Assembly (NCBI RefSeq): GCF_014048465.1
Contig: NZ_PDLY01000004.1
Coordinates: 186,001-250,000 of the forward strand
Direction of reading: 5' to 3'
Source of the DNA: Bombella mellum
Lineage (GTDB): Bacteria > Pseudomonadota > Alphaproteobacteria > Acetobacterales > Acetobacteraceae
DNA: 64,000 nucleotides
Shown here: piece after piece, positions 1 through 64,000 of the stretch
How the letters are laid out: every line of letters begins with the position of its first letter
Numbering within the stretch: position 1 is the first letter of the stretch
Made by a program: the position numbers and the translations under genes
The notes under the pieces: generated by a model
Told to the model about the DNA's origin: nothing
Databases searched by the model: none
What the model saw: the letters and a program-made list of their open reading frames with translations, nothing else

Positions 1-509
1 CCGGTCTTCAGACCATCCTGAACGTGGCAGAGGAACTGCTCCTGCCCTTCATTCTGGGCCAGTGCGTGCAACGCTGGCTGGGACCGGTCGTCCACCGTCA
101 CAAGTTTCTCATCTCATGCAGTGACCGTGGCTCAATCATCGTGCTGGTCTATTCCGCCTTCAGTGCAGCGGTGCTTCAGGGGCTTTGGCATCGCATTCCA
201 CTCATCCTGCTGGCCGGTGTCGGGGTGGCGGATGCCCTGCTTCTCGCCCTGGCCCTAGGCCTCACCTATCTGCTGGGCCGGATGATGAAACAGACCATCG
301 AGGATGACATCACGTTACAGTTCTGCGGCTCCAAGAAGGCCCTGACATCCGGCGTGACCATGGCCAGCGTCATCTTTCCCAGCTCTGCCGGGATCATCGT
401 CCTGCCACTGATGATCTACCATCAGCTCCAGCTGTTCGTCTGCACCGTCATCGCCCGCCATTATGCACAACGTCCCCAGCCTGCCGATGAAGCCGAGCCC
501 CGGCGGTAG
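1..509 (+). CDS. SBF/YfeH-like bile acid:sodium symporter family protein, 3' part
   Basis: The reading frame is open from the first bases of the window, so the gene starts upstream and only about 169 C-terminal residues are seen. They form several hydrophobic segments with a late amphipathic loop (FCGSKKALTSG) typical of the SBF-like (PF13593, YfeH type) transporters, whose last helices carry a conserved G-S-x-K-x-L stretch. Family members are about 320-340 residues with ten helices and move organic anions with sodium; the substrate here is unknown. A GTG at 24 is internal and not the likely start. The gene ends with TAG at 507-509. Confidence 0.7.
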   Translation, partial: GLQTILNVAEELLLPFILGQCVQRWLGPVVHRHKFLISCSDRGSIIVLVYSAFSAAVLQGLWHRIPLILLAGVGVADALLLALALGLTYLLGRMMKQTIEDDITLQFCGSKKALTSGVTMASVIFPSSAGIIVLPLMIYHQLQLFVCTVIARHYAQRPQPADEAEPRR

Positions 510-599
510 TGCTGCCATGCAGCAGAACCGGCTCCCTCCTGTTCCACAGAGGTCCCGGACAGGCTAGGCTTGCCTCCATCCCACACTCCCCTTCCCGCC

Positions 600-1109
600 A
601 TGGAGCAAGACGTGCCCCGTCATCCTGCTGAAGCCTCGACCATACGCCGCACCTATCGTGAACGCCTTCATGCCCATCTGGTCCTGACGGGCACGTTGCG
701 GGAAAGCCTGCTGGAACTGCTCAGCCGCCCAGCCGCTCCGCCCCCTCTCCAGCACTGGATAACCACCATCCTAGACCAGAACCGGGAGCAGGAACGGCAG
801 GTCGCCCACCTCCTCCGCCTGCATGGGGAAAGACCCCGCAGCGACTCCGACACGCTCTCCGGCCTGCTGGACACGGTGGTGACCTGCTTTCCCTCGGGGG
901 ATGTGCCTGTCCATCTTCTGGGCGTGATGCTGGACATTGCGGGCTGCATCGCCCGCCTGCGTACCTCCCTTGCCCTGCTCCTGCTGCTGGCGGAAAAACT
1001 CTCCCTGACAGAAGATGCCGCCATCCTCACGGAACTGCGCCAGAACAGCCGGAATGCATCCCGCAGCCTCAAGGAGGTACTTCCTGCCCTGCTGACAGAC
1101 GAAAACTGA
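600..1109 (+). CDS. Hypothetical all-alpha protein
   Basis: About 169 residues from the ATG at 600; a TTG at 570 would add ten residues, and neither start has a clear ribosome binding site. The sequence is Leu/Arg-rich, predicted helical, with no signal peptide and one very hydrophobic helix (TSLALLLLLAEKL). I do not recognise the family; a helical-bundle fold of the DUF892/ferritin-like kind is possible but only a guess. It runs toward htpG, and the two genes share the terminator at 1124-1151. Confidence 0.55.
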   Translation: MEQDVPRHPAEASTIRRTYRERLHAHLVLTGTLRESLLELLSRPAAPPPLQHWITTILDQNREQERQVAHLLRLHGERPRSDSDTLSGLLDTVVTCFPSGDVPVHLLGVMLDIAGCIARLRTSLALLLLLAEKLSLTEDAAILTELRQNSRNASRSLKEVLPALLTDEN

Positions 1110-1123
1110 GGCTCAACAGAAAA

Positions 1124-1151
1124 GGGGCTGCACGACCCGACGTGCAGCCCC
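1124..1151. terminator. Bidirectional rho-independent terminator after htpG
   Basis: An 11-bp perfect stem (GGGGCTGCACG at 1124-1134 with its complement at 1141-1151) has a 6-nt loop. On the minus strand it is followed by TTTTCTGTTG, so it serves htpG best; on the plus strand the tail is weaker. Confidence 0.8.
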
Positions 1152-1182
1152 TCCATGTTTCAGCCAGACAGTCCGCCCGGGC

Positions 1183-3057
1183 TTACTTCTCGACAGTCCC
1201 GGCAAGCAGGCCTGCAAGCGTGCGGGCAAAGCCGCTGGGGTCAGGCAGGGCCTCACCTTCCTGAACACGGGCGAGGTCCAGAAGGATACGGGCATGTTCT
1301 GCGACGCTCTCGCCCTTCTCCACACGTTCGGCCAGCGCACGGATGAGCGGATGGCGGGGGTTGATCTCCAGCACCGGCGGCAGGGCAGGCATCTCCTGAC
1401 CGGAACGGCGCATGAGACGCTGCATGGCCAGGTCCGGCCCACCCTCGCTTGTCATCACCACGGCACTGCCTGTCAGACGCACGGTGCTGCGGACATCCTT
1501 CACAGCTTCGCCAAGAGCTTCCTTCAGGGCAGGAGACAGCTTTGCCACATCAGCGGCTTCACCTTCTTCCTCGTTCTCAGGAGCGAACTTCTCGAGATCA
1601 CCATGAGCCTGGGCCACGGAACGGAAGGTCTTGTCCTTGTAGGAATGGAGACGGTCCGGCCAGAAGCTGTCCACGGCATCAGACAGCAGCAGGACTTCCA
1701 GCCCACGGGCACGGAACCCTTCCAGCTGGGCAGAGGCCCTGAGGGCCTTCAGATTGTCCCCGACCAGATAATAGATGGTCTCCTGCTCCGGCTTCATGCG
1801 GCTGATATAGTCGTCCAGCGTCGTCAGCTCATCATCATGTGTGGAGTGGAAACGGGAGAACTCGGCGATTTCCTGCCGGTGCTCGGAATCTTCCCACAGC
1901 CCTTCCTTGATGACGAGGCCGAAATTATTCCAGAAACCGGTGAAGGACTCACCACCTTCCTGCGCCCGTTTCTTGATCTCGCTGATGACACGCTTGGTCA
2001 CGGCCTTGCGGATGCGGGCCAGAACCGGCGTGGACTGGAGCATTTCGCGGGAGACGTTCAGTGGCAGGTCATCCGTATCGACCACACCCTGCACGAAACG
2101 CAGCCAGTTCGGCACCAGACTGGCCTCGTCGGTGATGAACATGCGCTTCACATGCAGATGCAGGCGGCTTTCACGGCTGCTCTGCTCCATGAAGTCAAAC
2201 GGACGGGCACCGGGGAGGAACAGCAGGGAGGCAAACTCGACCGTGCCTTCGGCCTTCCAGTGCAGCGTGGCGTACGGCTCATCAAACGCACGGGCCACAT
2301 GGCGGTAGAACTCGGTATATTCCTCGGACGTGATCTCGGATTTCGGACGCAGCCAGAGAGCCTTGCCCTCGTTGATGGTCTCTTCCTTCTCCTTGCCATC
2401 CTCGTCCGGCTCGTGCAGCACGACCGGCCAGGCGATGTGATCGGCCCATTTGCGGATGATGCCCCGCAGACGCCACGGATCAATGAATTCCTCAGCATCA
2501 TCCTTCATGTGCAGGACGATGTCCGTGCCCGGACGGTCACGCTCGGCAGGGCCAAGGCTGTAGGACCCCTTGCCTTCAGACACCCAGCGGGCGGCCACAT
2601 CCTCACCGGCACGACGGGAGACGACATCCACCTTGTCCGCCACCATGAAGGCGGAATAGAAACCCACGCCGAACTGACCGATCAGGTTCGGACGCTCCTC
2701 CGGCTTGGCATTGCTCAGCTTCTCACCAAACGCCTTGGTACCGGAACGGGCGATGGTGCCAAGATTCTGGGTCAGCTCTTCCGGGCTCATCCCCAGCCCG
2801 TCATCGGACAGCGTGATGGTCTTTGCGTCCTTGTCGGTGGAGATGTGGATGGACGGGGCTTCCGGCAGGGACAGGGCCGGGCTGGTCAGGGCCTCGAAAC
2901 GCCGCTTGTCCATGGCATCGGCCGCATTGGCGACCAGCTCACGCAGGAAGATTTCCCGATCGGAATAAAGGGAATGGACAACCAGATCGAGCAGCTGCCC
3001 GACCTCGGCACTGAAACTGTGCTGCTGCATCTCCGCTGCGTTCTTGCCATCACTCAT
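1183..3057 (-). CDS. htpG: Molecular chaperone HtpG (Hsp90)
   Basis: A 624-residue cytosolic Hsp90-type ATPase, full length for the family. The N-terminal GHKL ATPase domain shows the catalytic Glu and the Asn and Asp of the nucleotide pocket at E40, N44 and D47 (E-L-V-A-N-A-A-D-A), DDGLGM at 85-90 and GQFGVGF at 127-133. The middle domain has the conserved [11 protein letters not shown] stretch and the C-terminal dimerisation domain ends near MQRLMRR and beyond. HtpG folds client proteins under stress. A heat-shock type promoter is seen upstream (3145-3173) and the ribosome binding site GGAGAG lies before the ATG. It is transcribed alone. Confidence 0.97.
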
Positions 3058-3144
3058 GATGCGTTGCTCTCCTCCAAAATGGCAGGCTCCGTATGTGCTC
3101 CATCTTCGGCGGCCAGCCTGCCCCGCCGCTGAAAGATGGAGCAG

Positions 3145-3173
3145 ATATGGGAGAGGCCTCCCCGGCTTTCAAG
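3145..3173 (-). promoter_or_regulatory. Candidate RpoH (sigma-32) promoter of htpG
   Basis: On the minus strand CTTGAAA (3167-3173) and CCCATAT (3145-3151) are separated by 15 bp, which closely resembles the heat-shock sigma factor consensus CTTGAAA / CCCATNT. It lies about 90 bp before the htpG start. It was found by eye and there are no expression data. Confidence 0.6.
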
Positions 3174-3230
3174 CATCCCCGCACCGGGGGAGACCTCAAG
3201 CTCCAGCATCATGATGACGGGATGTATGGC

Positions 3231-4028
3231 CTAGACGAGGCCGAGCGATGTTCCTTCATCCACCACGATGGCCGAACCGTGCAGGGCCACCGCCCCCGGG
3301 CTGGCAAGGAACTGCACCACGGCAGCGATGTCCTCCGGCGAGGAGAAGGTCCGCTTGCTGGGATTGGCCTCCGCCACGGCCCTGAGGGCGTCCGCCTGTG
3401 AGGGATCGTTGATCAGCGCATCATGCATGGAGGTCTTCACGCGGCCCGGCTCCACGGCATTGATGTTGATGCCCAGCGGGCCGAGTTCGAGGGCCAGACT
3501 GCGGACCAGAGCCGTGGCCGCCGCCTTGCTGGCGGCATAGCCCGCATAGCCGGCAAAACTGTAAAATCCGCAGATGGACGAAATGGCCACGACCTTCCCG
3601 CCCGGCACGTCACCCTCTTTCCGCCGGATGAAAGGCAGGGCGGCCTGCACGATGTGCCACATGCCATTGACGTTGATGCGCATCACCCTGTCGAACGCAT
3701 CAGGCGTTTCATCCGTGATGGGCGTGTTGAAGAAAACACCTGCGGAATGGACCAGTACATCCAGCAGGCCCACTTTGTCGCTGATGGTCTTCAGCAGGGC
3801 CTTCACGGCATCAAAATCCGTGATGTTCACCCCATGAGCACAGACCTGCACGTCATGCCCGGCCTCACGCCCGGCGGCCTGTACCGCCTGCACGGCTCCG
3901 GTGTAGTCACGCTCCGGGCTACTGCCCAACAGGATGAGGCTGTCCCCCGCCCGGGCGAACGTCTCCGCAATTGCCAGCCCGATACCGGACGTCCCCCCGG
4001 TCACCAGTACGGTTCTGCCCTGTGCCAT
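3231..4028 (-). CDS. Short-chain dehydrogenase/reductase (SDR family)
   Basis: A classical SDR of 265 residues from the ATG at 4028, which has a strong AAGGAG site 8 bp upstream; the frame stays open further upstream, but that part has no family similarity. The NAD(P)-binding TGGTSGIG motif is at 10-17, HSAG replaces the usual NNAG at about 94-97, and the catalytic residues are S151, Y164 and K168 (YxxxK). The family reduces ketones or oxidises alcohols in the cytosol. Resemblance is general to 3-oxoacyl-ACP reductase and gluconate 5-dehydrogenase types; the substrate cannot be read from the sequence. Confidence 0.85.
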   Translation of the reverse strand: MAQGRTVLVTGGTSGIGLAIAETFARAGDSLILLGSSPERDYTGAVQAVQAAGREAGHDVQVCAHGVNITDFDAVKALLKTISDKVGLLDVLVHSAGVFFNTPITDETPDAFDRVMRINVNGMWHIVQAALPFIRRKEGDVPGGKVVAISSICGFYSFAGYAGYAASKAAATALVRSLALELGPLGININAVEPGRVKTSMHDALINDPSQADALRAVAEANPSKRTFSSPEDIAAVVQFLASPGAVALHGSAIVVDEGTSLGLV

Positions 4029-4137
4029 GATCCAGCTCCTTCCTTGCCTGTCGTCATGCATGGCCCTGAATGGCCATTGCCTCCAGATATGGACAGACAG
4101 GTATGGCTTGTCCACCATGCCTGCCCCAAGCTCTTCA

Positions 4138-5892
4138 TCAGAAGGCACGGTTCTCCAGCCGCACGCCCTCCCCTTCGGGCAGGCGGACCTCATCCCGATA
4201 GGGACCGCCCGCCAGCAGCTCTATGGAGAGGAAAAGCGGACGGGTCATCATTCCTGACCGGCCAGACAGGACAAGACGGGCCGCACCATTGGTCCACCGG
4301 CAGGGTGAGGCCTCCTGCACGTCCCATCCGTCCTGACGGGATGCGGACAGGAACCCCGTCACATCCTCCCTTTCGCCATTCTCCCAGAAGAGGCGCACCT
4401 GACTGACCAGCACCCCAAGACGACGCCGGTCATCCACGAAAGGACCGATCACGTCACAGGGCCGGCTGACACGAGAAACCAGCATGACCTCGTCACACCC
4501 TTCGGTCAGACGGAACAGATAACGCTGCCCCGTCTTTCTGACGAGCGGAAGGGACTGCCCCGAAAGCGTCAGCACGGTCAGGTCCGGGTCAGTCAGAAGA
4601 CCCTCCGCCTCACATGTTTCATTTCCGGAACGTTCATGAAGGGCACGATGGACAGGTTCGACAAAAGCCCGCTGGACACCCAGCGGAGCTGCCGCATCCG
4701 TCTCCCAGCACCGGCTGTCACTTTCTGCCCACCGGCCCGCCTGAAAAATGAATCCCTGACGGTTGCCCGTATCCAGATAACTTTCCGTCAGGGCACCATC
4801 CACCTCGACAATGCCATGAGGCTCGACCTCGAAATGCCAGTAATCATACTCGTCGATGCTGCGGTCATAGGCAATGGAAGACCCGTTGACCAGCATCCGT
4901 ACCGGAATGAAATGACCATCCAGCAGCAGGCAGTGCTCCGAGGTCACGAGCATGTCCTTGTGCGGCACATTGTCCGCCAGAGCGTTACGGCGGATCCGCA
5001 CGGGCCAGCCAGCCTCGTCATCCGGCAGATCGGGCCGCACGGTGACGTGCCCCTGCCCGACCCATGTGACCAGCCGCATCCCCTGCGGCTCGCCATCGGC
5101 CGAAAAAACGGCCACGGAATCCCCCACGGCCAATGTCTCCACCGTCACCGGGCCTGCATCGGTACGGACCATGCTGCCGGAAAGATAGCAGGTTATGACA
5201 CCACCCCTTCCGTCATCATGACCATTGCTGCTGGTGAACGCATAGGTATAGCCCGTGATGTTCCCCCAGAAATCCTGCTGCGGCGTGCCATTGACCTTCA
5301 GTTCGAACGGGTCCCCCCTCAGGGTCGTGGTCCGCCCGATGGTCACGATGCCCAGGGCATTCACCCCGTCGCCGATCGTCGTGCAGTCCGCCACGGGATC
5401 ATAGACGGCACCGACCGACTGCGTACCCGGAAAATCCATGACGAAATTGGTGGGAATCTTCGTGGTGGGATGGCCTTGGGCATCCACAAAATTGACCGGC
5501 AGGTCGAAACGGACCCCGAAGCCCTGCTTCTCTATCCGCAGCTCCCCCGCATTGGGGCCGACCACGATGGTCGACCCGGCAGAGGCATTCAGCAGGCTGG
5601 AGCGGATGACAAGCCGCCCTCCATCCAGTGTCAGGGCATTGCCCAGCCCAAGATTGACGAACCCGCCCCCCACATAGGCGGTCGCCCCACCCTTTACGAT
5701 GATGGAACAGTCACCCCGCAGCTGCCCGAGTACGGAAGAAAGGTCCACCTGCACAGGATCACCCGGGGGCGTGAGGTGCGTACGGGTCACCGTGATGGAC
5801 GAAAGCCCGCCAATCTCCACAAAGCTGGACAGCTCCCCACTGCCGTAGACAGTGGCTGCGCCTGCCTTCACCCTGATCAAAGCCATGGCCAT
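4138..5892 (-). CDS. Hint-domain (hedgehog/intein) protein with N-terminal beta-repeat region
   Basis: A 584-residue protein. Residues 1-230 are Gly/Thr/Val-rich with repeated short beta-strand-like units, as in right-handed beta-helix proteins. The Hint_2 domain spans about 235-375. It starts with Cys235 (CYLSGS-M-V-R-T), followed by VETLAVGD and then SEHCLLLDGHFIPV and ESYLDTGN, which are landmark motifs of the family. The remaining 210 residues are a less conserved tail. Hint domains can perform self-splicing or self-cleavage through the first Cys. Such proteins are frequent in acetic acid bacteria, but their role is unknown. No signal peptide is visible. Either of two ATGs (5892 or 5886) could be the start. 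Confidence 0.8.
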   Translation of the reverse strand: MAMALIRVKAGAATVYGSGELSSFVEIGGLSSITVTRTHLTPPGDPVQVDLSSVLGQLRGDCSIIVKGGATAYVGGGFVNLGLGNALTLDGGRLVIRSSLLNASAGSTIVVGPNAGELRIEKQGFGVRFDLPVNFVDAQGHPTTKIPTNFVMDFPGTQSVGAVYDPVADCTTIGDGVNALGIVTIGRTTTLRGDPFELKVNGTPQQDFWGNITGYTYAFTSSNGHDDGRGGVITCYLSGSMVRTDAGPVTVETLAVGDSVAVFSADGEPQGMRLVTWVGQGHVTVRPDLPDDEAGWPVRIRRNALADNVPHKDMLVTSEHCLLLDGHFIPVRMLVNGSSIAYDRSIDEYDYWHFEVEPHGIVEVDGALTESYLDTGNRQGFIFQAGRWAESDSRCWETDAAAPLGVQRAFVEPVHRALHERSGNETCEAEGLLTDPDLTVLTLSGQSLPLVRKTGQRYLFRLTEGCDEVMLVSRVSRPCDVIGPFVDDRRRLGVLVSQVRLFWENGEREDVTGFLSASRQDGWDVQEASPCRWTNGAARLVLSGRSGMMTRPLFLSIELLAGGPYRDEVRLPEGEGVRLENRAF

Positions 5893-6153
5893 GTATGTAC
5901 GTCCCGTTAGCCATTGATAACCGGGGCATGACTTAAGTCATTTTCGTTAACATAAAATTACAAAGAGCATGAATAAGGAGGATTTAATGGTATAAATGGA
6001 AACCTCATGAAATATATGCTCTCATTTATGACACCAATACCAATAATTTGACACAATACTTCACATTTAAAACATATTGTGCTTTGCCAGCATGCTTCCT
6101 CCTTCCGGGAAAGGTACTTTCCCGGAAGGAGAAGACACGTCGCATGACAGGCT
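5893..6153. other. AT-rich intergenic region
   Basis: About 260 bp between the start of the Hint-domain gene and the end of copB. It is much richer in A and T than its surroundings and presumably holds the promoter of the Hint-domain gene. The hairpin at 6101-6129 is listed separately. No gene is seen. Confidence 0.5.
6101..6129. terminator. Hairpin downstream of copB
   Basis: A 13-bp perfect inverted repeat (6101-6113 with 6117-6129) with a 3-nt loop GTA lies 25 bp after the copB stop. There is no strong T-run on either side, so termination is likely but not certain; it could also protect the 3' end of the copper operon mRNA. Confidence 0.55.
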
Positions 6154-7107
6154 TCAGAACCAGCTGCGGATGCCAAAGGTGAACCGGGCCTCACTGGCCC
6201 GCTCTCCCCGCTTCCTTGCCATGTGCCGCCCCTGTGTCAGAGGTGAATCATACGTCACGGCCACATAGGGAGCCATCTTGCGCCAGACCTCGTAACGCAG
6301 ACGCAGGCCGGTATCGATGTCCGCCAGCCCCGAACCGACCTGACGCCGTGGATCGGCACGGCTGTACAGGTTCAGCTCCACCTGCGGCTGGAGAATCAGC
6401 CTGTTGGTCAGAAGGATGTCATAAGACCCCTCAAACCGGCCCGCCACACCACGGTCACTGAAATAGCCGGTCGCCTGCACCTCGAACTGATACAGGGCCA
6501 GCCCCTCCACACCGACCGCTCCCCAGGCACGGGCCGGGCCACTGTCCAGGTCCAGCCGGACACCTCCCTGAAGGTTGAAATAGGTGGATATGGCCCGGCT
6601 GTAGAGCAGCTCCTGATCTCCGTCACGAACCCTGCCTTTCGTCATGGTCCCTTCACTCTTGAGCCAGAGGCGGTTGTAGTCTCCACCATACCAGGCCTCA
6701 CCATCCCAGCGGAGCGAAGACCTGCCACCCGTCTGGTAACGCCCCTCAAACTCGTCCAGCACACCATGAAACCATCGGCCCATGTCCATGCCGTGCATGT
6801 GATGCCCGATATCCACCCTGGGGGCTGGTGCATCCACAGCTTTGTGAACGATTCGGGGCGTCTTCTGCCGGACCTGCTGCGGGGCAGGCCGTACGTTCCG
6901 GGCGGCAGGATGGCTCATCTCCGGCATGTCCATGTCATCCATGTCCGACATGTCCGACATGTCCATGCCGGACATATCCATTCCGGACATGTCATGAGTT
7001 TCCATCTGGCCCATTTGGGACTGTCCCGCCATGCCATCCATCGCCCGAACGGACGGAGCCAGAAAACAGGCCAGCATGACCAGAGACATCATGTTTCCAG
7101 TTTTCAT
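6154..7107 (-). CDS. copB: Copper resistance outer-membrane protein CopB
   Basis: 317 residues from the ATG at 7107, which has GGGAGG upstream. The N terminus is a signal peptide (MKTGNMMSLVMLACFLAPSV, cut near RA), followed by a Met/Asp-rich copper-binding stretch with repeated D-M-S-G-M units, then HHMHGMDM. The C-terminal two thirds match the CopB domain, a predicted beta-barrel ending in an aromatic residue (RSWF). CopB proteins sit in the outer membrane and bind or sequester copper. The start codon overlaps the copA stop as ATGA, so the genes are translationally coupled. Confidence 0.9.
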   Translation of the reverse strand: MKTGNMMSLVMLACFLAPSVRAMDGMAGQSQMGQMETHDMSGMDMSGMDMSDMSDMDDMDMPEMSHPAARNVRPAPQQVRQKTPRIVHKAVDAPAPRVDIGHHMHGMDMGRWFHGVLDEFEGRYQTGGRSSLRWDGEAWYGGDYNRLWLKSEGTMTKGRVRDGDQELLYSRAISTYFNLQGGVRLDLDSGPARAWGAVGVEGLALYQFEVQATGYFSDRGVAGRFEGSYDILLTNRLILQPQVELNLYSRADPRRQVGSGLADIDTGLRLRYEVWRKMAPYVAVTYDSPLTQGRHMARKRGERASEARFTFGIRSWF

Positions 7108-8816
7108 GAGATCACCACCTCCCGGAACATGCCTGTCTGCATGTGATACATGAGATGGCAGTGATAGGCCCACACGCCCGGCGCATCCGCCGTGACCAGA
7201 ACGCTCATGCGGGACCCCGGTTGTGAAATGACCGTATGCTTCAGCGGGCGGTGCTGGTCATCCGCTCCATTCTCCAGTTCGCTCCACAGCCCATGAAGAT
7301 GGAGGGGATGTTCCATCATCGTATCATTGATGACCGTGAACCGGACCCGCTCACCACGGGCCAGATGAATCGGCCCGGACTCGGAATATTTCCGGCCATT
7401 GAAACCCCATATGTAGCGTTCCATGTTGCCCGTGAGATGCAGGATGATTTCCCGTGAGGGGGGCCGCTGGTCCGGCGGAGGACGCAACGCCACCAGATCA
7501 CTGTAGGCCAGGACCCTGCGGCCCGTTCCCTCCAGCCCGTCGCCCGGGCTGCCGACACGTTCCACCGGATGGGCGGCGATGTTCTGGTTCTCCACATTCA
7601 GGGGAGGCGGGCCGGGGTCATCAATTTCATCGGCAGGGGTCCGCTGGAGGACTGGCGGCATCGCCATCCCCGCCATGTTTTTCATGCCTGCCATCATGGG
7701 CATGGCCATGCCCATGTCCACCATGCCCCGCACGGGCCTGGGGTCCATCGGCGGCACATCTCCCAGCAGACCAAGGCGAGGTGTCAGCGTGCCACGGGCA
7801 TGACCGGTACGGTCTTCGCTCTGGGCAAAGATGGTGTAGGGCCGTGCTTCCTGGGGCGTCACCATCACCACATAGGTTTCACCCGGTGCGATGCGGAACT
7901 CATCAACCGGCACGGGAACAACGGGATTCCCGTCCGCCTCCACCACCTGCATCTCCAGCCCCGGGATGCGGACATCAAACAGCGTCATGGCCGCCGCATT
8001 GATGACCCGCAGGCAGACCCGCTCTCCCGGCCGGAACAGGCCGCTCCATCCCTGTGCCGGGGATTCGCCGTTCATGAGATAGGTGTAGATGACACCGCTG
8101 ACATCAGAGATGTCCGTGGCACTCATCCTCATGCGGGACCATTGCAGGCGGCTCTTCAGGGCAGGAAGCAGCCCTCCGGCCCGGCGGCTTTCCTCCGGCA
8201 AGGACGCCATACTGCGCTGCCGGAAATTATAGTAATCGTCCTGCATCTTGAGATTGGCGACGATCTGCTCTGCCGACACGTCAGACCAGTCCGACAGGAG
8301 AATCGTATGGTCCCTGTCTGCCGTCGGCAGCGGCGATTCTCCGGCGGGATCAATGATCAGGGCACCGTAAAGACCCGCTGATTCCTGATGCCCCATGTGG
8401 CTGTGATACCAATATGTGCCACTCTGAAGGACCGGAAACGAGTAGGTGAACTTCCCGCCTGCCGGAATCCCGGCAAAACTCAGCCCCGGCACGCCGTCCT
8501 GATCGCTTGGCAGGCGGATGCCATGCCAGTGCAGGGATGTGGGTTCATCCATGTGATTATGGACATGGATGCAGACCTCCCGCCCCTCCTGCCAGCGCAG
8601 GACCGGGCCGGGCATCTGACCATTGACGCAGTACCCCTCACCACGGCGTCCTGCGACATGGACCTTCCTGCGGGTGACGTGCAGCTCCATCTCCAGCGGC
8701 GGCAGGGCCGATGGCGTGGGAGAAGTGGCCCGGCCTGTTCCCGGCAGGGCCATGAGAGAACCTGCTGCTCCAAATCCCGCCAGAAACCGGCGGCGCAGCA
8801 TGAAATGACGTGACAT
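7104..8816 (-). CDS. copA: Multicopper oxidase CopA (copper resistance, periplasmic)
   Basis: 570 residues with a Tat signal (RRRFLAGFG followed by a hydrophobic stretch, cut near GRA at 30), showing export in folded form. Three cupredoxin domains carry the four copper motifs: HWHG (96-99), HSHMGH (138-143), HPLHLHG and HCHLMYHMQTGM near the C terminus. A Met-rich insertion (MVDMGMAMPMMAGMKNMAG) is typical of CopA and related Cu(I) oxidases. The enzyme oxidises or sequesters copper in the periplasm. It lies in an operon between a small exported protein and copB. The first ATG has a weak ribosome binding site, and M6 is a possible alternative start. Confidence 0.93.
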   Translation of the reverse strand: MSRHFMLRRRFLAGFGAAGSLMALPGTGRATSPTPSALPPLEMELHVTRRKVHVAGRRGEGYCVNGQMPGPVLRWQEGREVCIHVHNHMDEPTSLHWHGIRLPSDQDGVPGLSFAGIPAGGKFTYSFPVLQSGTYWYHSHMGHQESAGLYGALIIDPAGESPLPTADRDHTILLSDWSDVSAEQIVANLKMQDDYYNFRQRSMASLPEESRRAGGLLPALKSRLQWSRMRMSATDISDVSGVIYTYLMNGESPAQGWSGLFRPGERVCLRVINAAAMTLFDVRIPGLEMQVVEADGNPVVPVPVDEFRIAPGETYVVMVTPQEARPYTIFAQSEDRTGHARGTLTPRLGLLGDVPPMDPRPVRGMVDMGMAMPMMAGMKNMAGMAMPPVLQRTPADEIDDPGPPPLNVENQNIAAHPVERVGSPGDGLEGTGRRVLAYSDLVALRPPPDQRPPSREIILHLTGNMERYIWGFNGRKYSESGPIHLARGERVRFTVINDTMMEHPLHLHGLWSELENGADDQHRPLKHTVISQPGSRMSVLVTADAPGVWAYHCHLMYHMQTGMFREVVIS

Positions 8817-8879
8817 GACAGAATGTACCTGAAAGACGTGACATGGATGACCGCCCCGATCCGGGCGGCAGAAAACAGG

Positions 8880-9290
8880 TCAGGCAGACAGGATCGCCGG
8901 TGGCCGCCAGGGTTTCACGACGGAAGAACGCAGCAGCAGCCTGACATCATGGAACAGGAACGCCCTCTGCCAGAGGCCGACCGGTTCCAGACTCTGCCCC
9001 TCCGGCAGCAGGCCGGCCTCACAGACGGCATGATGGCTCTGGCAGCAGGGAGCGATGTCTTCTTCCGTACCCGGTCGGGAAGAAACGGCCGTCTCCATCA
9101 CCATGCCCGCCCCCGGCGGAACCATCACGGCATCAGGGGAATCATTGTCACGGGAGGGCAGAAGCTGGCGGGCAGATGCGGACATCATCATGCCGTCCGC
9201 CATGGCCACGGGCATGACAAGAAGCGGCAGCTGCATCATCAGGCACAGCACCACTCCCATCATCATGCGAAAAAACCGCCCAACGGACAT
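8880..9290 (-). CDS. Small exported Met/His/Cys-containing protein of the copper operon
   Basis: 136 residues. The N terminus is a Met-rich hydrophobic signal (FRMMMGVVLCLMMQLPLLV), cut near AMADG. The mature part contains a Met-rich stretch and a C-C-x2-H-H-x3-C group that could bind metal. It starts with GGAGGG about 13 bp upstream and precedes copA by 63 bp on the same strand, so it is probably the first gene of the copper operon. I do not recognise a named family. Small periplasmic copper-binding or metal-sensing helper proteins are common in this position. Confidence 0.55.
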   Translation of the reverse strand: MSVGRFFRMMMGVVLCLMMQLPLLVMPVAMADGMMMSASARQLLPSRDNDSPDAVMVPPGAGMVMETAVSSRPGTEEDIAPCCQSHHAVCEAGLLPEGQSLEPVGLWQRAFLFHDVRLLLRSSVVKPWRPPAILSA

Positions 9291-9394
9291 GAAACGCCTT
9301 TTCTCCCTCCGGAACGGACACCAGATTAGGAAGGTTCCTCCCCTGTGGGAAGACAGTCCCCTGCCATCTTCTATATCATGAAACGGGATTTTTT
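9291..9394. promoter_or_regulatory. Divergent copper promoter region with TTCC-N9-GGAA palindrome
   Basis: A 104-bp space between the divergent copper operon and the copper chaperone gene. It contains an interrupted palindrome, TTCC then nine bases then GGAA at 9335-9351, that could be the site of a copper-responsive repressor or MerR-type activator. No regulator gene is seen nearby. TATATC at about 9371-9376 is a possible -10 box for the plus strand. Confidence 0.35.
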
Positions 9395-9604
9395 ATGAGC
9401 GAAACCCTCGTCCTCCCTCTCACCGGCCTGAAATGTGATGGCTGTGTCCGCTCCCTGACCCGTGCCCTTGAAGCCTCTCCGGCCATCGAGACGGCCACCG
9501 TCACGCTCGACCCGCCACAGGCACACATCATTTTCACCAGTCCCGCCCTCTCCAGGGAAGACTGTGCGCTCCTCATCCAGAAAGCCGGTTTCGGGACGGC
9601 CTGA
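9395..9604 (+). CDS. Heavy-metal-associated domain copper chaperone (CopZ-like)
   Basis: 69 residues covering one complete HMA ferredoxin-like domain. The metal-binding motif is GLKCDGC at 11-17 (two Cys separated by two residues); the usual Met before it is replaced by Leu-Lys. Such proteins carry Cu(I) in the cytosol to exporters or regulators. It is divergent from the copA operon and probably under the same control. The ribosome binding site is weak (ACGGG before a run of T). No copper ATPase is in the window. Confidence 0.85.
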   Translation: MSETLVLPLTGLKCDGCVRSLTRALEASPAIETATVTLDPPQAHIIFTSPALSREDCALLIQKAGFGTA

Positions 9605-9610
9605 AGAAAA

Positions 9611-9640
9611 AACCACCGGGGTCCATGGCCCCCGGTGGTT
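9611..9640. terminator. Bidirectional terminator between copper chaperone and microcin-like gene A
   Basis: CCACCGGGG at 9613-9621 pairs with 9630-9638 (plus AA/TT), with an eight-base loop. The minus strand continues with TTTTTTCTTC, giving a good terminator for peptide gene A; the plus-strand tail is TTCTTC. Confidence 0.8.
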
Positions 9641-9688
9641 CTTCAGCGTCCATGTCACCGCCCCGGACGGGCGGTCATGCATGGCGGA

Positions 9689-10105
9689 TCAGAAAAGTCC
9701 GCCGCCCTTGGGCAGCAGACTGCCTGTCAGGAAGGCCTGCACCGCACCGTCACGGTAGCCCTGCGTCCCGACATAACCACCGGACAGACCCAGCATTGCG
9801 CCCGTCAGGCCACCAACCGTCAGTCCCAGAATCACGCCGACAGCCTCGGCGATCACGCCGACACCGATGACACCGCCCGTACCGTTGGCACCACCGTTGG
9901 CACCACCCGTGAGACCACCAACAGCTGCCCCGACGATACCATCCACGACGCCGCCAACGAGGCTGTCCACAAAACCGAGCGAAGCACGCACGGGGAAAAG
10001 GCCAGTGCTGCTGTTGCTGCTTCCTGAAGAAGCCGTCCCGTCACGGTAGCCGAGGAGACCACCACCAGATACCGCAGCAAGCTCGTTAAAAGAAAGTTCA
10101 CGCAT
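9689..10105 (-). CDS. Double-glycine-leader glycine-rich peptide A (microcin/class II bacteriocin-like)
   Basis: 138 residues from the ATG at 10105, preceded by GAAAGG. The first 15 residues, MRELSFNELAAVSGG, match the colicin V-type leader pattern (Met-Arg, Glu-Leu at 8-9, Val at 12, Gly-Gly at the cut). Predicted mature peptide: 123 residues, no Cys, very rich in Gly/Ala/Val with many GxxxG patterns (GIVGAAVGGLTGG), so probably membrane-inserting. A short GYRDG motif occurs twice, near both ends. It resembles peptide B (10331-10741) along its length (GF-x-DS, GGV-x-G-x-G, AVG-x-I). Export is expected through the adjacent C39 ABC system. The toxic role is inferred and has not been shown. Confidence 0.8.
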   Translation of the reverse strand: MRELSFNELAAVSGGGLLGYRDGTASSGSSNSSTGLFPVRASLGFVDSLVGGVVDGIVGAAVGGLTGGANGGANGTGGVIGVGVIAEAVGVILGLTVGGLTGAMLGLSGGYVGTQGYRDGAVQAFLTGSLLPKGGGLF

Positions 10106-10330
10106 TTCTAGAACCTTTCGATAACCTCGCATCCAATTGCGAATGCGAGTGCGTATCATTAAAAAGTTGAAATATGTTTTCATTATGTCGCTGTTATTCT
10201 TACTTTTTTATCGGATTTTTTATCCAATCTTTCCTCTATCTTTCTGATTTTTTAATGCAAAGCCTCTATGATTCCGCCCCGGTCACAGTCATCACGACTG
10301 GCCAATTCTTTCTAAATCAAGGTATGAACA
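10106..10330. promoter_or_regulatory. Divergent promoter region of the two microcin-like genes
   Basis: 225 bp, notably AT-rich with T-tracts, between two divergent leader-peptide genes. CTCGCAT (10126-10132) and its complement ATGCGAG (10143-10149) form an inverted repeat in the leader of gene A. A smaller repeat, CAGTC and GACTG (10286-10290 and 10296-10300), lies before gene B. These may be operators or mRNA hairpins. A 29-codon open frame overlapping gene B's start has no coding features. Confidence 0.5.
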
Positions 10331-10741
10331 ATGCGCGAACTTAGTGTTGCAGAACTGGACGTTGTTGCCGGTGGTGGTTTCCTGAGCAACCTGTTTGGTG
10401 GCTCAACCACGAGCCGGGCCCAGACCCCTGGCGTTGGCCAGACGTCCTCCGGCTTTCTGGACTCCGTTCTCGGCGGAATCGCTGGTGCCGCCATCGGCGC
10501 AAACAGCGGCATGATCATCGGCGGCATGCACGGCGGTGATGGTGGTGGTGTCCTCGGCATCGGCAGCATCGGTCAGGCCGTCGGCCTGATCGTCCCGACC
10601 ATCATGGGCGCCATCAACGGTGGCATCCTCGGCGCCATCTACGGCTTCAGCAACGGTCAGCCGTGGATCAACCAGCTGATCCAGGGCACGGCCAACGGGA
10701 CGATCGGCCAGGGTCCCAATGCTGCTGCCGTTCGTGTCTAA
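10331..10741 (+). CDS. Double-glycine-leader glycine-rich peptide B (microcin/class II bacteriocin-like)
   Basis: 136 residues. Leader MRELSVAELDVVAGG (15 residues) is nearly identical to that of peptide A and fits the colicin V-type processing site. The mature part of about 121 residues has no Cys and is Gly/Ala/Ile-rich (GGIAGAAIGANSG, GGDGGGVLGIG) with two hydrophobic stretches and a polar Asn/Gln-rich tail. Shared landmarks with peptide A suggest paralogues and perhaps a two-peptide bacteriocin. The start is preceded by CAAGGT. A strong terminator follows at 10774-10809, so it is transcribed alone. Confidence 0.8.
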   Translation: MRELSVAELDVVAGGGFLSNLFGGSTTSRAQTPGVGQTSSGFLDSVLGGIAGAAIGANSGMIIGGMHGGDGGGVLGIGSIGQAVGLIVPTIMGAINGGILGAIYGFSNGQPWINQLIQGTANGTIGQGPNAAAVRV

Positions 10742-10773
10742 GACCGGTTCCTGAACCGAGCTTTTGCATGAAG

Positions 10774-10809
10774 TGCCCGCCTGTCTCCGGACAGGTGGGC
10801 ATTTTTTTT
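10774..10809 (+). terminator. Rho-independent terminator of peptide gene B
   Basis: A 12-bp stem (10774-10785 with 10790-10801, one G-T pair) with a 4-nt loop is followed by eight T residues at 10802-10809. Confidence 0.9.
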
Positions 10810-10864
10810 GTGCCAATCGCGACCTGCTTCTTCCGGCAGGATCATTGCTGAGGCCATAAAAAAG

Positions 10865-10895
10865 CTCCCGCTGACAGATATCAGCGGGAGTTTTT
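10865..10895. terminator. Terminator of the microcin-like export operon
   Basis: CTCCCGCTGA at 10865-10874 pairs with 10881-10890, loop of six. The minus strand ends in CTTTTTTAT, so it terminates the ABC exporter gene; on the plus strand five T residues follow. Confidence 0.85.
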
Positions 10896-10925
10896 CATGT
10901 CACGGACGGAAACCAAAGACCCCGG

Positions 10926-13112
10926 TCAGGCCGAGGCGGGAGCCGCTCCCATCGCCGTCGGTACGTCTTCCTTGGCCAGATTGGCCATCACCTCTGCCGG
11001 AATCCCCATCGCGAATATCCTGTCAGCCCGCTCCGCCGTACCGGGACGGTGGGTCACGATCACCCTCGTGATGGGCAGCTCGTTCAGCACCGCTTCCACG
11101 GCCTGCTCGGAAGCCGGATCCAGATTGCTGGTCGCCTCGTCAAGGAACAGGATGCGGGGAGCCTGATACAGGGCACGGGCCAGAATGAGCCGCTGCCGCT
11201 GTCCACCGGAAAGCGTGCTGCCCATCTCACCGACAATGGTCTCAAAACCCATCGGCATACGCTGGATGTCCTCATGCATCTGCGCATTTCTGGCACATTC
11301 GGCCACCCATTCCATGTCCATCTCATCATCGAAGCCTGAGATGTTCTCGGCAATACTGCCAGAGAAAAGAATGTCATCCTGAAGGACACCGGCAATGCGG
11401 GCACGATAGGCTTCCCGGTTAGCCGCCTTCAGCTCCACGCCCTTCCAGAAAATCTGGCCTTCCTCGGGCTGGATGAGGCCCATCAGCAGGCCCAGCAGGG
11501 TGGACTTTCCACAGCCTGACGGCCCGACAATCGCCAGACTCTGGCCGGGATAGACCTTCATGTCCAGATGACGGAACACCCAGGCATCTTCCTTGCCGTA
11601 ACGGTAACCGAGATTGCGACATTCCAGCATCGGAACGTCCGGATTCTCCAGCCCATCATCATCAGCCAACGCTGCGGCATCGACAGGCGGACCATCTGCC
11701 TCACTGCCTTCAGCCTCGGCCAGGGCGATGTCGGACAGGCGGTCACACTGGACCTTGAGATTCTTGATCTTGAAAGCGACGCTGATCAGGCTGCCCACAC
11801 GGCCACAGAACTGGTCACGATAGCTCATGAAAGCCATCAGCATACCGATGGACATGCCACCGGACATGACCATGCGGGCACCCAGCACGAGGGTCACCAC
11901 CTTGTCCAGAGCAATCAGGAATTCCTGCGCCCGGGCGAAGATGAGGTCATAACGCTGGATGCGAAGCCCGGCATTGATGTTGTCAATCATCCGGTTTGTC
12001 CAGACGACGGCCCGCCGCCGCTGGAGACCCATCAGCTTGATGCTGCGGATGCCCCGCAACGTCTCGATGAAATGCCCCTGCTGCGCTGCGGCATGGACCA
12101 GTGATTCCTCGGACATCTCCTTGTACGGACCATACTGGATGAAGCGCACGATCAGGTCCACCAGAACGGTGACAGCAACGAGAGCCGCCATCCACTTGCC
12201 GTACATGATGATCATGACCAGCATCCCGATGGCCATGATGCCATCCAGAATGCTCTGCACCAGGTCCGTCGTGAAGGTATGCTGGATGGCCCCGAGACTG
12301 CCGAAGCGGGAAATGATGTCACCGGCCCCACGCTTGGCAAAGAAGTCCTGCGGAAGATTCAGCAGATGGGTGAACAGGCTGACATTCCATTGCAGGGAGA
12401 TGCGGGTGGAAAAGATCATTACCAGCCACGTGCGGAACGTGGAAATCACCCCCTGCACGATGACGAGAATAAGCATCCCGGCAGCGATCGTCCAGAGCAG
12501 GGACTTGTCACCCGTCGTCAGCACCTCGTCGATGACGACCTGCCCCAGCATCGGATTGATCAGGGCAAGGACCTCCAGCCCCAGTGACAGCCCGCCCAGC
12601 GTCCACAGGACCGTCTTCAGCCCCATGATGTGACGGAACATGTCCCGCACCTTCAGCAGGCGGCGGTCATCCTTCTTCTCGAACTTCGTCTCCGGGCTGA
12701 GTTCCAGTGCCACACCCGTGAAATGCCGTGACACCTCCTCAAAGGTGATCTTCCGTTCCCCACGGGCAGGGTCATTCACGATGATGCCGGAATCCGTGAC
12801 CTTCGTCAGCACGACGAAATGGTTGAAATCCCAGTGCAGGATGCACGGACGGGCCAGCTTGCTGAGGTCATCCAGTTCCAGCCGGACGGGGCGGCAGTGC
12901 AGCCCGTACCGTCCGGCAATCTTCATCAGGGAACGCAGATTCAGCCCCGTACCGGAAACCGCCGTTTCACGACGGATGGACACGAGGTCAACCAGCCGCC
13001 CGTAGTGACACAGCACCATGGCAAGACAGGCCAGACCACATTCGGCAACTTCTGTCTGAAGGATGACGGGAACCTTGCGCCGGAACCCTGTCTGAATGGT
13101 ATGGAGATTCAC
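10926..13112 (-). CDS. C39-peptidase bacteriocin-type ABC exporter (CvaB/LagD-like)
   Basis: 728 residues, start GTG at 13112. An N-terminal C39 peptidase domain (about 1-150) has catalytic Cys25 (QTEVAECGLACL), His98 (DFNHFVVL) and Asp114 (NDPA); it would cut the double-glycine leaders. A six-helix membrane domain follows (about 165-470), then an ATPase with Walker A GPSGCGKST, signature LSGGQRQR, Walker B ILFLDEATSNLD and the His switch THRP. It sits in the inner membrane and should cleave and export the two leader peptides. The GTGA overlap with the HlyD-type gene shows tight coupling. Confidence 0.95.
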   Translation of the reverse strand: MNLHTIQTGFRRKVPVILQTEVAECGLACLAMVLCHYGRLVDLVSIRRETAVSGTGLNLRSLMKIAGRYGLHCRPVRLELDDLSKLARPCILHWDFNHFVVLTKVTDSGIIVNDPARGERKITFEEVSRHFTGVALELSPETKFEKKDDRRLLKVRDMFRHIMGLKTVLWTLGGLSLGLEVLALINPMLGQVVIDEVLTTGDKSLLWTIAAGMLILVIVQGVISTFRTWLVMIFSTRISLQWNVSLFTHLLNLPQDFFAKRGAGDIISRFGSLGAIQHTFTTDLVQSILDGIMAIGMLVMIIMYGKWMAALVAVTVLVDLIVRFIQYGPYKEMSEESLVHAAAQQGHFIETLRGIRSIKLMGLQRRRAVVWTNRMIDNINAGLRIQRYDLIFARAQEFLIALDKVVTLVLGARMVMSGGMSIGMLMAFMSYRDQFCGRVGSLISVAFKIKNLKVQCDRLSDIALAEAEGSEADGPPVDAAALADDDGLENPDVPMLECRNLGYRYGKEDAWVFRHLDMKVYPGQSLAIVGPSGCGKSTLLGLLMGLIQPEEGQIFWKGVELKAANREAYRARIAGVLQDDILFSGSIAENISGFDDEMDMEWVAECARNAQMHEDIQRMPMGFETIVGEMGSTLSGGQRQRLILARALYQAPRILFLDEATSNLDPASEQAVEAVLNELPITRVIVTHRPGTAERADRIFAMGIPAEVMANLAKEDVPTAMGAAPASA

Positions 13113-14500
13113 GGCGTCCCCCCTGTTTCTTTATGGCTGGATGGAGCGGGAGACGGCGCATCGACACCGTCCGCCAGAGAGTGGGCCGGCGCACCACCAC
13201 CGGAGATGGAGCGCACCGTATCCACCATCGAAACGACCGGATCGAGCAGCCACTGGTACAGCTTGCGCTGGTCGATGGCGATTTCCGCCTCCACGGCCAT
13301 GCCGGGCGTCAGTTTCTCATGACGGCCATAGGCAATGATGAAATCCCGGTCGGGCCGGACACGGATACGGTACACGTCGGCACCGGGCTGAGGGGCGGAC
13401 GCACTTCCGCCCTGTTTGGCAGAATTGGCGGCATAACCGCTCCTTTCCGGCAGGGGAGCCTTGGTCACCTCCACGACCTCGCCTTCATAAAGGCCAAAAC
13501 GCTGATAGGGATAGGCGGCATATTTCAGCAACACCCGCTGGCCGGGCCGCACGAAACCGACCGCCTGACTGTTCACATACAGTTCCGCCTGAAGGACGGC
13601 CTTGTCCGGCAGGATGCTCAGCAGGGACTGGCCGGGATTGACACGCTGCCCCACGACGGTGCGGATGCCATCCACCGTACCGCTCACGCGGGCATTGACG
13701 ACCCCCATGCTCTGGCCATGCGCCTGGATGATCTGTCTCTGCACATCCGAAAGACGGACGGCAAGGTCATTCATGTCTTCCGCCACCTTGTAATGGTGCC
13801 GGTTGATCCTGTACTGGAGGTCCGCCATGTGGCCGTTCATTTCGACCAGCGTCCGCAGGGTCTGGGACTGTGTATCCATGAACTGGACATAGCTGAAGAG
13901 CTGGCTCTGGAACTGGCTTTCCGTCACAAGGTGACGGTCCATGGCCGTCCGCATCTCATTCATGGCTCTTTCGATCAGAGGCAGGGATTTCTTGTCCCGC
14001 CCCGACTGCTCCTGCAACATGCCATACTGCTGCCTCAAGGAGGACAGCTCATCCTTGAGTGATGAAAGCTCCACGGGAGCATCGGAGGCCAGCAGTTTCT
14101 GACGGCTCTCCAGCAGGTCCTGTTCCCGCCGCAATCCATCGACAAGCTGCCGCCCTGTGGCCCCTGCCTCCGACCAGTTGGACACGTCCACGCTGAAAAG
14201 ACGTTGCCCAACCGTTACGTGTTCTCCCTCGTGAGTATGGATGCCTGCAATGACACCCCCCTGATCCGCTTCCGCCACGACCAGCCCTTCTGGCGGAAGC
14301 ATGACACCATTGGCATGGATGCGCCGCGTATAGGACCCGAAAATGACATAAACCCCCACGCAGGCCACGAGAGCCACGGTACAGAGTGCCGCAATCTTGC
14401 CCGAAAGAGGTTCGATTAACTGGACGGAGCCGATCCACGCCTCCTGCCGCCACTTCAGGGCTTCCCCCCGGAAGAGCGGGCTTGCTGAGTCTTCAGCCAT
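13109..14500 (-). CDS. HlyD/CvaA-type membrane fusion protein
   Basis: About 463 residues from the ATG at 14500 (a GTG three codons upstream is possible; neither has a clear ribosome binding site). A short cytosolic N terminus with WRQEAWIGSVQL is followed by one membrane helix (KIAALCTVALVACVGVYVI), a half-lipoyl motif (VIAGIHTHEGEHVTVGQRL), a long coiled-coil section and a beta-barrel domain (GTVDGIRTVVGQRVNPGQSL). This is the layout of CvaA, the adaptor that joins the ABC exporter to TolC. It is the first gene of the export operon. Confidence 0.9.
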   Translation of the reverse strand: MAEDSASPLFRGEALKWRQEAWIGSVQLIEPLSGKIAALCTVALVACVGVYVIFGSYTRRIHANGVMLPPEGLVVAEADQGGVIAGIHTHEGEHVTVGQRLFSVDVSNWSEAGATGRQLVDGLRREQDLLESRQKLLASDAPVELSSLKDELSSLRQQYGMLQEQSGRDKKSLPLIERAMNEMRTAMDRHLVTESQFQSQLFSYVQFMDTQSQTLRTLVEMNGHMADLQYRINRHHYKVAEDMNDLAVRLSDVQRQIIQAHGQSMGVVNARVSGTVDGIRTVVGQRVNPGQSLLSILPDKAVLQAELYVNSQAVGFVRPGQRVLLKYAAYPYQRFGLYEGEVVEVTKAPLPERSGYAANSAKQGGSASAPQPGADVYRIRVRPDRDFIIAYGRHEKLTPGMAVEAEIAIDQRKLYQWLLDPVVSMVDTVRSISGGGAPAHSLADGVDAPSPAPSSHKETGGTP

Positions 14501-14630
14501 ACACCACACAGAACATTCAAGTGAAACGATAAAGAAATATTAAGATTTTTCATGGATAATACTATAGCCATGCACGAAACAAGCAAGGCACTAAATAGAT
14601 AATGTTTTCTTTACTCAAGGTTAACCGTTT
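14501..14630. promoter_or_regulatory. Divergent promoter region between adaptor and TolC-like genes
   Basis: About 130 bp of AT-rich sequence between the export operon (minus) and the TolC-like gene (plus). TAGATAAT near 14597 is a possible -10 box for the plus direction. Shared control of both halves of the export system is plausible. Confidence 0.4.
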
Positions 14631-16052
14631 ATGCTTCTTTTCTTTTCTTCCGTAGAGAAAAGACATGCTGTTCTTGTGACTGCCCTCGTTAGCCTTTTTT
14701 CCGCTTTGCCCTGTTCCGCAGAAGACAAACCTTCTCCTCCAGTCACCCATCTGTCCCTGCCAGAAGCAATGGCCATTGCCTATCGCTCCAATCCACAGAT
14801 TCTCCGTGAACAGGCCATCCTGCGACAGACTGATGAATCCATGCCGGAAGCCCTGGCGGGCTGGCGGCCCACCGTGAGCGGCAGTGCCACTGCCAACTAC
14901 AACGAGTCCAATTATGTCACCTTTCCATATGGTGGCAGCTTCCGGTACAATCAGAAGTTCCGGGCACCGGGTTATGCCGCAGGCGTAACCATCAGCGAGC
15001 CCATTTTCCGTGGCGGCAAGACATGGGCCTCCACGCGCAAGGCCCGCAGCTCCATCCTCGGGGAGCGGGCACATCTCGTGGACATCGAGCAGCAGCTTTT
15101 CGTCAACGTCGTCTCGGCCTATGTGGCCGTGACACAGACCCGTGCCCTGCTGGCCCTGACGCTGGAAAACGAGCATACGCTGAAGGGGCAGGTCGAACTG
15201 ACCACCCGGCAGCTGGCCCTGAACCAGGCCACCCGTACCGACGCCCTCCAGGCGGAATCACAGTATGAGGCCGCCCAGGCCACGACACGTCAGGCCGAAG
15301 GGCAGGTCCGGGTGGCGGAAGCCACCTTCCAGCGTGTCATCGGGATCGTTCCGCCCCAGGAACTGTCGCCTCCCGAACAGCTTCCGTCTCCTTTCAAGAC
15401 GGAAGAACAGATCAACCAGCTGGCCATCAACAATCTGCCACAGGTCATGCAGGCACAGTATCAGCTGGAATCGGCCAAGCATGATGTCAAACTGGCCATC
15501 GCCGAACTTTTGCCACAGATTTCCGCACAGGCCTCCTACCAGCGGCAGGTGAACCAGGGCAACGGCAAGTTCTCCGAGAATGCCACCTCCGTGATGCTCC
15601 AGGCCTCCCTGCCCCTGTATCAGGGGGGTGGTGAATATGCCCGCATCCGTGCCGCCAAGCAGGCCGTGGATGCCGCCTTCCACAATCTGGCCGAACAGAG
15701 ACGCGAGGCAAGGGAAAGCGCCCTGAGTGCCTGGCAGAAACTGACCGCCGACAGTGACCAGCTGGCCCGCAACCAGAAGGCCGTCGCCACGGGCGTGGAA
15801 GCCCTCCATGCCATCCAGCAGCAGGAGCTTCTGGGGGTACGGACCACCTTCGAGGTCCTCCAGCAGCAGGAGCTTCTGTTCGACCAGCAGAAGACGCTCG
15901 TCCAGAACGCCGCCAACCTTGTCGAGGACTCCTACCATCTGGCTGCAGCGACTGGCCATCTGACGGCAAGGGAACTCAACCTGCACGTCGCCCTCTATGA
16001 CCCCCGTGCCCATTACCATCAGGTGAAATGGAAACTGATCGGGATGGAATGA
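14631..16052 (+). CDS. TolC-family outer-membrane channel
   Basis: 473 residues with a signal peptide (hydrophobic LVTALVSLFSALPCSA, cut near SAED). Two tandem repeats of TolC type are visible: the first with LSLPEAMAIAYRSNPQI and GVTISEPIFRGG, the second with LAIAELLPQISAQASY and LQASLPLYQGGGEYARI; a long helical section follows. Such trimers form the outer-membrane exit of type I export. Its place opposite the ABC/adaptor operon suggests that it completes the microcin-type exporter, though it may also serve the MATE-side efflux region or other pumps. Start ATG has AAGG 11 bp upstream. Confidence 0.92.
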   Translation: MLLFFSSVEKRHAVLVTALVSLFSALPCSAEDKPSPPVTHLSLPEAMAIAYRSNPQILREQAILRQTDESMPEALAGWRPTVSGSATANYNESNYVTFPYGGSFRYNQKFRAPGYAAGVTISEPIFRGGKTWASTRKARSSILGERAHLVDIEQQLFVNVVSAYVAVTQTRALLALTLENEHTLKGQVELTTRQLALNQATRTDALQAESQYEAAQATTRQAEGQVRVAEATFQRVIGIVPPQELSPPEQLPSPFKTEEQINQLAINNLPQVMQAQYQLESAKHDVKLAIAELLPQISAQASYQRQVNQGNGKFSENATSVMLQASLPLYQGGGEYARIRAAKQAVDAAFHNLAEQRREARESALSAWQKLTADSDQLARNQKAVATGVEALHAIQQQELLGVRTTFEVLQQQELLFDQQKTLVQNAANLVEDSYHLAAATGHLTARELNLHVALYDPRAHYHQVKWKLIGME

Positions 16053-16087
16053 GACCCTCTCCGGGCATGGCAGACACGCCATCTTCC

Positions 16088-16133
16088 CTTCATTCTGCAC
16101 TGGCCCTGCTCCGGTAAACAGGGCAGAATGAAG
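16088..16133 (+). promoter_or_regulatory. Inverted repeat overlapping the ribosome binding site of the MATE gene
   Basis: CTTCATTCTGC (16088-16098) pairs with 16123-16133, ending five bases before the MATE start codon and covering its only purine-rich stretch (GAATGAAG). It may hide the ribosome binding site or act as a weak terminator of the tolC-like gene; there is no T-run. Confidence 0.4.
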
Positions 16134-16137
16134 AGCC

Positions 16138-17574
16138 ATGCAGCCGAAACCTGACCCTACCCTCGCCCCGGTTTCTTCCCCCACTGCTCCTGCCAGTGCC
16201 AAGGACTCCCCCTGCGCCCGGCAGAAGGCCCGGCGTGCCCGGTTCGTACATGGCAGCATCATGCGCCATGTCGTCACCATGGCCGGGACGGGGGCCATCG
16301 GGCTGATGGCCGTCTTTTTCGTGGACCTGCTCAATTTCTTCTACATCTCACACCTGCATGACCCGACGCTGACGGCAGCCATCGCCTTCGCCACGTCCCT
16401 GGGATTCGTGCAGGTGGCCGTCTCTCTGGGCATGTCCATCGGGCTAGGAGCCAGTACCGGCCGGCTGATCGGGGCCTGCCGTCATTTCCGGGCCAGACGG
16501 CAGGCATCCGCCTTTCTGGTGCTCATGCTCGCCGTGACCAGCACGCTGGGGCTCGTCACGGCCTTTCTGGCCCGCCCCCTGCTGGCCCTGCTCGGTGCCC
16601 ACGGTGCCGCACTGGACCATGCCACGCATTTTCTCTACATCACCTCGCCCGCCCTGCCGCTGGTCTGCCTCGGCATGGCCCTCTCCTCCCTGCTGCGGGC
16701 CGTGGGGGATGCCAGAAGTGCCATGCGGGTCACCCTGACGGGAGCAGCCTGCACGGTCATCGTGGACCCCGTCCTGATCTTTGGCCTGCATCTGGGGCTG
16801 GAAGGGGCGGCCATCAGCACGGTCCTGTCCCGCTGTGTCATCTCCCTCAGCGGCTTCCTCAATCTCCGGGGACATGACATGCTGGAACGCCCCCGCCTGA
16901 GGACGATCCCCAATGCCAGCCGGGCCATAGGGGCCATCGCCCTGCCTGCCATCGGCACCAACATGGCCACCCCCATAGGCAATCTCATCGTCACGCACTC
17001 CATGTCCCGTTTCGGGCTGGAGGCCGTCTCCGGGCAGGCCGTGGTGGACCGCATGGTGCCGGTCGCCTTTGCCTTCGTCTTTGCCCTGACAGGCTCCGTC
17101 GGCCCCATCATGGCCCAGAATCTGGGGGCACGGCAGCCGGACCGGGTGAAGGAGACCTTCCTCTGCACCCTCAAGCTCACGGCCCTCTGCGTCGGGCTGG
17201 ACTGGCTGGTCTTTGCCCTGGGTGAACCGCTGATCCTCCAGATATTCCACGTTCAGGGTGCCGGGGTGGAGCTTGTACGGCTCTTCTGCCACTGGGCCGT
17301 GGCCAGCTACATGTTTGTCGGGCTGCTCTTCGTCTCCAACACGGCCTTCAACAATCTGGGACACCCGCTCTATTCCACGGCCTTCAACTGGGGCAGGGCC
17401 ACGGTGGGGACCATTCCCTTCATCGCCGTCGGCATCCATTACGGGCCGAGAGGGGTGATGATCGGTCAGGCACTGGGCGTCACGCTCATAGGCTCACTGG
17501 CCCTCGTTGCCGCCCTCACCGTCATCCACCGCCTCGGCCAGACTCTGCCCCAGCGGAAAGGAAAAATGCGCTAG
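16138..17574 (+). CDS. MATE-family efflux transporter
   Basis: 478 residues. A polar N-terminal extension of about 40 residues precedes twelve predicted membrane helices. Family features include the paired halves starting at MAGTGAIGLMAVFFVDLLNFFYI and at AIGAIALPAIGTNMATPIGNLI, and the Q-x-x-G-A-R stretch (AQNLGARQPDRV). MATE pumps export cationic drugs or metabolites using sodium or protons. It follows the TolC-like gene on the same strand by 85 bp. It might take part in self-protection against the peptides, but nothing in the sequence shows that. Its stop overlaps the stop of the convergent peptidase gene by 4 bp (CTAG). Confidence 0.9.
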   Translation: MQPKPDPTLAPVSSPTAPASAKDSPCARQKARRARFVHGSIMRHVVTMAGTGAIGLMAVFFVDLLNFFYISHLHDPTLTAAIAFATSLGFVQVAVSLGMSIGLGASTGRLIGACRHFRARRQASAFLVLMLAVTSTLGLVTAFLARPLLALLGAHGAALDHATHFLYITSPALPLVCLGMALSSLLRAVGDARSAMRVTLTGAACTVIVDPVLIFGLHLGLEGAAISTVLSRCVISLSGFLNLRGHDMLERPRLRTIPNASRAIGAIALPAIGTNMATPIGNLIVTHSMSRFGLEAVSGQAVVDRMVPVAFAFVFALTGSVGPIMAQNLGARQPDRVKETFLCTLKLTALCVGLDWLVFALGEPLILQIFHVQGAGVELVRLFCHWAVASYMFVGLLFVSNTAFNNLGHPLYSTAFNWGRATVGTIPFIAVGIHYGPRGVMIGQALGVTLIGSLALVAALTVIHRLGQTLPQRKGKMR

Positions 17575-19517
17575 CCCCTCCTGCCTGCGAACACGTCCCG
17601 GTAGAAAGCCAGCTCCCGGGCGAGGGAATCCGCAATCACCCCGGCATCCCGAAAGCCGTGCCCTTCTCCCGGATAGACATGCAGGGATGAAGCCGGAAGC
17701 TGCTTCTGCAAAGCCTGCCCCTGAGACAGCGGCACGACACGGTCCGCATCCCCATGCAGGAACAGGACAGGAGCCGTGATCTTCTCCGGCCATGACAGGG
17801 GAGACCGGGCCAGATACACGGCCTCCTCCTCCGGCCACGGAGCCACGAGACCATCCAGATACCGGGCCTCGAAACGGTGCGTCTCCTCGGCCAGTGCCCG
17901 AAGGTCCGTCACGCCATAGAGCGATGTTCCGGCCACGAACAGGTCGGACCGGGCCAGAACAGAAAGGACCGTCAGCCCTCCGGCACTGCTGCCCCGGATG
18001 ACACAACGTTGCGGGTCCACCAGCCCCCGCTCGATCACCCCCTGAACCGCCCGGCAGCAGTCCTGCACGTCCAGCACGCCCCATTGGCCATCCAGTGCCG
18101 CCCGATAGGCCCGACCAAAACCGGTGGACCCACGATAATTGACATCCAGCACCGCAAAGCCCCGGGATGTCCACCACTGAACCTTAAAGGACAGGTCCGT
18201 CCGGGCCTGCCCGGTCGGACCTCCATGAACGATCACCACGAGAGGGGGCTTTCCCGTCACCTTTTCACAGTGCGGCCCCCGGGCGGGAGGATAGAACTGG
18301 GCATGAAGCGGCCCCGGCCCATTCTCCACGGGGAAGGACAGCGTCTCCGGCAGGGCGATGTCCGCAGGGACAACATGAGGTGGCAGCTCCCAGGCCCTGC
18401 GAATGATCTCCCGGTCTTCCGCAGCTCCATCCAGCGTGCCGAGCATCAGGGCAGGGGGACCATCCGGCGGGCTGTTCAGCCATGCAAAACGTGATCCTCC
18501 CTCCAGCGGCACGGGAACATCATCTGGCACGGCCCCTGCCAGCACGTCCCGCCAGCCTGAAGCCGGTTCATGCAGCAGGGTTACCGGCACGCCCTGCCGC
18601 ACGCCACGGGCCAGCAGCCGCCCCCCCGGCAGGGCCGCACAGCAGGACTGCCCGAACACCCAGGCAGGCAGCCCCACCTCGGCCGGAGCCGGGGACAGAG
18701 GACAGGCCCGCCATGCCGTGCCGCCCCCGGTGGTTTCTTCAGGCTCGAAAGCAACCGGCGTCCAGTGCCGGTCAGACTCATGCGCGGCACCAGCCGGAGC
18801 GGCATCGGACAGCGCATGAAGCCGCCGCCCGTCCCAGAACGGCCCCATGACGCTACAGTCCTGCCCCGTTCCACCAGTCAGGCAGACCGTCCCGCCCGCA
18901 CCGGACAGGTCCGTCACATACAGGCCCGTTTCCGTCCACGGCATGTGCGGATTCTGCCATGCAATGAAGGCCAGAAACCGCCCATCAGGCGAGAGCCGGG
19001 GCGACATGTAAAAATCCGCTCCGCTCTGGAGGGAGCGGATCCGCCCCTGTGCATCAACCTCCACAAGGTCGGCCTTTTCCTCCCCGGAGGACGTCTCCAC
19101 TTCCCGCACGCAGACGAGCCGTCCGTCCTGAAGGGACAGGTCCGCATAACGATATGTCACGCCATCATCACCGGCAGCCGGGCAGAGCGGTTGGGCGGCC
19201 TGACCGTTGCGGCTCCGCCAGAGGCCACCCTGCCTGCTGTCGCTGAACAGCACGACCATGTCCGGCCCATGACGTTCCGCAGCCCAGGCCCCGCCACCAT
19301 AGACATGCATGTCCGTACCCACCTGAGCCTCTGGTGGGGTGAGGTCGTGCAGGGTGCCATCCGGCGCACGCCCGACCACGACACTCCGGCCCTGTTCATC
19401 CGGCCGCCGCTCCAGCCAGAGCAGCCACCCCGCCACGGCCCTGATCTCCGAGAGGCTGCGTGTCCGGCGTGTCATCAGCTCCGGCGTGACCCAGGGCAGG
19501 GAAGGGGCTGCGGTCAT
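17571..19517 (-). CDS. S9-family serine peptidase (prolyl oligopeptidase type)
   Basis: 648 residues from the ATG at 19517, which has GGAGAG upstream; the open frame before it is not peptidase-like. The N-terminal part is a WD/TolB-like beta-propeller (repeated D-G-x-L/I blades) and the C-terminal part an alpha/beta hydrolase. The catalytic triad can be placed: Ser in RGSSAGG, Asp in HGDADRVVP, His in GEGHGF. It cleaves short peptides, often dipeptides or after proline. No signal peptide, so cytosolic. No operon partner; the DedA gene starts from the opposite strand within a few bases. Confidence 0.9.
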   Translation of the reverse strand: MTAAPSLPWVTPELMTRRTRSLSEIRAVAGWLLWLERRPDEQGRSVVVGRAPDGTLHDLTPPEAQVGTDMHVYGGGAWAAERHGPDMVVLFSDSRQGGLWRSRNGQAAQPLCPAAGDDGVTYRYADLSLQDGRLVCVREVETSSGEEKADLVEVDAQGRIRSLQSGADFYMSPRLSPDGRFLAFIAWQNPHMPWTETGLYVTDLSGAGGTVCLTGGTGQDCSVMGPFWDGRRLHALSDAAPAGAAHESDRHWTPVAFEPEETTGGGTAWRACPLSPAPAEVGLPAWVFGQSCCAALPGGRLLARGVRQGVPVTLLHEPASGWRDVLAGAVPDDVPVPLEGGSRFAWLNSPPDGPPALMLGTLDGAAEDREIIRRAWELPPHVVPADIALPETLSFPVENGPGPLHAQFYPPARGPHCEKVTGKPPLVVIVHGGPTGQARTDLSFKVQWWTSRGFAVLDVNYRGSTGFGRAYRAALDGQWGVLDVQDCCRAVQGVIERGLVDPQRCVIRGSSAGGLTVLSVLARSDLFVAGTSLYGVTDLRALAEETHRFEARYLDGLVAPWPEEEAVYLARSPLSWPEKITAPVLFLHGDADRVVPLSQGQALQKQLPASSLHVYPGEGHGFRDAGVIADSLARELAFYRDVFAGRRG

Positions 19518-20334
19518 GATGTCTCTCCTGCAAAAACGCTCTTGCCTTGTTTCTGGCTGCCCCGGTATCCTGCACGGAAAGAATGTCGGCAGGCCATCAC
19601 TGGACGCCGGTTTTCCCCGGCTGGACTGGTACAGCGCAACGTCCCCTTTACTAGAGGAAGCTCGTCCCCTGATACAGCATCTCTCCACCTTTCTCGAGCA
19701 TCTTCCCCCGCTCTACGCCTATCTGACGCTGGGGCTGATCATCATGCTGGAAAGCACAGGCATCCCCCTGCCTGCTGAAAGCCTGCTGATCTTCGCCTCG
19801 CTGTATGCCTCCCACACGCATCATCTTACGCCAGAGGGGCTGGTCATCTTTGCAGTCAGCGGGGCCATCATCGGGGACAATATCGGCTATCTAATCGGCC
19901 ATCGCCTCGGCTATCCCCTGCTGGAGAAATATGGCCACAGGGTCGGCCTGCATCAGGACCGTCTCATCCTGGGCCGCTATCTTTTCCGCCGGTTTGGCGG
20001 GGCAGGGGTGCTGCTGGGGCGTTTCATCGCCTTTCTGCGCATTCTCATTGCCATCCTTGCCGGGGCTTCACGCATGCCCTGGCTGCCTTTCTCATTCTAC
20101 AATGCCGCTGGTGGACTGCTCTGGGGCGTATGTTACGTTTTCGTTCCATATGAACTCGGGAACCAGATCGACAGCTTCACCGGCCCGGTCGGCATAGGGC
20201 TGGCTGTCTGCATCATCTCACTGCTGGTCGGGTCCTTCTTCTTCCTCCGCCACCATGAACATGCCCTCATCAAGAAAGCCGTTGCGGATGAGAAACGGTT
20301 TGAAGCCAGAAAGAAACGGACACACCGCCACTAA
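19516..20334 (+). CDS. DedA-family membrane protein
   Basis: The family-like part begins at about 19680 (HLSTFLEHLPPLYAYLTLGL) and runs for about 215 residues with the SNARE-associated (VTT) domain: ESTGIPLPAE, GDNIGYLIGHRLG, and RFIAFLRILIAILAGASRM. DedA proteins are flippases or proton-coupled transporters that keep envelope homeostasis. The first in-frame ATG is at 19516, overlapping the peptidase start, and would add about 55 atypical residues. No ATG, GTG or TTG lies between. A CTG at about 19669 preceded by GAGGAAG is a possible rare start. The 5' end is therefore uncertain. Confidence 0.85.
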   Translation: MMSLLQKRSCLVSGCPGILHGKNVGRPSLDAGFPRLDWYSATSPLLEEARPLIQHLSTFLEHLPPLYAYLTLGLIIMLESTGIPLPAESLLIFASLYASHTHHLTPEGLVIFAVSGAIIGDNIGYLIGHRLGYPLLEKYGHRVGLHQDRLILGRYLFRRFGGAGVLLGRFIAFLRILIAILAGASRMPWLPFSFYNAAGGLLWGVCYVFVPYELGNQIDSFTGPVGIGLAVCIISLLVGSFFFLRHHEHALIKKAVADEKRFEARKKRTHRH

Positions 20335-20458
20335 TCTGGATTCAGAGACTGCTCCTGTTCCAGAAATGACACCCCTTGCAGAACCAGTATGGCCTTGTTC
20401 AGGAAATATGGTTAATCTTCTCTTGATTACACCATGACATCCCCTGAAAGGTCAGTCC

Positions 20459-20923
20459 ATGTCATATCTTAAAAGACAGTCCAGCTTCTCCCGGAGCCTG
20501 CATCACTGCTTTGCCAACTACTGCAACTTCATGGGGCGCACGTCACGCGCCGATTTCTGGCTGTTTTTTCTGCTGCTTTTCCTGACGGGCATCTTTTTCA
20601 GCCTGATCGTGGGAACCGCCCTGATCCAGGCCATAATGGCCATGCCACACCCACCCTATAATACAGAAATCACCGCCTACATCCCGCTGGCCACCAGCAT
20701 GACATTTTACCTCTACTTCATCTCCCTCATGTACATCGTTTACTGGGTGTCGCTGATTCCCTTCATGTCCGCCTGTGTCAGGCGGCTGCATGACGCAGGC
20801 AGGTCAGGCTGGTGGCTTCTCCTGTCCCTGACCATCGTGGGCCTCCTGCCACTCTTCATTTTCTTCTGTCTCAGGAGCGAGCCTCATGAAAACAGATACG
20901 GCCACCCTCCCTACAACTGCTGA
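20459..20923 (+). CDS. DUF805 inner-membrane protein
   Basis: 154 residues with four predicted helices. The DUF805 marks are NYCNFMGRTSRADFWLFFL near the N terminus and RRLHDAGRSGWW followed by a hydrophobic helix and NRYG near the C terminus. Function unknown (YhaH-like). A second, shorter DUF805 gene is at 42249-42584. The start ATG follows GAAAGG. It faces hemJ, and the hairpin at 20935-20960 lies between the two stops. Confidence 0.85.
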   Translation: MSYLKRQSSFSRSLHHCFANYCNFMGRTSRADFWLFFLLLFLTGIFFSLIVGTALIQAIMAMPHPPYNTEITAYIPLATSMTFYLYFISLMYIVYWVSLIPFMSACVRRLHDAGRSGWWLLLSLTIVGLLPLFIFFCLRSEPHENRYGHPPYNC

Positions 20924-20934
20924 AAAACATGAAA

Positions 20935-20960
20935 AAGGGGGGAGACTTTTCTCCTCCCTT
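20935..20960. terminator. Terminator between DUF805 gene and hemJ
   Basis: An 11-bp stem with one G-T pair (20935-20945 with 20950-20960) and loop CTTT. T-rich sequence (TTTCATGTTTTT) follows on the minus strand, so it mainly ends hemJ. Confidence 0.7.
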
Positions 20961-21405
20961 ACGGTCTCACCACGATCATGATGACGATGAGGACCATCAG
21001 GATGGTCGGCACCTCATTGGCAATACGATAGAAACGCTCGCTCCTCAGGTTCCGGCCTGCGGCAAAGTCACGACGCCAGACAGAGCAGGCACCGTGAAAC
21101 ATGAACAGGCCCAGCAGACAGAAAACCTTGACCCACCACCAGCCGGAGGACCAGCTCACCACCCCCGGGAGAGAGGCCATCAGGGCACCGGTGAAAAAGG
21201 TCACGATCATGGCCGGGGCCATGATCTGCTTCTGAAGGCGACGCTCCATCAGGCAGAAACGGGTATTTTCCTCGGAGCCGGGCCTTATCTGCGTATGATA
21301 GACGAACAGCCGGGGCAGATAGAACAGCCCTGCCATCCATGACACGAAAGCCATGATGTGCAGTGAGACAAACCAGTTCAGATGCTTCAGCAGAAACAGT
21401 GCCAT
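20959..21405 (-). CDS. hemJ: Protoporphyrinogen IX oxidase HemJ
   Basis: 148 residues from the ATG at 21405, which has GGAAGGTAA upstream. Four membrane helices with the family motif HIMAFVSWMAGLFYLPRLFVYH, holding the conserved His and the L-P-R-L-x-V-Y-H stretch, plus MERRLQKQIMAPAM. HemJ oxidises protoporphyrinogen IX to protoporphyrin IX in the inner membrane and is the common form in Alphaproteobacteria. Close to hemE, another heme-synthesis gene on the same strand, with the HAD gene between. Confidence 0.9.
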   Translation of the reverse strand: MALFLLKHLNWFVSLHIMAFVSWMAGLFYLPRLFVYHTQIRPGSEENTRFCLMERRLQKQIMAPAMIVTFFTGALMASLPGVVSWSSGWWWVKVFCLLGLFMFHGACSVWRRDFAAGRNLRSERFYRIANEVPTILMVLIVIMIVVRP

Positions 21406-21485
21406 AATCCCGTTACCTTCCGTTCTTCCCGCCTCCATCATGGGGCGGCCTTCCCGCACATCAGGCAGCCTATCCGGCTGTCATG

Positions 21486-22175
21486 TCATTTCCGGGACAG
21501 GGCCACCTCGAGAAGAGGCATGACCTCATCGAGATGCTCCACCCGCACGAATCCCTCCACGGGCCAGAAGCCCGGCAGGGGATGGGATGCCGGACGCAGC
21601 AGGATGCAGGACATGCCAGCCCGACGGGCCGCTTCCGCTCCCGTGTCGCTGTCCTCGATCACCACCGTTTCCTCAGGCCGGACATCTTCCGCCTCGGCCC
21701 CATGCAGATAGACGGCCGGGTCCGGTTTGGGACGCCCCATATCGGCGGCCGAATGGATGCGGGCCTCCGGCAGGAGACGGTCCATCCCGGTGAAACCGAA
21801 TTTTGCCTCCATCTCCGCCATGGACGAGTTGGAACCGACACGGACAGGAACATGCCGTGCCGCCAGAGCCTCCAGCAGGGGAACGGCTCCCGCCACGGGT
21901 GCGGTGCCCTCTTTCATGAGCCTGACGAGATTGTCCCGCATTTTCGTGTGGGTGTCCGGGGGCAGGGGATGGCCCAGCTCCGCCTCCAGCTCCTTCACCA
22001 CATCCGGCAGGGCCTTGCCCGAAAAACGGGCCAGCCCTTCCTCATCCGACATGCTCAGGCCCAGCGACCGGGCGAAACCTGCCGTCGCCCGGCAGGATGG
22101 CCCCTCACTGTCGATCAGCACGCCATCACAGTCGAAAATGACCAGCTTCAGCCCTGATCTCAGTGCCTGTTTCAT
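21486..22175 (-). CDS. HAD-superfamily phosphatase (subfamily IA)
   Basis: 229 residues. The four HAD motifs are present: DCDGVLIDSE (nucleophile Asp at 15), VGSNSS, the Lys in GRPKPDPAVY and VIEDSDTG. An inserted alpha-helical cap of type C1 lies between motifs I and II. Relatives act on small phosphate esters such as phosphoglycolate, beta-phosphoglucose or 6-phosphogluconate; the substrate is not clear. Its ATG overlaps the hemE stop by 4 bp, so it is the second gene of a hemE operon. Confidence 0.85.
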   Translation of the reverse strand: MKQALRSGLKLVIFDCDGVLIDSEGPSCRATAGFARSLGLSMSDEEGLARFSGKALPDVVKELEAELGHPLPPDTHTKMRDNLVRLMKEGTAPVAGAVPLLEALAARHVPVRVGSNSSMAEMEAKFGFTGMDRLLPEARIHSAADMGRPKPDPAVYLHGAEAEDVRPEETVVIEDSDTGAEAARRAGMSCILLRPASHPLPGFWPVEGFVRVEHLDEVMPLLEVALSRK

Positions 22176-23242
22176 GACTGGACGTCCCTGATCGTCTCAA
22201 CCAGCGTGGCCACATGCTCCGGCGGCGTGGTCTTGATGACCCCATGCCCCAGATTGAACACATGCGGCCGCCCCCTGAGGCTGTCCCGGATGCAGCGGGC
22301 TTCCACCTTCAGGGCCTCGCCACCATTCAGCAGGATCATCGGGTCAAGATTGCCCTGGAGGGTCACCGTCTCGGGCACCATCTCAGCCACCTTGGCCATG
22401 TCCGCCACCGTATCGAGGGCCAGAGCGTTGATGCCGGTCTTCTCGGCATATTCCGCCACCATGACACCGCCCAGACGGGGGAAGCCGATCAGCGGCACAT
22501 CAGGATGACGGGCACGGATATGGGCGACGATCTGCCGTGTCGGCTCGATCACATGACGGCGGAAAGCCTCCGGCGGCAGGATGCCTCCCCAGGAATCGAA
22601 CAGCATGACCGCTTCCGCTCCGGCCTCGATCTGGCCACACAGCATCTCTGCCGTATTGCGGGTCAGAATCTCCATCAGCCTGTCGAACAGGGCCGGGTCC
22701 TTCTGCATCATCGCCCGGATATGGGCGAAATCACGGGAACTGCCTCCCTCGACCATGTAGCAGGCCACCGTGAAGGGGCTGCCCGCAAAGCCGAGCAGGG
22801 TCGTCTCTTCCGGCAGTTCCACACGCAGGCGGCGCAGGGCCTCCCGCACGGGGGCGACCGCTTCCATCATCCGGCCCTCATCCAGCCGGGCGAGATCAAG
22901 CTCGCTGCGGATGGGCGTCATCACCGGGCCACGCCCTTCCTCAAAGCGCAGGTCCTGTCCCATCGCCCAGGGAAGAATGAGGATGTCCGAGAACAGGATC
23001 GCCCCGTCCATGCCATAGCGGCGGACGGGTTGCAGGGTCAGCTCCACGGCGATGTCGGGCGTCATGCAGCGTGTGATGAAGTCCGCCTGCTCCCGCATGG
23101 CCCGGAACTCCGGCAGATAACGCCCCGCCTGCCGCATCAGCCAGACGGGCGGCGGCCAGACGGCCTCACCCCGCAAGGCCCGCAGAAGCGGCTTGTCCTG
23201 TCTGTCCATCCCCGGGGGAACTGCTCTGTCCTGCTGTGTCAT
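22172..23242 (-). CDS. hemE: Uroporphyrinogen decarboxylase
   Basis: 356 residues from the ATG at 23242 (the open frame upstream is not conserved; M12 is an alternative). Signature motifs are PVWLMRQAGRYLPEF and GFAGSPFTVACYMVEGG, with FDSWGG and HVFNLGHGV. The enzyme converts uroporphyrinogen III to coproporphyrinogen III in the cytosol. It is divergent from maf, a neighbour of hemE in many Alphaproteobacteria. Confidence 0.97.
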   Translation of the reverse strand: MTQQDRAVPPGMDRQDKPLLRALRGEAVWPPPVWLMRQAGRYLPEFRAMREQADFITRCMTPDIAVELTLQPVRRYGMDGAILFSDILILPWAMGQDLRFEEGRGPVMTPIRSELDLARLDEGRMMEAVAPVREALRRLRVELPEETTLLGFAGSPFTVACYMVEGGSSRDFAHIRAMMQKDPALFDRLMEILTRNTAEMLCGQIEAGAEAVMLFDSWGGILPPEAFRRHVIEPTRQIVAHIRARHPDVPLIGFPRLGGVMVAEYAEKTGINALALDTVADMAKVAEMVPETVTLQGNLDPMILLNGGEALKVEARCIRDSLRGRPHVFNLGHGVIKTTPPEHVATLVETIRDVQS

Positions 23243-23436
23243 GCCTGCGCCCTGTTCAAAATTCCGGAAAAGGGAGGGGGAGTCACGCCCCTGCCACGGC
23301 CATATCCATGATGGCATCCATATATGGCTATCCTTGCCCCGCAGGGGCGGCGGGCGTCAACTGTGGAATGAGGCACTGTCATGCGACGGAATGATATGAT
23401 AGCGGCTGTCCGGTCATCTGCACGGAGGTTCCCCCC

Positions 23437-24027
23437 ATGCCTGTTCTTGCCAGCGGCTCTGCCATCCGGCTTCAGCTTCTTCACGCTGCCGGAGTGCCCG
23501 TCACGGCCAGCCCGGTTGATGTGGATGAAGACGCCCTGCGCCGGAAGGCCGAAACGGAGGGCCTCTCCCTACGGGACACGGCTCTTGCCCTGGCCCATGC
23601 CAAGGCAGAAGCAGCCTCCGGCCAGCACCCCGGACGGTTCATCATCGCTGCGGACCAGATTCTGGAACTGGAAGGCAGGGCCTTCGCCAAACCGGCTGAC
23701 CTGACCGAGGCCCGCACCCATCTTCTGGCCCTGCGGAGCCGGACCCATGCCCTCCATGCCGCCGTAACCCTCTGGAAGGACGGTCAGCCTCTCTGGTCCC
23801 ACGTCAGCAGCCCGACCCTGACCATGCGCTCCTTTTCGGAGGCGTTTCTGGACGACTATCTCCAGAAGGAAGGGAAAGCCCTTCTTCACTGCGTGGGATG
23901 CTACCGGATCGAAGGGCTGGGCATCCAGCTTTTTGACACCGTCACCGGCAGCAGCGATGCCATCGCCGGGCTGCCGCTCATCCCGCTGCTTGCCGCCCTG
24001 CGTCGGCACGGTGTCCTGCCAGACTGA
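23437..24027 (+). CDS. maf: Maf-family nucleotide pyrophosphatase
   Basis: 196 residues. Starts with PVLASGSAIRLQLL (the canonical LASxSPRR is degenerate here, with Ala-Ile in place of Pro-Arg), followed by the DED and AADQ motifs and the GCYRIEG...LF stretch. Maf proteins hydrolyse modified nucleoside triphosphates in the cytosol. The start ATG follows GGAGGTTCCCCCC. It is divergent from hemE, a conserved alphaproteobacterial arrangement. The altered first motif could shift substrate choice. Confidence 0.88.
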   Translation: MPVLASGSAIRLQLLHAAGVPVTASPVDVDEDALRRKAETEGLSLRDTALALAHAKAEAASGQHPGRFIIAADQILELEGRAFAKPADLTEARTHLLALRSRTHALHAAVTLWKDGQPLWSHVSSPTLTMRSFSEAFLDDYLQKEGKALLHCVGCYRIEGLGIQLFDTVTGSSDAIAGLPLIPLLAALRRHGVLPD

Positions 24028-24080
24028 CAGGCGACAGGAACGTCCCGCAACATTTTATGAAAAAATTTGCCGATACCCCC

Positions 24081-24110
24081 TTGCCTTCTCCTCCCATGTG
24101 AGGATATATG
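24081..24110 (+). promoter_or_regulatory. Putative promoter of tRNA-Ala
   Basis: TTGCCT at 24081-24086 and TATATG at 24105-24110 are separated by 18 bp, and the tRNA starts 38 bp later. Confidence 0.45.
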
Positions 24111-24147
24111 CTCCCCACACGGTGCGTCACGGATGCGCCGCAAAAGT

Positions 24148-24223
<76 letters not shown>

Positions 24224-24293
24224 AATTTCCTCTTAAAACATGCCTTATTTTCTTCTGTCGGCCATCTGGTCTGACTGATAGCGTACCTGTGCC

Positions 24294-26345
24294 ATGACAG
24301 GTGCGCGACGGAAACATTCCACCCGGACGGATCAGCTCCTTCGGAGAGCGAGGGCCTTCTTCCAGCCCGGCTGGTGGAGTTTCAGCCTGCGCATATGGGC
24401 TGCCCTCACGCTGTCCCTGGGCGTCGCTTTCTGGGCGCAGATCGACTCCCCGGCCAGTGCCGCCGTGACCGTGATGCTGCTTGCACAGCCCCTGCGGGGA
24501 CAGGCTCTCAGCAAGGCCTTCTACCGTGTCGTGGGAACCCTGATCGGCGGCGTGGTCGCCCTCTGCCTTGTCTCCATGTTCGGGCAGGAACGGCAGCTTC
24601 TTCTGGGAGGCTGCGCCGTCTGGATGGCCATATGCGCCTATGTCGGCACGCTGCGGCGGGGATTCCGGGCCTATGGTGCCCTGCTTTCGGGCTATGTCGT
24701 GGCCCTGATCGCCATTGCCCACATTGATGCGCCGCAGAATGCCTTTGATGTCACGGTGGCCCGCGTGTCCACCGTGATGATCGGCGTGGCCTCCATCGCC
24801 ACGGTGGCCCTGCTTTCCGGCACGCCCCATGTCTGGCAGAAGCTCACGCGCAGCCTTCAGAAAACCGCTGCCGAAGTGCGCCACGAGACCCGTATGGCCC
24901 TTGACGAGGCCGTTCCCTCTCTCACATCGCTGGAAACCGTCGCCCTTTCCAGCACGGTCTTCTCCCTTGCCAATCAGGTCCATGACACCCGGACGGAACT
25001 ACCCAAAGGCCGCCTGAGAGCAAAGGGGGCACAGGTCTGCCTGATCGGCATGGTGACGGCCCTGTCCTGCTGCCGCAGCCTTCTGGCCCTCATGCGCCAT
25101 GCCACTGTCAGCCCCGCAGTGCTGGCCCTGACCCGGTCGGACATACATGCGCCATCAGGAACGGACCGGGAAGCCATTCTGGCCGACCTCCTGCAGCGTC
25201 TGCCCCCGGAATCCCCACGGCTGAGCCGGGCCGATGCCTGGCGGCTGGAACGTACGGCCAGCCTGATCGCCAGCCGTCATGGCAGCCGCATGGGCCTCAA
25301 CACGCTTCTGAAAGCCTCCCCCTTGGGCAAGGTGAGGGCCATGAGCCAGTTCGCCTTCCATCCGGACAAGGTGGCGGCCCTCATCAACGCCATCAGGGTG
25401 CTGCTCTGCTTCAGTGCGGCGGCGGCCCTGTTCATCGGCAGCGGCCTGCCCAATGCCTCCACGGCCCTTTCACAATGCGCCATGCTGCTCTGCCTGGGCA
25501 TCACGCAGCCCAACAGTGCCTCATTCGGGCGGGGCATCCTGATCGGCACGCCACTGGGAATCCTGACAGCAGGCATAACCTCCTTCTTCATCCTACCTCA
25601 CATCGGCACCATGGCAGGCATGGCCATCGTCATGCTCTTTCAGGTCATGTTCAGCTGCCTGCTCATCATCAATCCCACGACAGCCGCCGCAGGCTCACAT
25701 TACGGGGCGTTTTTCTTCGTCTTTCTGGGGCTGAACAATCACCACGACTATAACCTCCTCAGCTTCGTGGACCGGAACACCTTCTATCTCTGTGCGGCCG
25801 GTATAACGGCCTTCTTCCTCATCCTGTTCCTGCCCCCACGCCCACGGCGGACCCGTTTCCGCATAACCCTGTCCATCGCCAGGGAGCTGGAACGGCAGTT
25901 CTCCTTCATGTCCCCGCCCTTCACGCCGGCCCTGCTCAGCCGCAAATATGACCGGCTCCATCAGCTCCACACGCTCAGCCAGGCCATCAGCCAGGAGGGG
26001 AAAGGGAAGGCGGCATGGCGGGTCTGTGAACGCTTCATCAGTCTGGCGGACCTCACCACGGCTCTGGCCCGGCTGGAGCTGGACCTGAAAACGGCCCGCC
26101 AGTATCCATCCCTCACCACGCTGGCCGAGACCATACAGGCGGACCTGACCCGGATGACGCTCTTTTCACTGGAAGAACATCTCCCCCTCATGGCAGAGAA
26201 GATGCTCTCACAGGCCCAGCTTCCGGACGATCACGCCCATGTCACGGCGGTCCTGTGTGCTGCGGGGCTGGCAGAGGTCCATTTCCTTCTCAGGAAGAAC
26301 AGGTCCGCCCTCCGCCATTACGGGATAGGACGCAGACGATGGTAA
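24294..26345 (+). CDS. FUSC/AaeB-type aromatic acid efflux permease
   Basis: 683 residues in the usual AaeB/FUSC layout: two blocks of membrane helices (about 35-170 and 370-520), each followed by a cytosolic domain. The first block has ASAAVTVMLLAQPLRGQALSKAFYRVVGTLIGGVVAL, the classic FUSC signature with a Gly-rich T-x-x-G-x-x-G turn. E. coli AaeB with AaeA exports hydroxylated aromatic acids. It forms an operon with the DUF1656 and HlyD-type genes that follow; its stop overlaps the next start. Confidence 0.9.
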   Translation: MTGARRKHSTRTDQLLRRARAFFQPGWWSFSLRIWAALTLSLGVAFWAQIDSPASAAVTVMLLAQPLRGQALSKAFYRVVGTLIGGVVALCLVSMFGQERQLLLGGCAVWMAICAYVGTLRRGFRAYGALLSGYVVALIAIAHIDAPQNAFDVTVARVSTVMIGVASIATVALLSGTPHVWQKLTRSLQKTAAEVRHETRMALDEAVPSLTSLETVALSSTVFSLANQVHDTRTELPKGRLRAKGAQVCLIGMVTALSCCRSLLALMRHATVSPAVLALTRSDIHAPSGTDREAILADLLQRLPPESPRLSRADAWRLERTASLIASRHGSRMGLNTLLKASPLGKVRAMSQFAFHPDKVAALINAIRVLLCFSAAAALFIGSGLPNASTALSQCAMLLCLGITQPNSASFGRGILIGTPLGILTAGITSFFILPHIGTMAGMAIVMLFQVMFSCLLIINPTTAAAGSHYGAFFFVFLGLNNHHDYNLLSFVDRNTFYLCAAGITAFFLILFLPPRPRRTRFRITLSIARELERQFSFMSPPFTPALLSRKYDRLHQLHTLSQAISQEGKGKAAWRVCERFISLADLTTALARLELDLKTARQYPSLTTLAETIQADLTRMTLFSLEEHLPLMAEKMLSQAQLPDDHAHVTAVLCAAGLAEVHFLLRKNRSALRHYGIGRRRW

Positions 26346-26542
26346 ACCATCACCTTGTCATCAATCTGGATGGGCTGTTCGTCTCGTCCTTCATCATCGA
26401 CCTTGCCCTCGCCCTGCTGGGCACCTTCCTGCTACGCCTCACCCTCCAGCGTGTGAGGCTGTGGCGTTTCTTTGCCAACCCGCCACTGGCCCAGTTCGCC
26501 ATCATGATCTGCCTGCTGGGCCTGTTCACCATCCTGCTGTAA
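26339..26542 (+). CDS. DUF1656 (AaeX-like) small membrane protein
   Basis: 67 residues, two predicted membrane helices. Overlaps the end of the FUSC gene by seven bases. The order FUSC permease, DUF1656 protein, membrane fusion protein is the standard organisation of these efflux operons. AaeX has no known biochemical role. Confidence 0.85.
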   Translation: MVNHHLVINLDGLFVSSFIIDLALALLGTFLLRLTLQRVRLWRFFANPPLAQFAIMICLLGLFTILL

Positions 26543-26576
26543 GAAACGGCAGTCACCCGAAAGCCAGAGGGACCCG

Positions 26577-27527
26577 GTGTTTACACGAGCCTACCGCCTC
26601 ATCCGTTTTTCCGTCACGGCCTCCATCCTCTGCGTGGCCGGGTTCGTGGCCGTCGTTCTCTGGGACTATTACACCGCCGCTCCGTGGACCCGTAACGGGC
26701 AGGTGCGCGTGCAGGTGGCCAACATCGCCCCCCGTGTCTCCGGGCAGATCATCACCGTGCCGGTGCATGACAACCAGCAGGTCCATGCCGGGGACGTGCT
26801 GTATATCATCGACCCGTTCGACTATCAGGTGGCCCTCGAAAAAGCCGATGCCGATGTGAACAAGGCCAAGGCGGACCTCGAGTTCCGCCTGAACCAGGCC
26901 AGATGGCGGCATGCCATCCCGGGAGCGGCCGTCTCGCAGGAAGAAAAGACGCAATATGAGGCTCTGGCACAGCAGGCCCGGGCCATCTACAGCACGGCAC
27001 TGGCCCAGCGCAGACAGGCCCAGATCAATCTGGACCGCACGACGGTCCGCAGCTCCATAGATGGCGTCATCACCAACCTGACCATGAGACCGGGAGACTA
27101 TGCCTCCGCCGGACAGGTGAACATCCATGTCATCGACACCAGCTCATTCTGGGTGGACGGGTATTTCGAGGAAGTGAAGGTGCATGACCTCAGCGTGGGA
27201 GACCCTGTCCGCATGGACCTGATGGGCTATCACACCCCGCTTTATGGGCATGTCCACAGCATCACCCGTGGCATTGCGAGCAGGAACGCCCTGACAAATG
27301 CCCTCGGCCTGCCCACCGTGGACCCTGTCTATACATGGGTGAGGCTGGCGCAGCGCATTCCCGTCCGCATCAGTCTGGATGCCATCCCGCCGGACCTCAA
27401 CCTCGCTGCCGGCATGACCGTCACCGTCACGGCCATTTCCGAGAAAGGCAACAGGCGGCGGCGCAGCAACGAGGATGCCTTCCAGCATCTCAGTGACGAT
27501 CTCCGCCACCTCTTCGGCTACAAGTAA
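26577..27527 (+). CDS. HlyD-family membrane fusion protein (AaeA-like)
   Basis: 316 residues from GTG at 26577, with AGAGGGA upstream. One N-terminal membrane helix (FSVTASILCVAGFVAVVLW) is followed by the biotinyl-lipoyl-like motif NIAPRVSGQIITVPVHDNQQV, a short coiled-coil hairpin and a beta-barrel domain. As in AaeA and EmrA it would link the FUSC permease to an outer-membrane channel. No LysR-type regulator (AaeR) lies next to it. Confidence 0.9.
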   Translation: MFTRAYRLIRFSVTASILCVAGFVAVVLWDYYTAAPWTRNGQVRVQVANIAPRVSGQIITVPVHDNQQVHAGDVLYIIDPFDYQVALEKADADVNKAKADLEFRLNQARWRHAIPGAAVSQEEKTQYEALAQQARAIYSTALAQRRQAQINLDRTTVRSSIDGVITNLTMRPGDYASAGQVNIHVIDTSSFWVDGYFEEVKVHDLSVGDPVRMDLMGYHTPLYGHVHSITRGIASRNALTNALGLPTVDPVYTWVRLAQRIPVRISLDAIPPDLNLAAGMTVTVTAISEKGNRRRRSNEDAFQHLSDDLRHLFGYK

Positions 27528-27534
27528 GAGAGAA

Positions 27535-27564
27535 GGGGCCTGCCAGACAGGGAGAGCAGGCCCC
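27535..27564. terminator. Hairpin between AaeA-like and Rieske oxygenase genes
   Basis: GGGGCCTGC (27535-27543) pairs with 27556-27564, loop of 12. It lies between two convergent stops (27527 and 27573), with no T-run; probably a shared weak terminator. Confidence 0.5.
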
Positions 27565-27572
27565 GGATGCTG

Positions 27573-28673
27573 TCAGGCCTGCCGGGCGACCTGCTCCCGG
27601 GCTGCCATCTCACGGGGCACACCACCGGACCGCAGCAGATTCCTCAGCTTCCTGACGATGGGAAAGACCTCGATGTTCCGGTCTCCTCCCTGCTCATTCC
27701 AGGCTTTCTGCTCCATCTCCACGATGTCCTTGTCCTCATGGAAGATGCGGTTGGTGAACACGCCCAACACCGGCCAGATGAGGTCCAGCACGAGCGGAAC
27801 CTTGGGCCGCAGGACGGAGAGCAGACCGAATGTCTGGCAGCTCTGGCCATCTCCACTGTCCGGCACATAGACGGCAAAGAGCTGCATGATGAGGTCACCA
27901 TCCTTGTCGTGAATGTGAAGGCTCTGATACGGGTATGACGTACGGATGGTCACGACCTCCTCCACCGGCTGAGGCTTGCTGGGATCGTATTTATGCTTCC
28001 CGAAGATCAGACGTTCCGCCAGAGGCTGGCCTTCGCTGCCCATACGGGCAAAGCTGTAACGGGCCTCCACATAGCCGTCCCCCTGGTCACCTCCCAGATA
28101 ACGGGCCTTGATCTTTCCCATCTGCCGCCGGTGCAGGAACTGATGGTTCATGTCCATCAGGTTCTCATGCATGAACGTGTAATGACACTTCACGGAAGGA
28201 TTGAAACGCCGGGTCTTGAAGGCCCTGTTGCCCACCTGTGCCAGTTCCGGCAGTGGCGTTTTCCAGGCCTTTTCCGCATCACCCGGAAAAATGAAGATCA
28301 TCCCGCCCGTTTCGATGCAGGGATAGGGACGGACACAGTTGGGAATGCGGTTCTGGTTCTCGTCCCGACCCAGATAGGGAATGTCCTCACAGTCCCCTTT
28401 CCGGCTGTAGGCCCAGCCGTGATAGCCGCACTTGATCGTGTTGCCCTCCACGACCCCCTCACTGAGAGGAACCTGCCGATGGGCACATCTGTCTTCCAGC
28501 GCATAGACCTGCCCCCGTCTGGGGCGGACAAGCACGACAGGCTGGCCGCTGAAGTTGCGGCCAATCGCCTTTCCAGCCCTGAGGTCTTCGGACCAGGCGA
28601 CGGGATACCAGTAATCAGGTGAAATATCGACCCGACGGAGGTCGTACTCTTTTTCCAACAATGTTTCAGTCAT
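27573..28673 (-). CDS. Rieske non-heme iron oxygenase (ring-hydroxylating type)
   Basis: 366 residues. The N-terminal Rieske [2Fe-2S] motif is C-A-H near residue 63 with C-G-Y-H 18 residues later (DRCAHRQVPLSEG, IKCGYHGWAY). The mononuclear iron site appears as ENLMDMNHQFLHRR, giving two His ligands. This is the fold of VanA- and PaO-like oxygenases, which demethylate or hydroxylate aromatic, steroid or alkyl substrates with a separate reductase. No reductase gene is beside it, so the substrate cannot be inferred. Good GAGGT ribosome binding site. Confidence 0.88.
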   Translation of the reverse strand: MTETLLEKEYDLRRVDISPDYWYPVAWSEDLRAGKAIGRNFSGQPVVLVRPRRGQVYALEDRCAHRQVPLSEGVVEGNTIKCGYHGWAYSRKGDCEDIPYLGRDENQNRIPNCVRPYPCIETGGMIFIFPGDAEKAWKTPLPELAQVGNRAFKTRRFNPSVKCHYTFMHENLMDMNHQFLHRRQMGKIKARYLGGDQGDGYVEARYSFARMGSEGQPLAERLIFGKHKYDPSKPQPVEEVVTIRTSYPYQSLHIHDKDGDLIMQLFAVYVPDSGDGQSCQTFGLLSVLRPKVPLVLDLIWPVLGVFTNRIFHEDKDIVEMEQKAWNEQGGDRNIEVFPIVRKLRNLLRSGGVPREMAAREQVARQA

Positions 28674-28878
28674 GATGATACCTCAAATACATTTACTACT
28701 TAGAGTGCGGGAGCATACCAGAACAGTGTTTTACACTGGCTGTTTCCACCCGGAAACCTTGCCCCTTTTTACCTATTTTTTGGCCGCCCTACAGGCGATA
28801 AGGTCTTCATCAGGAATCGACAGGCAATACCAAGACGCCTGTCCCGATAATGCATTTTCACTCCATTCCATTTCAGAC
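28674..28878. other. Intergenic region before the Rieske oxygenase gene
   Basis: About 205 bp with no gene and no clear terminator. It holds the promoter of the Rieske gene (minus) and the 3' end of the first hydrolase copy. Confidence 0.4.
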
Positions 28879-30579
28879 CTACATACGCATGGACCACCCA
28901 CGGCTCTGGGTCTGTTCAAACTCCTGTGTCTGCCCCTGAATGCTCGTCTGCCTCTGCTGGACATCAGCACCGGGGGAGGCCTGTACCTTATGAAGAAGAT
29001 TCTGCCAGTACATTCCCGTATCAGACACGCTGGACATTTCAGACGTACGGACCGTTTTTTCCGGAAGCAGGATGGATTCGACGGTCTGTGCCTGTCTGGC
29101 CCTGTAGGCGTCATCAAGCACCTGACGGGTCTGGGAACCGACGAGGCCATCAACCTTCAGGCCATTGTCCCGCTGAAACTCTTCAACACCATATTTTGTC
29201 AAAGGACCAAATTTTCCATCAACGGACAGTTCCCTGCCATCCCGGCCCGTATAGTGCAGTGCATTGAGTTCATGCTGCACGTCAGAAACCCGATCACCAT
29301 GAGAGCCTTCTTTCAGAAGCGGTACCGTCATGCGGGAAGACTCTCTTCCGACTGCATGGGACATTTCATGAACCGCCTCATGCCGCAAAGGCTCCACCTG
29401 CGGGTGAGGAGACGCTTCAGAATGGGAGGGAGCAGTTACATGAGGACTGGCCTGTGTCTGGAGAGCTGGAGACGCCTCTGCCCGCCTTACCTCATTCTCG
29501 GCAGGATGGACGGAATGTTCTGCCGCCCTGACACTTTGGGCAGCCTCTGCCGTCGTACTGGCGGTCTGTGTCTGTCTGGCCCGGCAGAGTACATCCAGCC
29601 TGCTCAGCGTATCACTGTCAGCGACACCGTGAGGCGTCAGACCATTGGCTTCCTGAAGCTTCGTTACCGCCGCCCTGGTCCTGGCATCATATAGGCCATC
29701 AACAGCAACATCATAACCGGCAATATTGAGCTTTTCCTGCAACCGGGTAATGTCTTCTTTTGGACTGCGGGAGAAGACCGTTGGTGGAACGACCTCTTCA
29801 CTCACTGGCCGAGGGGTATAACCATTTTTAATGGCAGTATCCCATTCCCGAGCCCTGATTACCCGCTGATCTATGGCGTTTCTCCCACCATTGACGGTTC
29901 TTGTCAGATTTTCAGAGTCCATTGCAGCGTCAACAAGCAGTTTCCCGTGCTGCCTTCCTTTAAGATACTCAACGGCAGTCTCAGCTGCGATACGTGGATT
30001 GGCAGCAAGTTCGGGGTATTTTAGCAGATCGATGCCAAGTTTTTTGCCTATTGTCTCATAATTGTCATGCCCGGTAATCTGGTAATGCCCTCTCCCCTTG
30101 TAGAGATGGCCTTCTCCCTCTTTATTTTTCATTCTATGATCGTAGAGAAAGTCTCCCTTGGCGTCGGGGCTTATTTTATTAAAATCATCGACATCTTCCA
30201 CAGTCCTTATTTGCCGTCTATGATGATCAAGATCGACAAACGTACGCGGCACATGGTGGGCCCTGTCGTACTTTTCACACTTGTCTAGAAAGCGTTCTTC
30301 CTCACGATCATTTCTATAGAAATAGGCAAGATTCTCTTCCATTTTTGTAAAATGCTGCGTCTCGACATCTGCTTGGGCCATATAATTAGATAACAAATTC
30401 CGAAGAGACCTACCTTCTGAGGTGTCTTTACTTAGAGCATTTAAATCCGCTCCTTCTCTTTTGAACTCCTCAAAAAATCTAATCATCACCAGATCAGCAT
30501 AAGCTCTTTGTTTTCCTGTCAAATTCTGTAACGAGGAGGATGATTCTAAACTTTGGTGACGCCCGTTCCGCAATGACAT
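28879..30579 (-). CDS. GH19-type peptidoglycan hydrolase with two PG-binding domains, copy 1
   Basis: 566 residues from the ATG at 30579, which has AGGTGA close upstream (GTG at 30588 also possible). A GH19-type chitinase/lysozyme domain (about 20-265) has the catalytic Glu73 in DVETQHF and the motifs YKGRGHYQITGHDNY and VNGGRNA. Two PG_binding_1 domains follow (near 275-330, IAGYDVAVDGLYDARTRAAV; and near 420-490, DGKFGPLTKYGVEEFQ), joined by a Pro/His/Ala-rich linker. The tail is Gln-rich. There is no signal peptide, so export would need a special secretion system or lysis. It lies 58 bp after a gene for a predicted periplasmic protein that may protect the producer. Confidence 0.85.
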   Translation of the reverse strand: MSLRNGRHQSLESSSSLQNLTGKQRAYADLVMIRFFEEFKREGADLNALSKDTSEGRSLRNLLSNYMAQADVETQHFTKMEENLAYFYRNDREEERFLDKCEKYDRAHHVPRTFVDLDHHRRQIRTVEDVDDFNKISPDAKGDFLYDHRMKNKEGEGHLYKGRGHYQITGHDNYETIGKKLGIDLLKYPELAANPRIAAETAVEYLKGRQHGKLLVDAAMDSENLTRTVNGGRNAIDQRVIRAREWDTAIKNGYTPRPVSEEVVPPTVFSRSPKEDITRLQEKLNIAGYDVAVDGLYDARTRAAVTKLQEANGLTPHGVADSDTLSRLDVLCRARQTQTASTTAEAAQSVRAAEHSVHPAENEVRRAEASPALQTQASPHVTAPSHSEASPHPQVEPLRHEAVHEMSHAVGRESSRMTVPLLKEGSHGDRVSDVQHELNALHYTGRDGRELSVDGKFGPLTKYGVEEFQRDNGLKVDGLVGSQTRQVLDDAYRARQAQTVESILLPEKTVRTSEMSSVSDTGMYWQNLLHKVQASPGADVQQRQTSIQGQTQEFEQTQSRGWSMRM

Positions 30580-30637
30580 TTTTTTCACCTATCTACTGGA
30601 TATATGACAGAATTTCTTTAAAAGACCCCAAAGTCAG

Positions 30638-31267
30638 TCAACGCCCCCCAGGATATAGATGATCATACATAATCCTCTCCGCTTCTTCGGAAAAAACACT
30701 CCGCTCATGAGATATATGAAAAGGAGATTTTTCCTCCCGGTGCCCATAGTCACGTATTCTATTCATCTTATCATTTCTATTCTCACTTTTATACTTCACG
30801 TCACTCACACAAAAATCATGACTTACTATTTTATTATATGAATTTATTGCCATGAACCCCACACCCTCCAACTCATTTTCAGGGTCTGAGTCATCAAATA
30901 CCGCATACGAAATATAACTTATTCCACCCTTCTTAAAAAAATAGACAATGTTATCATCCTCTGTAAAAATATGTTTCAAAGGAAACTCCCCTTCTTTAGG
31001 AGATGAGACGATTACGTCATCATGACTCCCATAGACCATATACATGATATAAGGATGTTTCTTTCTACTACCACAAACTGATAAATTCTTCCCTGTATGG
31101 GTCGTGCAAGAACTCTCCACATCATCACCAGCATCACAAAGAGTCTGCCCTTCATACCTGCCGCCATTGTTGCCAGTTTCAGCACCGGACTGCCCAGACA
31201 GATAAAAAACCACCATCGGAAGCAGCACAAGAAAACGCAACATATTTGCTTTAAAGTTTTTTTTCAT
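30638..31267 (-). CDS. Predicted periplasmic partner (candidate immunity) protein, copy 1
   Basis: 209 residues with a Sec signal peptide (MKKNFKANMLRFLVLLPMVV, cut near SGA-ET at 28-30) and no lipobox. The mature part has four Cys (44, 54, 65 and one near SHDFC) and a pattern C-T-T-x-T-G-K-x-L-S-V-C-G followed by Y-x-x-Y-x-x-Y-G, seen in small periplasmic beta-sandwich proteins. It is upstream of the hydrolase in the same operon. I propose an inhibitor that protects the producer's cell wall. This rests on gene pairing and localisation only. The region is AT-rich compared with its surroundings. Confidence 0.7.
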   Translation of the reverse strand: MKKNFKANMLRFLVLLPMVVFYLSGQSGAETGNNGGRYEGQTLCDAGDDVESSCTTHTGKNLSVCGSRKKHPYIMYMVYGSHDDVIVSSPKEGEFPLKHIFTEDDNIVYFFKKGGISYISYAVFDDSDPENELEGVGFMAINSYNKIVSHDFCVSDVKYKSENRNDKMNRIRDYGHREEKSPFHISHERSVFSEEAERIMYDHLYPGGR

Positions 31268-31776
31268 TATCCACTCTCCTGACTACTGGGACAAACTGAC
31301 ACGCCAGACTTTATCGAACCAGGTTATTTAAAGAAAACGTCCACTTCTACCGAGACCAAACCTCTGATATCCCCCAACATAAGTCAAAAGCAACCATTCC
31401 TATGCTTCAGTCCTACAGAAACGCCATTACCTTCCGAAGAAAAATCAGCTCCAATAGAAATATTCATCTTCAGTTATATGGAATAGTTCCAAAAACCATG
31501 CCACAATTTCTGCTAAAAATTCTTCTGTCTACGCTTCTCCCCTTCCCCAATAACCTCAATGCCACGCCATTTTAAAAATAAGGCTCTAAAAGCTTGCTTT
31601 GGCAAAATAATTACCCATCTCATGACAATCAAATGCCACTTCTCTTCACTTATTCAGGTCATCTCACCTTTTTATAAAATATAACACAGTGCAAAACCAC
31701 ACACTGCCCAGCCTGTAGCAAATTCATAAAAACAATCCAGCCTGCAAATATGAGAGCGGCTCAACCTTCCCGGAAA
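31268..31776. other. Spacer between the two duplicated units
   Basis: About 510 bp, AT-rich, without a convincing gene. The first 250 bp resemble the sequence upstream of copy 2 (for example CGTCCACTTCT near 31335 and 34255), so the duplication includes the promoter region. The rest shows nothing I can name. Confidence 0.5.
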
Positions 31777-33474
31777 TTACATACGCATGGACCACCCACA
31801 GCTCTGGGTCTGTTCAAACTCCTGTGTCTGACCCTGAGTGCTCGTCTGCCTCTGCTGGACATCAGCACTGGGGGAGGCCTGTACCTTGTGAAGAAGATTC
31901 TGCCAGTACATCCCCGCATCAGACACGCTGGACATTTCAGACGTACGGGCCGTTTTTTCCGGAAGCAGGATGGATTCGACGGTCTGTGCCTGTCTGGCCC
32001 TGTAGGCGTCATCAAGCACCTGACGGGTCTGGGAACCGACAAGGCCATCAACCTTCAGGCCATTGTCCCGCTGAAACTCTTCAACACCATATTTTGTCAA
32101 AGGACCAAATTTTCCATCAACGGACAGTTCCCTGCCATCCCGGCCCGTATAGTGCAGTGCATTAAGTTCATGCTGCACGTCAGAAACCCGATCACCATGA
32201 GAGCCTTCTCTCAGAAGCGGTACCGTCATGCGGGAAGGCTCTCTCCCGACTTCATGGGACATTTCATGAGCCGCCTCATGCCGCAAAGGCTCCCCCCGCA
32301 GATGAGGAGACGCTTCGGAATGGGAAGGGGCATTTACATGAGGACTGGCCTGTGTCTGAAAAGCTGGAGACGCCTCTGCCCGCCTTACCTCATTCTCGGC
32401 AGGATGGGCGGAATGCTCTGCCGCCCTGACACTTTGAGCCACCTCTGCTGTCGTACTGGCGGTCTGTGTCTGTCTGGCCCGGCAGAGTACATCCAGCCTG
32501 CTCAGCGTATCACTGTCAGCGACACCGTGAGGCGTCAGACCATTGACCTCCTGAAGCTTCGTTACCGCCGCCTTGGTCCTAGCATCATATAGGCCATCAA
32601 CAGCAACATCATAACCGGCAATATTCAGCTTTTCCTGCAACCGGGTAATGTCTTCTTTTGAACTGCGGGAGAAGACCGTTGGTGGAACGACCTCTTCACT
32701 CACTGGCCGAGGGGTATAACCATTTTTAATGGCAACGTCCCATTCCTGAGCCCTTGTTACCCGCTGATCAAGGGCGTTTCTCCCACCATTAATGGTTCTG
32801 GTCAGCCTTTCAGAGTCTATTGCAGCGTCAGTAAGCAGCTTCCCATGCTGATTCTCTTTAAGGTACTCTATGGCAATTTCAGTAGCAATACGTGGATTGG
32901 AAGCAAGTTCAGGATACTTTAGCAGATCAATGCCAAGTTTCTGGCCTATGGTCTTATAATTGTCATGCCCGGTCAGCTGGCAATATCCTCGCCCCTTGTA
33001 GAGATGACCTTCTCCTTCTTTATTTCCCATCCTATGGTCATAGCGAAAATCTCCCTTGGCATCAGGACTGATTTTATTAAAGTCATCGACATCACTCAAA
33101 TTTTCTATCCGACGTCTGTGATGATCAAGATCAATAAATGTCCGAGAATTATGATGCTTCCTATCATGATTTATGCATTCTCTTAAAAATTCATCTTTAG
33201 ATTCCAGAGTGTTATACTTATATTTAAGATTTTCTTCCATTTTTTTAAAATGCCACGTTTCAACATCTGCTTGGCCCATATAATTGGACAACATCCCCCG
33301 AAGACGGCTACCCTCCAGAGTATCCTTACTTAGGACACTCAGATCAGCCCCTTCTTTTTTTAACTCTTCAACAAACTTGATCATGACCAAATCTGCTCGA
33401 GCTCGTTGCTCCTTTGTCAAATCTTGAGGAAACATCAATTGTGAACCTTGGTGTTGCGTGCGTCCTGTCGACAT
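31777..33474 (-). CDS. GH19-type peptidoglycan hydrolase with two PG-binding domains, copy 2
   Basis: 565 residues, start ATG at 33474 after GAGGCTG. Same architecture as copy 1: GH19-type domain with Glu72 in DVETWHF, GRGYCQLTGHDNY and INGGRNA; two PG_binding_1 domains; a Gln-rich tail ending WSMRM. From about residue 250 to the end it is almost identical to copy 1, while the enzyme domain differs at many positions (for example Trp for Gln after the catalytic Glu, and Tyr-Cys for His-Tyr in the GRG motif). No signal peptide. Its own partner gene lies 78 bp upstream. Confidence 0.85.
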   Translation of the reverse strand: MSTGRTQHQGSQLMFPQDLTKEQRARADLVMIKFVEELKKEGADLSVLSKDTLEGSRLRGMLSNYMGQADVETWHFKKMEENLKYKYNTLESKDEFLRECINHDRKHHNSRTFIDLDHHRRRIENLSDVDDFNKISPDAKGDFRYDHRMGNKEGEGHLYKGRGYCQLTGHDNYKTIGQKLGIDLLKYPELASNPRIATEIAIEYLKENQHGKLLTDAAIDSERLTRTINGGRNALDQRVTRAQEWDVAIKNGYTPRPVSEEVVPPTVFSRSSKEDITRLQEKLNIAGYDVAVDGLYDARTKAAVTKLQEVNGLTPHGVADSDTLSRLDVLCRARQTQTASTTAEVAQSVRAAEHSAHPAENEVRRAEASPAFQTQASPHVNAPSHSEASPHLRGEPLRHEAAHEMSHEVGREPSRMTVPLLREGSHGDRVSDVQHELNALHYTGRDGRELSVDGKFGPLTKYGVEEFQRDNGLKVDGLVGSQTRQVLDDAYRARQAQTVESILLPEKTARTSEMSSVSDAGMYWQNLLHKVQASPSADVQQRQTSTQGQTQEFEQTQSCGWSMRM

Positions 33475-33552
33475 ATCAGCCTCAATTTATCCTATGATGC
33501 CCCCCTCCCCGTCTTTGCGATTAAAGAGACAAAGGTCATTCTGTCATAAAAT

Positions 33553-34185
33553 TCATTCCTCTGGATACAAATGCTCATACATTATGTGGTTGAGATGTTC
33601 ATCCAGAAAACCTCGCTCATCAATACGATGACGATATTTACTTTCCTTTACAGAATAATTAGAAATTCTTTCTTCTGAACCTTTACTATCCTTTTGCCCT
33701 ACATCCTTTAAACAAAAATCATGACTGACAATCTCATGGTCACCAACATTCCGTATAATTAACCCATATCCATGCAATACATTATCGGGATCTGAATAGT
33801 CAGAAACAGAATAAGCAAGATACTGATCTTTATCTTTATTAAAAAAACGAATAAGCCCCATCTCTTTCGGAAATTCTCCTGTCGACACATATCTCAAAGG
33901 AAATACTCCACTTCTCGGAGAAGTGATACTAACATTTCCGGGAGTTCCATAAGCTATATACATAACATAGGGATTCTGTTTCTTGGCTCCACAAATAGAC
34001 AAATTTCTCCCTGCCTGTGTCGTACAAGAAAGCTCTACATCATCGCCTGCATCACAAAGAGTCTGCCCTTCATACTTGCCAGTACTACTTCCAGTGTCAG
34101 CACCGGACTGCCCAGACAGATAAATAGCCGCCATCGGAAACAGCACAAGAAAACGCAACATATTTGCTTTAAAGTTTTTTTTCAT
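33553..34185 (-). CDS. Predicted periplasmic partner (candidate immunity) protein, copy 2
   Basis: 210 residues from the ATG at 34185, with the same leader and GGGAGAG site as copy 1; upstream in-frame sequence is not conserved. The signal peptide and first 60 residues match copy 1 closely (YEGQTLCDAGDDVELSCTT), but the remaining 140 residues are only moderately similar and contain short insertions. That is the pattern expected if each partner is tuned to its own enzyme. Periplasmic, function not known. Confidence 0.7.
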   Translation of the reverse strand: MKKNFKANMLRFLVLFPMAAIYLSGQSGADTGSSTGKYEGQTLCDAGDDVELSCTTQAGRNLSICGAKKQNPYVMYIAYGTPGNVSITSPRSGVFPLRYVSTGEFPKEMGLIRFFNKDKDQYLAYSVSDYSDPDNVLHGYGLIIRNVGDHEIVSHDFCLKDVGQKDSKGSEERISNYSVKESKYRHRIDERGFLDEHLNHIMYEHLYPEE

Positions 34186-34611
34186 TATCCACTCTCCCGA
34201 CCACTGGAAAAAACTAACACGCCTGACTTTATTGAGCCGCATTATTAAAAAAATCGTCCACTTCTCCCGCCAAGACAGAACCACTGGCACACCGAAACAA
34301 GACAGAAAACAGATGGTCTTGCCGATCCAGCAAGCAGATTCCACACACCATCTTCCAAAGAAGAATCAACCGGAACAGCCCCCAAGAACCAAGCCACGAT
34401 CCTCGCCAAACATGCCCCTGCCTATGCTGGCCTCAGTAGGCCCAAGGCTACGTTATTTTTGGAATAAGACATTATTGTGTCTTCATTGACTGTTACAGCA
34501 CAAATGAAACTGAACAACCTGCTCTTCCTTACAGGAAAGGGAAAACTCCCCCCTCCATTCTCTTCTCCTCACATGTGCTGAAGACCCTGAGCCATCACTT
34601 TTCAGGAAAAC
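34186..34611. other. Intergenic region upstream of copy 2 and znuA
   Basis: About 425 bp, AT-rich near the copy 2 promoter and more mixed later. No gene is supported. It presumably holds the promoter of the copy 2 operon (minus) and part of the znu promoter (plus); the Zur box follows at 34612. Confidence 0.45.
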
Positions 34612-34634
34612 GAAACGTTATTATATAACATTAC
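34612..34634. promoter_or_regulatory. Zur box upstream of znuACB
   Basis: A 23-bp near-palindrome starts GAAACGTTAT and ends TATAACATTAC. It differs at only a few positions from the E. coli Zur consensus (GAAATGTTATA, N, TATAACATTTC). It lies 27 bp before the znuA start, where bound Zur would block transcription under zinc sufficiency. Confidence 0.85.
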
Positions 34635-34660
34635 ATCCTGTCCCGGTCAGAAAGGCTTCC

Positions 34661-35590
34661 ATGTTTCCGCTGCGTCCCTTATCCTGCCTGTCACTCCTTC
34701 TGACACTGATGACCGGCCTCCTCTCACAACCGGCCCGAGCCGGAGCGGAGGAGAACCATCAGGAACCGGCCACACCCGTGCTCAGCTGCGTGGAACCCGT
34801 ATGGTGTGACATCGCCCAGCAGATCGGCGGAACCGAACTGCGGACACGCTCCCTCATCACCAGCGAGGGGATGGACCCGCATCATCTCCAGCCGTCACCG
34901 CTCATGGCCCGGCAGCTGGCAACGAGCGATGCCGTGCTGCTCAATGGCGCAACCTATGATGACTGGGCCATGAAGCTGCTGCCCGGCGGGATGAAGCTCT
35001 TCCTTGCCGCAGACTATGCAGGCTGGCTGTCGGGAACGGACCCTCATCTCTTTTTCGATCTTCCCACGGTGAGAAAAACGGCCCGGCAGATCGCCTCGTG
35101 GCTTTCCGACGTGAGACCCCAGGCCCGGCAGGACATAAACCAGCGTCTCGCCCTGTTTGAAGAGCGGATGGACCAGATATCAGCCCGTCTGGATGCCATA
35201 AGCCAGACAGACCATGGTGCTCCCTTCGCCATGACAGAGCCAGCCGGAGAACGCCTGCTTCTGGCTGCCGGGCTGGAAATGACGGACCAGAGCTGGGCCA
35301 GGGCACTGATGAACGAAACCGGCCTGTCCCCCTACGACACAGCCATGCTGGAAACGGCCATCAGGCAGAAAACCATCCGCTTTCTGGTCCGCAACCCGGC
35401 CATCAGTGCTCCGCAGGCCCGGACGGTCGAGGAACTGGCCCGACAGGCGGGCATTCCCGTCATTTCCATCGGAGAAAGCCTTCCTGTCGGCCTGCACTGG
35501 CAGGACTGGCTGAACCAGCTGCTCACGACACTTGAAGAGGCCCTGAAACAGACAGCCCCTCACGAAGCACCGCTCCAGACGGCACCGTGA
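34661..35590 (+). CDS. znuA: Zinc ABC transporter, periplasmic binding protein ZnuA
   Basis: 309 residues with a Sec signal peptide (cut near ARA at 27). The metal-binding A-1 family is indicated by GMDPHHLQPSP (His74/75) and GTDPHLFFD (His129). The usual third His (in a V-x-H-x-A-F-x-Y-x stretch) is not found. The equivalent region reads FAMTEPAGERLLLAAGL, so a Glu may replace it. There is no His-rich loop. The Zur box in front supports zinc as substrate. It overlaps znuC by 4 bp. Confidence 0.88.
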   Translation: MFPLRPLSCLSLLLTLMTGLLSQPARAGAEENHQEPATPVLSCVEPVWCDIAQQIGGTELRTRSLITSEGMDPHHLQPSPLMARQLATSDAVLLNGATYDDWAMKLLPGGMKLFLAADYAGWLSGTDPHLFFDLPTVRKTARQIASWLSDVRPQARQDINQRLALFEERMDQISARLDAISQTDHGAPFAMTEPAGERLLLAAGLEMTDQSWARALMNETGLSPYDTAMLETAIRQKTIRFLVRNPAISAPQARTVEELARQAGIPVISIGESLPVGLHWQDWLNQLLTTLEEALKQTAPHEAPLQTAP

Positions 35591-36246
35591 AAAAGGCCCA
35601 TCTTTCCTGCCGTGATGTCAGCCTCCGGGTCGGGCAGCATCCTGTCCTGAGCCACGCCTCGCTTGAGCTTCCCCTGAACGGGCTGACCATCCTGCGGGGG
35701 CGGAACGGAGCAGGGAAGACCTGTTTCCTCCGGGCACTGACCGGCATCCTGCCCCTGCAGGGCGGGAATATCCTCGTCAACGGCCATCCACCGGCCGAGG
35801 CCCGGCATCATTGCGGATACATGCCCCAGCGCACGGATGACACGGCTCCCATGCTTCCTGTCATCAGCCATGTCATGGCCTGCGTGGAGGGATCATGCTG
35901 GGGCCTTCCACATCCCGGCAGAACACGCCGGAAAGCTGAGGCCCTCCTGTCCGAGACGGATGCCCTGTCTCTGGCCGACCGCCCACTTGGCGTCCTGTCC
36001 GGCGGGGAAAGGCAGCGCGTGGCTCTGGCGCAGGCCCTTGCCAGCTCCCCGAACCTTCTCATTCTTGATGAACCCTTCGCCGCTCTGGATCATGGAAGCC
36101 ATGAGGCCCTGCTCCAGCTCTTCACCCGGCTTCATCAGCAGAAGGGAATGGACCTGCTCATGACGGCCCACGGTCCACTGGCAACGTCTAACCTCTCCCT
36201 GCCCGTACGGGAGATCACGCTGAGAGAAGGGGCACTCCATGTCTGA
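35587..36246 (+). CDS. znuC: Zinc ABC transporter ATPase ZnuC
   Basis: 219 residues from GTG at 35587. Walker A GRNGAGKT, signature LSGGERQRVALAQAL, Walker B LLILDEPF and the His switch TAHG are intact. It powers the znu importer at the inner-membrane face. It overlaps both neighbours (4 bp with znuA, 8 bp with znuB), so the three are one operon. Confidence 0.9.
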   Translation: MKKAHLSCRDVSLRVGQHPVLSHASLELPLNGLTILRGRNGAGKTCFLRALTGILPLQGGNILVNGHPPAEARHHCGYMPQRTDDTAPMLPVISHVMACVEGSCWGLPHPGRTRRKAEALLSETDALSLADRPLGVLSGGERQRVALAQALASSPNLLILDEPFAALDHGSHEALLQLFTRLHQQKGMDLLMTAHGPLATSNLSLPVREITLREGALHV

Positions 36247-37054
36247 TCCCGGCCCCTTTGCCTTCCCGTTCATGCAGCACGCCTTTCTGGGCTGTTTTCT
36301 GGTATCCCTTCTGGCAGGCAGCCTCGGATGGTTCATGCTGCTGCGGCGGCAGGCCTTTGCAGCCCATGCCCTGCCTCATATCGGCTTCAGCGGAGCGGCG
36401 GCGGCCGTCTGGCTGCACCTCCCTCCACTGACGGGCATGATGGCCGCCAGCATGATGGGCGGCCTCTTCATGGGACAGACGGGGCAGGGCAGGGAACATT
36501 CCGCCCAGCGGGACACGATGACCGGCCTGATCCTTGCCGCCAGTCTGGGCATCGGGGTCTGGTGCCTCCACGAAGCCAACGAAGCCTCCTCCCAAGCCAC
36601 GACCCTCCTGTTCGGTGACGTGCTTGGGCTGGACGGTACGACACTGAGTCTTCTGGCGGGACTGGTCGCCGTCTGCCTTGCAGGACTGGCCATCCTCTGG
36701 CGTCCGCTGCTCTTCGTCAGTCTCACCCCCAGTCTGGCTGAATCGCAGGGACTGTCACCGGCCCGTCTTGGCCAGCTGTTCCTCCTGCTGGCGGCCCTGG
36801 CGTCCGCCGCCTGTGCCGAGATCGCCGGTGCCCTGCTCTGTTTCAGCCTGATGATCGGCCCCGCCGCCGCCGCCCTGAAACTGGGGCTGCCTCCGGCCAG
36901 AGGGATCGCCTGTTCCGTTCTGGGTGCCCTGCTGCTCTCATGGGGCGGGCTGCTCCTCTCATGGTACAGCGACATTCCGCTGCCGTTCTGGATCAGCCTC
37001 GGCGGTGTCAGCCTCTACCTGCTTGCCAGCCTCATCCAGCGGCAGGCCCGATGA
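36239..37054 (+). CDS. znuB: Zinc ABC transporter permease ZnuB
   Basis: 271 residues with about eight predicted membrane helices of the ABC-3 family. Motifs include RRQAFAAHALPHIGFSGAA, GDVLGLD and the late SLMIGPAAAALKLG stretch. It forms the membrane channel with ZnuC. It follows ZnuC directly and ends the operon; no clear terminator follows before the small minus-strand gene. Confidence 0.9.
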   Translation: MSDPGPFAFPFMQHAFLGCFLVSLLAGSLGWFMLLRRQAFAAHALPHIGFSGAAAAVWLHLPPLTGMMAASMMGGLFMGQTGQGREHSAQRDTMTGLILAASLGIGVWCLHEANEASSQATTLLFGDVLGLDGTTLSLLAGLVAVCLAGLAILWRPLLFVSLTPSLAESQGLSPARLGQLFLLLAALASAACAEIAGALLCFSLMIGPAAAALKLGLPPARGIACSVLGALLLSWGGLLLSWYSDIPLPFWISLGGVSLYLLASLIQRQAR

Positions 37055-37068
37055 CCGGCCTCAGCAGG

Positions 37069-37251
37069 TCAGAAATCCTGCATGTTCACGAGGGTGAAAT
37101 GGACAATGATGAGGATGGCCACAATGATGACGTGAAAAAGGATCACCCATTTCCCGTCCAGTACGAACACCTCATAATCACTCTTCGGCCAGACGACCCG
37201 GAACCATCTGATCAGCGGGGCCAGTCTGCCCTGCACGTCTGAAAGCTTCAT
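37069..37251 (-). CDS. Small single-helix membrane protein
   Basis: 60 residues with a basic N-terminal half and one C-terminal membrane helix (KWVILFHVIIVAILIIVHFTL). A good ribosome binding site (GGAGAG) lies before the ATG. No family is recognised. It runs divergently from the histidine phosphatase gene, across a space holding a perfect 17-bp palindrome. It could also be chance, but the start context and the hydrophobic helix favour a real gene. Confidence 0.5.
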   Translation of the reverse strand: MKLSDVQGRLAPLIRWFRVVWPKSDYEVFVLDGKWVILFHVIIVAILIIVHFTLVNMQDF

Positions 37252-37315
37252 TGCTGTTTCTCTCCACCATTCGCCATGTACATTCTCTTGCGGCGGCTCT
37301 CCAGAATCATGATGT

Positions 37316-37332
37316 TTTCATAATTTATGAAA
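37316..37332. promoter_or_regulatory. Perfect 17-bp palindrome, candidate operator
   Basis: TTTCATAA, a central T, TTATGAAA. It lies in the divergent space between the small membrane protein (start 37251) and the histidine phosphatase (start 37455), a typical place for a repressor site. The regulator is unknown. Confidence 0.5.
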
Positions 37333-37394
37333 CTTCTTCTTGAGAGCGGTTTCCTTCCTCGCTATGCGCCCTTATCATAGAGTTTTGAACATTC

Positions 37395-37453
37395 TGCCAG
37401 CCTCATCTTAACAGGCTGGCAACAGCCTGCTGACCTGTTCGAGAGGTTTTTTT
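37395..37453 (+). promoter_or_regulatory. Leader with mutually exclusive hairpins and T-run
   Basis: TGCCAGCCT (37395-37403) pairs with AGGCTGGCA (37413-37421). The same AGGCTG can instead pair with CAGCCT at 37423-37428. A run of T follows at 37447-37453, just before the GTG start. This is an attenuator-like or ribosome-site-masking arrangement for the histidine phosphatase gene. Confidence 0.4.
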
Positions 37454-37454
37454 C

Positions 37455-38147
37455 GTGACGCACCCTGCCATGCCTGACCCTCAGGAGCATTTTCTGGACG
37501 GACCAGAACTCCCTGCCGGGGTAACACGCTTCTGGCTGGTTCGTCACGCCATCGTGAAGGAAACGGCCCGGCAGACCATGTATGGAACCCTCGACGTTCC
37601 TCTCTGCCCCCACCATCTGACCATGCAGCAGCCAGCCTACCGGGCACTGGCACGCCGCCTGCCCCGCAGGGCGGCATGGCTTTCCTCACCCCTCCAGCGG
37701 GCACGGAAAACAGGCCTGGCCATACAGGAGGCTGGCGACTTCTCCGTCCCTCTGGAAATCGACCCGGCTTTCGTCGAACAGTCCATAGGGGACTGGAACG
37801 GCACCCCCCACGAGACCTTTCCCGCACTCCTCCGGAAACCGGCTCCACCCTTCTGGTCCATCGCCGCTGACGAACGCCCACCCCAGGGGGAAAGCATGTT
37901 GGATGTCCGCCAGCGCATCGGCCAAGCCCTGGAACGCCACGCCCGGGACAGGGAAGGGCAGGACATGGTCGTCCTCAGCCATGGCGGGGCCATCCGCATG
38001 GCCCTGTCCCACTGTCTGGACATCCCCGTGGACACGGCCCTGCGCTTCTGCATACAGAATCTCTCCCTCAGCATCATCGAGCACATTGCCGGGCACTGGC
38101 GGGTCGTCACGATCAACGAACTTCCTGACTTTCAAGAGCCTGCATGA
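37455..38147 (+). CDS. Histidine phosphatase family protein
   Basis: 230 residues from GTG at 37455. The phosphoglycerate-mutase-like fold is shown by LVRHA with the catalytic His at about 31, R(A) SSPLQRARKT, the acid residue in EQSIGDWNG and SHGGAIR near the end. Family members remove phosphate from small molecules (for example alpha-ribazole phosphate or sugars); the substrate is not evident. Its stop overlaps the flippase start (ATGATGA), so the two form an operon. Confidence 0.85.
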   Translation: MTHPAMPDPQEHFLDGPELPAGVTRFWLVRHAIVKETARQTMYGTLDVPLCPHHLTMQQPAYRALARRLPRRAAWLSSPLQRARKTGLAIQEAGDFSVPLEIDPAFVEQSIGDWNGTPHETFPALLRKPAPPFWSIAADERPPQGESMLDVRQRIGQALERHARDREGQDMVVLSHGGAIRMALSHCLDIPVDTALRFCIQNLSLSIIEHIAGHWRVVTINELPDFQEPA

Positions 38148-39514
38148 TGAAAGGCTGGTTTGGTGATGATCTCTTCCGTGTTGTCCTGAAGAATGCTGGC
38201 CGGCTGGGGTCCACCAAGCTGATCGGGGCCGCCGTCGGGCTGGTTGCCCTCGTCAGCACGGGACGGACGCTCCGCCCGCATGATTTCGGCGTCCTGACCC
38301 TGATCGCCTCCTACATCGAGACCATCGCCGCCATCGGGCAGTTCCAGAGCTGGCAGATCGTCCTGCACTATGCCGCCGTGCCCTGGCAGAAAGGCGAGCG
38401 CGGCACGGTGCAGAACAGCATCAGCCTGGCCATCGGGCTGGACATCTGTGCGGGGCTGCTGTCCATGCTGTTCGGCATCCTGGCCTTCCTGTTCTTCGGC
38501 AGGCTGCTGGGCATACATGACCAGCACACGATTCTGGTCCTGATCTACTGCACGCTGATCCCCGGCATGGGCAGCACGGCAGCCTATGGCATCCTCCGCC
38601 TGTTCGACCGCATAGACCTCGTCTCCCGCCAGCAGCTCATCACCCCGACCGTCCGTGCCGTAGGCTGCCTGCTGGCCTGGGTCAGCGGAACCAAACTGAC
38701 AGGCTTCGTCATCGCCTGGTATCTGGCCCTTCTGGCCGGGCAGATCTATCTCTGGGGCACAGCCCTGCTCGAACTGAAACGCCACGACCTGCTGAAAGGG
38801 TTACGCCCCAGCATCATCCGGGCCTCCCGCCAGATGCCTGAAGGCATGTGGGGGTTCGTCTGGACGGCCAGCATCACCACAGTTCTGGAAACCGTCTGGG
38901 AACCGATCAGCAAGCTGCTCGTGGGCAAGATCGTCAGCACGTCGGCCGCCGGTCTCTATTCCCTGGCCATGGAATTTCTGGATGCCGTCCAACGGCCCGC
39001 CAAACTTCTGGAAAAGAGCTACTATCCCGAAGTGGTCCTCATGAATCCACGGACCTCCGCCCCCTGGAAGCTGGCCCTGCGGACGAGCGTCTTCTCCGGC
39101 GCACTCGGGCTGCTGGCCATGCTGGTCGTCTATGTCGGAGGGAAACCCGTCATCAGCATGTTTGGTCACCGGTTCGGTGATGCCGCCACGCTGATGATGT
39201 GGATGTCTCCCTCCCTGGTCTTCTTCACCGCCGGACTTCCCATGGAAGGCGTCCTCTATACGGCGGGACGGTCCCATTACATCATGCTGGCGCAGCTCTT
39301 CTCCGTCTGCATCTATGTTCCGCTGCTCGTCTACATGGGGCATCATTACGGCCTGAATGGAGCCGGGCTTGCCTATGCCCTAGGCATATTCTTTGCTACC
39401 CTCCTCATGTTCGCCATGATGGGCGTGACCTATCTGCGCCGGAACAGGATCGTCCTCCCACATGAGAGAGAAACACGCCACAGCGGCGACCTGCCTGCCA
39501 CGTCCGGCAGCTGA
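38144..39514 (+). CDS. Polysaccharide/lipid flippase (Wzx, MOP superfamily)
   Basis: 456 residues with about 12-14 predicted membrane helices. The start (LKNAGRLGSTKLIGAAVGLVALVSTGRTLRPHDFGVLTL) is the classic Wzx N terminus. Such proteins flip undecaprenyl-linked sugars across the inner membrane. Its neighbours are a phosphatase, an unknown protein and a kinase-like protein. No glycosyltransferase is nearby, which is unusual for a polysaccharide cluster. Confidence 0.85.
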   Translation: MMKGWFGDDLFRVVLKNAGRLGSTKLIGAAVGLVALVSTGRTLRPHDFGVLTLIASYIETIAAIGQFQSWQIVLHYAAVPWQKGERGTVQNSISLAIGLDICAGLLSMLFGILAFLFFGRLLGIHDQHTILVLIYCTLIPGMGSTAAYGILRLFDRIDLVSRQQLITPTVRAVGCLLAWVSGTKLTGFVIAWYLALLAGQIYLWGTALLELKRHDLLKGLRPSIIRASRQMPEGMWGFVWTASITTVLETVWEPISKLLVGKIVSTSAAGLYSLAMEFLDAVQRPAKLLEKSYYPEVVLMNPRTSAPWKLALRTSVFSGALGLLAMLVVYVGGKPVISMFGHRFGDAATLMMWMSPSLVFFTAGLPMEGVLYTAGRSHYIMLAQLFSVCIYVPLLVYMGHHYGLNGAGLAYALGIFFATLLMFAMMGVTYLRRNRIVLPHERETRHSGDLPATSGS

Positions 39515-39538
39515 GTACCGTCAGGAGAAGAACAGACC

Positions 39539-40402
39539 ATGCCCATCTTCCCCTTCCGCCCGTCTGCCAGCCGCCGCAGCACGCCGGCCTTTCCACAGGC
39601 GATGCTGGATACCGTTTTCGAGCATGTTCTTCTTGATGACGTTCCTCATCCCGACACGCCCCTTCCGCAGGATGTCCTGCCCGCCTGCACGGCGGAAGAA
39701 GTCGGGGAAGGGTACAATCTCTGCTGGCAGCTTCTGGAACATGGCGTGGACCGCAGGGCCTTCCGCCGCCTCATCCTGAAGATTGCCCTATCCGGCGTGG
39801 CCAATGATGAAGAGCAGCTGGCCTTCAAATATGCCCGGGCAAAATTCAAGCACATGCGCTTTGCCTGTGCCAACTTCACCCGGCATCACCGTTACCCGCT
39901 GCTTCTGCATGTCGTCACCATCATCATGGGCAACATGCAGGATGCCTTCAAGAACCATCAGCGGCGGGCCACGCTGACCAATGGCCTCATCCTGTGGGTG
40001 GCCCTGTCACCGGCCTATTACTGGCTGATCTCCACCCCCATTGCCCTCTGGAAAGAAGATGATGCCACCGGAATCATCGCCTACCAGAAAAAAGAAAACG
40101 CCAGGCTGGCAAAACTGATACGCAGACTGGACGCCACGACCGGCCATGAGTTCCATGTCATGCGGAAGATCATCAGCCGCCGCGTGGCCTTCAACGATAC
40201 GCTGCGTACCATCCGGCCCTCTCGTGAACTGGATCAGCTATCCGAATATCTGGCCACGATCAACGGCATGATGGGCGATTTTCACGATGGTCTGATCGAG
40301 AAGAAACTGGACGGGACACAGAATTACCGCCGGGACCGCTTCCAGTCCCCGGAGGGCATTCCCCAGCGCATCCGGGCCTTTCTGGAACGCAGCCCCCACT
40401 GA
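39539..40402 (+). CDS. Hypothetical protein
   Basis: 287 residues, no recognised family. It is rich in His/Arg, predicted largely helical, with no signal peptide and one possible hydrophobic segment (GLILWVALSPAYYWLIST). The start follows GTCAGGAGAA. It is 25 bp after the flippase gene on the same strand and converges with the double kinase gene, so a role in the same surface-glycan process is possible. Confidence 0.7.
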   Translation: MPIFPFRPSASRRSTPAFPQAMLDTVFEHVLLDDVPHPDTPLPQDVLPACTAEEVGEGYNLCWQLLEHGVDRRAFRRLILKIALSGVANDEEQLAFKYARAKFKHMRFACANFTRHHRYPLLLHVVTIIMGNMQDAFKNHQRRATLTNGLILWVALSPAYYWLISTPIALWKEDDATGIIAYQKKENARLAKLIRRLDATTGHEFHVMRKIISRRVAFNDTLRTIRPSRELDQLSEYLATINGMMGDFHDGLIEKKLDGTQNYRRDRFQSPEGIPQRIRAFLERSPH

Positions 40403-40436
40403 GGACATGCCCCGGCCATGCGGGGCTGACTGAATC

Positions 40437-41891
40437 TCAGGCGATCCCGTGTTTTTTCAGCAGGTCCAGCACTTCCTGCTGCACGGCCTCATAAGACTGG
40501 CGGGCATCCACCTCCACCAGCGGCGCATGGTTGAAGTTCAGCTTCGGCATCAGCTCCGTCTTGACCCGCAGGGCCTCCAGATCATGGTCCGGCTTGCGCC
40601 CGTAGGCCGTGTCCGCATCCACGTTCAGCCGGATGACCAGATCAGGCCTGAACTCCGCTATGCGCTGGTAGATGCCTTTCTCCAGATGGGCCAGAAGACG
40701 GATCAAGGGGTTATGGCTGTAGGCAGCGGACAGCCCGGGGCCATCACACTGGCCGGGAATTTCCACCTGAGGGTAACGGTCCGTCACGACCAGAAAACCT
40801 TTCTCAACAGCCCGCCGGACCCGCAGGAAACGCCTCATCCGAACCAGGGAAAAGACGAACAGGACAAGTCCCGTCATCATGCCAGGCATCTTCTCGCCCT
40901 TCGTGCGGGCTTTCTTCGCTTTCCGGTTCAGTTTCTTTTCCAGTGCCGGACCAATGAAAGGCAGGGCACCGATCCGCCGCCCCAGATCACCAGACCCGAG
41001 ACCTAGATAGCCATAAACGGCAGGACGGGTTTCAGAAAAATGCTGCACCAGATACTGGCTGATGCTGGACTTTCCCGAGCCATCACACCCGACGAGAGAC
41101 ACCAGCCGACCGGCCCTGTACCCTTTCAGCCCTACATGAGGCGGATCATCAGCACCTGACGACTGGCCAGAACAGGGATACAGGGCCAGCACCTTGCGGA
41201 CCGTCTCCTCTGCCTGTTCCAGCACCTGCTCCAGCGGCTCCGTACCGTCAATATCGACAATCGGTGCCCCGGCGAACTCCAGTCTGGCTAGGTCGTCGAT
41301 CTTGCGGGCCAGTTTGAAAGGCACATGGTCCGGCTTGCGCTGCAACGCCGTTTCAAGATCAACATTCAGCCTGATGACGACATCCGGCCGGAAGCAGGCC
41401 ATGCGGCCATAAAGGCCACGCTCCACCCGGCTGAACAGCCGCAGCAGGACACCATCACGATTCAGGTTGGCCAGGGTAGGGCCATCCATGGGACCGGGCA
41501 CAACATTCTGAGGGTAGCGATCTGTCAGAATTGTCAGACCCCGTTCATGCCTGTATCGCATGAGGACAAAACGGAACACCCGCCGCATGGACAGGACGAA
41601 GCCCGACACTGCCGCCAGAACGCCTGCCTTTTTGCCGGACTGTATCCGGCCATTTTCTTTTCTGGCCTTGCCCGTCACATACGGACCGATGAAGGGCAGG
41701 GGAGCCAGTGTTCGCTCCAGATTGCCCGCCTGCTTGCCCAGATGACAGAACGCCGTGGGCCGTTCAGCCTGCAACAGCTCGAGCAGGGCCGCCCCCACGG
41801 TGGACTTCCCGCTTCCATCGCACCCGACCAAGGCTATCACCGGCTGGTGCCGCCCTGCGACCGGCCGAGGCTTGAACTCGCTTACACGCAT
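40437..41891 (-). CDS. Fused double P-loop kinase (two thymidylate-kinase-like domains)
   Basis: 484 residues with two repeats of one domain: residues about 15-237 and 260-484. Each has GCDGSGKS (23-30 and 268-275), a shared PFIGP stretch, DRYPQ (124-128 and 371-375), the FRPD-x-VIRLNVD strand and a final acid-rich strand. The closest general family is thymidylate kinase, but the distances and the PFIGP insert differ. Both ATP sites look intact. The substrate is unknown; similar kinase-like proteins occur beside polysaccharide genes. Tandem duplication and fusion is clear from the sequence. Confidence 0.8.
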   Translation of the reverse strand: MRVSEFKPRPVAGRHQPVIALVGCDGSGKSTVGAALLELLQAERPTAFCHLGKQAGNLERTLAPLPFIGPYVTGKARKENGRIQSGKKAGVLAAVSGFVLSMRRVFRFVLMRYRHERGLTILTDRYPQNVVPGPMDGPTLANLNRDGVLLRLFSRVERGLYGRMACFRPDVVIRLNVDLETALQRKPDHVPFKLARKIDDLARLEFAGAPIVDIDGTEPLEQVLEQAEETVRKVLALYPCSGQSSGADDPPHVGLKGYRAGRLVSLVGCDGSGKSSISQYLVQHFSETRPAVYGYLGLGSGDLGRRIGALPFIGPALEKKLNRKAKKARTKGEKMPGMMTGLVLFVFSLVRMRRFLRVRRAVEKGFLVVTDRYPQVEIPGQCDGPGLSAAYSHNPLIRLLAHLEKGIYQRIAEFRPDLVIRLNVDADTAYGRKPDHDLEALRVKTELMPKLNFNHAPLVEVDARQSYEAVQQEVLDLLKKHGIA

Positions 41892-42191
41892 AGCACTCTC
41901 ATCTTTTATGATGCCGCCATCCTATCCTGTCTTGCCTGTCCATAACAGACTTATGGCAGGCCTGCCTGTATAAAGTGCTCCCGGCCATTATCCCCGACGG
42001 CCATCAGGTTCTTCAGGACCGAAGCCTTCCATACGGAAGGATAAGCGGCGCATGGAGTGCAACCATACTACACGCCTGTCAGATCCGGCAGGAATAAGTC
42101 CTACATGCTTTAACGTGTAACAGTTTTTCATCATTACGAAATGATGCCAAGCTGAAGACCCTCCAGATACTTCATGAGCACCATAAAAAAA
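41892..42191. other. Intergenic region upstream of the double kinase gene
   Basis: About 300 bp holding the promoter of the double kinase gene (minus) and ending in a terminator of the DUF805 gene. No gene is seen. Confidence 0.4.
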
Positions 42192-42216
42192 GCCGACAGA
42201 TGCCTGATCTATCGGC
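42192..42216 (-). terminator. Terminator of the DUF805 gene
   Basis: GCCGA-C-AGA pairs with TCT-A-TCGGC over a short loop, and on the minus strand it is followed by seven T residues (complement of 42185-42191). Confidence 0.7.
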
Positions 42217-42248
42217 CTTGATTTCATGAAACGGATGCTGTTTCCACC

Positions 42249-42584
42249 TCAGTTCGACGCAGGGCCAAACCGGTTCTCTCCAGCCGTGCCTTCCAGGCAC
42301 AGAAAAATGATGTTCACGACAGGCAACAGAATCCACCAACCGGAACGGTCGGAATCATGCAGCCGTCTCACGCCAACAGCCAGACAGGGAAGGAAAATAA
42401 AGAGGGTATACAGGTCCTTGAGGAGATCCGTTCCCAGAAAAGTCCCAACGCCCCCGACTATGATACCAACGATGATATTGAAGAGAAAAAAATACCAGTA
42501 TTCAGGACGGGTTGCCCGCCCGCTGAATGTCACATAATTTTTTATGGCCTTCACATAATAGTTGAAGGGATTTCCACTTTCCAT
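42249..42584 (-). CDS. DUF805 inner-membrane protein (short form)
   Basis: 111 residues with three to four predicted helices. DUF805 marks are NYVTFSGRATRPEYWYFFLF and RRLHDSDRSGWWIL followed by ENRFGP. It is shorter than the paralogue at 20459-20923. Its role is unknown. Confidence 0.88.
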   Translation of the reverse strand: MESGNPFNYYVKAIKNYVTFSGRATRPEYWYFFLFNIIVGIIVGGVGTFLGTDLLKDLYTLFIFLPCLAVGVRRLHDSDRSGWWILLPVVNIIFLCLEGTAGENRFGPASN

Positions 42585-42656
42585 GGCATGACCTTTCCTA
42601 AAAATTAACGATAATTTTCTGATCTTGTTCCAGAGTCAACAGATATCTGACATCCC

Positions 42657-43007
42657 TTACAGAGCCATGCCATAACGGCGGGCACACCAGACCACGGCAA
42701 GATAAAGCAGAACCGTCAGCACACAGCCAGCAACCAGACTGCCCCAGAAAGGCCAGCCTCGCCGCAGGAGGGCGGGGATCAGCAGAAACATGGGCAGGGA
42801 TGGCAGAACGTACCAGAAAGTCGCCTCGCTATGAGTGGCCATCAGCTCACGGTCCGGTTTCTCGGCCCAGAGAAAGATCATTCCCAGAACGGACACAAGC
42901 GGCAGGGACGCAATGAGCGCACCCAGGGCGGGAAGGCGACGGGCCACCGTGGCAATGGAGGCCACAAGCACGGCGGACAGAACGGTTTTTAGGAGAAAGG
43001 GGATCAT
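42657..43007 (-). CDS. DUF3147-family membrane protein
   Basis: 116 residues from the ATG at 43007, preceded by GGAAAGAAG; upstream in-frame residues are not conserved. Four predicted membrane helices with the stretch RRLPALGALIASLPLVSVLGMIFLW characteristic of DUF3147. Function unknown. It follows tRNA-Lys on the same strand by about 90 bp. Confidence 0.8.
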   Translation of the reverse strand: MIPFLLKTVLSAVLVASIATVARRLPALGALIASLPLVSVLGMIFLWAEKPDRELMATHSEATFWYVLPSLPMFLLIPALLRRGWPFWGSLVAGCVLTVLLYLAVVWCARRYGMAL

Positions 43008-43094
43008 CTTCTTTCCGGCAGAAAACGCAGAGCGGGTGTCCTGCCGCTGGCATCGGAAAGCTTTCGACATCTTTTCAGGGGAACCGGTCGATTG

Positions 43095-43170
<76 letters not shown>

Positions 43171-43193
43171 ACAATCGGTAACCGATGAGTGCT

Positions 43194-43222
43194 TATCTAT
43201 CAGCCTTCACAAAGGCTGACAA
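43194..43222 (-). promoter_or_regulatory. Promoter of tRNA-Lys
   Basis: On the minus strand TTGTCA (43217-43222), a 17-bp spacer and TAGATA (43194-43199), about 24 bp before the tRNA. The spacer has a TCAGCCTT/AAGGCTGA inverted repeat which may also end the parB transcript. Confidence 0.6.
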
Positions 43223-43250
43223 GGGTATTTTAAACATTTTTCCAAAAAAA

Positions 43251-44150
43251 TCAGCTCTGTCCAGTCAGACGGGCCATGAGGGCCTCAAACTGCTCCAGAG
43301 AGGAATAGTTGATCTTCAGCGAGCCGCTTTTCCCATTGAAGCGTATCTGCGTCTTCAGCCCGAAACGGGCGGAAAGGTCTTCCTCCAGCCGGGTGATCTC
43401 CGGGGCTGGGGCCGCCACAGCCTTCTCCTCGCTGGCCGCCTTGTTCAGCCGGGCCACGAGGTCTTCCGTCTGGCGGACATTCAGCCCCTTTGCCAGCACC
43501 TCCGCCATGCCTGCCACAGGGTCGGGATGACCGAGCAGGGCACGGGCATGACCGGCACTCAGCCCACCATCCCGCAGCTGGACCAGAACGGCCTCCGGCA
43601 GGTTCAGCAGGCGCATGGTATTGGTGATGTGGGAACGGGACTTGCCGATCGCCCCGGCCAGCTCCTCCTGCGTCAGGCTGTATTCCTGCAACAGCCGCTG
43701 CAGTCCCATCGCCTCTTCCACGGGGTTGAGATCCGACCGCTGAAGGTTCTCGACCATGGCCGCCGCCATGGCATCCGTATCATCAAGCTGACGGATATAG
43801 ACGGGCACCTCATGCAGACCCGCCTTCTGGGAGGCCCGCCAGCGGCGTTCACCAGCAATGATCTGATACCGCCCTTTCCGCTCGGGGTCCGGCCTGACCA
43901 GAATAGGCTGGATGACCCCACGGGACCGGATGGAATCCGCAAGCTCGGCCAGCCGGTCTTCATTCATGTCCTGCCGGGGCTGGAACGGGCTGGGGGCAAG
44001 AAGGTCCACTCCAAGGCTTCCCGGCTGGGACGGAGCCTGTGCCTCACCCTGCGAGGCTCCGACACGGGCCAGATTGGGGGCCTGATCTCCCAGAAGGGCC
44101 GCCAGTCCCCGGCCAAGTCTGCGGGAGGAGGGGGGTGCCTTTTTCGCCAT
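43251..44150 (-). CDS. parB: Chromosome partitioning protein ParB
   Basis: 299 residues. The N-terminal RLGRGLAALLG motif (ParA-stimulating tail), the CTP-binding motif GERRWRA and ENLQRSDLNPVEEA, and the helix-turn-helix with EELAGAIGKSRSHITN are all present. ParB binds parS, loads CTP and spreads to help segregate the origin. A parS-like site lies inside rsmG at 45495-45510 and another at 63458-63473. Follows parA closely in the same operon. Confidence 0.97.
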   Translation of the reverse strand: MAKKAPPSSRRLGRGLAALLGDQAPNLARVGASQGEAQAPSQPGSLGVDLLAPSPFQPRQDMNEDRLAELADSIRSRGVIQPILVRPDPERKGRYQIIAGERRWRASQKAGLHEVPVYIRQLDDTDAMAAAMVENLQRSDLNPVEEAMGLQRLLQEYSLTQEELAGAIGKSRSHITNTMRLLNLPEAVLVQLRDGGLSAGHARALLGHPDPVAGMAEVLAKGLNVRQTEDLVARLNKAASEEKAVAAPAPEITRLEEDLSARFGLKTQIRFNGKSGSLKINYSSLEQFEALMARLTGQS

Positions 44151-44155
44151 GTCTC

Positions 44156-45010
44156 TCAGCCTTTCTTCTTCAGCCGTTTCAGCAGCTCAGCCCCCAGAGC
44201 CTCATAGGCCAGTGCCCCGGTGGAACTGCGGGCATAATCCATGACAGGCCGCCCGTGGCTCTGTGCCTCGGAAATGCGGATGTTGCGGGGGATCATCGTC
44301 CTGAAAACCTGATCCCCAAAGAAACCCCGGGCATCCTCCGCCACAAGGGCGGACAGATTGTTGCGGGTATCGAACATGGTCAGCACGATCCCTTCCAGAT
44401 GCAGGTCCGCATTGAAGGCCAGACGCACCCGCTCGATGGAACGGACCAGCTGGCTGATCCCCTCCAGAGCGAAGAACTCGCACTGCAACGGCACCAGAAC
44501 ACTCTGGGCCACGACAAGCGCATTGAGGGTCAGCAGCCCCAAGCTGGGCGGGCAGTCGATCAGGATGATGTCATAACGGCTCAGTAACGGTTTCAGGGCA
44601 TCCCGCAGCCGGTATTCCCGCCGGTCCTGGTCGATCATCTCCAGCTCGGCTCCGGCCAGGTCGCCATTGGCAGGCATGACATCCAGCTTCGGCACCACGC
44701 TGGAACGGAGAAGCGTCTCCGCCGGGGCATCCTCCAGCAGGGCACCATAGGTGCCACGGCCACGCTCATCATAATCCAGCCCGAGGCCCGTTGACGCATT
44801 GCCCTGCGGGTCAAGGTCCACCAGCAGGACACGCTTGCGCTGCGCCAGAGCCGCCGCCAGATTCAGGCTGGTCGTCGTCTTGCCGACACCGCCCTTCTGG
44901 TTGGCGATGGCGATGATGTGCGGTGTATGTGAAGCTGCTTTAGACACGTCTGAAATCACTGATCCTGAGAAGGACCCCGTCAGGGTCTGTTCGACTTGGA
45001 AGGCTTTCAT
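44156..45010 (-). CDS. parA: Chromosome partitioning ATPase ParA (Soj)
   Basis: 284 residues with the deviant Walker [10 protein letters not shown] and the [25 protein letters not shown] and switch motifs of ParA. From the ATG at 45010 the first 30 residues are poorly conserved and overlap rsmG by 71 bp. A GTG at 44959 would reduce the overlap, so the start is uncertain. It works with ParB at parS in origin segregation. Confidence 0.93.
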
Positions 45011-45521
45011 ATGTCATGTGCCAGTCAGAACGGGCACTGGTCAACTCATCTGACGCTTTTCTTCCCTTGAGAAAAAGACAGTAACCCTCCTCCTTCAGCA
45101 GGGGCCGTGCCCAGTCGAGCAGCTGGGGCAGGGGTGCCAGCGCACGGGCCGTCACGATGTCCGCCGGCTCCACCTCTGCCTGCTCGATCCGTTTTGTCAG
45201 CACGGTGACACGGGCACCACATTCCCGTGCCGCTTCCCGCAGGAAGGCGCATTTCCGCTGGTCGGACTCAATCAGCGTGACCGGGTTCCCTGTTGCGATC
45301 GCCACGATCAGCCCGGGGAAACCACCGCCAGAACCAAGGTCCGTTATCCGCACACCAGCCGCAACATGCGGGACAAGCTGGAGACTGTCCTCAATATGAC
45401 GCTGGCGGAGATGGGCGATATCCTTCGGGCTGACAAGATTGATCTTCTCATTCCAGCGGGTCAGCAGGCTGGCAAAATGAGCGAGCTTCTTTTCTGTTTC
45501 ATGTGAAACATGCGTCATCAT
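44940..45521 (-). CDS. rsmG: 16S rRNA (guanine527-N7) methyltransferase RsmG
   Basis: 193 residues with the SAM-binding motif [23 protein letters not shown] and VTARALAPL. It methylates G527 in the 530 loop of 16S rRNA. Its first codons (THVSHET) contain a parS-like sequence. It overlaps mnmG by 4 bp and parA at the other end, the usual alphaproteobacterial arrangement. Confidence 0.95.
45495..45510. other. parS-like centromere site inside rsmG
   Basis: TGTTTCATGTGAAACA differs from the parS consensus TGTTTCACGTGAAACA at one central position. It lies 11 bp inside the rsmG start, next to parAB. Confidence 0.8.
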
Positions 45522-47389
45522 GTACGGCTCCTGACATGGGCAAGCAGGGCAATGAGGGCAGCGGGCGTCACACCCCGGACACGCCCCGCAGCGGCGAAAT
45601 CGGCCGGACGGGCGGCCCCCAGCCGCTCCTGCATTTCCTGACTCAGCCCCCCGATCGCCCCGTAATCCAGATCGTCCGGCAGGCGCAGGGCCGCCTCACT
45701 CTTCAGCTGCTGGATTTCCCGCTCCTGCCTGCGCAGATAACCACCATAGCGGGCCTCTGTCTGCACATGCCGCCCGATACGGACCGGCAGAGCGGCAAAC
45801 CACGGGGCGAGACTGGCAATCCGGGCCTCATCGGCCTGTGTCGCCAGTACATCCAGCAGGCTGCGCCGCCGCCCGTCCTGCGAAACCTCGATGCCATGCT
45901 CCCGCAGGTGCTGGGGCAGGAAGGCCGGTTTCCGGGCTTCTTCCATCGCCGCATCAATCTGGCGCACCGTCTCACGGAAGGCCACCTCACGTTCTGCACC
46001 AACACATCCGGCCTCTATGGCCTTTGGTGTCAGGCGCAGGTCCGCATTGTCCGCCCGCAGAAGAAGGCGATATTCCGCCCGTGAGGTGAACATGCGATAG
46101 GGTTCACTGATACCATGCAGGGTCAGGTCATCAATCAGCACACCAAGGTAGGATTCCTCCCGTCCCAGCGTCAGAGGCTCCCTGCCTGCCACGGCCCGGG
46201 CAGCGTTCAGACCGGCCAGAAGCCCCTGTGCGCCCGCTTCCTCATACCCTGTCGTTCCATTGATCTGCCCGGCGAGATACAGGCCGGGCAAGGCCCGCAG
46301 CTCCAGAGACGGACGCAGCTCCCGTGGGTCAACATAATCATATTCCACGGCGTAGCCGGGGGTGACGATGCGGGCCGTCTCCAGCCCCGGCATGGAAGCG
46401 ATCATCTGCACCTGCACCTCGGCAGGCAGGGAGGTGCTGATGCCGTTGGGGTAGACCAGCTCCCCACCCGGATTGCCCGGCAGGGCCTCCGGCTCCAGAA
46501 ACACCTGATGACTGTCCCGTCCTGCGAAACGGACGATCTTGTCCTCGATGGACGGGCAGTAGCGGGGACCCCGCCCGGTAATCTCACCGCCATACATAGC
46601 CGAAAGATGCAGGTTGTCCTCAATGATCCTGTGTGTCTGTGGGGTTGTCTGCGTGATGCGGCAGACGACCTGTCTATTGGGCAGGGAGGCTGTCAGCGTA
46701 CTGAAGGCCTCCGGCTCGGCATCGCCCTCATCGGCAGGCAGGGCCTCCCAGTCGATGCTGTCACGGGCCAGACGGGGCGGGGTGCCTGTTTTCAGACGGC
46801 CCATTTTCAGCCCCAGGGCTTCCAGCCGTTCCCCAAGCTGCGTGGCGGGCGCATCGCCAATGCGTCCGGCTGGCTGGCTGACCCGCCCCGTATGGATCAC
46901 GCCCCGCAGGAAGGTGCCACTTGTCAGCACGACCGCCCCGGCGGAAAAACGGCGGCCATCCTCGCAGATCACACCCCGGACATGGCCCTTCTCGACGATC
47001 AGGTCGCCCACGGCCCCGGCCAGCATGGTCAGGTTGGGCGTGGCCGCCAGAAGGTCCTGTATGGCGGCCCGGTAAAGCGAACGGTCCGCCTGCGCCCGTG
47101 GCCCATGTACCGCTGGCCCTTTGGAACGGTTCAGCAGCTTGAAATGAATTCCCGCCCGGTCTGCCGCCTTGCCCATGAGGCCATCAAAGGCATCAATCTC
47201 CCGCACGAGATGGCCCTTGCCGATGCCCCCGATGGCCGGATTGCAGGACATGCTGCCTACGGTGTCCAGCCTGTGCGTCAACAGCAATGTCCGGGCCCCG
47301 AAGCGGGCAGCGGCAGCGGCGGCTTCCGTCCCTGCATGGCCGCCACCCACCACGATGACATCATAGGTTTGTGCAGATGATGTGCTCAT
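45518..47389 (-). CDS. mnmG: tRNA uridine 5-carboxymethylaminomethyl modification enzyme MnmG
   Basis: 623 residues, full length. FAD-binding [14 protein letters not shown] at the start, [20 protein letters not shown], and the late [21 protein letters not shown] block are diagnostic. With MnmE it forms the cmnm5 group on wobble U34 of some tRNAs. It overlaps rsmG by 4 bp, and mnmE precedes it by 10 bp. Confidence 0.98.
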
Positions 47390-47399
47390 TGAGGTAACG

Positions 47400-48692
47400 T
47401 CACTTTCCTATACAGAACTGGCCAAAAATCGTATCGAGCAGGGCTTCCACGTCCACATGGCCCGTCAGTCGGCCAAGGGCCTGCATGGCCAGACGCAGCT
47501 CCTCTCCTCGCACCTCCGGCCATGAGGCTTCCAGCGCACGGGCCAGATGTTCCTGTGCCTCCTTCAGCCCTGCCCGATGGCGGGCACGGGTCAGGGGCGG
47601 AGTGCCACGCCGGGCCATGAGACGGGCCAGATGGGCTTTCAGCCATGCCTTCAGAGGGGCCAGACCGGCTTCATCCTTCGTGTGGATGCCAAGCTCACCC
47701 TCCCGTGCCGGGGCGAGGTCCGTCTTCGTCCGCAGCCTTATGGCGTGATCCGCCAGCAGGGGCGTCTCATCCCCCGGCCCGACAAGATGAAAGAGCAGAT
47801 CGGCCTCTTTCACGTGCCGCATGGTCCGGCGGATGCCTTCCGCCTCGATCTCATCCTCTGTCTCCCGCACGCCTGCCGTATCAATCAGCCGGACACGGAT
47901 GCCCTCTATCATCCAGTCCACGGCGATGGCATCCCGTGTCGTGCCCGCCTTCTGCGTGACGATGGCAGCATCCTGACCACTCAGCGCATTCAGCAGGCTG
48001 GATTTTCCCACATTCGGAGCCCCCGCCAGAACGATCTTCAGACCATCACGGACGATCTCGCCCCGTTCATCGGCCAGATGGGCCTGCATCTCTTCCGCCA
48101 GGGTCCGGCAGTCACCCAGCAGGGCGTCTTCCACCTCCGGGGGGAGTTCCTCATCCGGGAAATCGATCAGAGCTTCCTGCTGGGCCAGAACCTGCCGCAG
48201 GCGGGACGCCCATCCGGTGTAAAGCTGGCTCAGGGCACCATCAGCCTGTTTCAGGGCCTGATGCCGCTGGGCCTGCGTATCGGCTTCAATCAGATCGGCT
48301 ATGGCCTCGGCCTGCAACAGGTCCATCCGTCCTGCCTGCACGGCCCGACGGGTGAACTCTCCCGGTTCGGCGGGGCGGGCACCAAGGGAAACAAGGGCCT
48401 GCGCCACTGCCTCCACGATGGCCGTACCGGCATGAAGATGCAGCTCAAAGCTGTCTTCTCCCGTATAGGACCGGGGTCCCGGAAGCCAGAGGACGAGAGC
48501 ATGATCCAGCACATCACCTTCATGCCGCAAGGCCCGCAGGCTGGCCTGACGGGGAGCCGGCAGGGCACCACAGAGAGCCGCCAGCAGGGCCGCACTCTCC
48601 GGCCCGCTGACCCGCATGACCGCAATCGCCCCCTGCACCGGGCCTGTCGCCAACGCAAAAACCGTCTGGGTGGAAATGCTGGATGATGTCAT
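47400..48692 (-). CDS. mnmE: tRNA modification GTPase MnmE
   Basis: 430 residues from the ATG at 48692 (AAAGG upstream). N-terminal tetrahydrofolate domain ([20 protein letters not shown]), GTPase domain with [15 protein letters not shown] and [19 protein letters not shown], and the C-terminal CIGK. Partner of MnmG. The first gene of the mnmE-mnmG-rsmG-parAB operon. Confidence 0.97.
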
Positions 48693-48780
48693 GCCGCCTT
48701 TCATACAGCACTCATGCCTGAAAAGCAGCGGGCCAAAGAAAGAATTGACGCTATCCCGCAAAAGGGGCAGCCTGACAGCC

Positions 48781-49242
48781 ATGCCACAGCTTTCTTTCCA
48801 TTCTCCCCTCGGTGCCCTGACCCTCAGCGAAGAAGAGGGGCAGATCGTCTCCCTTGATGAAGGCTGGGGCCGGGACCAGAGTGAGACGCCCCTCCTGCTG
48901 AAAGTGCGGGACATGATGCAGGATTATTTTGATGGGGAGCCGGTGGATTTCCAGTCCATCCCACTGATGCTTGATGGCACGGCCTATCAGAAACGTGTCT
49001 GGGCGGCCCTGCGTGCCATTCCGCACGGGCAGACCCGGACCTATGGCAACCTGGCCAAAACTGTCGGCGGAAGCCCGCAATCCATCGGTCAGGCCGTGGC
49101 CCGCAACCCGCTGCTCATTCTCATCCCCTGCCACCGTGTCCTGCCCTCCCACGGCAGGGGCCATGGTGACTATAGCGGGTTTGAAGGCGCAGAGAGCAAG
49201 ACCTTCCTGCTGGGGTTGGAACAAGAAGCATCCAGTTCCTGA
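48781..49242 (+). CDS. ogt: Methylated-DNA-protein cysteine S-methyltransferase
   Basis: 153 residues from the ATG at 48781, the usual length for Ogt. The active site IPCHRVL has the acceptor Cys. [21 protein letters not shown] is the DNA-binding segment. It repairs O6-alkylguanine in a single-turnover reaction. It is divergent from mnmE. Confidence 0.93.
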
Positions 49243-49341
49243 AACACGGGATCATCCAGCCTTACCTTATTGCCAAAGCTGATCATCACATGATCTTACA
49301 AAAATGTGATGGCAAATTTTCATCACCTGCCATCGGCCTGA

Positions 49342-49368
49342 CCCCGCAAAAAATGACGGGGATTTTTT
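49342..49368 (+). terminator. Terminator after ogt
   Basis: CCCCG (49342-49346) pairs with CGGGG (49357-49361), loop of 10, then ATTTTTTATTTT. The stem is short but the tail is strong. Confidence 0.6.
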
Positions 49369-49481
49369 ATTTTAAAAATATTTATAAGAAGAAAAACAAA
49401 ATCAATTATCGAAAACTCGCCAAAATCAATAATGAAAAAATGTCAATTTCCTCCCATTCCAACGAAAAGGAATGATTATAT

Positions 49482-50897
49482 ATGGTTAATGACCATGAGT
49501 TACCTCTTACAATCGCACGCATACAATTCGCCTTTACCGTTGGCGTACATATAATATTCCCAGCATTTTCGATCGGTCTATCTGTATTCCTCACCTTTCT
49601 TGAAGGCATGTGGTTAAAAACGAATGATAACCGTTATTTGAATCTCTTTAAATACTGGTTGAAAATCTTCTCCATCGTTTTCGGCATGGGGGTCGTCTCT
49701 GGCATCGTGATGGCCTACGAGTTCGGTACCAACTGGGCAGGCTTCTCTGCCAAGGCAGGGCCCATCACAGGCGTGCTTCTCTCTTACGAAGTCATGACGG
49801 CCTTCTTTATGGAGGCTGGTTTCCTTGGTGTCATGCTGTTCGGGCTGAACCGTGTCGGCCGCAGAATGCATTTCTTTGCAACCTGTGCTGTCACTACAGG
49901 AACGCTGATCTCCATGACATGGATCCTTGCATCCAACTCATGGATGCAAACCCCACAAGGCTATGTCATTGACCAAAAGACAGGCCATTTCCTGCCCCAT
50001 GACTGGCTGGCCATCATCTTCAATCCATCCTTTCCCTACCGGATCACCCATATGGGGCTGGCTGCCATGCTTTCAGTGGCCTTCACGGTAGCTGCCGCAG
50101 GTGCATGGCATCTGCTCAAGGCCAAAAAGGGAGGTACACAGGCAGACAGTACGATCCGCCTCATGTTCTCCCTGTCCCTCTGGATGATTGTCATCACAGC
50201 CCCTCTCCAGATCATAGCGGGCGACATGCATGGGCTGAACACCCTGAAATATCAGCCCGCCAAGATTGCCGCCATGGAAGGCGACTGGACAAGCGAAACA
50301 CGAGCCCCTGAACTGTTGTTCGGCATCCCGAACATGAAGACAGAACGTACGGATTACGCCATAGGGATTCCGCTACTGGGCTCCTTCATCCTGACCCATG
50401 ATATCAACGGCAAGGTGCCCGGCCTGAAAGATTATCCGGCAGACCAGCGGGCCCCGGCACCAATCGTGTTCTTTTCTTTCCGCATCATGATTGCCCTAGG
50501 GGGGCTTATGCTGCTCTGCGGCCTCTGGTCACTCTGGCTGCGGCGCCGACAGCGTTTGTTCGACCATCCTCTTTTCCTGCGGGTGATACTCACCATGGCA
50601 CCAGCTGGGTTTCTGGCTCTGCTCTGTGGCTGGGTTACGACAGAAGTCGGGCGGCAACCATGGACGGTCTATGGCCTGCTTCGCACGAAAGACAGCACCT
50701 CACCGCTGGCACTCTCCAGCCTGTCTTTCTCCATGCTGTTTTTTGTTGCGGTCTATCTCTTTGTTTTCGGCTCAGGCCTCCTGATGCTCATCCGCCTGCT
50801 ACGGGCCACCCCAGAGGCTGCTGACAACACCAGCGATGACATTATGATCCTAGGTAGCCATCATCATACGATCTCTCAGAACAAGGATGCGTCATAA
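49482..50897 (+). CDS. cioA: Cyanide-insensitive type cytochrome bd quinol oxidase subunit I
   Basis: 471 residues with nine predicted helices. Starts LTIARIQFAFTVGVHIIFPAF; the b595/d and quinol features GWVTTEVGRQPWTVYG are intact. The Q loop is short, as in the CioA subclass. With CioB it transfers electrons from ubiquinol to oxygen without pumping protons, a main terminal oxidase of many acetic acid bacteria. The AT-rich 49370-49481 stretch is its promoter. AAGGA precedes the ATG. Confidence 0.95.
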   Translation: MVNDHELPLTIARIQFAFTVGVHIIFPAFSIGLSVFLTFLEGMWLKTNDNRYLNLFKYWLKIFSIVFGMGVVSGIVMAYEFGTNWAGFSAKAGPITGVLLSYEVMTAFFMEAGFLGVMLFGLNRVGRRMHFFATCAVTTGTLISMTWILASNSWMQTPQGYVIDQKTGHFLPHDWLAIIFNPSFPYRITHMGLAAMLSVAFTVAAAGAWHLLKAKKGGTQADSTIRLMFSLSLWMIVITAPLQIIAGDMHGLNTLKYQPAKIAAMEGDWTSETRAPELLFGIPNMKTERTDYAIGIPLLGSFILTHDINGKVPGLKDYPADQRAPAPIVFFSFRIMIALGGLMLLCGLWSLWLRRRQRLFDHPLFLRVILTMAPAGFLALLCGWVTTEVGRQPWTVYGLLRTKDSTSPLALSSLSFSMLFFVAVYLFVFGSGLLMLIRLLRATPEAADNTSDDIMILGSHHHTISQNKDAS

Positions 50898-50898
50898 C

Positions 50899-51918
50899 AT
50901 GTCCGGCCTTGCATTCTATCTTCCCTTCATCTGGGCGTTCATCGTCATTCTGGCCATTTCGGTCTACGTCATCCTTGATGGCTTTGACCTGGGAATTGGC
51001 ATGCTCTTTGCTTTCGAGAAAAAGCCGGAGCATCGTGACATCATGATCAACACGATTGCCCCCGTCTGGGATGGTAATGAAACATGGATGGTTCTGGGTG
51101 GAGCAACCCTGTTCGGTGTTTTCCCCGGTGCTTACAGCACGCTGCTGCCTGCCTTCTATATCCCCATCATCATCATGCTGGGGGCTTTGATCTTCCGTGG
51201 TGTTGCATTCGAGTTCCGCATCATGGCGCACTCACCCAACCATCGGGCCTTCTGGAATACGGGCTTCATGACAGGGTCCACACTTGCCGCTTTCTGTCAG
51301 GGCTGCATTCTTGGCGGGTACGTTCAGGGGGTGCATACAAGCCACGGTGCCTTTGCCGGAGGAGCCATGGACTGGCTGACACCGTTCAGCGTTCTTTGTG
51401 GCCTGTCCGTTGTCACAGGTTATGCTCTTCTTGGTACGACCTGGCTCGTTTGGCGCACATCCGATGAACTGGAAGCACGATGCCGCCGCTGGTCCAAGAG
51501 ATTATCCATTCTGATGATTCTCTGCATCATTGCCGTTAGCTGCTGGACGCCGTTTCTCCATGCGCCCTATCTCCATCACTGGATTGCCTTTCCGAACATT
51601 CTGTTCGGCCTGCCTGTTCCTCTACTGGTGGCACTGGCCGGTTTCCTGATGTGGCGGACCCTAGACAAGGAACACGCCATCACGCCTTTCCTGTGCGCCA
51701 TTGGATGGTTCCTGCTCAGCCTGGTTGGCCTGGCCATTACCATCTGGCCCTACGCTGTACCACCAACCCTGACCCTGTGGGATGTAGCATCTCCAATTCC
51801 CAGCCAGCTTTTCCAGCTCGTCGGGACCGTCATCCTACTCCCCATCATCACGGGATATTCGATCTATTCCTACTATCTTTTCCGTGGAAAGGTCACAAAA
51901 GCCGATGGATATCACTAA
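50899..51918 (+). CDS. cioB: Cyanide-insensitive type cytochrome bd quinol oxidase subunit II
   Basis: 339 residues, about eight predicted helices. YVILDGFDLGIGMLFAF and VWDGNETWMVLGGATLFGVFP are the CydB family marks. Starts right at the cioA stop (ATG at 50899; another ATG at 50887 overlaps). Both subunits are needed for the oxidase. Confidence 0.95.
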   Translation: MSGLAFYLPFIWAFIVILAISVYVILDGFDLGIGMLFAFEKKPEHRDIMINTIAPVWDGNETWMVLGGATLFGVFPGAYSTLLPAFYIPIIIMLGALIFRGVAFEFRIMAHSPNHRAFWNTGFMTGSTLAAFCQGCILGGYVQGVHTSHGAFAGGAMDWLTPFSVLCGLSVVTGYALLGTTWLVWRTSDELEARCRRWSKRLSILMILCIIAVSCWTPFLHAPYLHHWIAFPNILFGLPVPLLVALAGFLMWRTLDKEHAITPFLCAIGWFLLSLVGLAITIWPYAVPPTLTLWDVASPIPSQLFQLVGTVILLPIITGYSIYSYYLFRGKVTKADGYH

Positions 51919-52057
51919 GTTCACCACATACGATGAGAAAAAGGTGCCAGCCTCCTTCTCCAAACGTCTAGCGTGGTTCTTGGCCCTCTGGGGAATGGGC
52001 ACTCTTGCCATCATCTTGATGGCAAGCTTCCTTCACCTGCTGATCCCCCATGGCTGA
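51905..52057 (+). CDS. DUF2474-type small subunit of the bd oxidase
   Basis: 50 residues: a short charged start (MDITKFTTYDEKKV) and one membrane helix (RLAWFLALWGMGTLAIIL), the DUF2474 pattern of proteins found after cioB. Its ATG overlaps the end of cioB in another frame. Similar single-helix subunits (CydX) stabilise bd oxidases. A strong terminator follows at 52084. Confidence 0.8.
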   Translation: MDITKFTTYDEKKVPASFSKRLAWFLALWGMGTLAIILMASFLHLLIPHG

Positions 52058-52083
52058 TGGTCTGACATGGACTTCACCTACAG

Positions 52084-52120
52084 AAAAGGCAGGGCCATAT
52101 GCATGGCCCTGCCTTTTCTT
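52084..52120. terminator. Bidirectional terminator between the cio operon and rho
   Basis: A perfect 15-bp stem (52084-52098 with 52103-52117) with loop ATGC, ending in TTTTCTTTC on the plus strand and TTTTCTG on the minus strand. Confidence 0.9.
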
Positions 52121-52146
52121 TCATGGACAACAGACCAAGCTGTTAA

Positions 52147-53460
52147 TCAGTTATTCATCGCATCGAAGAAGTCCTGATTGGTCTTGCTGTAACGCAGCTT
52201 GTCCAGCAGGAAGTCCATGGCATCCATCGTACCCATCGGAGCAAGGATGCGGCGCAGGACCCACATCTTGGAAAGAGAGGCCCGGTCCACCAGCAGCTCT
52301 TCCTTGCGGGTACCGGACTTGGTGATGTCGATGGCCGGGAAGGTCCGCTTATCTGCCAGCTTGCGGTCCAGCATCAGCTCGGAGTTGCCCGTACCCTTGA
52401 ACTCTTCGAAGATGACCTCATCCATGCGGGAACCCGTATCGATCAGGGCTGTGGCAATGATGGTCAGGGAGCCACCTTCCTCGATGTTACGAGCCGCACC
52501 GAAGAAACGCTTCGGCCTCTGAAGGGCATTGGCATCCACACCACCGGTCAGCACCTTACCGGATGAGGGAACGACCGTGTTATAGGCCCGAGCCAGACGG
52601 GTGATGGAGTCCAGCAGGATGACCACGTCACGCTTGTGCTCAACGAGACGCTTGGCCTTCTCCAGCACCATTTCCGTCACCTGCACATGACGGTGGGCCG
52701 GTTCGTCAAAGGTGGAAGAAACGACCTCACCACGGACGGACCGGGCCATGTCCGTCACTTCCTCAGGCCGTTCATCAATCAGCAGAACAATGAGGAACAC
52801 ATCCGGATGATTGGCGGAAATGGAAGACGCAATGCTCTGGAGCATCACCGTCTTGCCTGTCCTTGGTGGTGCAACGATCAGGGCACGCTGGCCCATGCCG
52901 ATGGGCGAAACCAGATCGATCACACGGGAGGTATAATCCTTCTGATCCTTGCGGTCCCGCCCTTTACCTTTTGCCGGGGCCGGAGCGACCGTCGTGGCCT
53001 CACCTTTCGGCTCGGTCTCCATGCGAAGACGACGTTCCGGGAAGAGGGGTGTCAGGTTGTCAAAATTGATGCGGGCCCGGACCTGTTCCGGAGCCTCGAA
53101 ATTGATGGTGTTGACCTTCTGAAGGGCAAAATAACGCTCACCATCCCGGGGTGCCCGGATCTCGCCTTCCACCGTGTCACCAGGCCGCAGGGCAAAACGC
53201 CGGACCTGAGCCGGTGACACGTAAATGTCATCCGGACCGGGCAGGTAATTGGCCTCCGGACTGCGAAGAAAGCCGAAACCGTCCGGCAGAATCTCGAGCG
53301 TGCCTTCCCCATGTATCGCCTGATCACGTTCGGCAAGCGTCTTGAGGATGGCAAACATCATGTCCTGCTTGCGCAGCGATGATGCGTTTTCGACCTCCAG
53401 CTCTTCAGCAAAGGCCAGCAGGTCAGCAGGAGATTTCTTCTTCAGTTCGGCGAGATGCAT
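52147..53460 (-). CDS. rho: Transcription termination factor Rho
   Basis: 437 residues from the ATG at 53460 (AAGGCG upstream); earlier in-frame residues are not conserved. The N-terminal RNA-binding domain has [15 protein letters not shown]. The ATPase domain has Walker [11 protein letters not shown] and Walker B-like [18 protein letters not shown], with the R-loop [25 protein letters not shown]. It ends transcripts by RNA-dependent helicase action. A long leader of over 200 bp may allow autoregulation. Confidence 0.98.
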
Positions 53461-53752
53461 GAAATTATGCGCCTTGATGTGTCCCGGTGGGGAGGAAAAG
53501 CGGGATAGACGTAGAACCAGACTACAGGCCCGACACCTGCACAGCCATGCAGGCCACGCCACAGGCAGACCAGCCAGCCGGATGACCGGACGGCCACCCT
53601 TTCAGAACCGGCAAAACTGCCTTCCGGTGCGGAGGAAGTGACCCGGCAGGCTGGACAGGACGCCGCCGCCATCAGGTCGGCTTTCTTCCTAGGTGAAAGA
53701 GGGCTGCACTGTCAAGCAGCCCCCACGGTTCTCCCCGGTCGGCAGCAGTATT
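53461..53752. other. Rho leader and GMC 3' region
   Basis: About 290 bp. The part next to rho is its leader and promoter (minus). The part from 53701 holds the terminator of the GMC gene. No gene is seen. Confidence 0.45.
53701..53722 (-). terminator. Terminator of the GMC dehydrogenase gene
   Basis: GGGCTGC (53701-53707) pairs with 53716-53722, followed on the minus strand by TCTTTC. Confidence 0.55.
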
Positions 53753-55297
53753 TCAGACCACTTTCAGCATCGCATCAGCCGTCCGCAGGGACAGGGCCAT
53801 GATGGTCAGGGCGGGATTGGCAGCTCCGGAACTGGGGAAGGTGGAGTGGTCGCTGATCCACAGATTGTCGATGTCGAAACTGCGCCCGTACGGATTGACC
53901 ACAGCCGCCCCGGCATCGGTCCCCATCCGGCAGGTACCGATCATGTGCGCCGCCCGGCTGATGACACGGATGTCCTTCGCCCCGATGGACTCCCACATCT
54001 TCACCATCAGGCGAGAGGCATGACGATGCATGGCTTCCTCATTCGGCCCGTAAGTATGGTCGATCCGTGGTTTGGGCAGGCCGAAAGCGTCTTTCTCATC
54101 AGACAGGGTCACACGGTTTTCATCCCGTGGCAGGCTTTCCCCGTGCATCCCGATACCCGCACTGTAATTATAGGCTGCCAACGTGCGGCTGAGTGCCTCA
54201 CCCCGCCGTCCATCAGCCCGCACGAGATTGGCCGCCCATGTGAGCGGCATCATGCCCAGCGACTGGAGAAGATATCCCCCCGCAAAATCGGCATCCTTCG
54301 GCCGCAGCATGTCCTCGGAAATGGTCAGGGAAGGATAGCCCTTGTTGGGCCGGGTTTCCTCATCAAACACTCCCCAGACCTGCGTGGACACATGCGTCAT
54401 GTAATTGCGCCCCACCTGCCCGGAACTGTTCGCCAGACCATTGTTCAGCAGCAGACGGGCCGTTTCCACAGCTCCGGCGGACAGGACGACGGCCCGACAT
54501 TTTTGCCGCTCCTCCCGTCCGTCACGGACATAGATGACCGCCGTGATCCGCCCCTGACCGTCCCGTTCGAACCCCGTTGCCATGCAGCCGGGCCGCAGTT
54601 CGGCCCCATGAGCACAGGCCAACGGCAGATAGGTGTTGTCCACGCCGGACTTGGCTCCGTTACGGCATCCCTGATGGCAGGCACCGCAGTTCACGCAGCT
54701 TTCACGCAGGCCAAAATGCGGCTGTTCATGGTCCCGGGTGATCACGGCCACAGGTCCAGCCGCATGACGCAGCCCGACATTGTCACAGGCCTGACGCATC
54801 TTCAGGGCCGCCATATTGGGCGCAAGGGCTGGATAGGCATAGCGACGCTCCGCATCCCACGGATAATGGGCCGGACCACTCACGCCAATGAAACGCTCCA
54901 CTTCCTCCACATAAGGCTGCAGCTCCTCGGCACCGAATGGCCAGTCCACGCCTTTGCCACTCTCGCTGTACAGCCGGTAATCCCGTGCATCCATGCGGGG
55001 AAGAAAGGCACCGTAATGCAGCAGGGAGCCACCAATGCCCGTTCCACTGTTATTACCTCCGAAGGCCTGTGGTGTACCGCCAGCGGACAGACGCTCATGG
55101 AGCCAGTACAGTTCCTGGGCTGTCGGTTCATCAGGCGTATGCCGCCGGGCATCAAACACCGGACCGGCTTCCAGAGCCACGACCTTACAGCCTGCCATAG
55201 CCAGTCTGGCCGTCAGGGGTGCACCACCCGCTCCCGTGCCAATCACGACAACATCGGCCGTTTCCTGAGAAAAATCATTTGTCTGTTTCTGCATCAT
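53753..55297 (-). CDS. GMC-family FAD dehydrogenase (gluconate/keto-gluconate DH-like large subunit)
   Basis: About 514 residues from the ATG at 55297 (a second ATG follows at once). FAD-binding VVVIGTGAGGAPLTARL near the start, a Cys-rich loop CVNCGACHQGC near residue 220 that could hold an iron-sulfur cluster, and the C-terminal GTCRMGTD and HSTFPSSGAANPALTIMAL motifs of the GMC C domain. Relatives oxidise sugars or sugar acids at the membrane. No Tat or Sec signal is seen. The small subunit gene lies 430 bp upstream; no cytochrome c subunit follows. Confidence 0.85.
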   Translation of the reverse strand: MMQKQTNDFSQETADVVVIGTGAGGAPLTARLAMAGCKVVALEAGPVFDARRHTPDEPTAQELYWLHERLSAGGTPQAFGGNNSGTGIGGSLLHYGAFLPRMDARDYRLYSESGKGVDWPFGAEELQPYVEEVERFIGVSGPAHYPWDAERRYAYPALAPNMAALKMRQACDNVGLRHAAGPVAVITRDHEQPHFGLRESCVNCGACHQGCRNGAKSGVDNTYLPLACAHGAELRPGCMATGFERDGQGRITAVIYVRDGREERQKCRAVVLSAGAVETARLLLNNGLANSSGQVGRNYMTHVSTQVWGVFDEETRPNKGYPSLTISEDMLRPKDADFAGGYLLQSLGMMPLTWAANLVRADGRRGEALSRTLAAYNYSAGIGMHGESLPRDENRVTLSDEKDAFGLPKPRIDHTYGPNEEAMHRHASRLMVKMWESIGAKDIRVISRAAHMIGTCRMGTDAGAAVVNPYGRSFDIDNLWISDHSTFPSSGAANPALTIMALSLRTADAMLKVV

Positions 55298-55729
55298 GCA
55301 ACTGTTTCCATCTGCTTTGGGATGAAGGAGGTTCGTACTGGGGTACATGGGGACAGTACTGTCTGGAACAGGAAGGGTACCGAGTACCGGGGACGGTACG
55401 GTACCCCCTTATGAAAAGGGGATTGTACACAGGAGTTCTGTGGAAAAATAAGGACAACCCTCCATGAGGCCCGGTTTTGCCTGTTTCTCGAAGTTGTACA
55501 CATTGTGAATAAGCTGGGGTACATTTTCAGAAAGCTGGGTACCCCAGTTTTCACAAGGTCTTTCAACATCATCAAACATAAATCTATAATTTAATCTGTT
55601 GTACTTCTGAGTGGCTCAAACCATTTTTCCCTGTTCCAAACCGGACGAACATGTCTGAAAGTCACTTCCAGACTGTCCGAAATCATGCCTACGGATGAAG
55701 AATTTTCACTGTTCCAACAGGCAGAAATG
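55298..55729. repeat. GTAC-rich spacer between dehydrogenase subunit genes
   Basis: A 430-bp gap unusual for one operon. Twelve GTAC tetranucleotides lie between 55335 and 55604 (55335, 55343, 55356, 55377, 55384, 55396, 55401, 55425, 55496, 55519, 55539, 55601), where about one is expected. CTGGGGTACAT occurs twice (near 55338 and 55515), ACAGTACTGT (55353-55362) is a perfect palindrome and CTGGGTACCCCAG a near one. No gene is seen. Role unknown; perhaps repeated operator sites. Confidence 0.65.
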
Positions 55730-56371
55730 TCATTCATTGTTCTGCTGAAACTGATCCAGAAAACGGCGTTCATTTGCTGGCTCAAAATCTTCCTTTTCTG
55801 TCAAGGAATGGGAAGAAAATCCCTGAATCCTGCTGTCTCCACCAGTCATACTAGATGAAATTCCCATCCTGTCCTGAGAAACCGGATGCGCCAGAAAAGC
55901 AGCAACGATGCCATTGCGGAGGTCACCACTCCACAAGACCATCTGTGCAGGAGACAGAGGAGCCGCAGTCTGCTCTGACAGAGAACCATCAAAAGCTCTG
56001 TCCAGAACCGCACCACGCTGTTCTGAAGCAAGATCGGCGTAATTCTGCGAAAAAAGTGCCCGGGCATAAACATCCATTGACAGCAGTCCCTTTTCCCAGG
56101 CCTCAAGATCGATGGGCAGCTCCGCAAAACGCCATCCATCTCCAGGTCCCCCGAGAAACTGGTCGATCATGACAGCCAGGTTGAGCCGTATGTCACCAAG
56201 AAGAGACTGCTGGGGAAGAATGTCATCACAGATGATGTCAAGCAGATGGAAAGCCTCCGGGGACAGGTTCTGTCTCTGGCCCTGTTCCTGCTCCATCCTT
56301 TTGAGAAGAACGGAGCGCGTACGGGATGAAACGTGGTCAGACTGGAGAAAAGGCGGTGGCGGGTAAGACAT
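55730..56371 (-). CDS. Gluconate 2-dehydrogenase subunit-3 family protein
   Basis: 213 residues. The middle region (FHLLDIICDDILPQQ through LASEQRGAVLDRAFDGS) matches the gluconate_2-dh3 family, the small subunit of membrane FAD dehydrogenases. The first 35 residues have no Tat signal, unlike most members, and the last 60 residues are low-complexity Ser/Gln/Asn-rich. It is probably the partner of the GMC enzyme, though the spacer between them is unusual. Confidence 0.75.
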   Translation of the reverse strand: MSYPPPPFLQSDHVSSRTRSVLLKRMEQEQGQRQNLSPEAFHLLDIICDDILPQQSLLGDIRLNLAVMIDQFLGGPGDGWRFAELPIDLEAWEKGLLSMDVYARALFSQNYADLASEQRGAVLDRAFDGSLSEQTAAPLSPAQMVLWSGDLRNGIVAAFLAHPVSQDRMGISSSMTGGDSRIQGFSSHSLTEKEDFEPANERRFLDQFQQNNE

Positions 56372-56522
56372 GAATGTTTCCCTGCTGGAAAGGTGAAAAG
56401 ACGAAGAGAAGGCTTTACCCTATCCCCTCATCAGGGGATATAAGAAGCATGTGAGGTTGGATCCCTTCCGGCAGGTAAGAGGTCAGACCTGTTTTTCAAG
56501 TTCTGACATGGCAGGAGTCACG

Positions 56523-57638
56523 ATGACGGTTGAAATTAAGGTCCCTGTGCTTGGTGAAAGCCTGAAACAGGCAACCGTGATGCGCTGGCTGAAACAGTCC
56601 GGTCAGTACGTCCAGGCTGGAGATGCCGTCCTGGAACTTGAAACGGACAAGGTCACGCTGGACGTGCCAGCCCCGGCAGCCGGAACGCTGACCCATGAGC
56701 TGGCGGAAGGTACCGATGTCGAAGTGGGACAGGTCATTGCCCTGATTGATGAGCAGGCCGCTCCGCCAGTCTCCGAGGCCGTGGAAGAACAACAGGAAAA
56801 ACCGTCTGCTGAGCAGAATGTGACGGATCATGGATCATCAGCTTCATCTGATCATGAGGATGCTCCTGTCGTAAATGGTGGAACCGCTTTCAGTCAGTCG
56901 GCTCCAGAACTGCCGGATGACGGTCATGAGGGTACGGCCGGGGAACGGCGTGTCCCGATGAGCCGTCTGCGTCAGACCATTGCCCGGAATCTCAAGGCGG
57001 CCCAGAACAGTGCGGCCATCCTGACGACTTTCAACGAGATCGACATGAGCGCAGTCAAGGCCCTGCGCAGCCAGTATCGGGACCTGTTTGAAAAGAAACA
57101 TGAGGGAGCCCGTCTGGGCTTCATGTCCTTTTTTGCCCGGGCGGTCGTGGGTGCCCTGAAAGATTTTCCGGTGCTGAATGCCAGGATTGAAGGGAACGAG
57201 ATCGTCTATCAGGATCACGTCAATCTGGGGATTGCCGTGGGTACGGAGCGGGGGCTGGTCGTGCCCGTGCTGCGGAAGGCCGAGACACTGGGTTTTGCCG
57301 AGCTGGAACGTCGCATTGCCGATTATGGCAGGCGGGCCCGCAAAGGGGGACTTGCCCTGAAGGAACTGGAAGGCGGCAGCTTTACCATCACCAATGGCGG
57401 CATCTTCGGGTCCCTGCTGTCCACACCCATCCTTAATGCACCCCAGTCTGGCGTGCTGGGAATGCATGCCATTCAGGACCGGCCCGTGGCCCGGGACGGG
57501 CAGGTGGTCATCCGGCCCATGATGTATGTGGCCCTGTCCTATGATCACCGTCTCGTTGACGGGCGGGAGGCTGTGAGCTTCCTCGTGCGGCTCAAGGAGC
57601 TGATCGAGGATCCCCGTCGTCTGCTGCTGGATATCTGA
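56523..57638 (+). CDS. sucB: 2-oxoglutarate dehydrogenase E2 (dihydrolipoyl succinyltransferase), no subunit-binding domain
   Basis: 371 residues from the ATG at 56523 (AGGAG upstream). The lipoyl domain has Lys43 in ETDKVTLDV. The catalytic domain starts [16 protein letters not shown] and holds [26 protein letters not shown] and the active [11 protein letters not shown]. Between them, where the peripheral subunit-binding domain (SPAxRxL ... GTGxxGRxTKxDV) should be, lies only an acidic Ser/Glu/Asp-rich linker (about 80-155). E2 forms the core of the complex of the TCA cycle. No E1 (sucA) or E3 is adjacent. The family call is firm. Confidence 0.92.
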
Positions 57639-57659
57639 CAGATTCCAGCTCCCAAAGAA

Positions 57660-57692
57660 AAACCCTCCGCCCGGAATATGGACGGAGGGTTT
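57660..57692. terminator. Bidirectional terminator after sucB
   Basis: AAACCCTCCG (57660-57669) pairs with 57683-57692, loop of 13. T-rich on both strands (CTCTTC and TTCTTTGG). Confidence 0.7.
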
Positions 57693-57733
57693 CTCTTCAT
57701 CCGGTCAGCGCAGGAAGACTGACAGGAGCGGGA

Positions 57734-58129
57734 TCAGTGACCCCAGCCAGCAGGAATCTTGCCGCCATTGTTGGCCAGCTCGGTGTAGACCTGCTTGATC
57801 AGCCAGACATTCATCGTGGCCGTGTCGTTCTTGTCCCCGCTGTAATGCAGCTCGTCAGCCAGGATCTGGCGGGCCTTCAGGGAGCTGTCGAGGCCCAGAA
57901 GCTTGAGCAGGTCGACGATGGATTCCTTGTAGTTCAGAGGCTGGCCGGCCTTGGCGGCCAGTTCCTTCAGGACGGCATCCACATCCACCTGGGCGATGGA
58001 CGGAGCAGCGGCGTCGCCTGCCGGAGCGGCATCAGGCTGCGGGGTGTCGGCGGCTTCGGCAGAGGAAGACCCGAACAGGCTCTTGGCGAAGCCGGAAACC
58101 TTGGTGACGATGTCGTTGAAAAGACCCAT
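57734..58129 (-). CDS. DUF3597-family protein
   Basis: 131 residues. GLFNDIVTKVSGFAKSLFGSS at the start, an Ala/Pro/Asp-rich linker, and the DUF3597 domain (DVDAVLKELAAKAGQPLNYKESIVDLLKLLGLDSS through AGWG). Function unknown; predicted cytosolic and soluble. AGGAGC precedes the ATG. It runs alone, after ahcY on the same strand. Confidence 0.88.
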   Translation of the reverse strand: MGLFNDIVTKVSGFAKSLFGSSSAEAADTPQPDAAPAGDAAAPSIAQVDVDAVLKELAAKAGQPLNYKESIVDLLKLLGLDSSLKARQILADELHYSGDKNDTATMNVWLIKQVYTELANNGGKIPAGWGH

Positions 58130-58217
58130 GATATGCTCCTTTCCTGAAATCAGGAATGAATGGTCAGTCTGGCCCCTGCCGCCGGGGAGGCGGGCAGGGA
58201 CCGTGATGGAAATGTGA

Positions 58218-59516
58218 TCAGTAACGGTACAGATCGTGTTTGAACGGCCCGGTCGGGGAAACCCCGATATAGTCCGCCTGGGCCTGTGTCATTTTGGAGA
58301 GCGTGGCTCCCACTTTTGCAAGATGGAGAGCAGCAACCTTTTCATCAAGGATTTTTGGCAGAGTATAAACTTTTCCTGCCTCATACTGGCCCGGTTTTGC
58401 ATTCCAGAGTTCGATCTGGGCCAGCGTCTGGTTGGTGAAGGAGGCGGACATCACGAAGGACGGATGGCCTGTGGCGTTGCCCAGATTGACCAGACGGCCT
58501 TCGGAGAGAAGGATGAGGCGGCGGTTCGGGGCCAGCTCGATCTCATCAACCTGCGGCTTGATGTTGGTCCATTTGTGATTGCGCAGGGCGGAGACCTGAA
58601 TCTCGCTGTCAAAATGCCCGATATTGCAGACAATGGCCCGGTCCTTCATCTCACGCATATGTTCGATGGTGATGATGTCCTCGTTGCCGGTACAGGTCAC
58701 GAAGATGTCGCCACGGGGAGCGGCATTTTCCATCGTGACGACCTCATAACCTTCCATGGCAGCCTGAAGGGCGCAGATCGGGTCAACTTCCGTCACCAGC
58801 ACGCGGCAGCCTGCGCTGCGGAGGGAAGCGGCAGAGCCTTTGCCCACGTCACCATAACCGGCCACAACAGCCACCTTGCCGGCCATCATGACATCGGTGC
58901 CACGGCGGATGGCATCCACGAGGCTCTCACGGCAGCCATAGAGGTTGTCGAACTTGGACTTGGTCACGCTGTCATTGACGTTGATGGCCGGAACCTTGAG
59001 CAGCCCCTTGCGCTCCATGTCCCAGAGGCGATGCACGCCCGTCGTGGTTTCCTCGGAAATGCCACGGACCTCCTTGAGGAGCTCGGGGTATTTCTCATGC
59101 ATGAGGGTCGTCAGGTCACCACCGTCATCAAGGATCATGTTGGGGGTCCAGCCATCCGGCCCCTTGATGGTCTGCTCGATGCACCAGATGAATTCCTCCT
59201 CGTTCATGCCCTTCCAGGCGAAAACGGGAATGTTGGCGGCAGCGATGGCGGCGGCAGCCTGGTCCTGTGTGGAGAACACGTTGCAGGAAGACCAGCGGAC
59301 GGTGGCCCCAAGGGCGATCAGCGTCTCGATCAGCACGGCGGTCTGGATGGTCATGTGCAGGCAGCCGGCAATCCGGGCACCCTTGAGGGGCTGGCTCTTG
59401 CCATATTCCTCACGGAGGGCCATCAGGCCCGGCATTTCGCCCTCGGCAATGGAGATTTCCTTGCGGCCCCAGTCGGCCAGGGACATGTCACGAACCTTGT
59501 AGTCCTGCGTAGCCAT
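58218..59516 (-). CDS. ahcY: Adenosylhomocysteinase (SAH hydrolase)
   Basis: 432 residues from the ATG at 59516 with GAGGAAAC upstream. NAD-binding [55 protein letters not shown] and the C-terminal KHDLYRY are diagnostic. It splits S-adenosylhomocysteine into adenosine and homocysteine, keeping the methylation cycle going. The leader at 59557-59590 is strongly folded. Confidence 0.98.
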
Positions 59517-59556
59517 ATGTGTTTCCTCAGCTTTCTGCAGTTGATGAATGTGGATG

Positions 59557-59590
59557 GAACCGCGGGAAAGGCGGGGCCTGTTCACGGTTC
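59557..59590 (-). promoter_or_regulatory. Structured leader of ahcY
   Basis: On the minus strand GAACCGTG and CGCGGTTC (59583-59590 and 59557-59564) form an outer stem with one G-T pair, and AGGC-CCC-GCCT (59569-59579) an inner hairpin. Upstream, TTTCCA-N17-TATAGT (59604-59632) may be the promoter. No known SAM or SAH riboswitch core was recognised. Confidence 0.35.
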
Positions 59591-59801
59591 AGGCATCGGG
59601 AAAACTATAGAGCCTTGCCGGAAGGGTGGAAAGAAGCACGGGGCAACAGTTTTCTGCCAGAAAATGGCAGCCTCCATATTGCGTCACTCCGGGCAACGTG
59701 CCAGAGAACGGGCGGTATCCACATGTCTGGACGATCGGCTCCTCCCGGCGGAAGGTATGGCCTGCCGCTTCCATATCCGGGCAGGAAAGCCGTGATGGGG
59801 G

Positions 59802-60893
59802 GTGGCTGTGCCCGACAATACTGTTCCGAACTTTTCTTTCACGGTCATCGACCCTTCCCTGAAGGGCAGCAGCCACCCCATGGCCCGGATCAAGGGGCTT
59901 GTCTGGGCCGTCGAGGCCGTGCCGGGGAAGGGGATCAGGCCGCTGGAAGTCGAGGACGTGCAGCGCATCCTTCAGTCTCCCGGGAATGAAGGTTATGAGG
60001 CCGTGTCGGGGGAAGGGGGATGGTGCTGGCTGCATTTTGACACGGTCCACAGTTCCGCCCGCAGTTCCGTGGGGCGTCTGCCCGGGATGCCGGAAGATGT
60101 CGGCACCATGCTGGCCGAGACGGATTATGGCATCGCCCTGGAAGCTGCGGATGACACGGTATGGGGTGCCCTGCCTGCCTTTGATGACGCCCTGGCGGAA
60201 GAGGACCGGGAAATCTGTGCATGGCGGTTTGCCATGCGGCAGAACATCCTGATTACGACACGGCGCACGCCCATTCCCGTGCTGGGGTCGGCCTACCGCT
60301 CCCTCCAGACACAGGGCGTGCCCCGCAATCCGGCCGGAGTGATTGACCGTGTCCTGAGGGACTTTACCGGGACGGTCCGCCGTCAGCTGGCGCAGCTGGA
60401 TGATGAGCTGGACAGGGCGGAGGATGTCCTTCTGGCCATCGTTCACGGGTCCGATCTCGGGCATCTTGGTGGCATCGTAGGTAAGGTGCGTCGCCGGTCG
60501 ACGGAGCTGCGGCGTGTGGTCATGCCGATCGACCGTGTCCTGCGGGATGAGGACCTCGAACTGCCGGAATGGGCCGAGGATGATCTCAGGGACCGGGCGG
60601 AGCGGCAGATACATGCGGCCCTTGATGATCTCATCGCCCTGCAGGACCGGGCACGGTCCCTGCAGGATGAGCTGGCGTCCAGTCAGGCGGAAGAAACCAA
60701 CCGCCGCCTGTGCATCGTGTCCATCGTGACGACCCTCATGCTGCCGGCCACGCTGGTCACGGGATTCTTTGGCATGAATACGGGGGGGATGTTTCTGGCC
60801 TCTGGTGGGCTGGGGACCATCTTTGCTGGTGGGCTGTGTGTGGCGGCCATGGCCGTGACGTTCATTTTCATGAAAATGGCCCGGCTGTTCTGA
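59802..60893 (+). CDS. CorA/ZntB-family divalent metal transporter
   Basis: 363 residues from GTG at 59802 (a GTG at 59808 is possible). A long cytosolic N-terminal domain with coiled coil ends in two C-terminal membrane helices; the GMN motif of the family appears as FFGMNTGG, without the usual MPE loop. The Trp-rich N-terminal section (GLVWAVEAVP, GWCWLHFD) resembles ZntB more than CorA, suggesting Zn2+ efflux or uptake. No operon partner. Confidence 0.88.
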   Translation: MAVPDNTVPNFSFTVIDPSLKGSSHPMARIKGLVWAVEAVPGKGIRPLEVEDVQRILQSPGNEGYEAVSGEGGWCWLHFDTVHSSARSSVGRLPGMPEDVGTMLAETDYGIALEAADDTVWGALPAFDDALAEEDREICAWRFAMRQNILITTRRTPIPVLGSAYRSLQTQGVPRNPAGVIDRVLRDFTGTVRRQLAQLDDELDRAEDVLLAIVHGSDLGHLGGIVGKVRRRSTELRRVVMPIDRVLRDEDLELPEWAEDDLRDRAERQIHAALDDLIALQDRARSLQDELASSQAEETNRRLCIVSIVTTLMLPATLVTGFFGMNTGGMFLASGGLGTIFAGGLCVAAMAVTFIFMKMARLF

Positions 60894-61220
60894 AGGTGAC
60901 AGGACAGTAAATGGCCTGTTCTGGTCACATGGTCTGAAAAGTTCAGCTGATAACTGAAATAACCGAAAAGAAGTTACTGCGTGTCATTCTCAACAAGATG
61001 GATGAAGTCCTGCTGGAAGCGTTTAATCAGGAACTGCTTCATGCCGTTTTTGAAGTGGAGAGGGATGGACAGCTTCCGAAAACATGCCTACCCTCTTTAA
61101 TCAAAGGTTGATACCGGACTGGATCAGGACTGTTTATTAGAGAAACAGGATCAATCATCTTCCTTTTCCTGCAGTTGATACCTATCTTCCAAAATCAGAT
61201 AGAAGGAAGGAGTCCTTTAG
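60894..61220. other. Catalase leader region with a coding-like fragment
   Basis: About 325 bp. A 50-codon stretch open from about 60946 to the stop at 61111 (ATG at 60998, MDEVLLEAFNQELLHAVFE) looks coding by composition but has no recognised family and may be a gene remnant. From 61159 a folded leader of the catalase gene begins. Confidence 0.35.
61159..61209 (+). promoter_or_regulatory. Catalase leader that can mask its ribosome binding site
   Basis: CTTCCTT (61159-61165) can pair with AAGGAAG (61203-61209), part of the ribosome binding site, enclosing a hairpin CTATCT/AGATAG (61182-61187 with 61197-61202). Confidence 0.35.
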
Positions 61221-62660
61221 ATGTCTGATAAGAACATCATCCGTACGACCGCAGGTGCACCGTGGGTCAGCAACCAGGACAGCAAGTCTGCCGGTCCCCG
61301 TGGCCCACTCCTGCTGGAGAACTACCAGCTGATCGAGAAGCTGGCTCACCAGAACCGTGAGCGTATTCCGGAACGTACCGTGCACGCCAAGGGCGTTGGT
61401 GCTCATGGAACGCTGACCATCACCAAGGACATCACGAAGTACAGCTGTGCGTCCATCTTCTCCGAGGTCGGCAAGAAGACGGACATGTTCCTGCGTGCTT
61501 CCACCGTGGCCGGTGAGCGTGGCGCTGCCGATGCCGAGCGTGACGTGCGTGGCTGGGCCCTGAAGTTCTACACGGATGACGGCAACTGGGACCTGGTGGG
61601 CAACAACACCCCGGTCTTCTTCATCCGTGATCCCATCAAGTTCCCGGACTTCATCCATACGCAGAAGCGTCATCCCCGCACCAACCTGCGTTCTGCCACG
61701 GCAGCCTGGGACTTCTGGTCCCTCAGCCCGGAGAGCCTGCATCAGGTGACGATCCTGATGTCCGACCGTGGCATTCCCAAGGGCATCCGCAACATGAACG
61801 GGTATGGCAGCCACACCTATTCGCTGTGGAATGCCAAGGGTGAGCGTTTCTGGGTGAAGTTCCACTTCAAGACCCAGCAGGGCCACGAGTTCTACACGAA
61901 CGAGGAAGCCGCTGAGGTCGTGGCCAAGACCCGTGAATCCACCCAGGAAGACCTGTACGAGAACATCGAGAAGGGGAACTTCCCCAAATGGACGTTCTAC
62001 ATCCAGGTGATGGAAGAGGAAGAGGCCGAGCGCGTCAACTTCAACCCGTTTGACGTGACCAAGGTCTGGTCACACAAGGACTACCCGCTGATCGAAGTCG
62101 GTGAGCTGGAACTGAACCGCAACCCGGATGATTACTTCTCCGAGGTTGAGCAGGCTTCCTTCTCCCCGTCCAACATCGTGCCGGGCATCGGTTTCTCTCC
62201 GGACAAGATGCTTCAGGGCCGTATCTTCGCCTATGCGGATGCTCACCGCTACCGTGTCGGCACGCATTACGAGTCCCTGCCGATCAACCGTCCGAAGTTC
62301 AAGGTGAAGAACTATCATCTTGATGGTGCCATGCGCTTTGATGAGCCGAAGCGTGGCGATGGTGACTTCTACGAGCCGAACTCCTTCGGTGGTCCGGTCG
62401 AGGACAAGGCTGCGATGGAGCCGCCGCTGCGCGTGAGCGGGGATGCCACCTACTACGATCACCGTAGCGATGGTGACGACTTCGCACAGCCGCGGGCCCT
62501 GTATCATCTCTTTGATGATGCCCAGAAGCAGCGTCTGTACAACAACATTGCCGGTGCCATGGCTGGCGTGCCGCAGAACATCGTCGAGCGTCAGCTGGGT
62601 CTCTTCGAGAAGATCGACCCCGCCTATGCCGAAGGTGTCCGCAAGGCACTGAAGGGCTGA
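61221..62660 (+). CDS. Heme catalase, clade 3 type
   Basis: 479 residues, typical small-subunit catalase. The distal His is in [18 protein letters not shown], the Asn in [13 protein letters not shown], and the heme-ligand motif [15 protein letters not shown] has the Tyr. It decomposes hydrogen peroxide in the cytosol. Codon use is strongly biased (mostly CGT, CTG, AAG, ATC), unlike its neighbours, pointing to very high expression. AAGGAG lies eight bases before ATG, and a strong terminator follows. Confidence 0.96.
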
Positions 62661-62707
62661 AGACCCTTCATTGATCCTCCCTTCCTGAAACTGGGGGGAG
62701 GATGAAG

Positions 62708-62746
62708 AAGGCCCTCAGGGAAAGCTTCTCCCTGAGGGCCTTTTTT
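62708..62746 (+). terminator. Rho-independent terminator of the catalase gene
   Basis: A perfect 14-bp stem (62708-62721 with 62729-62742), a 7-nt loop and a T-run to 62746. Also usable by the convergent gene. Confidence 0.9.
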
Positions 62747-62776
62747 CATGTCGGGCGAGGAAAAGAGGCCGACTGT

Positions 62777-63418
62777 TCAGCCGAGCCGTTTCACCGTGAA
62801 GGAACAGTCCTCCTGAAACATCAGGGTCATGGTCTCACCGGCCGGGAGCTGGCCCAGCTGTCTGATGATGCTCATGTTGCCGGCGAGGGGGATGGCCATG
62901 CTCTCCAGACAGACCCCATAGGGCATGTCCGGCAGGAAAACGGCTGGCTCAACCTTCGCGCCATCGTCAGTGCGAATCTCGGCCTGGCTACGGTCAAAAA
63001 GCATCACGAGGCCGAGAAAGCTTTCTCTGGTCAGGGGGATGAAATAGTCCCTTTCCGTCATTTTCGAAGAATTGAAAATGATCTCGTGCGCCTCCTGCCC
63101 AAGCCCCACCCAGTTTGGTCCGTCTTCCAGACAGCGCAGGGCCACGAGGTCCTGCATGGTGGGGTAGATGTCAATGTCCGGCAGGGGGAAGGGGAGAGAG
63201 GTCTGTTTCTGGAAATGGGCCCGGATGGGCAGGGCCTTGTAGCTTTTCTCTGGCAGGGGGGCATGCAGCTGAAGACTCAGCCCCGGCAGGGTGTGCGTGC
63301 TGAATGGCTGCCGGATGATCCTGTCCTGTAGGGTGTCATGGCCCAGTACCTGTCCCGTGGCATCCAGCAGCCAGATGGTCTGCGTTGTGGCTGCCGTCGG
63401 GGTGTGATGGGTCTTCAT
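62777..63418 (-). CDS. Hypothetical protein
   Basis: 213 residues, no recognised family and no signal peptide or membrane helix. Predicted mixed alpha/beta with Pro-rich stretches (FPLPDIDIYPTMQDLVALRC). The ATG is preceded by CAGGGAGC. It lies 100 bp after the pirin gene on the same strand, with a parS-like site between. Confidence 0.65.
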   Translation of the reverse strand: MKTHHTPTAATTQTIWLLDATGQVLGHDTLQDRIIRQPFSTHTLPGLSLQLHAPLPEKSYKALPIRAHFQKQTSLPFPLPDIDIYPTMQDLVALRCLEDGPNWVGLGQEAHEIIFNSSKMTERDYFIPLTRESFLGLVMLFDRSQAEIRTDDGAKVEPAVFLPDMPYGVCLESMAIPLAGNMSIIRQLGQLPAGETMTLMFQEDCSFTVKRLG

Positions 63419-63457
63419 GATATGATGCTCCCTGCCAAGATCGCCTACAGGCTTATA

Positions 63458-63473
63458 TGTTTCACGGGAAACA
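63458..63473. other. Second parS-like site
   Basis: TGTTTCACGGGAAACA differs from the parS consensus at one central position. It lies in the space between the hypothetical gene (start 63418) and the pirin gene (stop 63518), 18 kb from the first site. Confidence 0.65.
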
Positions 63474-63517
63474 TGCCAGACGGGAGGTGATCTTTTCAGG
63501 GCAGGGAGCCGTTCAGG

Positions 63518-64000
63518 TCATGGGGCGGTGTCGACCAGAACAATTTCCGTGTCGTCGTCCAAGGCTTCCAGCGTGATGGTGTCTTCATGGGCGATGGCGG
63601 CACCGCTGCGTGTGGAGACGGTCTGCCCGTTCAGAAGCAGGCTTCCCGTTGCAGGGACGAGGTATCCCAGCCGATCTTTGCCAAGACTGTATTGGGCTTT
63701 TTCTCCCCGTTGCAGGGTCAGTCCCAGAACACGAGCCTCGGTATGGATGGGCAGGGCTTCCGTATCCTCTGCGTAGCCGGAGGCCAGAACGGTGAAGTCT
63801 CCCGTCTGCCCGGTTTTGGGAAAGTGACGTGTCCCCCAGGAAGGAGCGTGGCCACCCCGTGTTGGAGTGATCCATATCTGGAATATCCGTGTCGGGATGT
63901 CTTCGTGGTTGTGTTCGCTATGAAAGATGCCTGTTCCTGCGGACATGACCTGAACGTCGCCTGTCTCGGTCCGGCCCATGTTGCCCAGACTGTCCCGGTG
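63518..64000 (-). CDS. Pirin-family (bicupin) protein, partial
   Basis: The gene starts beyond the window; the frame is open to 64000. The visible 160 residues begin HRDSLGN, then TETGDVQVMSAGTGIFHSEHN, the pirin metal-site region (His and Glu in a cupin fold), and continue through the second cupin domain (QRGEKAQYSLGKDRLGYLVPATGSLLLNG). Pirins are cytosolic; some (YhaK-like) act as quercetin dioxygenases or redox sensors. About 75 N-terminal residues with the first His motif are missing from view. Confidence 0.88.
   Translation of the reverse strand, partial: HRDSLGNMGRTETGDVQVMSAGTGIFHSEHNHEDIPTRIFQIWITPTRGGHAPSWGTRHFPKTGQTGDFTVLASGYAEDTEALPIHTEARVLGLTLQRGEKAQYSLGKDRLGYLVPATGSLLLNGQTVSTRSGAAIAHEDTITLEALDDDTEIVLVDTAP

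Follow-up and report, generated by a model that had tools for sequence, protein, structure and literature searches.

Peptide genes, leaders and exporter

We analysed a window of 64 kb (the whole stretch of DNA), whose nearest named relatives are Bombella; this agrees with the acetic acid bacterium named in a preliminary description of the same DNA. Bombella is a bee-associated acetic acid bacterium. The five genes on which that description was built, two peptide genes (A and B) and the genes of an ABC exporter, an adaptor and an outer membrane channel, are all present where they had been placed. Their coordinates are collected in Table 1.

Table 1. Features of the peptide and exporter locus in window coordinates.
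Feature	Position	Strand	Remarks
Hint_2-domain protein (PF13403)	4138..5892	-	3.8 kb from A; companion of uncertain membership
Peptide gene A	9689..10105	-	138-aa precursor, 123-aa Cys-free core; family profile A2
Leader of A, MRELSFNELAAVSGG	codons 10105-10061	-	colicin-V-type, GG end
Divergent intergenic (promoter) region, A-B	10106..10330	.	little conservation across species
Small hydrophobic frame between A and B	10137..10247	+	36 aa, TTG start; weak candidate
Peptide gene B	10331..10741	+	136-aa precursor, 121-aa Cys-free core; DUF5862-like
Leader of B, MRELSVAELDVVAGG	codons 10331-10375	+	colicin-V-type, GG end
Terminator-like hairpin	10770..10805	+	16 pairs; 3' of B, before the convergent exporter gene
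ABC exporter, N-terminal C39 peptidase	10926..13112	-	triad C25/H98/D114; GTG start
HlyD-type membrane fusion protein	13109..14509	-	4-base overlap with exporter gene; Pfam HlyD_3 passed
TolC-type outer membrane channel	14631..16052	+	TIGR01844 254 bits, above cut-off; divergent from adaptor gene

As described, the two divergent genes encode Cys-free, glycine-rich peptides (29% Gly in the core of A, 26% in that of B). Cores of 121–123 residues set them apart from the known class II microcins in size. The colicin V leader pattern claimed for both is supported by the letters, and each leader ends in GG; in some sister species the end is GA. The leader pattern, composed after the first members had been seen, matches only A and B over the 64 kb, compared with a mean of 0.1 matches in shuffled sequence (20 triplet-block shuffles); the two leaders are therefore not a product of chance. 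Shine-Dalgarno-like letters lie 5' of both genes (by eye). A longer, 164-aa reading frame of A has an upstream ATG, which is unnecessary, since the leader begins at its own ATG (10105). No sigma-70 consensus was found in the A-B intergenic region.

A and B had been suspected to be paralogues. BLASTP aligns them with 31% identity (E 2e-4) and a single profile (A2) picks up both. Uninterrupted GxxxG runs span residues 59–75 and 90–110 of A, with charged residues or prolines such as D55, E87 and R118 outside them. The corresponding runs of B comprise residues 48–64 and 93–109, outside which lie D44, H67, P89 and P111, among others. Both cores contain few charges. The C-terminal end of B is polar with one Arg, and that of A has one Lys and Gly or hydrophobic last residues. 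The AlphaFold model of B (mean pLDDT 42) is uninformative, and a search of solved structures with the family profile gave no credible relative.

A and B are under purifying selection, with dN/dS between species of 0.07–0.28 (rough values, several dS being near or above 1). The dS of A is 0.15–0.26 compared with 1.1–1.3 for the exporter gene (two comparisons). Low synonymous divergence as a special property of A was considered and dropped: raised identity spans A together with the neighbouring chaperone-like gene (about 9400–10075), and because it reaches beyond A, interspecies recombination is the simpler explanation.

The peptidase triad of the exporter is intact, as claimed, and the HlyD-type and TolC-type proteins complete a type I system. 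The HlyD-type protein scores under the TIGR01843 cut-off and above that of Pfam HlyD_3. A distance of 184 bp separates B from the exporter gene. In the part of PMC9746304 that was available, the triad of CvaB is given as Cys32/His105/Asp121, with the same spacing (73 + 16 residues) as in the exporter here. Exactly one C39 match was found in 19 of the 23 genomes tested and none in the remaining four. The exporter is the sole C39 match of its own genome, which encodes a third GG-leader peptide on another contig. Contrary to the earlier proposal, it is therefore not dedicated to A and B, and it probably serves at least one further GG-leader peptide encoded elsewhere.

Distribution and association with Hint_2 genes

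The DUF5862-like family is patchy: six genera are represented within 397 Acetobacteraceae genomes, and strong matches were found in 12 genomes. Over 385 alphaproteobacterial genomes, profile A2 gave only four weak matches outside Acetobacteraceae (E 2e-4 or worse). The preliminary description had named relatives without nearby export genes as evidence against its reading. The reading withstands this test, as all 12 strong-match genomes encode a C39 exporter, although in some cases it is distant from the peptide genes or carried by a different contig. Of the genomes in the genus, 7/7 with the exporter have GG-leader peptides, which were not found in 4/4 exporter-free ones (Fisher p 0.003, not corrected for relatedness).

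This comparison across Acetobacteraceae upholds the co-occurrence of peptides and exporter, but A and B do not always go together. Among 11 genus genomes, four carry A and B and one carries B alone; in one further genome only the last codons of B remain (by eye). B is kept without A in L023/L103 and other sister species have lost both, so that the pairing is not obligate. In other genera the number of peptide copies is one, two or four. The two-peptide label of the preliminary description, taken in the strict sense, does not fit these patterns. One homologous peptide lies with a Hint_2 gene on a 9.7-kb contig that also carries a replication-initiator-like gene, and another lies between transposase-like genes (both by eye).

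In other genera, a Hint_2 (Hedgehog/intein-type) gene is at most 2.5 kb away in 8/8 strong loci that could be assessed; L139 was left out of this judgement because of a contig end. The distance exceeds 3.7 kb for A and B in Bombella and for the five peptides of L148. No Hint_2 match was found in the fetched stretch beside the GG-leader peptides of L143, L145, L146, L149, L150, L157 and L158, nor in the 16-kb stretch around the family member of Pseudomonas panipatensis (L033). Conversely, 25 control Hint_2 loci gave 0 leader matches. The Hint_2 gene of the window is also present in strain B3987, without A and B. The model of its product (mean pLDDT 50; a strand-rich head region at about 70) is uninformative, and Foldseek gave no match against the PDB at E <= 0.001.

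The profile alone had suggested that the peptide-associated type of Hint_2 head is exclusive to exporter-bearing Bombella. This was rejected, as a related head occurs in a genome without a C39 exporter (G009, locus L190, BLAST E 2e-7).

Known families and the search for an immunity gene

The profile search proposed earlier places neither peptide in a bacteriocin family. A scores 14.4 bits against TIGR01847 (cut-off 15.7) and 11.1 bits against the class IIb family TIGR03949 (cut-off 21.5), and B matches neither. A sister-species peptide (D, L183) passes the NCBIfam class IIb cut-off with 22.3 bits against 21.5. A and B share the GG leader and GxxxG motifs with class IIb two-peptide bacteriocins and differ from them by divergent genes, a non-obligate partnership and scores below the cut-off. 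The core of B matches DUF5862 (PF19180), a family without described function, over 59 of 68 positions (E 1.6e-6); its 28.4 bits and the 14.5 bits of A are below the gathering score of 33.3, which a relative in another genus (G040) exceeds with 34.6 bits. Over the 385 alphaproteobacterial genomes DUF5862 matched only in the window's own genome, below the cut-off, and a literature search on the family found no paper.

With class II microcins of the colicin V type the locus shares the leader pattern, a C39 exporter with triad, the HlyD adaptor and TolC; it differs in that we identified no convincing immunity gene and in that relatives are associated with Hint_2 genes. Judged by features, A and B mostly agree with the Cdz-like set of PMC5380434: their lengths (138 and 136 aa) fall within 60–151 residues, the leader ends in G[G/A/S] (GG in both), one or two zippers are flanked and not interrupted by proline or charge in A as in B, and a type I secretion system lies within 10 kb. 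Cdz of Caulobacter crescentus (CdzC/CdzD, CdzAB, CdzI) likewise comprises two small proteins that have glycine zippers and G[GAS] leaders and are encoded next to a type I exporter in an alphaproteobacterium. A and B are, however, about 1.6 times longer than these proteins (86/84 aa), and they are divergent, with no clear CdzI-like gene, whereas Cdz forms one operon with its immunity gene. Unlike Cdz, the exporter here probably serves more peptides, and the acetic acid bacterial relatives adjoin Hint_2 genes.

An immunity gene accompanies the verified class II microcins and Cdz. We found no convincing one among the genes next to A and B that could be annotated. Of the short neighbours, 9395-9604 appears metal-chaperone-like (by eye) and 8880-9290 adjoins copper-resistance genes; the start of the latter also occurs in L147, without A and B. 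The small frame in the A-B gap has a 51-aa hydrophobic counterpart in two sister species. It is broken or absent in B. apis (L102), which carries A and B, and of its codon changes compared with L100, 4 are synonymous and 11 non-synonymous, with no third-position excess. With a break in B. apis and no coding signal it is therefore only a weak immunity candidate. No small membrane-protein gene beside the peptides is shared by L104, L105, L106, L140, L141, L142 and L144 (frames of at least 45 aa not overlapping longer ones). Three small frames of L144 with one hydrophobic stretch and a small lipoprotein-like frame of L106 are not alike (by eye). In the Cdz-like set, small immunity genes were found only sometimes (PMC5380434). 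As far as the available part of PMC9746304 goes, verified microcin immunity proteins have at least 51 aa and are encoded near the microcin, and perhaps not every microcin has one. The microcin reading of the preliminary description thus stands for leader, C39 exporter, adaptor and TolC; since the search gave no convincing immunity gene, the case for a bacteriocin is incomplete.

Proposed function

Export of A and B is well supported. What the sequences show directly are the genes with their leaders and zippers, the intact triad, the selection on the genes and the co-occurrence of exporter and GG peptides. On balance we lean towards the view that A and B are secreted glycine-zipper peptides, cut by the C39 peptidase after Gly15, exported, and most likely harming unprotected neighbours as CdzC/CdzD do. 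By analogy with known families, A and B would be made as precursors, the C39 domain of the neighbouring exporter would cut each after Gly15, and the ABC-HlyD-TolC conduit would release the core. This conduit probably also carries at least one other GG-leader peptide from elsewhere in the genome. With their GxxxG faces mediating packing, the mature cores may then enter membranes or aggregate on them, and damage adjacent bacteria that lack protection. Membrane action, killing and contact dependence we only infer. The Nap peptides of Neisseria speak for caution, as they show that a GG-leader peptide need not be antibacterial (PMC11798529).

Possibly, though on present evidence improbably, A and B are instead components of a surface structure or adhesin that form a cell coat jointly with Hint_2 surface proteins, in biofilm or host attachment. 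The adjacency of relatives to Hint_2 genes and the immunity search are consistent with this. Acetic acid bacteria have further Hint_2 proteins, which are often long and plasmid-borne; some of the genes adjoin recombinase genes and one adjoins an autotransporter heptosyltransferase gene; CdzC itself makes surface aggregates, according to the available part of PMC5380434. Patchiness, loss and a plasmid-like copy are, however, more typical of antagonism, bacteriocins have leaders and zippers of these types, and the control Hint_2 loci lack such peptides.

It is unlikely that A and B are ordinary class II microcins that diffuse freely, with an immunity gene that is located elsewhere, very small (the 36-aa gap frame, for example) or unneeded because producers lack the receptor. 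Leader, exporter, adaptor and channel would all suit such microcins, as would the 51-aa frame of the sister species, given the size limit and the possible exceptions in the available part of PMC9746304. The same source places verified immunity genes near the microcin, however, and none is common to the relatives' loci; B. apis lacks the gap frame, and strong zippers would favour aggregation over diffusion.

Least probable, by a small margin, is stationary-phase export that lyses part of the own population, as with Neisseria Nap. The Nap peptides likewise have GG leaders and a predicted C39 peptidase encoded next to them, and no antibacterial activity of such peptides was detected (PMC11798529); the outcome of the immunity search would also agree with this reading. 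Their cores are, however, much shorter (16–36 residues) and cationic, their island has a FapF-like outer-membrane gene and, by the same partial account, a LagC-like immunity candidate, and the Hint_2 adjacency would be left unexplained.

For secreted peptides acting on neighbouring bacteria, the Hint_2 protein beside the relatives' peptides in other acetic acid bacteria is the best candidate for a partner in producer protection. A wider proposal, which we regard as speculative and doubtful, is that acetic acid bacteria have an antagonism module of their own: a C39-exported glycine-zipper peptide with a self-cleaving Hint_2 protein in place of the immunity gene, serving peptide display or producer protection, and one exporter per genome for several such pairs. 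In Bombella, A and B would then represent a variant that has become separated from its Hint partner. No paper tying GG-leader peptides to Hint_2 proteins was noticed among those that the literature searches listed. If the link holds, it would provide a first testable role for a large uncharacterised protein group of acetic acid bacteria.

Two published genome surveys report, in their available parts, nothing like A and B: 22 Bombella genomes yielded no bacteriocins with BAGEL4 (PMC9147383), and for the Saccharibacter-Bombella clade antiSMASH detected no RiPP clusters (PMC8776678). PMC9147383 links Bombella to the protection of bee larvae. Should A and B act on other bacteria, competition in the hive would gain a mechanism that can be tested.

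Organization of the peptide and exporter locus

The genome containing the window comprises 2.07 Mb on 11 contigs. The peptide genes A and B are transcribed divergently from a 225-bp gap. B and the exporter gene are convergent, with one terminator-like hairpin after each. There is a four-base overlap between the exporter and adaptor genes, the TolC-type gene is divergent from both, and intergenic gaps between 9600 and 16100 are at most 225 bp. A simple scan found no sigma-70-type promoter. Because of this gene layout, A and B are predicted to be separate transcription units.

Features of the window (window positions)
Feature	Position	Strand	Remark
Hint_2 protein	4138-5892		3.8 kb from A, copper genes in between
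Copper-resistance cluster	6154-9604		between Hint_2 gene and A
Peptide A	10105-9689	-	138-aa precursor
Hydrophobic frame, 36 aa	10137-10247		TTG start; A-B gap
Peptide B	10331-10741	+	136-aa precursor
C39-peptidase ABC exporter	13112-10926	-	
HlyD-type adaptor	14509-13109	-	
TolC-type channel	14631-16052	+	
Tandem protein, 569 aa	28879-30588		
Tandem protein, 565 aa	31777-33474		very similar to the 569-aa protein

Both leaders consist of 15 residues ending in GG. In the 64-kb window, the leader pattern (derived from the first members seen) matched A and B only, compared with a mean of 0.1 in 20 triplet-block shuffles. The cores are Cys-free, contain 29% (A) and 26% (B) glycine, and have runs with glycine at every fourth residue and neither proline nor charge (A 59-75 and 90-110; B 48-64 and 93-109). 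Between Bombella species, A has a dN/dS of 0.07-0.18 and B one of 0.09-0.28.

The C39 peptidase, ABC membrane and ATPase domains of the exporter all score well above the Pfam cut-offs. The C39 triad C25/H98/D114 is intact, and its spacing equals that given for CvaB in PMC9746304. The TolC-type protein lies over the TIGR01844 cut-off; the HlyD-type protein matches TIGR01843 under the cut-off. The closest named relatives of the exporter are from Bombella species (91-92% identity). By eye, the tandem proteins look like chitinases or endolysins with peptidoglycan-binding repeats.

Probable exporter sharing and distribution of the peptides

The preliminary description regarded the exporter as dedicated to A and B. 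It is probably shared: a PF03412 scan of 23 genomes gave exactly one C39 match in 19 and none in four, and the genome containing the window encodes a third GG-leader peptide, C (L151:2148-2507; G000:C7:179647-180006), 99 bp from a gene with a Hint_2 (PF13403) domain. Peptide C has a match in six of the 11 genus genomes, and four of these carry a fourth peptide, D, on the opposite side of the same Hint_2 gene. In genome G006 the exporter is adjoined by five other GG-leader peptides. GG peptides occur in 7/7 genus genomes with the exporter vs 0/4 without it (Fisher p 0.003, relatedness uncorrected); the latter (G005, G007, G009, G010) gave no match to A/B or C and no leader match in the part of their Hint_2 stretches that was read. 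We infer that a single exporter carries all these peptides. At loci L148 / L024, five GG-leader peptides with dissimilar cores adjoin an exporter of 81% identity; by eye, two have N-x-G-V-I-x-G-type repeats and two FFPPE motifs.

Both A and B are present in B. favorum (L020), B. intestini (L021) and B. apis (L025). B. pluederhausensis (L023) has B without A, and strain B3987 (L022) has the exporter and neither peptide. In the stretch matching B3987 (L147) the last codons of the B frame remain, by eye, next to the exporter gene, so B was likely lost there. In L103 the alignment has a gap at the expected position of A. The block 9400-10075, comprising a chaperone-like gene and A, has about 84-98% identity between Bombella species in 150-base windows, higher than in the sequence on either side, and A has about one fifth of the exporter gene's dS. 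For these reasons interspecies recombination over this block seems likely.

Profile A2 (14 sequences), which covers A and B, was searched against 397 genomes of Acetobacteraceae taken from a larger set. Matches at E <= 0.001 were found in 21 genomes, 12 of them (6 genera) at 1e-15 or better. The other nine reached 4e-5 or worse, and the five of these that were read (G274, G365, G374, G377, G449) have GG-leader peptides of other types. Among 385 alphaproteobacterial genomes strong matches were confined to Acetobacteraceae; a local search found a clear relative in Pseudomonas panipatensis (L033, E 3e-15) near a 44%-identical exporter. A single strong copy is present in G049, G326, G330 and G394, whereas G040 and G079 have two and G023 has three plus one apart. 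The 9.7-kb contig G326:C3 (L140) carries a peptide and Hint_2 pair with a replication-initiator-like gene and by eye is perhaps a plasmid. Another acetic-acid-bacterial GG-leader family (L143:8283-8642, L145:165-593) has a VHQLAD...HYENEW-like end, which by eye resembles exporter-adjacent peptides of Acinetobacter (L037) and Pseudomonas (L048).

Hint_2 genes near the peptides

In other Acetobacteraceae genera, a Hint_2 domain lies no more than 2.5 kb from the peptide at all eight assessable strong loci; the G394 locus, at a contig edge, was excluded. Chance proximity is 0.003-0.033 per locus with rounded genome sizes, and the product of about 1e-15 treats loci as independent, which is not strictly valid, since G040 contributes two loci in tandem and the loci share ancestry. 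Hint_2 is absent from the stretch of the Pseudomonas member and from seven stretches carrying GG peptides of other types. It also adjoins a Cys-containing GG peptide of another type in two loci (L155, L156) and peptide C in L151 and L183-L187. Viewed from the Hint_2 side, most genes lack a peptide beside them: 11 of 48, in a set partly chosen for peptides, are peptide-adjacent; leader matches occurred in 0/25 control loci (187.5 kb) and 0/8 plasmid loci.

The first Cys and a T-x-E-H motif are present in 16/16 peptide-adjacent proteins (six being orthologues of one Bombella locus). Among 58 non-adjacent proteins 55 have the first Cys and 53 T-x-E-H. Since most non-adjacent proteins keep these motifs equally, they indicate self-cleavage only as a possibility. 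The heads of adjacent proteins have a median of 188 residues vs 266.5 for others (p 0.0009, uneven sampling).

The window's own Hint_2 protein is only weakly associated with A/B, because of its distance, the intervening copper genes, a head type unlike that of peptide-adjacent proteins, and its presence in B3987 without A/B. The copper cluster encodes CopB (PF05275) and, named by eye, a multicopper-oxidase-like protein, a 136-aa protein without family match and a short metal-chaperone-like protein.

Immunity and proposed mechanism

Verified class II microcins (PMC9746304) and Cdz (PMC5380434) possess an immunity gene. No small membrane-protein gene was common to the loci of the relatives in frame lists with size and overlap limits. 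The frame in the A-B gap is a weak immunity candidate. A 51-aa counterpart occurs in two sister species (67% identity over 33 residues), and in B. apis, which has A and B, the frame is disrupted. Its codon changes comprise 4 synonymous and 11 non-synonymous ones, with third positions not in excess. A simple bacteriocin interpretation is weakened most by the lack of a convincing immunity gene, a point softened by the report in PMC5380434 that such genes proved difficult to locate within its Cdz-like set.

In the open-licence literature no paper on DUF5862 was found, and the peptides had no prior description among the matches listed for Bombella and bacteriocin or for Hint domain and acetic acid bacteria. 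Moraxella McbC/McbI is the subject of PMC2761928.

Based on the locus we propose the following mechanism. The C39 domain would recognize the leader and then cut it, and the cleaved core would be exported. Known C39 exporters act in this way, and by this analogy export of A/B is very probable. The cores may then act on membranes via glycine-zipper packing, as proposed for CdzC/CdzD in PMC5380434. A/B agree with the length, leader, zipper and exporter criteria of Cdz-like systems. The C-termini give a mixed picture, B having a polar end with one Arg and A one Lys with final residues that are Gly or hydrophobic, as does the search for an immunity gene. Cdz-like action is a separate question from membership in Cdz-like systems. 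Contact dependence of the action would be a weaker expectation, while membrane-active antagonism by the cores is the activity we narrowly favor.
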